From: Candidatus Eisenbacteria bacterium
Lineage (GTDB): Bacteria; Eisenbacteria; RBG-16-71-46; CAIMUX01; VGJL01
Assembly: GCA_016867495.1 (NCBI GenBank)
Contig: VGJL01000012.1
Coordinates: 1-35,900 of the forward strand
Direction of reading: 5' to 3'
DNA length: 35,900 nt
Notes under the pieces: generated by a model
Told to the model about the DNA's origin: nothing
The model's input: only the letters and a program-made list of their open reading frames with translations
Databases searched by the model: none
Shown: in pieces, positions 1 to 35,900 of the stretch
How the letters are laid out: each line of letters opens with the position of its first letter
How positions within the stretch are numbered: position 1 is the first letter of the stretch
Made by a program: the position numbers and the translations under genes

Positions 1-2
1 TC

Positions 3-929
3 GAGTGCGCAACCTGCCATCCAGGCGCCCAGGAAAGCGAATCCGGAGCCGAGAGCCTCCTCCCGGATGCCGACGCGTGCCTCGCCTGCCACGAGCAGAC
101 CGATCTGGAAGGATGGGACTGGGCGGCCCCCTCTCCCGCGCCTTCCGGGTTTCCCGGTTTCTCGCACGCGAAGCACCTCGACATGGAGAGCGTCGATTGC
201 GCTCACTGCCACGGAGCCCTTTCACAGCCAGTCATGACCGGGACCGGGAAGGGCGAACCCGGGCACGACCTCTGCTTCGCGTGCCACGAGGGAGAGAAGG
301 CATCGGCCGAGTGCGCCTCCTGCCACGCCGATGTCGACGCCCTGCAGCCGCTCTCCCATGGGCCGGACTTCCGGAAGACCCACTCGTACGAGGCCAGAGG
401 CAACGGCGACGCGTGCGCTGAGTGCCACCGCCACAGCGAGACCTGCAGCGAGTGCCACTCGGGAGAGAACGTCCTCTTCCTGACCCACGCGAGGAACTAC
501 CTCTTCACGCACGCCCAGGACGCAAGGAAACACGTGAGCGACTGCGCTTCGTGCCATGACTACGAGTCGTTCTGCGTCGACTGTCATGACGCGATGGCGG
601 GGGACTTCGGCCTGAAGCCGGCCAACCACTCAAAGGACTGGACGACCGGTCGGAACCTCCACGCCATCGAGGCGAGGCGGGACATCTCCCACTGCGCGAG
701 CTGCCACGAGGGGGATCTCTCCCCGTGCGTCATCTGTCACAGCGACCGACCGGGTCCGCGCGGCGGCGATCGGAACATCCATCCCAGCGGATTCGCGGAC
801 TACGACGCGCACGGCCCATGGCATGACGACGACACCTACTACTGCTTCGACTGCCATGACGGGAGCGGCCCGGCGGAGGGCTCGGACGGCTTCTGCGGCT
901 ACTGCCACGCCCCGCCCAGGCGGGACTAG
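3..929 (+). CDS. Multihaem cytochrome c (5' end outside window)
   Basis: The reading frame is open from the window's left edge, so the gene is partial and its signal peptide is not visible. Thirteen CxxCH haem-attachment motifs can be read, two of them before the first internal ATG at 183 (CATCH and CLACH), then CAHCH, CFACH, CASCH, CAECH, CSECH, CASCH, CVDCH, CASCH, CVICH, CFDCH and CGYCH near the C-terminus. Many further His residues could be distal haem ligands. Proteins of this kind are periplasmic or outer-surface electron carriers related to cytochrome c3/c7 and to doubled-CxxCH proteins. The physiological partner is not evident here. It ends 7 bp from the convergent gene at 937, with no clear terminator between them. 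Starting the gene at 183 would cut off two genuine haem motifs, so the upstream frame should be kept. Confidence 0.9.
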   Translation, partial: ECATCHPGAQESESGAESLLPDADACLACHEQTDLEGWDWAAPSPAPSGFPGFSHAKHLDMESVDCAHCHGALSQPVMTGTGKGEPGHDLCFACHEGEKASAECASCHADVDALQPLSHGPDFRKTHSYEARGNGDACAECHRHSETCSECHSGENVLFLTHARNYLFTHAQDARKHVSDCASCHDYESFCVDCHDAMAGDFGLKPANHSKDWTTGRNLHAIEARRDISHCASCHEGDLSPCVICHSDRPGPRGGDRNIHPSGFADYDAHGPWHDDDTYYCFDCHDGSGPAEGSDGFCGYCHAPPRRD

Positions 930-936
930 AACGGGC

Positions 937-2211
937 TCAGCGCCCGCCGCCCGGGCCGCCGCGCGCGCCCTCCTCGATGCAGAGCCGCACCGGGTCGTCG
1001 CCGTAGACGGCCGGGGGGAAGAGATAGGGGACCAACCCCAGGAGGAACTGCCTCTTCTTCAGGGCCTGATGGCTCGCGTAGTGATCGGTGTGGATCGTCC
1101 TCAGATAGGTTTCCAGGGTGTAGATCTGCAGCTCCACGGGAAAGAAATAGGGCAGCGCGTCCGGGATGTTCGGCGCACGATAGAGGACGTCGATCTCGCA
1201 CTTGAAGACCCTGTAGCCGGCCCCCGTGAAGGGATTGAGGGCGGCGAGTCCCTCGTGTCCGCTGAGCGTATCGACCGCGTTCTTGATGTGCAGGGGGCCT
1301 CCGAAGATCCCGAATAGGATCTCCTTCAGATGCTCCACCTCGATGAGATTCTGGACGATGAACATCGCGCCGATCAGATCCTTGATCACTCTCGGGTCGT
1401 TTTCCCCCTTGCGGATCATCTTGCTGACGATCGACCCGTTCCGCCTCCTGTTGAGACCGCTCCAGATCTCCATCGGACGCAAGGCGTAGTGAACCTCGCC
1501 CTTGTGGTACTGGAACGGGATGATCTCCTTCTTGAACCGACAGGAGTAGAAGTAGACATGGAGGCGAATCGGACGTCCTTCATGAAGGATCTGGATCTCC
1601 TGCAGATCGAAGGACCAGCATTCCTGACCGGGCCGCGGAACGCGCCCGATCGAGTAGTCCATCGTGACTCCGTCCCTGCCGATCTCCGAGCAGACCTCGA
1701 CCTTGCGCCTCTCCGCCACCTCCGAGAAGAGATGCCGTTCGAGGAGGGACTCGAAGAAGCGCTTGTGCGCGACCCCGTTCTGCACGTCGCGGCAGTGATC
1801 GACCTCGAAGAAGAGCTTGGCCAGGTAGAGCTTACGCTGCGCCTCAAAGCGGCTCCGCGGGTCCTCTTCACCGAAGATGACCGAGAGGAGCTCCAGGACG
1901 TCGGAGCAGTCGCGCACGCGGGGCGCCGGCTCCACGGAGGTCCGCACTTCGGCCGGCAGGAGCTGGAGCAGATCTCCCAAGTAATGGTCGGCCTCGTTGA
2001 GGTAATATCGTGCGGTCTCGAGGTTCGATTCGAGGACATGCTCTTCCCCGGGGGGGAAGAGGATCCCGTTCAGCAGGCCGTTGTACGGTTCCGATCCTCG
2101 GATGATCCCGAGGTACTTCTTGTAGAGCATGCGGAGGAAGGCCGGGTCCGATTCGGAGAGAGCCGGGTTCAACAACGGATGGGCGCTGTAGTCGGGGTGA
2201 AACTGCTCCAT
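937..2211 (-). CDS. Conserved hypothetical with RelA/SpoT-like nucleotidyltransferase signature
   Basis: A 424-residue soluble protein with no signal peptide or membrane segment. The N-terminal half (from MEQFHPDYSAHP) is helical-looking and not recognised. The C-terminal half has the order of motifs seen in RelA/SpoT synthetase domains: a KDLIGAMFIV segment (compare D-[IL]-I-G-x-R), a YRVFKCEIDVLYR strand and FPVELQIYTLETYLRTI (compare VEIQIRT followed by helices). I therefore suggest a Rel/Spo-fold nucleotidyltransferase relative. This is pattern reading only, and (p)ppGpp synthesis is not claimed. The ATG at 2211 is chosen because GAGG sits 9 nt upstream and because it leaves an 86-bp divergent spacer to the gene at 2298. 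Starts further upstream would overlap that gene. The product ends in a Gly/Arg-rich tail. Confidence 0.6.
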   Translation of the reverse strand: MEQFHPDYSAHPLLNPALSESDPAFLRMLYKKYLGIIRGSEPYNGLLNGILFPPGEEHVLESNLETARYYLNEADHYLGDLLQLLPAEVRTSVEPAPRVRDCSDVLELLSVIFGEEDPRSRFEAQRKLYLAKLFFEVDHCRDVQNGVAHKRFFESLLERHLFSEVAERRKVEVCSEIGRDGVTMDYSIGRVPRPGQECWSFDLQEIQILHEGRPIRLHVYFYSCRFKKEIIPFQYHKGEVHYALRPMEIWSGLNRRRNGSIVSKMIRKGENDPRVIKDLIGAMFIVQNLIEVEHLKEILFGIFGGPLHIKNAVDTLSGHEGLAALNPFTGAGYRVFKCEIDVLYRAPNIPDALPYFFPVELQIYTLETYLRTIHTDHYASHQALKKRQFLLGLVPYLFPPAVYGDDPVRLCIEEGARGGPGGGR

Positions 2212-2297
2212 GATCCGGGGCCTCATGCCCACCGCGGCAACCTTGCCCAGGATCGGGCCTGTCGCGCCGGTTGAGGCTCTCCGTTCCCGAGGATACC

Positions 2298-3191
2298 ATG
2301 CTGGATGCGCCATCCCAATCGCTCCTCCCTGCGACCTTCGACACCCTGATCCAGATCTTCGGCGCCAGTCGAGCCCTCGGTCGTCCCTGGCCCGACCCAT
2401 GCCCGCCCTTTCCCGCCTCGGCGATCCGCCTTGTCGACTTACGCCCCAGGGAGGACTTCGAGCGGGCGCACATCCCCGGCTCGTGCAGGCTCGGCCTCGA
2501 CGAGATCGACCAACCCGCGCTCCGGCCTCCGCGACGACGGATGCTCCTCCTGCTGGGATCGGACGCGAGTCAAACCGCCGATGGCGCCCGTCGCCTGCAA
2601 CTACTCGGATACACCGCCCGCCCTATCCTTGCTCCCCTTTCGAACTGGCCCGGCCCCTGGGCGGCGGGGACCGAGGTCTCCCCGGCATGGGAGCCTTCCC
2701 GCCTGGCGGCCCTCTGGAAGAGCCGGCTTCCCGTCGGTCCCGTCCTGGACCTGGCCTCTGGATCGGGGCGAACGGCGGTCTTCCTGGCGATGCACGGGGC
2801 GGAAGTGACCGCCATCGATCTCCTCCCCGACGCGATCGCGCAGGCGTCCCTGCTGGCCAAACGCCACCAGGTCACTATCGGCCTGAGGCAGGGGGATGTG
2901 GAGGGGAATCCCTCCTGCTGGGACGGCCGGTGGGGCACGATCCATGTTCATCGCTTCCTGGACCGGGGCGGCTTCGCGCTCCTTCGGGACCGGCTGCTTC
3001 CGGACGGACTGCTCCTCTACGAGACGTTCATCGAGCATCAGTTCCGCGCCGGCCGGAAGCCGACGCACCCATCGCACCTCCTGAAAAGCGGCGAGCTCCT
3101 CCAGGCGGCGCGTGGAATGGAAGTCATCGATTACCGGGAGGGCGAAACCGAGGAGGGGGACTGGACGGCCTCTCTGGTGGCGCGGAACTAG
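2298..3191 (+). CDS. Rhodanese-like / SAM methyltransferase fusion
   Basis: 297 residues in two parts. Residues about 15-115 look like a rhodanese fold (VDLRPREDFERAHIPGS, then LLLLGSDASQTADGARRLQLLGY-like loop and helix). The position where active rhodaneses carry the catalytic Cys reads GSDAS, so sulphurtransferase activity is probably lost. Residues about 135-297 are a class I SAM-dependent methyltransferase with motif I VLDLASGSGRTAVFLA and acidic motif II AIDLL, most like the TehB-type group. The start at 2298 is supported by GAGG at 2289-2292, 5 nt upstream. The ATG at 2271 has no such site. The methyl acceptor is unknown. The gene is divergent from the RelA/SpoT-like gene and is followed by a structured non-coding interval. 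Confidence 0.8.
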   Translation: MLDAPSQSLLPATFDTLIQIFGASRALGRPWPDPCPPFPASAIRLVDLRPREDFERAHIPGSCRLGLDEIDQPALRPPRRRMLLLLGSDASQTADGARRLQLLGYTARPILAPLSNWPGPWAAGTEVSPAWEPSRLAALWKSRLPVGPVLDLASGSGRTAVFLAMHGAEVTAIDLLPDAIAQASLLAKRHQVTIGLRQGDVEGNPSCWDGRWGTIHVHRFLDRGGFALLRDRLLPDGLLLYETFIEHQFRAGRKPTHPSHLLKSGELLQAARGMEVIDYREGETEEGDWTASLVARN

Positions 3192-3240
3192 GCGGATGTG
3201 CATGGATCTGAGAAGCGAGCGAGCGCGCCGCGAGGAAGGT

Positions 3241-3445
3241 GGACCCCGACGGTTCCCTCCGCCCCGCTAGGTTCGCGTTCGCGGCGCGGGGCTTCGGGAA
3301 CCGGTCGGGGCCCCCGGACGCTCCAGTGGAGCGCTGCTGGCCCGCGCAGCTCGCGCCCTGTCACTCAGCGAGCGGAGCGGGCCACGGCGCGACACCAGGG
3401 CCAAGCGGATGCGCCAGGCAGGCGGCTCAGATGCAACCAAGCCGC
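3241..3445 (+). ncRNA. Candidate structured RNA: consecutive strong hairpins
   Basis: This lies in the 293-bp gap between the methyltransferase gene and the B3/B4 gene. Hairpin 1: 3241-3257 pairs with 3296-3313 (16 pairs, one bulge, one mismatch), and inside it 3261-3267 pairs perfectly with 3286-3292. Hairpin 2: 3319-3324 with 3328-3333. Hairpin 3: 3338-3345 with 3377-3384 (8 perfect pairs) and inside it 3349-3354 with 3368-3373. Two weaker stems follow (3386-3390/3411-3415 and 3422-3427/3440-3445). I compared it by eye with RNase P RNA, SRP RNA, tmRNA and common riboswitches and recognised none. It could be an independent RNA or the leader of the gene at 3485. The strand is assumed from the flanking genes. 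Confidence 0.35.
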
Positions 3446-3484
3446 TCTTGAACCGGCGGACCGAAGAAGCCGCAGGAGGCGGAG

Positions 3485-4168
3485 ATGGAGAACCTTGGAA
3501 GACCGTGGGTGAAGGGCGATGGAGAACTTCCGACGCTGCCCCTGACAGTCGATGACTCTCTCAAGGGAAAGGTGAGCGTCGGCTCCTTCCTGCTCGAGAA
3601 GGCGTCCGCTGGCAATCGTCCCGCAAGCCTCGACGAGGCGCTGCGCGAGCTCGAGACTCGCTATCGCGACCTCTGGGCGGGGCCTCCCGACGCGCATGAG
3701 GCGCTCCAGCCCGCGCGGCGGCTCTACCACGCCATAGGCATCGATCCATCGAAGACGCGCCCCTCATCGGAGTCCCTCCTCCGCCGCGTGCTGCAGGGCA
3801 AGGAACTCTATCGAGTCAACGCGATCGTCGACGCGGCGAATCTGGCCTCGCTCACGATGCTCCTTCCGGTCGGGCTCTACGACGCGGCGAAGATCGAGCC
3901 TCCCGTGTCGCTGCGTCTCGGACGCGAGGGGGAGGAGTACGAGGGGATAAGAAAGGACAAGATCCATCTGACCGGACGTCCGGCCCTCATCGATCAGATC
4001 GGACCGTTCGGCAATCCGACATCCGACTCCCTGCGCACATGCGTCACGGAGAATACGGAGAGGGTCTGGTTCGTTCTCTTTGCCCCGGCCGACTATCCTC
4101 CGGCGACCCTGAAGGACGATCTGCTGCGGGCGCGCGAGATTCTCGGGAGACACGCCTCTACTCCGTGA
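3485..4168 (+). CDS. B3/B4 tRNA-binding domain protein
   Basis: A 227-residue stand-alone B3/B4 domain, the module found inside the beta subunit of phenylalanyl-tRNA synthetase. Recognisable family features are YHAIGIDPSKTRPSSESLLRR, the NAIVDAANLASLTMLLPVGLYD block, and LRLGREGEEYEGI followed by a segment ending in VTENTERVWFVLF. Stand-alone members are cytosolic and thought to act on tRNA or mischarged aminoacyl-tRNA, but their role is poorly defined. AGGAGG at 3474-3479, 5 nt upstream, supports the ATG at 3485. The last 11 bp overlap the convergent lipoprotein gene that ends at 4158. Confidence 0.85.
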   Translation: MENLGRPWVKGDGELPTLPLTVDDSLKGKVSVGSFLLEKASAGNRPASLDEALRELETRYRDLWAGPPDAHEALQPARRLYHAIGIDPSKTRPSSESLLRRVLQGKELYRVNAIVDAANLASLTMLLPVGLYDAAKIEPPVSLRLGREGEEYEGIRKDKIHLTGRPALIDQIGPFGNPTSDSLRTCVTENTERVWFVLFAPADYPPATLKDDLLRAREILGRHASTP

Positions 4169-5369
4169 TCAAGACCAGCTCGAACGGAGGAAGTCCCGTG
4201 GGGAGAGGTTGCGAGATGTCGGTTCGGGGAACGCCGTTCGCGGCGGAGAAGATCCGGAGGCCCGGATCCGCATAGTTCCGATCGCAGACGGCGAGATCTC
4301 CGCACGGCAAGAGGATCAAGTCGGCCAGCTCGTAGCCGTTCGATCGGTGGACGATCCGGTCCAGGACGCCGGTCGCGGCGTTGAAGGAAACGAGCGACGT
4401 GACGAACGAAGGATCGCTCACGGTCGCGTAGCCCACTCCCTCGTCCGTCAGGGCGAAGTCGATGAGATCCCCCCCTAGGATCTCCTCCCGAACCATGAAA
4501 CCCGCCGACCTCCACGTCGACAGGTCGACCTTCTCGATCCCGGCGTCGAGGACCCCGTAGACCCCCGACTCCGGAACGAGGAGGAACGAGGAGGACCGGT
4601 CCAGGACCATCGGCGCCGTGGGATTCAATCCCTGCAGGACGATCCCCTGAATGCCGGCGATCGTCGGGTCGGCGTCCACGAGCGAGTCGGCTCTCGTGTC
4701 TATGATCGCAAGGTAGGAGGGCGGCACCGGCAGATAGGTCGCCCCGCCGAAGTCGATCCGCTGCACCGCCACGTAGAGGTAGGGATCAATGTATAAGAGC
4801 CTGTCCATGTCGGGAACGCCGTCTCCGTCGGCGAAGACGGAGAGAGAGATCTCTCCCAGGACGCTGCCGTCGCCCACCTCGACCTTGAGGATCGAGGCGG
4901 AGCCCCCGCGACTCACGTAGGCGCGGCCCTCTCCTGCGAAGGCGATGTCGCGTGGATTCGTCCCGCCGCCCACGCTGAACTGGCGGACGGTCCGGAAGCC
5001 GTCGGCTGGATCGACAACTTGAACATTGTCGCCTCCGAGTCGATTGACCACATAGAGAAGTCCGCCGTGGACCCTCCCGACGGCATCCGAGTGGACCGCA
5101 GCGACATCGCGCGTGACCCGATAGGAGGAGTCGGCGTCGACGACCGTGATCGCTCCGGTGGAGTAGTCGGTCGTCACGACGAGAAGCCTGCCGCACTCGG
5201 GGATCTGCGGAGGCGGGGGCTGCGTCGGCGGCCGATTCTCGTCCGAACAGCCTACGACGGCGGCCATGAGGATCGCGGCCGCGAAGGCCGCCATCGGCCC
5301 TGCGGGCGCGATGGCGGCATGGGCGGGCCGGGGACGAAACGATGCTCTCTCACGGAGACTCGACTGCAT
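4158..5369 (-). CDS. Lipidated YncE-like beta-propeller, candidate BtuG-like B12 capture protein
   Basis: 403 residues. The N-terminus is a signal peptide with a lipobox ending at Cys41 (AAVVGC, then SDEN), followed by a Pro-rich linker (PPTQPPPP), so it is predicted to be an envelope lipoprotein. The rest is a string of short beta-rich repeats of the YncE/NHL type (LLVVTTDYSTGAITVVDAD, GLLYVVNRLGGDNVQVVD, GRAYVSRGGSASILKVEV and so on), which reads as a propeller of about seven blades. It is the second gene, 18 bp after a TonB receptor under a cobalamin riboswitch. In Bacteroides, BtuG is a surface lipoprotein propeller that binds B12 and caps BtuB. The same arrangement here suggests the same job, but that is inference from architecture and context. 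GGAGAAGA at 5376-5383 supports the ATG at 5369. Confidence 0.75.
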   Translation of the reverse strand: MQSSLRERASFRPRPAHAAIAPAGPMAAFAAAILMAAVVGCSDENRPPTQPPPPQIPECGRLLVVTTDYSTGAITVVDADSSYRVTRDVAAVHSDAVGRVHGGLLYVVNRLGGDNVQVVDPADGFRTVRQFSVGGGTNPRDIAFAGEGRAYVSRGGSASILKVEVGDGSVLGEISLSVFADGDGVPDMDRLLYIDPYLYVAVQRIDFGGATYLPVPPSYLAIIDTRADSLVDADPTIAGIQGIVLQGLNPTAPMVLDRSSSFLLVPESGVYGVLDAGIEKVDLSTWRSAGFMVREEILGGDLIDFALTDEGVGYATVSDPSFVTSLVSFNAATGVLDRIVHRSNGYELADLILLPCGDLAVCDRNYADPGLRIFSAANGVPRTDISQPLPTGLPPFELVLITE

Positions 5370-5387
5370 CTTGGATCTTCTCCTTTC

Positions 5388-7454
5388 TCAGGGGCGGGGT
5401 TGCCGATCGCCTTCGCCTCTTCCGGCCGTGGCGTCGTCTGCGCCTCCGCCGGCGGGGGCCGAGTAGGCAAGCTCCAGAAAGAACGAACGGCCAGGAAGAG
5501 GAAACCCCTCGACGTCCTGGGTCCTGACGTCCGCGATGTTCCGCGCGCCGAGGAGCAGCTCCAGGCTCTCCCGTTTCATCGAGAAGACGACCCTGGCCTC
5601 CTGCAGGAAGCGGTCTCCCCGACGCCTCGCCTGGGAGTTGTACCGATCGCGGTAGAAGCCCGACTCATAGTCCAGGGCGTGCTCGAGACGCAGCCTCGAC
5701 AGCGCGATGCCTGTCTGGATCGACCCCTTCGCGTTCGGCAGATAAGGCAGCGACTTCCCTCTGTAGCTCGCGCTCGGACCCGCGTCGTGCGCCTCCTGGA
5801 GCGTGCCGCTCGCCGTCACATCGATCGCCGGATGGGCCCAGGAAGGAACGCTTCTCGCGGAGTAGGCCGCGCGCGCGAGCAGCTCCGCGCCGCGGACCCT
5901 CGTCCTCTCCAGGTTCTCCGGGCGCGAGGTCCGCTGGCTGTTCTGCAGCCAGACGATGGCCTCCTCCGTGCGGCTCTCGAAATAGGCCGCCTCGACCCGG
6001 CATCGCAGCGGGCCATGCGACCTGCCCGGCATCCGCGCGCTCGCCCCGAGGTCCCATGCAGTTCCCCGCTCCGCAGCGAGGGCGGGATTCCCGATCTGGA
6101 CACCTCCGCGGCCATGCATCTCCACGAACGCTGGAAGCCTCGCGAATCTCCCCAGCCCTCCCCGGATGAGGATGCCCCGCCCCGCGTCGAGCGAGACTCC
6201 GACGCGCGGAGTCCGAAGCCGGACGCCTTCCGATCCCCGCCCTGTCGAGACCAGCAGCCGCTCGCGCAGCAGGAGCTCGACCGCTGCGATCGGACGCGCC
6301 GCGAGGTCGAGCCCGAGGCCGCCGGCCAGGCGGCGGTGGGCCGGCTCCGCCCGGCCGGCCAGCAGATCGCGCCCTCTCCAGATCTCCTCCTGCAACGATC
6401 CCGCCACACGAAGAGTCGCCCCGATCCCGGGCAGGAGGGAGGTCGCGCGAATCTCTCCTCCCTGGGCCAGGAAGTCGCTCTTCGTGTCGCTCTTCCCCAA
6501 CCCGACCTCCCCGTCCGGATTCTCGTAGTGATCCGCGTCCTCCTGGCGATGGAGCAGCAGTTTCCATGCGCTCGACGACGGGCCCCTCGCATCGAGGGCG
6601 ACAACCTGAAGGAGACGACGGAAACGGTCGCGGACGTTTCTCGTCTGCATGCTCTCGGTCCCCGGAACGCCGGCGTCCCGCCACAGTCCGTGCCCGATGT
6701 AGCTCGCGGCAAGGCGCTCCCCCGCGCGATAGCGTCCCTGGACGAGCGCGTCCGACTGGCGGAAGGCGTTGTTCTCGCGGCGGACCGTCCGATCGTCCCC
6801 GCCTTCGTAGGGCGTGCCGTTGCGGTCTCTGTAAGGGTAGTCCCCCTCGCTCGCGACCACTCCGCCCGATACGAGGATCGCGAGCGCGCCCCGCGCGAGT
6901 CCGCCCGCGGCAGCCAGAGTCGAGGCGCCGAACGAGCCCGCGCCCACGCGCAGGTGAAGCGGCGCGCCTGCGTCCTGTCTCGTGCGAAGCCGGATCACGC
7001 CAAGGCCGAGACCTGCTTCCTCAGAAGCCCCGGGTCCGCGAGTGATCTCCGCCCGCTCGAAGAGGCGCGCCGGCAGGAACGACAGATCGACCATTCCATC
7101 CGGACCCGCCGAGATCGGCGCGTCATCGACGCGAACTTCGACCTGAGAGGGACTGCTTCCCCGCACCGACGCGAGCTGTATGGAGCCGGAACCCCCGTAG
7201 CTGCGGATCTGGACGCCGGCGGCGCGATCCAGCAGATCCGCCAGATCGCATGAGGCCGGCACCGCCGGGCCGAGGCGGACCACCTGCACGAAGCCCGGCG
7301 TCCTGCCCATCCGCTCCTCGGGAAAGGGACGGGGCGATACGACCTCGATCGTGTCGACCGCGTCCGGCCAGAAGGGAGGAGGGGAACCCATCGCTTCCGC
7401 GGCATGCATGCCGCAGAGCGAGACGATGAACAAGAGGACCGCCAGGGGCCTCAT
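5388..7454 (-). CDS. btuB: TonB-dependent receptor, probable vitamin B12 transporter (BtuB-like)
   Basis: 688 residues. A signal peptide (about residues 1-22) is followed by a TonB-box-like DTIEVV (34-39), a plug domain (about 65-160, with LADLLDRAAGVQIRSYG, SIQLASVRGSSPSQVEVRVDD and LFERAEITRGPGASEE) and a beta-barrel ending in FFLELAYSAP before a short charged tail. That is a normal BtuB length and order. B12 as substrate follows from the cobalamin riboswitch directly upstream in the same orientation. The start at 7454 has GGAGG at 7459-7463, 4 nt upstream. The gene downstream is the lipidated propeller, so the two are likely co-transcribed and shut off together when B12 is plentiful. The protein would sit in the outer membrane and draw energy from TonB-ExbBD, which is not encoded in this window. 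Confidence 0.85.
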   Translation of the reverse strand: MRPLAVLLFIVSLCGMHAAEAMGSPPPFWPDAVDTIEVVSPRPFPEERMGRTPGFVQVVRLGPAVPASCDLADLLDRAAGVQIRSYGGSGSIQLASVRGSSPSQVEVRVDDAPISAGPDGMVDLSFLPARLFERAEITRGPGASEEAGLGLGVIRLRTRQDAGAPLHLRVGAGSFGASTLAAAGGLARGALAILVSGGVVASEGDYPYRDRNGTPYEGGDDRTVRRENNAFRQSDALVQGRYRAGERLAASYIGHGLWRDAGVPGTESMQTRNVRDRFRRLLQVVALDARGPSSSAWKLLLHRQEDADHYENPDGEVGLGKSDTKSDFLAQGGEIRATSLLPGIGATLRVAGSLQEEIWRGRDLLAGRAEPAHRRLAGGLGLDLAARPIAAVELLLRERLLVSTGRGSEGVRLRTPRVGVSLDAGRGILIRGGLGRFARLPAFVEMHGRGGVQIGNPALAAERGTAWDLGASARMPGRSHGPLRCRVEAAYFESRTEEAIVWLQNSQRTSRPENLERTRVRGAELLARAAYSARSVPSWAHPAIDVTASGTLQEAHDAGPSASYRGKSLPYLPNAKGSIQTGIALSRLRLEHALDYESGFYRDRYNSQARRRGDRFLQEARVVFSMKRESLELLLGARNIADVRTQDVEGFPLPGRSFFLELAYSAPAGGGADDATAGRGEGDRQPRP

Positions 7455-7497
7455 GGGACCTCCGAACCGCGAGAGGTTCCACGCGCCGCGACCCTGG

Positions 7498-7511
7498 CGC
7501 GGCGCGCCGCG
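7498..7511 (-). promoter_or_regulatory. Palindrome in riboswitch expression platform
   Basis: A perfect 14-nt palindrome, CGCGGCGCGCCGCG, lies between the cobalamin aptamer and the btuB ribosome-binding site, with a second CGCGGCGCG-like copy close by. GC-rich pairing here could hide or expose the start region. No U-rich terminator is visible, so translational control is more likely than attenuation. This is an inference. Confidence 0.35.
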
Positions 7512-7596
7512 ACCCGATCGGAGAGGAGAGGACGGATGAGGAGGGGATGCCCCCCCTTCCGGCCGTTTCCGGACCGACCAAGGGGCTTTGGAAGGC

Positions 7597-7775
7597 CTCC
7601 CGCCAGGTCTTCTGGCTCTCGGATCAACCTGTGCCCCGCGCCTTCCCGGCTCTCGCCAGTGGCGTCGTGCGGGGACAGTCCCCGACTACAGCGGCGGGCC
7701 CGCAACGGCTTCTGACCGTTTTCCCTCTCCGGCGCGCGGTCGCGCCCGAGGGCGGGAGACCGATTGCAAAGCGAC
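7597..7775 (-). promoter_or_regulatory. Cobalamin riboswitch
   Basis: Read on the minus strand, the conserved boxes of the cobalamin riboswitch appear in order: GGGAAAACGGTCAGAAGCCG, then CCCGCCGCTGTAGTCGG, GCCACTGGCGAGAGCCGGGA followed by AGGC, and finally CCGAGAGCCAGAAGACCTGG. These match the family pattern of GGTGxGAATCC-like, CCCGCxxCTGT, GCCACTG...GGGAAGGC and GAGCCAGGAGACCTGCC. It lies 140 bp upstream of the BtuB-like gene. The stretch between it and the start codon includes a 14-nt perfect palindrome (7498-7511) close to the ribosome-binding site, which could belong to the expression platform. Ends are approximate. Confidence 0.92.
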
Positions 7776-7781
7776 GAAGGC

Positions 7782-7810
7782 AGGCTAGAGCCGACGTCCC
7801 GGCCTGTCAA
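7782..7810 (-). promoter_or_regulatory. Sigma-70-type promoter of the B12 uptake unit
   Basis: On the minus strand, a perfect -35 TTGACA (7805-7810) is followed by a 17-nt spacer and TAGCCT (7782-7787) as the -10. Transcription would begin near 7775, immediately before the cobalamin riboswitch, which is where a promoter is expected. Confidence 0.65.
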
Positions 7811-8004
7811 GCCTTCGCCTTCTCATCGCGCCGGACGGCTTTTCAGACCCAGACGAACGCATGTGGACCCTTTCGGCGGCATCTGCGACACTCCTTCTGC
7901 GCGCCTGCCAGGCTTGGCGTGATCGTGCCGCGACTCGCTCGTTCCCGTTTCGGATGCAGGCGAGTCGCCGCGGAGATTGAGGACTCATAACAGGAAGTCA
8001 TTCG

Positions 8005-9921
8005 ATGGCGCCGATATTCCCGTTGCCCGCGGGGAAGCCGCGGCTCGATCTGCTCATCCTTCACCCGGCGGGCAGCGATGACCCGCGCCTCGTTTCACTC
8101 TCGATCGGAATCCTCCAGTTCCTTCGCGGCTGGCTGGAGGGCCGGGACGTCACAACGTCGTTCTGGCCGGAAACGACCGTTGACGCGGGGGGGCGCACGC
8201 GCTTCATCCTCCGCCCCATCGCCTGGGCCGAGGACGAGATCGCCCGCAAGAGGAAGCTCGTCCCGTCGGCCCGCGCGATCCTGTTCCTCGATATCGATCA
8301 CTCCATCCCAGCGACGCCTCAGGCGCGGCTTTCCTTGCGATCTCAAACTGCGGATCGCACGGCCTTAACGCCGATTCCGCTCGATGAGGCGGGCGTCTTC
8401 TCCGGCACCGCGCTCACTCTGGACGAGCTGCTTCGTGCCGTGGAGCGGGTCCCGATCGAGAAAGGCCCCGCGGCCATCTTCCACACGCAGGATCATGCGA
8501 CCGCGCTCGCGACGCTCTACGCGCTCGAGAGAATCGTGGCCTTTCAGGCCGGCATCGGACAGGAGGATCCGCAGCGTCTCTTCGAGCCGGCGCTCAATTG
8601 TTTGGCGCGCGATCCGGCGCATCCGATCGGGCGCGACTGCCTCGCGCGCCTCGCGGGGGCCGCCACGGAGACCGGGAAATCGGAGTGCCAGCAGGCGGCC
8701 CGCGACGCGCTGCAGCGGTGGTCCGACATGACTCCCCTGTCGGCCTTTCCCCCCTACTTGCTGGCGATGACGCGCATGCGATCCGGGGCTGCGGAAGAGG
8801 CCAGAGCGTCATTCGAGGAGTCGCTCCGCAGGGACCCGCTCTTTGGACCCGCCCTCGAGCAGTACGCGAACTGGCTGGCGGAGCGGGGCTTCGTCGATCG
8901 GGGCGTCGCGATGCTCCGCAGCGCGGTCGGCCGGACCGACTTCGACGGGAACCTGCTCGATCACGCAGGATGCCTGCTCGCGAACGCGGGACGCCTCGAT
9001 GAAGCGGACCCCCTCTTCCGAGAGGCGGCGTCGGCCGGAGGGCCGCCGACCTCGAGCACGAACCTCACCCGGGCTCTCCTCGCCCGCAACCGCAACGACG
9101 AGGCGCTCGAGGTCCTTCAGCGGAGCATGGCCCGGGGAATCCATCCGATGCAGCTCGAGCTGATGGCCGATCTCGCCGGGCGGTCAGGGATGGCCGCGGC
9201 CGGCGCCCGAGCCATCCTAAGGGGGAGGATCTCGGAGGGCAGCAAGGACGAGACGATCCAGCAGCATCTCACTCAGATCTGCCTCGATCTCGAGGGGCCC
9301 GGGGCGGCGGCCGCGCAGGCGCGCAGATTGCTCGAGATCGCCACGCAGGTGCCGGTCCGGCGTTTCGCCTACCAGGTCTTGTTGCGGAGCCTCATTCCCG
9401 ACTTCGAGGCTCGCTGGAAGCAGGCGATCGAGAACACGTTCGAGGGGGATGCGGAGTCCGCGGTGTCGTTCCTCCGCGAGGTAGTGACGGCGGAGGACGG
9501 CTACGGCACCGCGCACTTCTTCCTGGGAACCGCGCTCGAGCGCCTCGGACGGGCCAAAGAGGCCGTCCCCCACCTGAGGGAGGCCATCGCCTCGGAGGGA
9601 AACGACCCGATCGTGCTCGATGTCCTCGCGCGCGCCTGCGCGGCCGCGGGCGATCTCGAGGACGCGGCGCGGCTCCACCACACGGCCGCTTCCCTCGCGC
9701 CGGGCGATGCCCGGGTCCTGCACAACGCCGCCGTATCCCTCCTTCGCGCGGGCTACTCCGAAGAAGGGATCTCCATCGCGCAGAGCTCGCTCGCCATCCA
9801 GCCCGAGCAGGATGATCTGATCGATCTGCTGAAGAAGAGCCTCCCGCCCAGCCGCAAGAAGGCAGCGAAGCTCGCCGAACATGCGGGGAGGATTCTGAGG
9901 AAGAAGAAACCGCGATCGTGA
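8005..9921 (+). CDS. TPR-repeat protein
   Basis: 638 residues, predicted soluble, with no signal peptide. Residues 1-110 form an unrecognised alpha/beta N-terminal region (PRLDLLILHPAGSDDPRLVSL, RAILFLDIDHSI). From about residue 245 to 620 the sequence is a run of degenerate tetratricopeptide repeats, such as GAAEEARASFEESLRRDP, GRLDEADPLFREAAS and GRAKEAVPHLREAIAS. The C-terminus is Lys-rich. TPR proteins act as scaffolds, and the ligand is unknown. AGGAAG at 7992-7997, 7 nt upstream, supports the start. The stop overlaps the first possible start (GTG 9918) of the kinase remnant, which suggests the two once formed an operon. The 7790-8004 spacer also carries the divergent riboswitch promoter. 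Confidence 0.85.
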   Translation: MAPIFPLPAGKPRLDLLILHPAGSDDPRLVSLSIGILQFLRGWLEGRDVTTSFWPETTVDAGGRTRFILRPIAWAEDEIARKRKLVPSARAILFLDIDHSIPATPQARLSLRSQTADRTALTPIPLDEAGVFSGTALTLDELLRAVERVPIEKGPAAIFHTQDHATALATLYALERIVAFQAGIGQEDPQRLFEPALNCLARDPAHPIGRDCLARLAGAATETGKSECQQAARDALQRWSDMTPLSAFPPYLLAMTRMRSGAAEEARASFEESLRRDPLFGPALEQYANWLAERGFVDRGVAMLRSAVGRTDFDGNLLDHAGCLLANAGRLDEADPLFREAASAGGPPTSSTNLTRALLARNRNDEALEVLQRSMARGIHPMQLELMADLAGRSGMAAAGARAILRGRISEGSKDETIQQHLTQICLDLEGPGAAAAQARRLLEIATQVPVRRFAYQVLLRSLIPDFEARWKQAIENTFEGDAESAVSFLREVVTAEDGYGTAHFFLGTALERLGRAKEAVPHLREAIASEGNDPIVLDVLARACAAAGDLEDAARLHHTAASLAPGDARVLHNAAVSLLRAGYSEEGISIAQSSLAIQPEQDDLIDLLKKSLPPSRKKAAKLAEHAGRILRKKKPRS

Positions 9922-9935
9922 CGGCTGAGGAGCTC

Positions 9936-10184
9936 ATGGGCGACGAGACGATCCACGATCCCCCGGGCCGAAGTGACGATCCGACCATTGCGTCGCCGCC
10001 GGGTCAACCGGCGCCGGCGACCGATCTTCCCCAATCGATCTCAGGCTACCGCATCCTTCGCAAGATCGGCGAAGGCGGGATGGGGATCGTCTATGAGGCC
10101 GAGCGTCTCTTCAGGGAGGCCCTGGCCATGGACGAGCGGATCCTGGGCCGGGACGATCCCGAGATCGCGACGAGCCTCAAGTGA
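9936..10184 (+). pseudogene. Collapsed Ser/Thr protein kinase-TPR gene
   Basis: The 82-residue product starts like a bacterial Ser/Thr kinase: an acidic/Pro-rich leader, then ISGYRILRKIGEGGMGIVYEA, which is the glycine-rich ATP loop. Where the VAxK strand and the rest of the kinase should follow, it jumps into ERLFREALAMDERILGRDDP plus EIATSL, which is the classic TPR motif found at the C-terminus of kinase-TPR fusions. It then stops. The Lys, HRD and DFG motifs are all absent. The junction falls at GAGGCCGAG (10095-10103), which fits both parent modules (VYEAE and EAERLF), so a microhomology deletion is likely. GAGGAG at 9927-9932 precedes the ATG at 9936. An assembly collapse is the alternative explanation. 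Confidence 0.75.
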
Positions 10185-10211
10185 GATGTTACGGTCGGAA
10201 TGCTGGGGCGA

Positions 10212-10568
10212 TCAGGGCGGATTCAATGATCTCTCTCGCGCCGCGGCCACGGCGAAGGCGTCGAAATACCGCTGGAGAGAGCTCCCGTCAGAACGGTAAG
10301 CGTTCTCACCCACGAAGAAGTCGAGGAGGACCTCGCGGGCCCGCGCGATCTCCCGCAATCTGGCCGCCGACCTTCGGTGACGAGGATCGTCGAGCGTGAG
10401 ATCGATCAGCTCAATCGCGCGCTCGACGGCATCGCTGGAGATCTTCCGGTTCCGCTCCCGCCAGCGCAGGGCCCGACCAACCTCGCTCCCGACGTGGCCC
10501 ATCTGCTCGCACAGGGTGAAGGTGAACCATCGCCCCCGGGCCAGAGACTCGTGCCGGACGGGGCTCAT
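10212..10568 (-). CDS. Small helical protein partnered with DUF5674
   Basis: A 118-residue protein of unknown function, rich in helices and charge (SLARGRWFTFTLCEQMGHVG, ALRWRERNRKISSDAVERAI, ARAREVLLDFFVGENAYRSD, then a short C-terminal helix). The length and layout suggest a helical bundle. The start ATG at 10568 overlaps the stop of the DUF5674 gene by 4 nt (ATGA), so translation is probably coupled. I recall similar proteins beside DUF5674 genes in other uncultured bacteria, but no function is established. A toxin-antitoxin or RNA-processing pair is one possibility, offered as inference only. Confidence 0.7.
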   Translation of the reverse strand: MSPVRHESLARGRWFTFTLCEQMGHVGSEVGRALRWRERNRKISSDAVERAIELIDLTLDDPRHRRSAARLREIARAREVLLDFFVGENAYRSDGSSLQRYFDAFAVAAARERSLNPP

Positions 10569-10912
10569 CGGCGCGCGAGCTGCCGGACGAGGGCCCCAAT
10601 CCTCTCTCGGATCGCCGGATCATCCACGCTCCTGGAGTGGTTGCCCTGAGAGGGTCTGAGGTTGATCATGGAGTCGAACTCGATCCATTCATCGTCTGGC
10701 AATTCTGGATAGAGATTGATCCCCCAGAGATCCTGCTGCCGCGACCCCGTCGCCAAGAGCTCGGCTTCCTCATCCGCATGCAGCTCCGCTCCGACGAGCA
10801 TCACCCCGCGGTCGAGATCGACGACCCCCTTCACAAGACTGCCGAATCGAGCGGAGGCGAGCTGACGCAGGTCCTCGATCGATAGCGGGCTCTGTCGCGT
10901 GACCAGCTTCAT
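10565..10912 (-). CDS. DUF5674 family protein
   Basis: A 115-residue cytosolic protein. It matches the DUF5674 pattern closely: SIEDLRQLASARFGSLVKGV, VDLDRGVMLVGAELHADEEA, a GSRQQDLWGINLYPEL segment and EFDSMINLRPSQGNHSRSV, then a helical end. The family has no known function and is common in metagenome-derived genomes. It is the first gene of a two-gene unit with the 118-residue protein. No Shine-Dalgarno site precedes the ATG at 10912, which instead lies 9 nt downstream of a -10 hexamer, suggesting a leaderless or nearly leaderless message. Confidence 0.85.
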   Translation of the reverse strand: MKLVTRQSPLSIEDLRQLASARFGSLVKGVVDLDRGVMLVGAELHADEEAELLATGSRQQDLWGINLYPELPDDEWIEFDSMINLRPSQGNHSRSVDDPAIRERIGALVRQLARR

Positions 10913-10920
10913 CGCCGGTC

Positions 10921-10950
10921 AGTCTAGCCGCCCCCGCGCCAGCATGGCAA
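10921..10950 (-). promoter_or_regulatory. Promoter of the DUF5674 unit, near-leaderless
   Basis: On the minus strand TTGCCA (10945-10950), an 18-nt spacer and TAGACT (10921-10926) form a plausible sigma-70 promoter. The DUF5674 start codon begins only 9 nt after the -10 box, so transcription would start at or beside the ATG. Confidence 0.5.
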
Positions 10951-11062
10951 CATGGTGGCCGAGGCGACGTCAGGCCTGGTGCCCGCCACAGCGGCCCGGA
11001 GGCGCCCCAGAAGTGAGGACGCACCGCGAGGCTCGCGGATCCGATAGCCGGCCCGGCGCCCC

Positions 11063-11091
11063 TTGGAGCCTACCAGAGGATCCCCTACACT
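11063..11091 (+). promoter_or_regulatory. Promoter of the GyrI-like gene
   Basis: TTGGAG (11063-11068), a 17-nt spacer and TACACT (11086-11091) lie 55 nt upstream of the ATG at 11147. This argues against the longer reading frame that would start at 11063, because that would place the start codon in the -35 box. Confidence 0.5.
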
Positions 11092-11146
11092 CGGGGGCGT
11101 CAGTTGTCGGAACATGGGGGCCGGGGCTGCTCACCGGAGGGGACAG

Positions 11147-12211
11147 ATGGCTTCGAGCGAGTTTCCCATGGAGAGGAAGATCCTGCCCGCGACCCTGGCG
11201 GCCGGGGCGCGCAAGGCGCTCAAGGGGCGCGGGGAGATCCGGCCCGCCATCAAGGAGCTGGCCGCTCTGATTCCGCATGACGCGATCACGGGGCCGCCGT
11301 TCTGCCTCCTCCAGTACATCACCGATGTCGAGGGCGCCTATGACATCGATGTCTGTTTTCCGGTCTCGCGGGAGATCGCGGTCGAGGGGCTCTTCTGCAG
11401 GATGGAGCCGGAGCTGGAGGTCCTCGCGCACCTCCACCGGGGACCGACGGAAGGGATCCGGGAAGCCTACCGCGCCCTCCATCGGACCACGGCGGAGCGC
11501 GGGGTCATCTCCGACGAGTTCGGCCGCGAGGTCTATCCGGACTGGGAGACGGCCGACGCCACGGCCGTCGAGGTGCAGTTCGTGGTCCACAGGTGGGAGG
11601 ACTTGTTCGCCCGGCACGCGGAGCGGGTCCTCGGGTCCGAGGCGGCTCGCGATCTGCTCGCGAACCGGCCCGCACCGGGACTCGAGGCGACGGGGGAGGA
11701 ACGCTTCGCCTGGGTGAAGGCTGCCGTCGAGAAGCTCGATCGCGACGCAGGCGATGATCGAACGCACGAGATCCTGACCGGCTGCGCGCACGTCTTCCCC
11801 GACCGGCAGATCGACAGGCTCCGCTCCGTCCATGACGAGGCCATGGAGCGGACGGGCGACCGCGGCCAGGCGATTGATGCCGTGCTCGCCTTTCGGGCCG
11901 CCAATCCACCGTGGAGGGACAGCTCGACGCGCCAAGGCAACGTGGTGATCGCCACCAAACGACCGCGCGACCCGGAGGCGTATGAGAAGGCCGAGACGTC
12001 CGAGGAGAAGCGGCGCGCCTACTGCTTCTGCCCGATCATCCGCGACCGGCTCGGCGAAGGGATGCCCGGGAGCTTCTGCTACTGCGGGGCAGGTTGGGAG
12101 CGCCGGCAATGGACGGGGACTATCGGGGAGCCGGTTCGCGTTCGCGTTCTCCACTCGGTCCTGCGCGGCGATGACGCCTGCAGCTTCGCCATCGAGCTGC
12201 CGGAGGCCTGA
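11147..12211 (+). CDS. GyrI-like effector-binding domain / cysteine-rich domain fusion
   Basis: 354 residues. Residues about 5-155 resemble the GyrI-like/AraC effector-binding (SOUL-type) fold (MERKILPATLAAGARKALKG, GPPFCLLQYITD, YDIDVCFPVSREI, and a C-terminal VEVQFVVHRWEDLF). The C-terminal part is helical and then cysteine-rich, with YCFCPIIRDRL and GSFCYCGAGWERRQW, resembling the family annotated as DUF6144 or L-2-amino-thiazoline-4-carboxylate hydrolase-like. The paired CxC motifs could bind a metal. GyrI-like domains bind small molecules, so this may be a one-protein sensor or a small-molecule hydrolase. GGAGGGG at 11136-11142 supports the ATG at 11147. The next gene starts 27 bp downstream. 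Confidence 0.75.
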   Translation: MASSEFPMERKILPATLAAGARKALKGRGEIRPAIKELAALIPHDAITGPPFCLLQYITDVEGAYDIDVCFPVSREIAVEGLFCRMEPELEVLAHLHRGPTEGIREAYRALHRTTAERGVISDEFGREVYPDWETADATAVEVQFVVHRWEDLFARHAERVLGSEAARDLLANRPAPGLEATGEERFAWVKAAVEKLDRDAGDDRTHEILTGCAHVFPDRQIDRLRSVHDEAMERTGDRGQAIDAVLAFRAANPPWRDSSTRQGNVVIATKRPRDPEAYEKAETSEEKRRAYCFCPIIRDRLGEGMPGSFCYCGAGWERRQWTGTIGEPVRVRVLHSVLRGDDACSFAIELPEA

Positions 12212-12238
12212 CCGGACGCCAGGCAAGAGGATCATGAC

Positions 12239-14446
12239 ATGATCCGAGCCCCCTCCAGCAATCCGGTCGGCGGCGCCATCCGTGATGAGGGCAAGAGAGG
12301 CGCTCGGGAGAGAACGCCGAGAGCGCGGCGCTGGAGGACCGGTCTGATCCTGGGCGGCATCCTGCTCGCCGGGCTCCTTCTCCGCCTCGCCTACCTGTCG
12401 GACCTCAGGCAAGCGCCCGACTTCGAACACCCGATCAAGGACGCCGGCTTCCATGACTACTGGGCCAGGGCCCTCGCCACCGGGGATTGGACTCCTCCCG
12501 CGTCGCACGAGGATCCGCGCCTGGGAGAGGTCCCCTTCCTCAGACCTCCCGGGTATCCGTACTTCCTCGCCTTGATCTACAAGACATTCGGATTGAGCTA
12601 CTTCTTTCCCCGCCTCGCCCAGATCCTGCTCGGACTCCTCAACTGCTTCCTCGCCTTCCTCCTCGGTAGAGCCCTGTTCGGTCGCGCCGTGGGCCTGATC
12701 GCGTCGGCATTCGCCGCCGGCTACTGGGTGTTGATCTTCTTCGAGGGCGAGCTCGAAGCGCCGACCCTGATCGTCACCCTGGCTCTGCTCCTGGTCTGGC
12801 TAGCCTACCGCTGGTGGACCAGGCCGTCCCGCGGGCGCGCGATCCTGAGCGGTCTGACCCTGGGACTTCTCTCGCTCACGTTGCCCAACGCCCTCGCGTT
12901 CATCCCGGTCCTCGCTCTCTGGATGCTCTGGGCGGGCCGCGATCTCGTCCGGCCGCGACAGATCTACGGCCACCTGGCGATCTTCCTGCTCGGAGTCGTC
13001 CTCGGGATCGCGCCGGCCACGATCCGAAACGCCGTGGTGGCCGGGGACTTCGTCCCGATCGCGAGCAATGGGGCTGTCAATCTCTACATAGGCAACAACG
13101 AGACGAGCGACGGCACGACCGCGACGATTCCGAATATGCAGGAGCTGACCGGGCTGAACCGATGGAACTGGTTCCTCTATGACCGGATCGCCCGCGGCGT
13201 CTCGCGAGAAGCCGGCCGCCCTCTCAAGTACTCGGGAGTTTCCGCCTACTTCAACCGCAAGGCCCTGGACTACATCGCAAGCCATCCGGCGAGGTTCGTG
13301 GAACTCTGCCTGAAGCGGGCGGCGCTCTTCTGGGGCCCGGCGGAGATCGCCAACAACAAGGCCCTCGGCCTGGAGAAGACGAAGTACCCCATCCTGCGCT
13401 GGAGCCCAGGCTTCCCCTTCGTCTTGTCGCTCTCGCTTCTCGGCCTCCTGCTTGTCGCTCTGGAGAGGAGAGGATCGCGGGGCCTGGGGGCGAAACGCAG
13501 CGCCGAGACCGTGAGGGCGTTCCCCCTGCTCGTCCTGATCATCTTCCTCGTCCTGATCCTGTTTCTCTCTTTCCTCCCTTTCCTGGCAGCAGGCCGATTC
13601 CGGGTCCCCGTCCTCCCGTTTCTCTTCCTCTTTGCGGCCTATGCCCTCCATCGCCTCTGGCAGCTCTTGCGCTCTCGATCCTGGGGACGGGCGGGCGCTG
13701 TTCTCGGATCCGGCGTCGCCCTCTACCTTCTGTGCAACGTGCAGATCGTGCCCTACCAGTCGAATCCCGCCTGGTGGTTCGTCGATCAGGCGAGCGGACT
13801 GGAGGTGTCCGGAGACCTGCAGGGGGCGCTCCAGGCGTGCCGCGACGCATTGGAGGAGGACCCAGGGTATGTCGATGCGCGCGTCAAGCTGGCTTCGTTG
13901 CTGGCGAGGCTGGGAAGACCGGAGGAGGCGATCCGAGAGTACGAGGAGATCCTCAGACACCGCCCCGACTACGTCGACGTGCGTGTGCGACGTGCGTCCC
14001 TTCTCATCGATCGGGGTCAGGCCGCGAGGGCGACTCCGGAGCTGGAAGAGATCGCGGCGGCGCATCCCGAGATGTCCGCCGCTCACCTTCAGCTAGGATG
14101 CGCCTTCACTCGTCTTCGACGCTATGAAGAGGCGGAGCGGGAGCTGCGGCGCGCGATCGAGCTCGAGCCGCGGGACGCGGTCGAGCATAGCTATCTGGCC
14201 ATGGTTCTGGCTGCGCGGGGCGCCCACGAGGAGGCGATTGCACACGGTCGCGCCGCCCTTGGCCTCAAGCCGGGCGTGAAGGAAGTCCACTTCAATCTCG
14301 GGACCTCGCTGCGGGCCCTGGGAAGACAGGAGGAAGCCGCCGCGGAGTACCGGGAGGCCCTTCACATCGATCCGAACTATGTGGCCGCGCAGCGCGAGCT
14401 GAACGCGTTGTCGAACGCGGGGACGCAACCGGCGCCCGGACGATAG
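12239..14446 (+). CDS. GT39-family membrane glycosyltransferase with C-terminal TPRs
   Basis: 735 residues. After a basic N-terminus, about ten hydrophobic segments span residues 35-510. The first periplasmic loop has the acidic motif seen in GT39/ArnT-like enzymes (KDAGFHDYWARALATGDW, then FLRPPGYPYFLALIYKTFG). Residues about 525-725 are TPRs (GDLQGALQACRDALEEDPGY, GRPEEAIREYEEILRHRPDY, RRYEEAERELRRAIELEP, GRQEEAAAEYREALHIDPNY). Family members move a sugar from a polyprenyl-phosphate donor to protein or lipid on the outer face of the inner membrane. The acceptor here is unknown. AAGAGG 8 nt upstream supports the start. An ATG at 12234 is out of frame and stops at once. Confidence 0.85.
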   Translation: MIRAPSSNPVGGAIRDEGKRGARERTPRARRWRTGLILGGILLAGLLLRLAYLSDLRQAPDFEHPIKDAGFHDYWARALATGDWTPPASHEDPRLGEVPFLRPPGYPYFLALIYKTFGLSYFFPRLAQILLGLLNCFLAFLLGRALFGRAVGLIASAFAAGYWVLIFFEGELEAPTLIVTLALLLVWLAYRWWTRPSRGRAILSGLTLGLLSLTLPNALAFIPVLALWMLWAGRDLVRPRQIYGHLAIFLLGVVLGIAPATIRNAVVAGDFVPIASNGAVNLYIGNNETSDGTTATIPNMQELTGLNRWNWFLYDRIARGVSREAGRPLKYSGVSAYFNRKALDYIASHPARFVELCLKRAALFWGPAEIANNKALGLEKTKYPILRWSPGFPFVLSLSLLGLLLVALERRGSRGLGAKRSAETVRAFPLLVLIIFLVLILFLSFLPFLAAGRFRVPVLPFLFLFAAYALHRLWQLLRSRSWGRAGAVLGSGVALYLLCNVQIVPYQSNPAWWFVDQASGLEVSGDLQGALQACRDALEEDPGYVDARVKLASLLARLGRPEEAIREYEEILRHRPDYVDVRVRRASLLIDRGQAARATPELEEIAAAHPEMSAAHLQLGCAFTRLRRYEEAERELRRAIELEPRDAVEHSYLAMVLAARGAHEEAIAHGRAALGLKPGVKEVHFNLGTSLRALGRQEEAAAEYREALHIDPNYVAAQRELNALSNAGTQPAPGR

Positions 14447-14612
14447 CCCCCCTGGAATCGATGGCTTGCCACCAGGCATCGTGGCCCGTAACTATTTGAC
14501 ACAAAGTGGATTACGTCAAGTCCGATCCAGGAGACGCTATCGTGGCTCATGGCGGTCGGCAAGGTCCTGCTCCCCGCGCCGCTTTGCGCGGACCTCGGAC
14601 CATCGAACAGAG

Positions 14613-14618
14613 TATAAT
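14613..14618 (+). promoter_or_regulatory. -10 element directly before the second TonB receptor
   Basis: A perfect TATAAT ends 8 nt before the ATG at 14627, with no Shine-Dalgarno sequence between. Transcription would start at or next to the ATG. A clear -35 is lacking (TTGCGC is 23 nt away). Further upstream, TTGAC (14496-14500) and GTCAA (14515-14519) form an inverted repeat that might be an operator. Confidence 0.45.
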
Positions 14619-14626
14619 GATCGGTT

Positions 14627-16843
14627 ATGTCGTGGATCTCCCATTCTACTCGATCTATCAGGCCGCGCCTGCTCGGGCCCCTCGTCTTGCTCCTGCTGCC
14701 TCTCGCGCCGTCGGCGCGCGCCGCGACCCTGACCGGGCGCGTCCTGGATGAGAGCGGGGCATCTCTGCCACGCGCGATCGTTCAGATCGAGGCCTTGCAG
14801 CTCGGCGCCCTGGCGGATTCCTCCGGGCGGTTCGCCATCGCGGATCTGCCCGCGGGGACCTACGTGATCCGTGTCTCCATGATGGGCTTCGAGACCGCCA
14901 TCGAGACGCTCGAGGCCCTGGACGTGCCGGGACCGGAGGTTGTCGTTCGGCTCTCCTCGGCTCCGGTGCTCCTGGATGCGATCTCCGTCGAAGGGGAAAG
15001 GACGGGATCGGGCGTGACGGACAAGGAGATCGTCCGCACCGAGGTGATCGCTCGGGGCGACCTCGTGGAGAGCGCAGACCGCGGCAGCCTGATGAGCGCG
15101 CTCGACGGCCAGACGGGCTTGAAGACCCGGCCCTGCGCGATGTGCGGCTCCTGCGGCATCGGGATGCAAGGGCTAGAGCCCTCGTACACGGAGGTCAATG
15201 TCGACGGCCTGCCGGTCTTCAGCGGTCTGGGAACACTCTATGGCCTGGACGGGATCGCGGCCGGCGATGTCGAGCGGCTGGAGTTGGTCAAGGGGACTGG
15301 ATCGAGCCTATATGGAAGCGGCGCCATCGCGGGGGCAGTGAATCTCGTCTCGGTCGCGCCGGAGGCGGGCGGCGCGCTCGAGATCCGCGCATCGTCGGAT
15401 CAGCACGGGCAAAGCAGCCTCTACCTGGGCGCCTCGACGCATCCGGGAGGCGTGCCGATGCGCCTGTCCGTCTCGGCCGGCGCGACCCCCGACCGGATCG
15501 ATACCAATGACGACGGCGTCACGGATGTCCCCGAGAGCTGGCGCACGAGCGTCGGCGCCTCGGCGGAGGCTCCTGCGGGCGGCGGCACCCTCCGTCTCGG
15601 GGGCCGCGCCTATTGGGAGGACCGCTTCGCGGGGGAGGTTGGCTGGACGCCACGCGATCGCGGGTCATCGACCGTCTACGGGCGCGAGATCCAGACCCGG
15701 CGGCAGGAGATCTCCCTGCGCTGGCGTGGAGCTTCCGACGGAAACCGGCTCTGGTCGGCGCGCGGCGCGCTCGTCCGGCACGAGCAGGACTCCTGGTACG
15801 GCACCCAGGAGTACGCCGCGCGCCAGCGCCTGGGGCTCTTCATGCTGACTGTCGAGCAGTTCTGGAGCGAGCCGCATACGACCGTTCTCGAGGCGGGTCT
15901 GAGCGGTGAAGACTACGACGACAACTTACGGCTGCTGGCGCCCACTGATCTTCGTTATGTCGTGCCGTCGCTTGTCGTGCAGCATAGCTGGAAGATGGGG
16001 ACGGCCTTGACCGTGCAGGCCGGGAATCGAGCGGAGAGCTACGAGGAAGATGGCGTCATTCTCACGCCGCGGATGACCGCGGCGTGGGACATCTCGCCCG
16101 GCACGACTCTGCGGCTATCCGCCGGAACGGGGTACCGGCCCGTCACGCTCTTCAGCCTGGACGTCGCGACCGAGGCGGGCTTCGACAGCGTCCAGCTCGG
16201 AGAGGACCTCCGGGCGGAGGAAAGCGCGGCGGTCGCAGCCGCGCTCGCCCGGCGATGGCTGTCCGATTGGGGGTCGGCACGCGTCGACCTCAATCTGTTC
16301 TACACCGACTTCCGGAACAAGGCGGTCATCGAACATGCAGAAGGATCTGACATCTTCGTGTCGAATGCCTCGGATGCGTTCTCGCGAGGTTTCGAGGTCC
16401 AAGCCTCGGGTCTGCATCAAGACGGATGGAACGCGAAGCTCGGCTACACGCGATCGGAGGTCCGCTATCGGACGGTCGAAGGCTGGCGCGACGTGGAGCT
16501 GCAGTACGCCTACACGGCCGACGGCACGGTCGGACGAGACTGGAAGGAAGCTGGTCTCTCAACGAAGGTCTCCGCGGTCCTCTACGGACCGCAGCACCTG
16601 CCTGAGGGACGCGGGAGGGACCGGGCCGAGCCTTACGCGCTCTTTGACGCGGCCGTGCGCAAGCGCTGGGGGCGCCTCAGCGCGTCGTTCGGAGTGAACA
16701 ACGTCTTCGACCGGACGCAGGACGAGTCGCCGTACGTCCGCGATCCCGAGACGGGGCGGCTGCGCCCTGACGCGGCGCTCATCTACGCGCCAGTTCTGGG
16801 GCGCGCGTTTGTGCTGAGCCTGGGATTCGAGGTGGGCGGATAA
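14627..16843 (+). CDS. TonB-dependent receptor with CxxCxxC plug motif
   Basis: 738 residues. A signal peptide (about 1-32, ending ARA) is followed by a carboxypeptidase-regulatory-like beta-sandwich (about 33-110: LTGRVLDESGASLPRAIVQI, GTYVIRVSMMGFE), a plug (about 130-260: MSALDGQTGLKTRP, EVNVDGLPVFSGL, VERLELVKGTGSSLYGSGAI) and an outer-membrane barrel ending in FVLSLGFEVGG. The plug carries CAMCGSCGIGMQGL, with Cys170, Cys173 and Cys176. Cys-rich plugs at this point are known in some FCB receptors, and a role in metal or metal-complex uptake is plausible but unproven. The start lacks a Shine-Dalgarno site and lies just after a TATAAT. The gene ends 15 bp from the convergent aspS. Confidence 0.85.
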   Translation: MSWISHSTRSIRPRLLGPLVLLLLPLAPSARAATLTGRVLDESGASLPRAIVQIEALQLGALADSSGRFAIADLPAGTYVIRVSMMGFETAIETLEALDVPGPEVVVRLSSAPVLLDAISVEGERTGSGVTDKEIVRTEVIARGDLVESADRGSLMSALDGQTGLKTRPCAMCGSCGIGMQGLEPSYTEVNVDGLPVFSGLGTLYGLDGIAAGDVERLELVKGTGSSLYGSGAIAGAVNLVSVAPEAGGALEIRASSDQHGQSSLYLGASTHPGGVPMRLSVSAGATPDRIDTNDDGVTDVPESWRTSVGASAEAPAGGGTLRLGGRAYWEDRFAGEVGWTPRDRGSSTVYGREIQTRRQEISLRWRGASDGNRLWSARGALVRHEQDSWYGTQEYAARQRLGLFMLTVEQFWSEPHTTVLEAGLSGEDYDDNLRLLAPTDLRYVVPSLVVQHSWKMGTALTVQAGNRAESYEEDGVILTPRMTAAWDISPGTTLRLSAGTGYRPVTLFSLDVATEAGFDSVQLGEDLRAEESAAVAAALARRWLSDWGSARVDLNLFYTDFRNKAVIEHAEGSDIFVSNASDAFSRGFEVQASGLHQDGWNAKLGYTRSEVRYRTVEGWRDVELQYAYTADGTVGRDWKEAGLSTKVSAVLYGPQHLPEGRGRDRAEPYALFDAAVRKRWGRLSASFGVNNVFDRTQDESPYVRDPETGRLRPDAALIYAPVLGRAFVLSLGFEVGG

Positions 16844-16858
16844 CGGCCCGCTCGCGAC

Positions 16859-18643
16859 CTACGTCTTCGGCATCTCGATGCGAATGTGCAGCTCCTCGAG
16901 CTGCCTCGGACGCACCTCGGACGGAGCGCCCATGAGGAGGTCCTCGGCCCGCTGGTTCATCGGGAACATGATGACCTCGCGGATGTTGGGCTCGTCGGCG
17001 AGAAGCATGACGATCCGATCTATGCCCGGGGCGATCCCGCCGTGGGGCGGGGCTCCAAACTTGAACGCGCGGATCATCCCTCCGAACTTCTGGTCGACGA
17101 CCTCGTTTCCGTAGCCGGCGATCTCGAACGCCTTGTACATGATGTCGGGACGGTGATTCCGGATGGCCCCCGAGGACAGCTCGACGCCGTTGCAGACGAT
17201 GTCGTACTGGTAGGCGAGAATAGCGAGGGGATCCTCTGTCTCCAGGGCCTCCATCCCGCCCTGGGGCATGGAGAAGGGGTTGTGCGAGAACTCGATCTTC
17301 CGGTTCTCCTCGTCCCACTCGTACATGGGGAAGTCGACGATCCAGCAGAACCGGTAGACCTCCTTCTCGCGGAGGTCGAGTTCGTCGGCGACCTTGGCGC
17401 GGATCCGTCCGGCCAGGCCGGCGACCTCGGTCTTCTTGCCGGCAACGAAGAAGAGCGCGGAGCCGGGGCCTGCGCCGGGCAAGACTCTTAAAAGGGCGAG
17501 GAGGTCCGGGCCGAGGAACTTCGCGATCGAGCCCTTGACCCCGCCTTCGGCCGGAAACGCGAGCCAGGCTGCTCCCTTGCCGCCCTGATCTTTGACGAAG
17601 GCGTCGATCCCATCAAAGAACTTGCGCGGCTGCTCGGCGGCTCCCGCCACCGGGATGCAGCGCACCACCCCTCCCTCCTCGACCGCCCCGCGGAAGGCCC
17701 TGAACTCCGAATCCGCGAAGATCCGGGAGACGTCCTGGATCTCGCAGCCGAAGCGCAGGTCGGGCTTGTCGCTGCCGTAGCGCAGCATGGTCTCGTGGTA
17801 GGTGAGGCGGGGGAAGGGCGCGTCGGTGATGCTCCAGTCCGAGAACTCGCGGAAGATTCCGGTGAGAAGCCGCTCGACCACGGCGAAGACGTCCTCCTGG
17901 CCCGCGAAGGACATCTCCAGATCGAGCTGGTAGAACTCGCCGGGTGAGCGGTCGGCGCGGGCATCCTCGTCGCGGAAGCACGGCGCGATCTGGAAGTACC
18001 GCGGGAACCCCGAGACCATGATGAGCTGCTTGAACTGCTGAGGGGCCTGCGGGAGCGCATAGAACTTCCCGGGATGGAGGCGGCTCGGGACGAGGAAGTC
18101 GCGGGCCCCTTCCGGCGAACTCGAAGTGAGGATAGGAGTCTGGAACTCGAGGAAGTCCATCTCCGTCATCCGTCGCCGGATCGACTGGATGATGCGGGAG
18201 CGCAGCACCATGTTCCGCTGGAGCTGGTCGCGGCGGAGGTCGAGGAAACGGTGCTCGAGTCGCTGCGACTCGGATGCATCGATGTCGTCGGCGATGGCGA
18301 AGGGGAGGATCTCGGCGACGCTGTGGATCGTGAAGCTCTGGGCGTGGATCTCGATCTCCCCGGTCGCCATGTTCGGGTTGACGTTGCCTTCCTCGCGGTG
18401 GGCCACGATCCCTTGGATCTGGACGACGCTCTCCAGGCGGACGTCGGCGGCAAGACCATGGAAGGGCGCGTCCGTCCCGATGACCACCTGGACGATCCCG
18501 GAATGGTCGCGGAGGACGAGGAAGTAGAGGCCCCCGAAGTTGCGCTTACGATGGACCCAGCCGGCGATCGTGATCGTCTCGCCGACGTGGGCGACGCGGA
18601 GGTCGCCGCAGAGGTGGGTGCGGTACTGATTCGGTCGGAACAT
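16859..18643 (-). CDS. aspS: Aspartyl-tRNA synthetase
   Basis: 594 residues, the normal length of a bacterial class II AspRS. It charges tRNA-Asp with aspartate in the cytosol. In order: an N-terminal OB-fold anticodon-binding domain (GETITIAGWVHRKRNFGGLY), motif 2 (FPRYFQIAPCFRDEDARADR), the bacterial GAD insertion domain (about 290-420) and motif 3 (GIAPGIDRIVMLLADEPNIR), closing with LEELHIRIEMP. The ATG at 18643 has GGAGA 8 nt upstream. The start at 18685 adds a basic extension without a ribosome-binding site and is rejected. Non-discriminating use (also making Asp-tRNA-Asn) cannot be judged from this window. It lies 153 bp downstream of the STAS gene on the same strand. Confidence 0.95.
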   Translation of the reverse strand: MFRPNQYRTHLCGDLRVAHVGETITIAGWVHRKRNFGGLYFLVLRDHSGIVQVVIGTDAPFHGLAADVRLESVVQIQGIVAHREEGNVNPNMATGEIEIHAQSFTIHSVAEILPFAIADDIDASESQRLEHRFLDLRRDQLQRNMVLRSRIIQSIRRRMTEMDFLEFQTPILTSSSPEGARDFLVPSRLHPGKFYALPQAPQQFKQLIMVSGFPRYFQIAPCFRDEDARADRSPGEFYQLDLEMSFAGQEDVFAVVERLLTGIFREFSDWSITDAPFPRLTYHETMLRYGSDKPDLRFGCEIQDVSRIFADSEFRAFRGAVEEGGVVRCIPVAGAAEQPRKFFDGIDAFVKDQGGKGAAWLAFPAEGGVKGSIAKFLGPDLLALLRVLPGAGPGSALFFVAGKKTEVAGLAGRIRAKVADELDLREKEVYRFCWIVDFPMYEWDEENRKIEFSHNPFSMPQGGMEALETEDPLAILAYQYDIVCNGVELSSGAIRNHRPDIMYKAFEIAGYGNEVVDQKFGGMIRAFKFGAPPHGGIAPGIDRIVMLLADEPNIREVIMFPMNQRAEDLLMGAPSEVRPRQLEELHIRIEMPKT

Positions 18644-18796
18644 GGCGTGTCTCTCCGTTTGGGGCGTCCGGTCTCGATTCTTCATCGGAGCCCGCCCGCA
18701 ATGGTCTCGAAGACGGAAAGATAGCGCATTCCTGGGGTGGTAGCCTTTGATTACCCGTCCGAGTTGCTGGAGGAACTCGCCGGGCGGCGGGGTCGC

Positions 18797-19171
18797 TCAG
18801 GCCTGGCGCCTCGCAGAGCCTTCCGCGTCGTTCTGGTCGTCCTGGGAGAACCAGCTCAGGGCTTCTGCTTCGCTCTCGCACACCGGGAAGACCCCATCCA
18901 GCCGCGTCAGACGCAGGATCTCCCGAACTGCAGGACCCACGCCGAAGAGAACGAGGCTCCCGGCAGGGCGCGTCCGTTTCAAAAGGGCCACCAGGGCGCT
19001 CAGTCCGGATGAGTCCATGAACTCGATCCCGGCCAGATCCACCGCGACCATTCCTCCCTGAGGAGGAATGACAGCGAGCCCCTCCGCCTTGAAGGCCTCG
19101 GCCACGTCGGCACCGAGTTCCGTGTCCTCCGGGCGCAGGATGACCACCGCGCCCAACCGCCGAATCTGCAA
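18797..19171 (-). CDS. STAS-domain anti-sigma-factor antagonist
   Basis: A 124-residue single STAS domain of the SpoIIAA/RsbV type. The helix and loop DLAGIEFMDSSGLSALVALL holds the Ser that partner kinases phosphorylate in this family, followed by LVLFGVGPAVREILRLTRLD. Such proteins switch partners between an anti-sigma kinase and its release. No RsbW-like kinase or sigma factor gene is visible here. The start codon is TTG at 19171, favoured by a GGGAGGAG site 6 nt upstream. The C-terminus is a charged, probably disordered tail. Confidence 0.85.
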   Translation of the reverse strand: MQIRRLGAVVILRPEDTELGADVAEAFKAEGLAVIPPQGGMVAVDLAGIEFMDSSGLSALVALLKRTRPAGSLVLFGVGPAVREILRLTRLDGVFPVCESEAEALSWFSQDDQNDAEGSARRQA

Positions 19172-19260
19172 GGTCGACTCCTCCCGTCGAGTTTCCCCGG
19201 TGGGGCAAGCTCCTGTGTCGTTTTCGTCTGCCGCCGGCCGGAGCTTATAGTGGAGAAATC

Positions 19261-19377
19261 GTGATCTTCTCCCAAGGCAAGAACGGAGCGACCGATACGT
19301 CGGACGGCAACCTCCTGGCCGGGTCCGCTTCGGGGGATGACCTCGTCCTGGTCATTACCCGCAGGGCCGCGAACTAG
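19261..19377 (+). CDS. Possible small ORF (38 aa)
   Basis: A GTG start with GGAG 5 nt upstream opens a 38-codon frame (begins IFSQGKNGATDTSDGN, ends LVLVITRRAAN). A TATAGT lies 9 nt before the start and a perfect 10-bp hairpin follows 40 nt after the stop, so it has the outline of a tiny transcription unit. It could equally be noise or a decayed gene. No family is recognised. Confidence 0.25.
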   Translation: MIFSQGKNGATDTSDGNLLAGSASGDDLVLVITRRAAN

Positions 19378-19417
19378 ACCAACTCCCGTCGTTCGACACG
19401 TTCTTCGGGAACACTAG

Positions 19418-19446
19418 GGGCCACCGATAGTGTAGGTCGGTGGCCC
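19418..19446 (+). terminator. Perfect 10-bp hairpin, probable terminator
   Basis: GGGCCACCGA (19418-19427) pairs perfectly with TCGGTGGCCC (19437-19446) across a 9-nt loop, followed by TTCCTGTT. The stem is terminator-like but the T-tract is poor. It could also be part of the end of a degraded insertion sequence, since a transposase relic begins 35 nt downstream. Confidence 0.5.
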
Positions 19447-19480
19447 TTCCTGTTGGATGCGCGGAAGGGTCACGCAGTGA

Positions 19481-19591
19481 CGGCCGACCCCGTACGGTGC
19501 GCCCAACGCGTCCCCGCACGTTGAGCGATTCGTGAGCGCTCTTCGTGAGGGAGCGCTGAACCACTTCCTGCTCCTCGGCGTCGCTCAGTAC
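19481..19591 (+). pseudogene. Relic of an integrase-core (rve/DDE) transposase
   Basis: The in-frame translation RPTPYGAPNASPHVERFVSA followed by LREGALNHFLLLGVAQY matches the conserved stretch around the catalytic Glu of IS481/IS3-like integrase cores (typically RTP-x-x-x-P-x-ANA-x-x-ERF-x-x-S-x-R-x-E-x-L-x-H-x-x-x-L). The fragment is preceded by an in-frame TGA and has no start, DD residues or downstream HYNxxRPH motif. It is therefore a short leftover of a former insertion sequence. An inverted repeat (19535-19541 / 19551-19557) lies inside it. Confidence 0.6.
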
Positions 19592-19706
19592 ACCGCACAG
19601 CGCCAACGTACTGCCGATCCCGGTGTGCTATGTTCTTTGGGGATTATCCTAGAACTGCGACCGGGCCGGTTTTCGTGGAGATGGAGATCAGATCCTGGGG
19701 GTCGGG

Positions 19707-21032
19707 ATGAGCGGGCGACGAGACGATGTTCAGCCTGCTGATCCCGACCGCCGACTGGGAGGCTGGGGCGGGAGGGGCTCGGCCGTGAGTCCCCGAGGGG
19801 GATGGTCCAAGAGGCTGGTGCTGCCGCTCGCGCTTCTCCTCGTGGCGGCCGTGATTCGACTGGTCGGGGTCACTGCTGAAAGGGTCCTGGTTCTCGCCGG
19901 GGACGAGTTCTCCTACGACGATATCGCCACCAATCTCGCGGCTGGGAATGGATACTGCAGGACTTCGACGTCCGGAGACCCCTATCCGACTGCGACGCGG
20001 GGTCCGTCCTATGTCCTGTTCCTCGCCGTCTGCTACAGACTCTTCGGCCAGGACTCGATTGCGCCGTTCGTGGTCCAGGCGCTGCTCGACAGCGTGAGTT
20101 GCCTGCTCGTCTATGGCATCGCGCTCTTGCTCTTCAAGAGAAGGACGATCGCTGCGGTCGGGGCGTTCCTGTACGCGGTCTATCCGCCATTCATCACCAA
20201 CACCCATCAGCTTCTCACGGAGACGTGGATCAATGTGTGGATTCTGGCCTCGCTGCTCCTCTTTCTGCGATATGTGAAGGCGCCATCGCGACGCGACCTG
20301 GTTGCCAGCGCCGTCGCCACGGGGATCATGGTCCTCAGTCGGCCCAACCTGCTTCCAGCCTCGATTCTTGCGTTTGTCGCGATGGGGGGGCGACGAGACG
20401 CAAGATGGTGGAGAGGCCTGGCAGTTCACTTCGGCATCGTCGCGATGTGCCTCTCTCCCTGGATTGTCCGCAACGCGATCGTCTTCGGCCGTTTCGTGCC
20501 CGGCGTATCCCAGGGGGGGATCACCTTTTGGGGCGGCACAGGTCCGGCCGGCGGCCGGGCCATCGGCGGTCTGGGCGATCCCGAGACGCCGCAGTATGCC
20601 ATTGAAGCGACCCGCGGGATGGGTGAGATGGAGAGGGATCGCTGGTTCTATGCGGATGGGGTCCGTGTGATCCGCGAGCACCCGGGCAGGTATGCGCTGC
20701 TCCTGGTGAAGAAGATACCGCGCCTATGGTTGAATTTGGGATACGATCGTCCTCCCTCAAGAGCAAGCATCCTTCTCGCGTTGTTCAATGCCGGGATGAT
20801 TCTGATGGCGTATCTTGGGGTTCGCGGATTCCGTCCCCCTCGAGTGGGCCACACGCTCCTGCTTCTGCTGGGCACCTACTTCACGCTAACCCACCTTGTG
20901 TTCTTTTCGGTGTTTCGGTACTCGCTCCCCGTCTATGCGGTTCTCATGCCGTTCTCGGGAGCCGGGATTGCGTGGATGTGGGGATTTGTTTGGAGCCGGG
21001 GAGGGTACCGGGTGCGGCGGGATCCAGATTGA
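19707..21032 (+). CDS. GT39-like membrane glycosyltransferase
   Basis: 441 residues, polytopic with about nine to ten hydrophobic segments. The first extracytoplasmic loop carries the GT39/PMT-type acidic pattern GDEFSYDDIATNLAAGNGYC and then TRGPSYVLFLAVCYRLFGQD, as in the GT39 protein at 12239. A later loop has FWGGTGPAGGRAIGGLGDPE. Predicted to transfer sugar from a lipid-linked donor at the inner membrane. The acceptor is unknown. GGGGGTCGGG stands directly before the ATG. The 70 nt between its stop and the next gene contain that gene's promoter, so the two are probably not an operon. Unlike the first GT39 gene it has no TPR tail. Confidence 0.8.
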   Translation: MSGRRDDVQPADPDRRLGGWGGRGSAVSPRGGWSKRLVLPLALLLVAAVIRLVGVTAERVLVLAGDEFSYDDIATNLAAGNGYCRTSTSGDPYPTATRGPSYVLFLAVCYRLFGQDSIAPFVVQALLDSVSCLLVYGIALLLFKRRTIAAVGAFLYAVYPPFITNTHQLLTETWINVWILASLLLFLRYVKAPSRRDLVASAVATGIMVLSRPNLLPASILAFVAMGGRRDARWWRGLAVHFGIVAMCLSPWIVRNAIVFGRFVPGVSQGGITFWGGTGPAGGRAIGGLGDPETPQYAIEATRGMGEMERDRWFYADGVRVIREHPGRYALLLVKKIPRLWLNLGYDRPPSRASILLALFNAGMILMAYLGVRGFRPPRVGHTLLLLLGTYFTLTHLVFFSVFRYSLPVYAVLMPFSGAGIAWMWGFVWSRGGYRVRRDPD

Positions 21033-21057
21033 GTTCTCGGAACGGACAGCATATAAT
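21029..21057 (+). promoter_or_regulatory. Promoter of the secreted beta-helix gene
   Basis: TTGAGT (21029-21034), a 17-nt spacer and a perfect TATAAT (21052-21057) lie 47 nt upstream of the ATG at 21105. The -35 overlaps the stop codon of the preceding glycosyltransferase gene. Confidence 0.65.
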
Positions 21058-21104
21058 CCGATGCTGGGATTCTTGAGGTCCCCAGGACTGACACAGGAGG
21101 GCGC

Positions 21105-22625
21105 ATGAAACGCTCCGTCTGCATCCTGGCACTCGTCCTGTCCGCGATCCCCATCGCGACTCCCGAGGCTGAGACTCTCGTCGTCTACCCCGACGGCAGC
21201 GGCAGCTACCCGACCATCCAGGCTGCGATCGCAGCCGCCAATTGGGGCGACATCGTGGAGCTGGCCTACGGCAGATTCACCGGTGACGGGAATCGCGATC
21301 TCCATTTCTACGGCAAGCCGATCACACTTCGCTCGCAGAGCGGACACGCGGAGACCTGCATCATCGACTGCCAGGGCGACGAGAATGACCCGCATCGGGC
21401 GATCCACTTCGACTGGGCAGAGGGACCCGGGAGTGTGGTCGAGCTCCTGACCATCGAGAACGGTTGGTTCCATGACGAGGGGATGCCCTTCCCCGATTGC
21501 ATGGGGGGCGGCATCCTTGTGGAAGACAACGCGGCGCCGACGATCCGCGGGGTGAGGTTCTTGAACTGTGCCGCCACCGCCGGGGGCGGGCTTGGGTCGT
21601 GGAACGCTTCAGCTACCGTTCTCGGGTGCCACTTCGAGGGGTGTGAGGCCTGTGGAGGAGGAGGCGCCTACTGCTTCTATGCATCCCCCACATTCAGGAA
21701 TTGCAGCTTTGTCAGAAACACCCCCCACCAAGGAGGCGGAGGAATCAGCTTCCATCACGCTACACGCGCCATAGTCGAGAACTGCCTGTTTGACGGCAAC
21801 CAGCTGGTGCATGGAGGCATGGGCGGGGCCGTCGACGCTTCAGCCACTCCTATCGAGTTCACCAGCTGCACGTTCCTCAACAACAGCGCCTACGACGGAT
21901 GGGACACGTACGGCGGGGCAATCCACCTCTCGAGCGCGGCGGCGACCGTCTCGGGCTGCACATTCGCCGGCAATCTGGCCGGGAGTGGCGGCGCCATCGA
22001 CTGCGACGCGTACGGCGGGACTTCCACTCTGACCATGGATCATACGATCATCGCGTTCGGCCTGAGAGGGGGCGCCGTTCACACTGAAGCGGGAACAGGT
22101 CCGGTTGTGCTTTCCTGCTGTGACCTGTACGGCAACGTTGGAGGAGACTGGACTCCGAACATCGCCGGTCAGTACGGTGTGGACGGGAACATCAGCCAAG
22201 ATCCGCTCTTTTGCGATCTGACCGGCGGGAACGTGACTCTGGACATGCAGTCTCCATGCGCCCCCGATCAGAACCCGCAGTGCGGACAGATCGGAGCCTG
22301 GCCGGTCGGCTGCGGCACGGCGGCGGTCGATCATCTCCTGGCGCAACGCGACATCTTCTGTGTCGTCCCGAACCCGACCGCCGGCTCCTGTCGCCTCGTG
22401 GCACCTGCCGCTCGCGCGAGGCAGATACGGTCCGTCGTCGTCCTGGATGTGAACGGCCGGCGTATCCGAGATCTCGTTTCTCCTTCATCTGCGCGCGGCG
22501 GGGTGGAGCATCTCGAGTGGGATGCTCGGAACGCATCACGCCGACCGGTTCCCTCGGGGACCTATCTCTTCAAGATCGAGTCGATCTGCGGTGCCGTCAC
22601 GGCGCGCGTGATTGTGGTTCGGTAG
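21105..22625 (+). CDS. Secreted right-handed beta-helix protein with C-terminal sorting domain
   Basis: 506 residues. A signal peptide (about 1-22) is followed by the polymorphic-outer-membrane/pectate-lyase-like opening YPDGSGSYPTIQAAIAAANW. Short repeats with Gly-rich turns and Cys then build a parallel beta-helix (GGGILVEDNAAPTIRGVRFL, GGAIHLSSAAATVSGCTFAG, SGGAIDCDAYGG). The last 80 residues (VVPNPTAGSCRLV, then VLDVNGRRIRDL and GTYLFKIES) form a FlgD/type IX-like C-terminal domain that in FCB bacteria directs proteins to the outer surface. No catalytic residues can be assigned. It may bind or cleave polysaccharide. AGGAGGGCGC precedes the ATG. Confidence 0.85.
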   Translation: MKRSVCILALVLSAIPIATPEAETLVVYPDGSGSYPTIQAAIAAANWGDIVELAYGRFTGDGNRDLHFYGKPITLRSQSGHAETCIIDCQGDENDPHRAIHFDWAEGPGSVVELLTIENGWFHDEGMPFPDCMGGGILVEDNAAPTIRGVRFLNCAATAGGGLGSWNASATVLGCHFEGCEACGGGGAYCFYASPTFRNCSFVRNTPHQGGGGISFHHATRAIVENCLFDGNQLVHGGMGGAVDASATPIEFTSCTFLNNSAYDGWDTYGGAIHLSSAAATVSGCTFAGNLAGSGGAIDCDAYGGTSTLTMDHTIIAFGLRGGAVHTEAGTGPVVLSCCDLYGNVGGDWTPNIAGQYGVDGNISQDPLFCDLTGGNVTLDMQSPCAPDQNPQCGQIGAWPVGCGTAAVDHLLAQRDIFCVVPNPTAGSCRLVAPAARARQIRSVVVLDVNGRRIRDLVSPSSARGGVEHLEWDARNASRRPVPSGTYLFKIESICGAVTARVIVVR

Positions 22626-22672
22626 AGTTCCTCGGCAGCCTAACGGACGCACTCTGCTGTCGACTTTCCTCC

Positions 22673-24040
22673 CTAACGGAAAATCGACAGGATCACCCCT
22701 GCAGCCACGACCGATCCGATCTGCCCGGCCAGGTTCGCGCCCAGGGCGTGCATCAGCAGGAAGTTGTGGGGATCCGCTTCCAGTCCCTGTCTGTTCGACA
22801 CGCGCGCCGCCATCGGGAACGCGCTGACCCCGGCCGAACCGATCAGCGGATTGACCGGATTGCCCTTCCAGAACAGGTTCATCAGCTTGGCGAAGAGCAC
22901 GCCGCCGGCCGTACCAAGCGTGAAGGCCAGCAGGCCCAGCAGGATGATGCCCAGGGTCGAGGGCAGCAGGAACTTGTCGGCCACCATCTGCATGCCGACG
23001 CCAAGCCCCAGGAAGATCGTCGCCAGGTTCATCAGTTCGTTCTGCAGGGTCTTCGACAGACGCTCGATCGCCCCCGACTCCTTGATGAAGTTGCCAAAGG
23101 CGAAGCAGCCCATCAGCGGCAAGGCCGTGGGCAGGAGCAGCACGCACAGCGCCACCAGCATCAGCGGGAACAGGACCTTTTCCAGACGGCTGACCTCGCG
23201 GACTTGGCGCATGCGGATCCGGCGTTCCGCCGGCGTGGTCAGCAGCTTCATGATCGGCGGCTGGATCACCGGGACCAACGCCATGTACGAATAGGCCGCC
23301 ACGGCGATGGACCCCAACAGTTCCGGGGCGAACTTGGAGGCTACGATGATGGAAGTCGGGCCGTCGGCCGCGCCGATGATGGCGATCGAACAGGCCTGCT
23401 TGATGCTGAACTCAAGCCCCGGCAGGGCATTCAGCGCCGCAACGCCCAGGAGGGTGCCGAAGACGCCAAACTGCGCGGCCGCGCCGAGAATGGCCACGCG
23501 CGGGTAGGCCAGCAATGGCCCGAAGTCGCAGAGCGAGCCGATTCCCATGAAGACGATCAGGGGCAACACCTCGTTCCGGATGCCGTAATCGAAGATCAGG
23601 GTCATGAACCCATGCGGCCCGCCCATGCCACCCAAGGGGACATTGACGAAGATGGTCCCAAACCCGATCGGCACGAGCAGAAGCGGCTCGAAACCCTTGA
23701 CCACCCCCAGGTAGAGCAGCACAAAACCGACCACGACCATGACGACGAACTTCCAGTTGCCGCCCGCGGTCATGTCCCAGAGACCGGTCGACCGCACAAC
23801 ACTCGTCAGGCTCCCGCCAAGCGAAACGGCCTCCGGTTGCCCGGCCGGAGCGTGATCCGGCGTCGCGTTCAGCTCGGACGTGGCGCCGACGCCAGGTTCA
23901 GCGGTTCCCGCCGCGTTCGCCGGCAGAACCAGCGCCAGCGCCATGACGGCCATCGTCAGCGTCACGGCGGCCGGCGCCTGCCAACGAATGGCGGGCCAGG
24001 GGAAGAACCAGGGGACGACAGATCGAAGGAGGTGTGGCAT
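22673..24040 (-). CDS. oadB: Sodium-translocating oxaloacetate decarboxylase, beta subunit
   Basis: 455 residues, polytopic inner-membrane subunit that decarboxylates carboxybiotin and pumps Na+. The family's key regions are present: [20 protein letters not shown] (Asp203 region), [18 protein letters not shown] (Tyr229 region) and [20 protein letters not shown] (region VIII). The first 75 residues are an extra segment with a signal-like hydrophobic stretch ending ANAAG and a low-complexity linker, longer than in typical OadB. The start is placed at ATG 24040 with GAGGGA about 10 nt upstream. A TTG at 24046 is the alternative. It follows oadA by 12 bp and is the last gene of oadGAB. The closely related beta subunits of glutaconyl- and methylmalonyl-CoA decarboxylase cannot be told apart by sequence alone, but the adjacent OadA settles it. 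Confidence 0.92.
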
Positions 24041-24052
24041 GGGCAAGATCCC

Positions 24053-25840
24053 TCAGGCGATTTCGGCGATTGTATCCCCGGCCTTGACCCCATCGCCCGG
24101 CTTCACCCGGTAGGTGATCCGGCCCGCTTGGGTGCTGAGGATGTTTATCTGCACCTTGAGCGCTTCCATAACGCAGATCTGCTCATCCTTGTCCACCTCC
24201 TCGCCGTCAACCGAGGCCAGGGATAGGATCGTGCCGGGCATGGGCGCCTCCACCTTGGTCACGATGCCGGCGTTGTCACCGGCTGCGGCCGCCGGCGTTC
24301 CGGCATCTGTCTGCTTCACCCGGATATGAAACGGCTGGCCGTCCACGCTGAGTTTCAAGCTGCCGTCCGGTTCGGCGATCCGGCTGACCTTGTGTTCGAC
24401 GCCATCCACCATGACGGCGAAGTGCCCGGAAGATCCGGCGCCGGCGACCGGGGCGGGAGCGGCCGCGGCCGGCGGCTCGATCCGCACCGGACCCTTGGAC
24501 CGGCCTTTGAAGAATCCGATGGCAACCTGTGGAAACATGGCATAGGTCAGGACATCCTCGCGCGTCAGCGATGTCACTTCGAGCTTCTGCTTCAGATCCT
24601 CCTCGATCTTGTCCAGCTCATTCGGGATCAGATCCGCCGGGCGGCAGGTGACCAGGGCCGGCAGGTTCAACTCCTTCAAGGCCCGCTTGACCAGCGCCTC
24701 GTTGGGCTTGCCGGGCGTCAGGCCGTACTGTCCCGCGAGCAGATTCTTTGATTCATTGCTGAGCTGGGCGTACCGGCCGAAGAGGACATTGAGCACGGCC
24801 TGCGTGCCTGTGATCTGGCTCGTGGGCGTGACCAGGGGCGGATAACCGAAATCCTTCTGTACAACAGAAATCTCCGCGAGCACCGCGTCCAGCTTGGCAA
24901 GGGCGTTGTGCTCCTTGAGCTGGCTTTCCAGGTTGGACAGCATGCCCCCTGGAACCTGCGCGACCAGGATGCGCGTGTCGGCGCCGGCGAACGAGGACTC
25001 GAACGCCCGGTACTTCTGGCGCACCTCCCGGAAGTAGGCCGCCAATTCGACCAGGGCCTTCACATTCAAGCCGGTGTCGTGCTCCGTGTCCGCCAGGATC
25101 TCGACCAACGTCTCCGTGGGCGAGTGGCTGGTCCCCATGGCCATGGAAGAGATGGCCGTGTCTACTCCTGCCGCGCCAGCCTCGACCGCCTTGACCAGAG
25201 TCGCCACGGACATGCCGGTGGTGGCATGCGAATGGATCTGGATCGGCAGGTCGACGGCGCTCCTGAGCGCCTTGACCAGTTCGCTCGCGGCATAAGGTTT
25301 CAGCAGGCCGGCCATGTCCTTGATGCAGAGCGACTCGGCTCCCATCTGCGCGAGCTCACGGGCCAGCGCAATGTAGGCCTCCAGCGTGTGGACGGGGCTG
25401 GTCGCATAGCTGATGGTGGCCTGGGCATGCCGGCCGGCCTTCTTGACGGCCCTGAACGCGGTCTGCATGTTGCGCGCGTCGTTCAGCGCGTCGAATACGC
25501 GGAAGACATCGACGCCATTGGCGGCGGCCCGCTCGATAAAGGCCTCGACGACATCATCCGCGTAGTGGCGGTAGCCCAGGAGATTCTGGCCGCGCAGCAG
25601 CATCTGCATGGGCGTCTTCGGCATGGCCGCCTTGAGCGCGCGGATCCGCTCCCAGGGGTCTTCGTTCAGGAAACGGATGCAGGAATCGAAGGTGGCGCCG
25701 CCCCAGGTCTCAAGCGACCAGAAGCCGGCGGCGTCAAGTTGCGCCGCGGCGGGGAGCATGTCGGCCGTCAGCATGCGGGTGGCAAACAGCGACTGGTGCG
25801 CGTCGCGCAGGGTCACGTCGGTGATCCGGACACGTGCCAT
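24053..25840 (-). CDS. oadA: Oxaloacetate decarboxylase, alpha subunit (biotin carrier)
   Basis: 595 residues. The N-terminal carboxyltransferase barrel has VRITDVTLRDAHQSLFATRM, a metal-binding HSHATTGMS and CIKDMAGLL, whose Lys is carbamylated in the family. The conserved PYC_OADA region follows (about 310-470), then an Ala/Pro linker and a C-terminal biotinyl domain. It transfers CO2 from oxaloacetate to biotin, and OadB completes decarboxylation to pyruvate. The biotin site reads EALKVQ (Lys562, codon 24155-24157) instead of the usual AMKM, which is unusual. The ATG at 25840 has AGGAG 9 nt upstream. An extended frame to 26143 runs over oadG and is rejected. Confidence 0.93.
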   Translation of the reverse strand: MARVRITDVTLRDAHQSLFATRMLTADMLPAAAQLDAAGFWSLETWGGATFDSCIRFLNEDPWERIRALKAAMPKTPMQMLLRGQNLLGYRHYADDVVEAFIERAAANGVDVFRVFDALNDARNMQTAFRAVKKAGRHAQATISYATSPVHTLEAYIALARELAQMGAESLCIKDMAGLLKPYAASELVKALRSAVDLPIQIHSHATTGMSVATLVKAVEAGAAGVDTAISSMAMGTSHSPTETLVEILADTEHDTGLNVKALVELAAYFREVRQKYRAFESSFAGADTRILVAQVPGGMLSNLESQLKEHNALAKLDAVLAEISVVQKDFGYPPLVTPTSQITGTQAVLNVLFGRYAQLSNESKNLLAGQYGLTPGKPNEALVKRALKELNLPALVTCRPADLIPNELDKIEEDLKQKLEVTSLTREDVLTYAMFPQVAIGFFKGRSKGPVRIEPPAAAAPAPVAGAGSSGHFAVMVDGVEHKVSRIAEPDGSLKLSVDGQPFHIRVKQTDAGTPAAAAGDNAGIVTKVEAPMPGTILSLASVDGEEVDKDEQICVMEALKVQINILSTQAGRITYRVKPGDGVKAGDTIAEIA

Positions 25841-25857
25841 AGACGGATGCTCCTGTA

Positions 25858-26082
25858 TCAGCGCCGGCCGGGCGCAGAGTGAATGGCGGCGGCAATGGCG
25901 GCTGCCAAGCGCGCTCGGCCGGCCCCGGCCTCGACTGTCTCGGGCGCGTCCGGACGGCCGGCCCGCCAGCGCCGGATCAGATAGGCGGTCAGATTCATGA
26001 ACTGGATCACGACCAGAAGGAAGAGGAACACCAGGGTCATGCCCAGGACCATGATGGTCAGCGTTTGCCTGAACAGCTCCAT
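25858..26082 (-). CDS. oadG: Oxaloacetate decarboxylase, gamma subunit
   Basis: 74 residues: MELFRQTLTIMVLGMTLVF begins a single transmembrane helix, then a short linker and the C-terminal AAAIAAAIH segment typical of OadG. This small subunit anchors OadA to OadB and helps assembly. It is the first gene of oadGAB, 17 bp upstream of oadA. The ATG at 26082 has GGGGGA 8 nt upstream. The longer start at 26124 would add a Ser-rich stretch not seen in the family. Confidence 0.88.
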   Translation of the reverse strand: MELFRQTLTIMVLGMTLVFLFLLVVIQFMNLTAYLIRRWRAGRPDAPETVEAGAGRARLAAAIAAAIHSAPGRR

Positions 26083-26114
26083 GACCGAATCCCCCGAAGA
26101 CGCACAGGACGATG

Positions 26115-26143
26115 AGAGTGACACGAAGCCGCAGTGGGATCAA
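26115..26143 (-). promoter_or_regulatory. Possible promoter of oadGAB
   Basis: On the minus strand TTGATC (26138-26143), a 17-nt spacer and CACTCT (26115-26120) give a weak sigma-70-like match 33 nt upstream of oadG. The position is right but the -10 is poor. Confidence 0.3.
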
Positions 26144-26272
26144 GCATGACTGATAGAACGCCTGCTCCTCGAGGCGCCTCTTTGCGCGAGGGCATGCTGA
26201 TCCCCGTCATCCCCTGAAGGTCGTCCTCCCCGTGTCGGAGGCCCTGGGCGTGAACTACGGGCGCGGCGACGG

Positions 26273-27466
26273 TCAGCCGTCGCGGAGGCGAACGAAGGCG
26301 CGCCGGAGTGCCGGGGGCAGGAAGTCCCGTGGGGCGAGGAGCCTCGGATCGAGCCGACCGGAGCCAGCGCGCCGCAGGGGTCCGCGGCCCAGCTTCGCAA
26401 AGAGCGCCTCGTAGCGATTCCCCATCGCGGCCTGGGAGTACTCCTCGCTCGCCCAGGCGCGCGCGGCGCGAGAAAGATCTGCCCACCGTGCTCGGTTGCG
26501 GGCGAGCCTAATGACCGCGTCTATGTATGCGCGCGGCTCACGCGTCGGCATGAGGAGGCCGGTCTCCCCGTCTCGCACCGCCCGGCGGGTCGACCCCGCG
26601 AGGCGCGTGGCCAAGGGGATGCAGCCTGCCGCCTGAGCCTCGAGGAGAACAAGCGGCAGCCCCTCCGACTCGGTAGGAAGCAAGAGAGCATGCGCCTCCT
26701 GGAACAGGCGGGTGACGACCTGGGGTTCACACGAGCCTAGGAGCGAGAAGCAAGGCACCGCAGCCTCCGCGGCAAGCTGCGCTCGCATCGGCCCGTCGCC
26801 CGCCACACGTAGCCGACAGTCCAAGCCCGCCCCGGCCAGGCCACGCGCGATCGCCGGCAAGAGCTCGACCCCCTTCCCCTCGTCCAGTCGACCCACATAG
26901 AGGAGCTCGAACCGAGCGGCGTCGTCTCGAGGATCGGGATCTTGGGGCGCCGGCGGTAGCGGTACCCCGTGTGCGATCAGCTCGAGCGGCACCTGCGGTG
27001 CACGCCGCACGATGCCCGCGGCGACCACGGGGCTGGGCGCCAGCACCATGGTGCACTCTGCGAGATTGGTGAGCGCGAGGCGATAAACCCACTCGTTGTC
27101 GCCGTGAACAAAGGGCAGGACATGAGTCGCCGACGGCAGGAGCCCGAGTGCGAGCTGCGCGTGACGCGCGTGGTTCAGGATGACGACATCGGGAGCAAGA
27201 TCGCGCATCTCCTGCGCGACCAGATGCACGTGTGCGCGGCCGCTCCGCTTCTCGATTCCTTCGACCAGGCGAATCTCGTAGCGCCCCGCTAGGGCCAAGT
27301 TGAACCACGCGCCAGGCGATTCCGTGAGGAAGATCACGATCTGGTGACCCCGCGCGTCGAGCTCCGCCGCGAGATTCAGAATGTAGCTGCCGATGCCGCC
27401 GGGACGAAGCTGCGCCGCCACCAGCAGCACGCGGTACTGTCGATCGGTCCCGCGTCCCAAGCGCAT
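26273..27466 (-). CDS. GT4-family glycosyltransferase
   Basis: 397 residues with two Rossmann-like halves of a GT-B enzyme. The N-half opens YRVLLVAAQLRPGGIGSYI and includes the glycine-rich acceptor loop. The C-half has FELLYVGRLDEGKGVELLPA and the EX7E donor-site motif in ESEGLPLVLLEAQAAG. It would add a sugar from a nucleotide donor on the cytosolic face, for example in surface-polysaccharide synthesis. No other polysaccharide genes flank it. The ATG at 27466 is preceded by GGAGGAG with little spacing. ATG 27499 is the alternative and adds 11 residues. A TATACT (minus strand, 27520-27525) upstream may be the -10. The open frame further upstream to 27892 looks non-coding. Confidence 0.85.
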   Translation of the reverse strand: MRLGRGTDRQYRVLLVAAQLRPGGIGSYILNLAAELDARGHQIVIFLTESPGAWFNLALAGRYEIRLVEGIEKRSGRAHVHLVAQEMRDLAPDVVILNHARHAQLALGLLPSATHVLPFVHGDNEWVYRLALTNLAECTMVLAPSPVVAAGIVRRAPQVPLELIAHGVPLPPAPQDPDPRDDAARFELLYVGRLDEGKGVELLPAIARGLAGAGLDCRLRVAGDGPMRAQLAAEAAVPCFSLLGSCEPQVVTRLFQEAHALLLPTESEGLPLVLLEAQAAGCIPLATRLAGSTRRAVRDGETGLLMPTREPRAYIDAVIRLARNRARWADLSRAARAWASEEYSQAAMGNRYEALFAKLGRGPLRRAGSGRLDPRLLAPRDFLPPALRRAFVRLRDG

Positions 27467-27519
27467 CTCCTCCGCAGGTCCTACAGCTCTCGCTCTCATG
27501 CAAGCGGATGACGGAGCAC

Positions 27520-27525
27520 AGTATA
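27520..27525 (-). promoter_or_regulatory. -10 element upstream of the GT4 gene
   Basis: TATACT on the minus strand, 21 nt upstream of ATG 27499 and 54 nt upstream of ATG 27466. No convincing -35 is present. Confidence 0.3.
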
Positions 27526-27683
27526 TCTCGTCACTCTTCGGCTGCCCGCGAGCGATTCTACTGACCCCTGGAGAAGTGCTCAAGATCCGGGTCCGGAGCT
27601 TCCCCAAGAACCCACATCGACTATGGTCGCGCCCGGTTGGACGCGGCCACACGGCGGTAGTGGCCCCAAGAGGCGGGGAGCAT

Positions 27684-27722
27684 CTGGTTCCGCACCCTGG
27701 TTCCTTGCCCTGGTTCCTTGAC
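27684..27722. repeat. 13-bp tandem repeat, three copies
   Basis: CTGGTTCCGCACC (27684-27696), CTGGTTCCTTGCC (27697-27709) and CTGGTTCCTTGAC (27710-27722) stand in tandem in the 326-bp gap between the GT4 gene and the MGMT gene. Nothing else definite is seen in that gap apart from the GT4 -10 element. Confidence 0.75.
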
Positions 27723-27825
27723 CCTGAAGAATGGGTTTGGTCTTCTCGGACTCCCTGCGGTGTAATCGGTGGCGCGCTGACCGGTACGCATTCGGGAGCG
27801 GTGTTCTTGGCGACGCCAAACTCGG

Positions 27826-28500
27826 ATGAGGATCGTCGGAAGCACAGGGGGGGGAGTGATCTCCATCTGGATCGAGAAGTGGCGGGGAACATGGTTCGGG
27901 GTCGCCTATCACGGCGAGCGGCTCGTAGCGACCGCGACAGGCCAGGATCGCAAGGACGCGGCTCGATGCGTGCGGGGGTCTTTGCCTCGCGGCCGGGAGG
28001 CCGAAGTCGTTCGGGAGGGCTCCGCGTACGCGCGCGAGGTCGTTCGCATGCTCGCCCGCCTCGAGGCCGGAGAGGAGGAGGCGCCTTTCTTTGAGCTCTG
28101 CCCCGACTGCGTGCGAGAGCCGCTCGTCTCGATCGCCCGGGCCGCAGCGGCGATTCCGCGAGGATTCGTCGCGACCTATGGAGGCATCGCCGCAGCGGCC
28201 GGCACCGAGGCGCGGGTCGTAGGCGGCGTGATGGCGAAGAATCCTCTCTACCCGATCATCCCCTGCCACCGCGTCGTGGGCGCCGATCTCTCTCTGATCG
28301 GCTACACCGGGAGTCGGGATCCGCATGCGCTTCGCTCAAAGCTCGATCGCCTGCGCCGCGAGGCGCGTGGACATAAGGAGACTCGGTCCGTCACGACGCC
28401 GCTCGGGACCGCGCCCCTCGTGGTCTATCCTGTCGAGCAGGTCATCCAGCGCGCGGCCGGCGGCGGTTTGGACGAGGGGGCGCAGCAGTCCCTCTGGTGA
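27826..28500 (+). CDS. Methylated-DNA--protein-cysteine methyltransferase family protein
   Basis: 224 residues. The C-terminal MGMT domain has AAIPRGFVATYGGIAAAAG and the active-site IIPCHRVVGAD, whose Cys (codon 28264-28266) accepts the alkyl group from O6-alkylguanine in a one-turnover repair reaction. The N-terminal domain is less conserved (SIWIEKWRGTWFGVAYHGER). After the MGMT domain a 40-residue tail (from HKETRSVTTPLG) has no counterpart in typical Ogt/MGMT. No ribosome-binding site is obvious at ATG 27826. A GTG at 27856 follows a G-run and is an alternative. Similar MGMT-fold proteins without repair activity (ATL) lack the Cys, which is present here. Confidence 0.85.
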   Translation: MRIVGSTGGGVISIWIEKWRGTWFGVAYHGERLVATATGQDRKDAARCVRGSLPRGREAEVVREGSAYAREVVRMLARLEAGEEEAPFFELCPDCVREPLVSIARAAAAIPRGFVATYGGIAAAAGTEARVVGGVMAKNPLYPIIPCHRVVGADLSLIGYTGSRDPHALRSKLDRLRREARGHKETRSVTTPLGTAPLVVYPVEQVIQRAAGGGLDEGAQQSLW

Positions 28501-29860
28501 GGGAGCCGCCCTCCCCGGCGATCACTGCGCGACCGGGACGGCGACGGCTCGTTGTAGAGCGCCATCCACTCCTGGTAGTATCGAGGCGGCCTTCAAGGAT
28601 GAGGCCGCCGTATCCCATTCCTGCATAGAGCGGCCGAACAGGGCGTCGACCGGGACGCAGGCGGGACGATCCATCACCGAGATCAACAGACACCACCGCG
28701 AGGTCCGGACGATCCTTCGAAGACGGGATCTGGTCGATCCCTTCTTCGTCGGGAAGTTCTCGTTTTCGCCCTACCACGCCTGCGCCCACGGCTGCCTCTA
28801 CTGCGACGGCCGCGCTGAGCGGTACTACGTGGAGGGAGAGTTCGACAAGGACATCGTTGTCCGGATCAATGCGCCGGCCCTGCTCGACACGGAACTGGCG
28901 AAACTCAGGGAGCGCGGCATCGTCTTCATCGGTTCGGGCGTCAGCGACGCCTATCAGCCTCCCGAGCGGGATGAGCTCTTGATGCAGGCCTGCGCCGTCG
29001 TGCTCGAGCGGCGGTCGATGCCGGTCACGCTGCTCACCAAGTCCGCATTGGCGCTGCGCGATATCGACACATGGACGAGGCTGAACGCCAAAGCCGGCGT
29101 CTTGATGATGATGTCGATCACAACCTTGGACGATCGACTCCGCGAGATCTTCGAGCCGACAGCGAGTCCCGTGAACGAACGGCTGGCAACCCTTGCGGAG
29201 TTCAAGGCGCGGGGAATCCCGATCGGCGTCGCCGCGATGCCGCTTCTTCCATTCCTGGCCGATTCCGAGTCTGATCTCACGATGCTCGCGACCGAGCTGC
29301 GACGGATCGGCGTTGACTTCGTCCTGCCGGGCGGGCTCACTCTGCGTCCCGGCCGGCAGAAGGCCGTGTTCTTCGAAACCCTGAGCCGCTCCTATCCCGA
29401 GTTGGCGGGAAGCTACGCCGAACTCTACGCCGAGGACCGCGCATCGGGAGCGCCCTTGTCAGACTATGCCCGGCGGTTCCGCCGGAGGGTAGCTTCGGCG
29501 TTCCGGAGCGCTTCCTTGCCGACGTTGGTCCCGCACCGCCTCTATCGTGATCGGCTTCCCACATACGATGAGGTCCATGTCCTCCTTCATCAGATGTGCG
29601 ATCTCTATCAAGACCGCCCCGTTGCGGTAGGGAGGCTTCGTGCCGCGCTGGGGCGGTACACGGCCTGGCTCCAGGAGAGGAAGACGGTCTTCAACCGTAG
29701 GCGAAGACTCCGGCAAAGCGACATCGAAGCCGAGCTCCGGGGGCTGGCGGAAGGTCGCGGCCTCGCAAGCCTCCTCGACAACGAGAGGCTCTCCGCCTTC
29801 CTCCGTCAGGTGATCGTCGATCGGAGCGTGTTCGATCCGCTGGAGCGGGAGCTTCTCTAG
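28325..29860 (+). CDS. Radical SAM protein, spore-photoproduct-lyase-like group
   Basis: The conserved part starts near 28676 (ITEINRHHREVRTILRRRDL), continues through the CxxxCxxC cluster motif in PYHACAHGCLYC (Cys codons at 28781, 28793 and 28802), which binds a 4Fe-4S cluster and SAM, and runs to residue 511. It includes IVFIGSGVSDAYQPPER, PVTLLTKSALALRDID and GGLTLRPGRQK. It resembles SplB-like radical SAM proteins of unknown substrate, and a DNA repair role would fit the MGMT neighbour. The start is a problem: no ATG, GTG or TTG is found in frame between 28500 and 28780, so the frame formally opens at 28325 inside the MGMT gene. A non-standard start or a sequence error near 28670 is likely. 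Confidence 0.8.
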   Translation: MRFAQSSIACAARRVDIRRLGPSRRRSGPRPSWSILSSRSSSARPAAVWTRGRSSPSGEGAALPGDHCATGTATARCRAPSTPGSIEAAFKDEAAVSHSCIERPNRASTGTQAGRSITEINRHHREVRTILRRRDLVDPFFVGKFSFSPYHACAHGCLYCDGRAERYYVEGEFDKDIVVRINAPALLDTELAKLRERGIVFIGSGVSDAYQPPERDELLMQACAVVLERRSMPVTLLTKSALALRDIDTWTRLNAKAGVLMMMSITTLDDRLREIFEPTASPVNERLATLAEFKARGIPIGVAAMPLLPFLADSESDLTMLATELRRIGVDFVLPGGLTLRPGRQKAVFFETLSRSYPELAGSYAELYAEDRASGAPLSDYARRFRRRVASAFRSASLPTLVPHRLYRDRLPTYDEVHVLLHQMCDLYQDRPVAVGRLRAALGRYTAWLQERKTVFNRRRRLRQSDIEAELRGLAEGRGLASLLDNERLSAFLRQVIVDRSVFDPLERELL

Positions 29861-30498
29861 TGGGCGTCTCGGCACATTCCCAGTCCCAAGCTTGGACCTC
29901 AGCCATGCCTTCCGTCTTCGTCTCCTCGTACTAGCGAACTACAACCAGACGACGATCCACGACCGGCTGCGTTTGACTGCCGGGCGCCACGAAGCCCCGC
30001 CGCGACCGGTCCGCGGACGGAGCTGCCCGCGAAACGCCTCCATCGCAGGAGCAGGTTTCCCCGACAACGGGAGGCCGATCAGTGACGTCCGTCACAGAAG
30101 CCGCCACTTTCCTTCCCCCCCGGACGATAGGCAGCAGCGACGGCGGATGTCCGCGACTCGGGCAAGATTCTCAGGATCCGCTGACGGCCGCGGCAGCCTG
30201 GAAGGAAGGCGGGGACGTTCTCAGGCGACCGGTGGAACGGCAACGATGATGGCGGCCGCCCCGGACTCTCCGGCGGGCCGACGGTCTTCGGCGATTCGGC
30301 CTTCCCGCCCTCTCGCGGCGCGGCCCGCCCGCCACTCGGCAGATCGCAGGTGCCGACAGGCGCGGTTCCCTGTATCCTCTAAGGCGGCCCGCCGGGGCCC
30401 TCGCACTCCGCCGCTCGGGGCGTGATGGTCGGGCGCCGGAGTGGCGGGCTCGCCCGCGAACCGGAACCGTGAGGAGGGGGAGGAGGAGAGGAGGAGGA
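29861..30498. other. Long gene-free interval before malic enzyme
   Basis: 638 bp without a convincing gene. The 177-codon plus-strand frame from 29892 is Arg/Pro/Ser-rich and looks non-coding. Visible items are a CRP-like palindrome (30081-30096), a 17-nt near-palindrome CCGCGACCGGTCCGCGG (30000-30016) and TATCCT (30372-30377) as a weak -10 candidate. A Gly/Arg-type GC-rich leader ends in a long purine-rich GGAGG tract before the malic enzyme start. Confidence 0.5.
30081..30096. promoter_or_regulatory. CRP/FNR-family-like operator
   Basis: AGTGACGTCCGTCACA differs from the CRP consensus TGTGA-N6-TCACA at one position, and the half-sites GTGACG/CGTCAC are perfect inverted repeats. It is 400 bp upstream of the malic enzyme start, so which transcript it would control is unclear. 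Confidence 0.35.
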
Positions 30499-32235
30499 AT
30501 GGAGTTTTCGATCAAAGTCGATCCCGCGACGTGGCAGCGCTACATCTCGGTGCCGCGGAAGGGCGAGTCCGTGCTGACGGATTCCTTCGTGAACAAGGGG
30601 ATGGCGTTCACAGCGAAGGAAAGGGAAGAGCTCGACATCCTCGGCCTCCTCCCGCCCAGCATTTTCACGATCGAGCAGCAGCTCACCCGCGTCTACGAGT
30701 CGTACTGCAGCAAGCAGACGCCGCTCGACAAGTACATCTACCTCGGCGGTCTCCACGACCGCAACGAGGTCCTCTACTACAGACTCATCCAGGATCACAT
30801 CGACGAGATGATGCCGATCGTCTACACCCCGGTCGTCGGGGAAGCGTGCCAGCAGTTCTCGCACATCTTCCGTCGCGGGCGCGGCCTCTACATCGCCATC
30901 GACCAGAAGGACAAGATCGAGCGGATCCTCCGCAACTACCACACGGCCGAGCCATCCGTCATCGTCGTGACCGACGGCGAGCGGATCCTCGGCCTCGGCG
31001 ACCAGGGCGCAGGCGGCATGGGCATCCCGATCGGGAAGCTCTGCCTCTACACGCTCTGCGCCGGCGTCTCCCCGTACTCCACGCTCCCGATCGCGCTCGA
31101 CGTCGGGACGGACAACGAGGAGCGCCTCGCTGACCCGCTCTATTTCGGCCTCCGACGCAGGCGGGTCCGCGGCGCCGAGTATCAAGACTTCATCGACCGG
31201 TTCGTCGCCGCCGTGAAGAGGGTGTTCCCGAACGTCCTCCTGCAGTGGGAGGACTTCCTCAAGGAGAACGCGATCATCCAGCTCGAGCGCTTCCGCGAGA
31301 AGATTCTCTCCTTCAACGACGACATCCAGGGGACGGCTGCCGTCGCGGTTGCAGGGATCTTCGGCGCGCTCCGGCTCACCGGCGGGAAGATGAGCGACCA
31401 CCGCATTTGCTTCGCCGGCGCCGGCGCCTCGACGCACGGCATCGCCGGCCTCTTCGTCGCGGAGCTTGTCGAGCAAGGGATCGCGATCGACGAGGCGCGC
31501 AGGAGGATCTGGACCTGCGACTCGAAGGGCCTCTGCGTCTCCGACCGCCCCGGCCTCGAAGGCTTCAAGAAAGAGTACGCGCGCGACCGCGCCGAGCTGG
31601 CCTCGTGGAAGGTGGCCGACCCGTCGAGGATCACGCTCGAGGAGACCGTCAAGCACGCGCGACCGACGATCCTCATCGGCGTCTCCGCGACGCCGGGGAC
31701 CTTCACGGAGCCGATCGTCCGACAGATGGCGAAGAACGCCGAGCGCCCGCTCGTCTTCCCGCTCTCGAACCCGACATCGAAGGCTGAGTGCACGGCCGAG
31801 CAGGCCGTCCGATGGTCCGACGGCCGCGCCATCGTGGCGACGGGCAGCCCCTTCGCGCCCGTGACGCACGAGGGCGTGAAGTTCCGGATCGGGCAGTGCA
31901 ACAACGCCTTCATCTTTCCGGGCGTCGGCCTCGGCTGCTGCGTCGCAAAGGCGACGCAGGTCAGCGACGGGATGTTCCTCGAGTCGGCCAGGGCCCTCGC
32001 CACGCATGTCACCGATGACGACATCCGGGAGTCGGCGGTCTTCCCGCCGCTCTCGAACATTCGCGACTGCTCGCACTCCGTCGCCTGCGCCGTGATACGG
32101 CGCGCGGTGAAGGAGGGCTACGCCGACCCGGAGATGCTGAACGGACTCGAGGAGCGCGTCCGCCGCGCCATGTGGTCCCCGGAGTACCTCCCGGTCCGCT
32201 ACGAGCCGCCGACCGGCCACGGACGCCGGCACTGA
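30499..32235 (+). CDS. NAD-dependent malic enzyme
   Basis: 578 residues, full length for the large malic enzyme class (MaeA/SfcA type). It converts malate plus NAD(P)+ to pyruvate, CO2 and NAD(P)H in the cytosol. The malic N-domain has IYLGGLHDRNEVLYYRLIQD, VYTPVVGEACQQFSHIFRRG, and GDQGAGGMGIPIGKLCLYT. The metal site is LLQWEDFLKENA and SFNDDIQGTAAV. The NAD-binding half has ICFAGAGASTHGIAGLFV, PLVFPLSNPTSKAECTAEQA and IGQCNNAFIFPGVGLG. Coenzyme preference cannot be fixed by eye. The ATG at 30499 follows an extended GGAGGAG tract. The frame before it (from 30469) is Arg/Gly-rich and is only that tract translated. It is followed at 112 bp by malate dehydrogenase. Confidence 0.93.
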   Translation: MEFSIKVDPATWQRYISVPRKGESVLTDSFVNKGMAFTAKEREELDILGLLPPSIFTIEQQLTRVYESYCSKQTPLDKYIYLGGLHDRNEVLYYRLIQDHIDEMMPIVYTPVVGEACQQFSHIFRRGRGLYIAIDQKDKIERILRNYHTAEPSVIVVTDGERILGLGDQGAGGMGIPIGKLCLYTLCAGVSPYSTLPIALDVGTDNEERLADPLYFGLRRRRVRGAEYQDFIDRFVAAVKRVFPNVLLQWEDFLKENAIIQLERFREKILSFNDDIQGTAAVAVAGIFGALRLTGGKMSDHRICFAGAGASTHGIAGLFVAELVEQGIAIDEARRRIWTCDSKGLCVSDRPGLEGFKKEYARDRAELASWKVADPSRITLEETVKHARPTILIGVSATPGTFTEPIVRQMAKNAERPLVFPLSNPTSKAECTAEQAVRWSDGRAIVATGSPFAPVTHEGVKFRIGQCNNAFIFPGVGLGCCVAKATQVSDGMFLESARALATHVTDDDIRESAVFPPLSNIRDCSHSVACAVIRRAVKEGYADPEMLNGLEERVRRAMWSPEYLPVRYEPPTGHGRRH

Positions 32236-32248
32236 GGACGCACGCCAG

Positions 32249-32274
32249 GGGGGGCGCCGGTCGCGGCGTCCCCC
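32249..32274 (+). terminator. GC-rich hairpin between malic enzyme and mdh
   Basis: 32249-32258 pairs with 32265-32274 (10 pairs including one G-T) around a 6-nt loop, 14 nt after the malic enzyme stop. There is no T-tract, so it may be an RNA-stabilising or attenuating structure rather than a full terminator. Confidence 0.4.
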
Positions 32275-32346
32275 GCAGTTCGCGGCCTGGGAGACCGCTC
32301 CCCGCCACCTGGATCCATCGGTTGGGCCGCAGAAGGAGTCATCGCC

Positions 32347-33297
32347 ATGCTTCGTAGAGCCAAGATCACCATTGTCGGCGCCGGAGCGGTTGGGGCCACC
32401 ACGGCTCATTGGTGCGCCGTCTTCGAGCTGGGCGACATCATCCTCTTGGACACCCCCAGCCTCGAAGGCATGCCCAAGGGCAAGGCCCTGGACTTGATGC
32501 AAGCATCGCCCGTGTTTGGCTTCGACGCCCACATCTCCGGGACCAGCGACTACGAAGCGACGCGGGACAGCGATGTCGTGGTGATCACGGCCGGAATCGC
32601 TCGAAGGCCGGGCATGAGCCGGGACGACCTGCTGAGCACCAACGCCCGAATCGTCGCATCCGTCGCCCAGCGAGTGCGGGAGACCAGTCCCGACTCGATC
32701 GTGATCGTGGTCAGCAACCCGCTGGATGCCATGGTGTACCGGGTCTGGCAGGTCACCGGCTTCCCGACCCACCGCGTCTTCGGTCAGGCCGGCGTCCTGG
32801 ACACCGCCCGGTTCCGCACCTTCCTGGCCCTGGAACTGGGCGTCAGCGTCGAGGACGTCCATGCGCTCTTGATGGGCGGACACGGCGAGACGATGGTCCC
32901 CATGCCCGACCACTCCTCGGTGGGCGGGATTCCCGTCACCAAGCTGCTCCCGCCTGAGAGATTGAAGGAGATCGTGGACCGCACGCGGCACGGCGGCTCC
33001 GAGATCGTCAACTACCTCAAGACCGGAAGCGCCTTCTACGCGCCGGCCGCAGCCGTGGCCCAGATGGTCGAAGCGATCGTCAAAGACAAGAAGCGCGTGG
33101 TGCCCTGCGCGGCCTACTGCGAGAAGGAGTACGGCGTGGGCGGCTACTACGTCGGCGTGCCCGTCATCGTCGGCGCCAACGGCATCGAGCGGATCATCGA
33201 GCTGGACTTGACCGAGACCGAACGCGCCGACTTCGAGAAGAGCGTCGCGGCCGTCAAGCATCTCGTCAAGATCATGAAGGAGCTGCCGGAGTCGTAG
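32347..33297 (+). CDS. mdh: Malate dehydrogenase (LDH-like type)
   Basis: 316 residues of the lactate/malate dehydrogenase family. The NAD-binding opening is ITIVGAGAVGATTAHWC and the strand ends ILLDT, whose Asp selects NAD over NADP. The substrate loop reads AGIARRPGMSRDDLLSTNA, and the Arg in this loop favours malate/oxaloacetate over lactate/pyruvate. VVSNPLDAMVYRVW and the catalytic His in ALLMGGHGETMVPM are present. It oxidises malate to oxaloacetate reversibly in the cytosol. AGGAG about 9 nt upstream supports the ATG. Next to malic enzyme, and with oadGAB in the same window, it forms a malate/oxaloacetate/pyruvate node. Confidence 0.93.
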   Translation: MLRRAKITIVGAGAVGATTAHWCAVFELGDIILLDTPSLEGMPKGKALDLMQASPVFGFDAHISGTSDYEATRDSDVVVITAGIARRPGMSRDDLLSTNARIVASVAQRVRETSPDSIVIVVSNPLDAMVYRVWQVTGFPTHRVFGQAGVLDTARFRTFLALELGVSVEDVHALLMGGHGETMVPMPDHSSVGGIPVTKLLPPERLKEIVDRTRHGGSEIVNYLKTGSAFYAPAAAVAQMVEAIVKDKKRVVPCAAYCEKEYGVGGYYVGVPVIVGANGIERIIELDLTETERADFEKSVAAVKHLVKIMKELPES

Positions 33298-33473
33298 GCC
33301 CCGCGCCTCCTGAAGACATGACTCAAGATTGATGTCGCCGAGGACCCCGCTCCCCAATGCCGGACGGCTCGATCGGCCAGAGCGCCGGACCGTCCTTGGC
33401 GATTCCCAGCGGTATTGCGCTCAGCAGACGGCTCCCTCATGGCATTCGGTTCGATTCCTGCAACACCACGAGG

Positions 33474-33534
33474 CAGCCCGAAAGGGTGAGTGAAGTAGCC
33501 ACGATCCAGCCCGAGAGGGAGAGTGAGGAAGCCA
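33474..33534 (+). repeat. Imperfect 28-bp direct repeat over a ribosome-binding site
   Basis: 33474-33501 and 33507-33534 match at 24 of 28 positions with an offset of 33 bp. Each copy carries a GAGTGA(A/G)G(T/A)AGCCA core. Only the second is followed by ATG (33534), so the ribosome-binding region of the DUF1579 gene seems duplicated. Confidence 0.65.
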
Positions 33535-33998
33535 TGGAAATGCCAAAGCCGGGACCCGAGCACGAGGAGCTTAAGCGGATGATCGGCTCGTGGGAGGGGG
33601 AGGAGACCCTCCATACTTCTCCATGGGACCCGAAGGGCGGGACCGCCCTCGGGCGGATCCATGCGCGCCTGGCCCTCGACGGATTCGCGGTCGTCAGCGA
33701 CTACGAGCAAGAGAAGGACGGTCGGGTCGTCTTCCGGGGCCATGGGGTCTATACGTGGGACAAGGCACGGAAGCTCTATGTCATGACCTGGTTCGACTCG
33801 ATGTCGCCGGGCACACCGGGTATCGCGTATGGAATCCTGCACGGTGGAACGCTGACCTTCCAGAACCAGAGCGAGCAGGGACACGGGCGATACATCTACG
33901 ACTTCGAGAACCCCGACTCGTATCGGTTCCGGATCGAAGCTTCAAAGGACGGCGAGACCTGGGCGCCCTTCATGGATGCCCGCTTCGTCCGACGTTGA
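33534..33998 (+). CDS. DUF1579 family protein
   Basis: 154 residues, no signal peptide. The DUF1579 pattern is clear: EHEELKRMIGSWEGEETLHT, then a beta-barrel-like run (GRIHARLALDGFAVVSDYEQ, GHGVYTWDKARKLYVMTWFD, GTLTFQNQSEQGHGRYIYDF) ending in FMDARFVRR. The family has a lipocalin-like fold and unknown function. GAGG 5 nt upstream supports the ATG at 33534, and ATG 33540 is two codons in. The frame extends upstream to 33357, which would make the direct repeat coding, but that stretch lacks a ribosome-binding site and a family match. Confidence 0.8.
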   Translation: MEMPKPGPEHEELKRMIGSWEGEETLHTSPWDPKGGTALGRIHARLALDGFAVVSDYEQEKDGRVVFRGHGVYTWDKARKLYVMTWFDSMSPGTPGIAYGILHGGTLTFQNQSEQGHGRYIYDFENPDSYRFRIEASKDGETWAPFMDARFVRR

Positions 33999-34008
33999 GA
34001 AAGAAGAA

Positions 34009-34022
34009 GCCCCGAAACGGGC
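34009..34022 (+). terminator. Short hairpin after DUF1579 gene
   Basis: GCCC (34009-34012) pairs with GGGC (34019-34022) around CGAAAC, with A-rich sequence before and GTTCCTTC after. A weak intrinsic terminator candidate 11 nt after the stop. Confidence 0.4.
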
Positions 34023-34041
34023 GTTCCTTCGAGCAATGAAA

Positions 34042-34069
34042 CACCCGCGCCGCTGAGGCAGCGCGGGTG
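34042..34069 (-). terminator. Hairpin terminator between convergent genes
   Basis: CACCCGCGC (34042-34050) pairs perfectly with GCGCGGGTG (34061-34069). On the minus strand it is followed by TTTCATT, which suits the secreted-protein gene ending at 34092. It may serve both strands. Confidence 0.6.
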
Positions 34070-34091
34070 CATTCGACTTCAGGCCAGCGCG

Positions 34092-35771
34092 CTATCTCAT
34101 CAGGATAAGCTTCCGGGAATGCTCGAAGCCCTCTCCCACGAGCTTCGCTATGTAGACGCCGCTCGACACGCGCTCTCCCTTCGCATTCGTGCCGTTCCAA
34201 TCGACGGCATGCGGCCCAGCGATCAACTGATCGTCCCGGAGCATTGTCACCACGCGCCCCTGGATGTCGAAGACGCCGAGCCGCACCTGTCCGGCCTTGC
34301 CCAGCTTGAAGTTCAGCGTCGTCTTCGGATTGAAGGGATTGGGGTAGGCGGCGAAACGTACCGTGGTCGCCGGAGCCTCCTCGGCCGGGCCGGCCGCAAC
34401 GGCTCTGTGACCATAGAAGTGCATGGCGGGGACATAGGCCTCGACGAGGATCTCCTCATTGGTGGAGTCGCGCATGCGGAACTGGACCTGGTCGACGAGA
34501 GCATCCTCCGGTCCGTCATACTCGAAGTAGTTGGAGCCCCATCCGTCCGGCGCGGAGTAAAGCGGACTGCCTCCGTAAGAGTGATCGATCTCACTTCCTT
34601 GCGCGTAGGGATGGGGCCAGACACGCACGGCATTCGCGCCGGTCGTGTGATAGTGGAAGTCGCAGTCGACCCGCTCCTCGAAATCCAGGATCGCCGGCGC
34701 GCCCGGGGAGAGGGTGACGCGGTTGACCGAATGAGCCCTGTAGGTCATCTGCAGAGGGATGAAGACCGTCAGATAGGTCTGTGACTGGTCGCTGTTCGTC
34801 ATCATGAAGCAGGCCTGGTTGATGTCCACGTCGCCGGCATAGCGGAACCAACGGTCTCCCGAGCCAGAGGGATGGGGCAAGAGGGTGCTGCCTGAGGAGT
34901 ACATGCTCGGCCAGTAGACTGCTCCGTCCCTCGCCCCGAGGCAAAAGACGCGCACGCCGCCCGCATCGCTCGTTGTGTAGTCGAAGGATCCCGTGACGCG
35001 CTCATCATATGACATCCACTGCGGCGACTCGGGATCGAGGGTGAAGTTGCTCAAGCCGTGAGCGTCCCAGTGATAATCCACAGGCACGAAGCACTCCCAG
35101 AGAACTTCCGTCATGCCCTCGTTGTACATGTAGATGCGGACCTGATTCACTTCCTTCGGTCCGGAGCTGAAGCGAAAGGAGTGATCCACGGCGCCCCCGG
35201 GGGGCGTCACATGGTGTCCACCCGAAGCGCCGTATCCCGGAACAAGCGTTCCGTTGAAAAACGGTCTGGCGAAGACGTATCCCGGCACGTCGGTGGTGAA
35301 ATGATGGTCGATGAGCAAATAGTTTCCGTACTGGATCCACGAGGGCGATCGGTGGCTGTACGAGAGATCAGTCACGCCCTTCGCGCCGAATTGGTAGTTC
35401 ACCGGAAGGTAGAGTTCGAGAAGCATCTCAGACCAGTCCAGGTTGAACAAGGAGATGAAGATCTGATCGACGTGGCAGTCGCCGCTCGTTACGGAGCACC
35501 ATCGATCACCTGAGCCCTCTCCTTGCGGAACAGGCTGCGAACCCGACCAAACGAGATTTGGGGAGGCTTGGCCGTTCGTGTAGGGCAGGACCATGATGCG
35601 CCCGCCTGCCGGGTCGTCGACCTTGTAACTGAATGAGACGGTGATCCTGTCATTGTGGCCCAGCCAGGCCTGATTGCCTCGGTCGATCCGAATATCGCCG
35701 AGGTAGTTCGCCCGAGACGGCAGCGGCAGAAAGAGAAGAGCAATCGCGAGATGAATGACCCTGATTCTCAT
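34092..35771 (-). CDS. Secreted four-repeat protein with FlgD/type IX-like C-terminal domain
   Basis: 559 residues. A signal peptide (1-21, LPSRA) is followed by four tandem units of about 107 residues (24-130, 131-237, 238-346 and 347-455). Each unit has a beta-sandwich look and shared landmarks: an opening x-I-D/L-x-P-x-W/I, F-x-Y or F-x-T, a Pro-rich turn, a [DV]-Q or NQ-[AV] strand and a closing VPxxYxxxA-like step (LYLPVNYQFGA, CFVPVDYHWDA, FIPLQMTYRA, AYVPAMHFYGH). The units match no family known to me. Residues 470-559 are the sorting domain (YPNPFNPKTTLNFKLGKAGQ, VFDIQGRV, SSGVYIAKL). Probably exported to the outer surface. AGAGGA 7 nt upstream supports the ATG, which overlaps the stop of a possible leader ORF. 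Confidence 0.85.
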   Translation of the reverse strand: MRIRVIHLAIALLFLPLPSRANYLGDIRIDRGNQAWLGHNDRITVSFSYKVDDPAGGRIMVLPYTNGQASPNLVWSGSQPVPQGEGSGDRWCSVTSGDCHVDQIFISLFNLDWSEMLLELYLPVNYQFGAKGVTDLSYSHRSPSWIQYGNYLLIDHHFTTDVPGYVFARPFFNGTLVPGYGASGGHHVTPPGGAVDHSFRFSSGPKEVNQVRIYMYNEGMTEVLWECFVPVDYHWDAHGLSNFTLDPESPQWMSYDERVTGSFDYTTSDAGGVRVFCLGARDGAVYWPSMYSSGSTLLPHPSGSGDRWFRYAGDVDINQACFMMTNSDQSQTYLTVFIPLQMTYRAHSVNRVTLSPGAPAILDFEERVDCDFHYHTTGANAVRVWPHPYAQGSEIDHSYGGSPLYSAPDGWGSNYFEYDGPEDALVDQVQFRMRDSTNEEILVEAYVPAMHFYGHRAVAAGPAEEAPATTVRFAAYPNPFNPKTTLNFKLGKAGQVRLGVFDIQGRVVTMLRDDQLIAGPHAVDWNGTNAKGERVSSGVYIAKLVGEGFEHSRKLILMR

Positions 35772-35866
35772 TTCGGGGTCCTCTCGGAATCCCGTGTTGA
35801 TTGGGCTTGAGAGCGGATGTGCGAGTTGAGGGCGGGGTTGCAGACGAAGAGCTCCTGGTTTCCCAT
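35768..35866 (-). CDS. Possible 32-residue leader peptide
   Basis: ATG at 35866, preceded by AAGG 4 nt upstream, opens a 33-codon frame (MGNQELFVCNPALNSHIRSQ, ending ERTPK). Its TGA overlaps the ATG of the secreted four-repeat protein gene (ATGA), so the two could be translationally coupled. It is hydrophilic and matches no family. It could equally be chance. Beyond it, 35867-35900 shows nothing definite. Confidence 0.3.
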   Translation of the reverse strand: MGNQELFVCNPALNSHIRSQAQSTRDSERTPK

Positions 35867-35900
35867 AGTGCCTTCTTCTTCCAGGAAGGGAGGCATGGAT

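Follow-up and report, generated by a model that had tools for sequence, protein, structure and literature searches.

A widespread two-gene unit encoding DUF5674 and a four-helix protein resembles a toxin–antitoxin module

Type II toxin–antitoxin (TA) systems consist of small, adjacent, co-directional genes that are inherited together, of which the antitoxin gene but not the toxin gene is tolerated alone, and their distribution is patchy and mobile. In HigBA, a type II system of the toxin-first kind, the two small genes overlap, and the system is patchy and plasmid-borne, with an antitoxin gene that outlives the toxin gene. In HEPN-MNT modules, a helical protein and an alpha/beta protein are encoded together by a coupled operon. 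Here, we describe a unit of two small overlapping genes, encoding a DUF5674 protein and a helical partner, that has the adjacency, joint inheritance, one-sided loss and patchy, mobile distribution of type II TA systems and shares with HigBA the toxin-like first gene, the patchy occurrence, the carriage on plasmids and the longer persistence of the antitoxin-like gene. It differs from HigBA in having neither a RelE/HigB-like fold or sequence nor an HTH antitoxin, and from classical type II systems in that the partner has no recognizable DNA-binding domain. The Pfam entry for DUF5674, PF18924, names neither a function nor a partner, in agreement with a sequence-only reading of this DNA that had listed the family as without known function, and no paper naming DUF5674 or PF18924 was found in the literature searched. 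We consider it moderately probable that the unit is an undescribed TA-like addiction module, in which DUF5674 would be the toxin and the helical protein the antitoxin.

The unit lies on the minus strand of the window, i.e., the whole stretch of 35,900 nucleotides that was analyzed, and has the following features:

10565..10912, minus strand: first gene, encoding the 115-aa DUF5674 protein (proposed toxin/enzyme), which matches the PF18924 profile
10212..10568, minus strand: second gene, encoding the 118-aa helical partner (proposed antitoxin)
10565..10568, minus strand: ATGA overlap of 4 nt, made of the partner start ATG and the DUF5674 stop TGA, read from the sequence
10921..10950, minus strand: weak sigma-70-like motif TTGCCA-18-TAGACT upstream of DUF5674

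The first gene matches PF18924 with an E-value of 6.3e-32 and 110.3 bits against a gathering score of 27. Both small ORFs and their overlap are placed as the sequence-only reading had described them, and the ATGA overlap is predicted to couple translation of the partner to that of DUF5674. The same reading had given the pair its own promoter, a claim that fared less well: TTGCCA-18-TAGACT is the sole sigma-70-like match upstream, its −10-like hexamer lies only 9 nt from the DUF5674 ATG, and no Shine–Dalgarno sequence was seen between the motif and this ATG. Because the motif is poor and too near the ATG, a private promoter is not established. No convincing terminator candidate was found 3′ of the partner gene. 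The pair is isolated, as had been proposed, in the sense that the genes on either side have no relation to it and differ between loci. In an empty-site comparison, the window's downstream flanking gene was not found in the nearest genome of the same order. On the plus strand, an 88-aa ORF (9918–10184) adjoins the module. Its sequence resembles the beginning of a serine/threonine kinase domain (GYRILRKIGEGGMGIVYEAE), followed in frame by a TPR_10 end, as if a large kinase–TPR gene had lost its middle and left this remnant. Also on the plus strand, at 11063–12211, is the gene for a 382-aa protein with weak matches only, to GyrI-like and DUF6144 domains, and with distant relatives in the order.

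The pairing of the two genes is far from chance, and they form one conserved unit across many bacterial phyla and cyanobacterial plasmids. A genome-contig scan recovered 572 DUF5674 relatives, of which the best 80, from ∼20 phyla, were retained. Far from being a rare neighbor, the partner is located downstream and on the same strand in all of these 80 best loci, and in 79 of them it is separated by a few dozen bases at most. The remaining locus, L114, has a 900-nt insert between the two genes (874–1758), and this insert carries a small ORF (MSIQQTATFQKVIDVIESLPEHQQESLIDVLQ...) that by eye resembles RelB/ParD-type antitoxins. Of 94 homologous pairs, 69 or more have an overlap of exactly 4 nt, and no natural fusion of DUF5674 and partner was found. 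We also carried out a census of 770 genomes from four groups, i.e., the window's own phylum, Elusimicrobiota, Patescibacteria (here a label applied to the phylum of a Gottesmanbacteria genome) and Omnitrophota. DUF5674 and the window-type partner occur together in 179 genomes, the partner only in 26, DUF5674 only in 46 and neither in 519. Carriage is patchy, at 18/47, 21/150, 96/380 and 90/193 genomes, respectively; the module is mostly single-copy and is found in 44 to 47% of Omnitrophota genomes. In the window's phylum, the partner is present in exactly the same 18 genomes as DUF5674. Among the 46 genomes with DUF5674 only, 34 were inspected, and 33 of these have another short ORF directly downstream, mostly with a 4-nt overlap; these replacement ORFs are mostly alpha-helical-looking and at first sight unrelated to the window-type partner. 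The plasmids of cyanobacteria have the same gene order, with partners of 115 to 124 aa. Because DUF5674 is followed by a short ORF also with other partner types and on these plasmids, the two-gene architecture is general. This near-constant pairing supports the earlier idea of a TA-like two-gene module, and the decay pattern described below further indicates the roles of the two proteins.

The unit spreads horizontally. DUF5674 distances track partner distances (Mantel r 0.61, against a maximum of 0.11 in 1000 permutations) and, therefore, the two genes travel together. In the tree, phyla are mixed in several well-supported groups, e.g., Acidimicrobiia inside Acidobacteriota, and the pair is present on conjugative plasmids. 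At the level of sequence comparison, these data demonstrate movement of the pair between phyla as a unit. The 149 flanking ORFs of 80 loci match 165 Pfam families, none of which is found in more than three proteins; less than half of the loci, most of them closely related, have flanks in common, and no conserved operon with other genes was found. The neighbors of the unit on plasmids include dpdE, N6-methylases, helicases, transposases and TnpB, and a role in mobile addiction or defense fits these neighbors.

Decay of the unit is one-sided. In a damage survey of 29 loci (L120 to L148) on Nostocales and Gloeothece plasmids, both ORFs are intact in 11 and both are damaged in 5. DUF5674 is absent, truncated, frameshifted or stopped next to a whole partner in 12 loci (L126, L127, L130, L131, L133, L134, L135, L137, L139, L140, L145 and L147) and, besides these, its end is clipped by a TnpB element in L138. 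A whole DUF5674 with a damaged partner occurs in 0 of 29 plasmid loci, although the 12:0 asymmetry overstates independence because some loci share ancestry (L126/L127; L135/L145). Similarly, an intact partner with a broken or missing DUF5674 is found in four Elusimicrobiota genomes (G195, G096, G161 and G100) and the reverse state in no genome of this phylum, and intact solo partners are present in many Patescibacteria and Omnitrophota genomes. This comparative evidence points to a one-sided dependency in which the partner survives without DUF5674, as the antitoxin gene does in type II TA systems.

Copies of DUF5674 that lack an intact adjacent partner have lost core residues. K28, D32, H45, E49, G56, S57, Q59, W63, S81, N84, R86, P87 and N91 are conserved across all paired types; among 142 paired homologues, K28, D32, H45, E49, S57, W63, S81, N84, R86 and N91 are near-invariant, and H45 and E49, which are one helical turn apart, are both intact in 140. 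Six loci, mostly divergent members, have no intact adjacent partner, i.e., L015 (same sequence as L049), in which the partner is without its last helix, L275, L279, L281, L285, and L288, in which the partner has an in-frame TAA. In this order, the changes in DUF5674 are H45Q+E49Q+N91D, E49R+Q59P, Q59T, E49Q+Q59V, Q59R+R86H+N91K and E49K+Q59P. E49 is lost in four of these six copies vs. two of 142 paired copies (Fisher p 1e-5). The L015 protein still shares 68% identity with that of the window, yet three core residues are gone. These six cases, a small sample, suggest that DUF5674 without an intact adjacent partner tends to lose otherwise near-invariant residues. The L275 genome has a second, paired DUF5674 copy (L274). 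In L279 and L281, both from Omnitrophota, a DUF5674 subtype is located directly before rsmI, which encodes a 16S rRNA methyltransferase; these two copies are not strictly partnerless because window-type (type I) partners (L325 and L326) are encoded elsewhere in the same genomes, and they are possibly domesticated.

The conserved residue set suggests that DUF5674 is an enzyme, and we regard it as probably a small one; as a guess, these residues would suit a hydrolase that works without a metal, for instance an RNase. The AlphaFold2 model (pLDDT 86) is an alpha/beta protein with the order beta-alpha-beta-beta-alpha-beta-beta-alpha. Its fold has no match with E <1 in the PDB or with E <0.3 among the viral proteins of BFVD, and sequence profiles detected no solved relatives. 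A ferredoxin-like core is hinted at by the beta-alpha-beta-beta-alpha-beta order; no fold match backs this reading.

The partner is a helical protein, as anticipated, and AlphaFold2 models it with high confidence (pLDDT 92) as a bundle of four helices. It is 25 to 73% identical to homologues adjoining DUF5674 in many phyla, belongs to no known family in Pfam, NCBIfam, PHROGs or PADLOC, and has no solved relative in the PDB by sequence profile. A match to capH (E 0.004) was dismissed as noise, and neither family nor fold searches support a ribosome-associated identity. No consistent match to a DNA-binding family was found. The best PDB fold match is the flagellar export chaperone FliS (TM ∼0.5, probability 0.97, E 0.27, which is not significant); the likeness is structural only, i.e., a four-helix bundle of ∼110 aa, whereas identity is 11 to 15% and there is no flagellar context at the pair. 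The sequence-only reading had also suggested comparing the partner with HEPN families, and a HEPN identity is not supported: 92 aligned partners have no conserved RX4-6H motif, and no HEPN structure is present among the 50 best PDB matches listed. The partner is far more variable between subtypes than DUF5674. Profile links between partner types are weak (types II and III, P 3e-4; III and IV, P 3e-3; I and II, P 0.07), and a single sequence, L291, matches both types III and IV; common descent of all partner types is likely on these profile comparisons. Taken together with the general architecture, these weak links show that evolution is much faster in the partner than in DUF5674.

The main rival to the TA-like reading is a non-toxic unit with an accessory cellular function, in which the helical protein would be required by DUF5674, itself an enzyme or a subunit that binds a ligand, either as a second subunit or as a chaperone for folding. 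Heteromers, too, would be compatible with obligate pairing and coupled translation, the closest fold match of the partner, a weak one, is an export chaperone, and a mostly single-copy module that reaches 47% of Omnitrophota genomes is steadier than many TA families. Also counting against a toxin are the absence of a fold match of either protein to a known toxin or antitoxin, the occurrence of DUF5674 and a type I partner at separate sites in two Omnitrophota genomes (L279/L325 and L281/L326) and the lack of viral carriage, with no match for either protein in IMG/VR contigs and none for DUF5674 in phage records. However, a harmless enzyme and its helper explain the intact solo partners less well, because a helper without a client should not persist in the many genomes without DUF5674, and the hypervariable partner, the genomic contexts without a functional theme, the carriage on plasmids and the loss of core residues where no intact partner is adjacent also argue against this explanation, which we regard as unlikely.

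Reversed roles, with the helical protein as a HEPN-like RNase toxin and DUF5674 as the antitoxin, would make the pair similar to HEPN-MNT modules, with which it shares a small helical protein, an alpha/beta protein and a 4-nt overlap. This arrangement is very improbable: an intact partner where DUF5674 is broken or absent would be lethal, the aligned partners have no conserved RX4-6H motif and the fold matches listed include no HEPN structure, DUF5674 matches neither MNT nor other nucleotidyltransferase families, and catalytic-type residues are conserved in DUF5674 and not in the partner. An abortive-infection or anti-phage module, in which phage infection frees DUF5674, is a special case of the TA-like reading. 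On Nostocales plasmids, the pair or a solo partner adjoins dpdE (L143), N6-methylase and DUF1998 genes (L141), helicases (L126, L127 and L130) and SNF2 (L139), and DpdF is found beside one chromosomal copy. Plasmids carry such genes anyway, however; defense families are not enriched among the 149 flanking ORFs of chromosomal copies, and known defense genes rarely adjoin the pair outside cyanobacteria, which also counts against the toxin reading as a whole. This special case is also unlikely in our judgment.

Under the favored TA-like reading, we suggest that the first gene encodes a small alpha/beta protein, most likely an enzyme, with an active site that would include H45 and E49 assisted by K28, D32, S57, W63, S81, N84, R86 and N91. 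The second gene, translated by ATGA coupling, would give rise to a four-helix protein that binds and neutralizes DUF5674, which otherwise would be toxic by acting on its target. More tentatively, DUF5674 may be a toxin with a fold and an active site unlike those of any solved protein, and the helical antitoxins may form one hypervariable superfamily, in which an unchanging toxin core is combined with partner types that are exchanged or remodeled. The unit would then represent a TA class of large size, spread over lineages that have received little study (Omnitrophota, Patescibacteria, Elusimicrobiota and Acidobacteriota) and over plasmids of cyanobacteria. If the TA-like reading is true, it adds a toxin without a known fold relative. 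With a fixed partner, one-sided decay and a candidate active site, two “hypothetical proteins” that occur in 20 to 47% of genomes of some large lineages become a testable system, and plasmids of Nostoc, Anabaena and Trichormus provide cultured hosts of the pair.

These plasmids have additional features. Several Nostocales plasmids have a third conserved gene, of 112 aa, after the partner (L124 3654–3992, L129, L130, L132 and L141), even where DUF5674 has been lost. In Nostoc/Trichormus plasmids, TnpB genes (L138 3281–4504 and L143 2700–3908) are inserted between the two genes or directly behind them. Finally, a plasmid of Calothrix PCC 6303 encodes a second intact partner, of another subtype, after the first and behind a frameshifted DUF5674 (L134 2486–2848).
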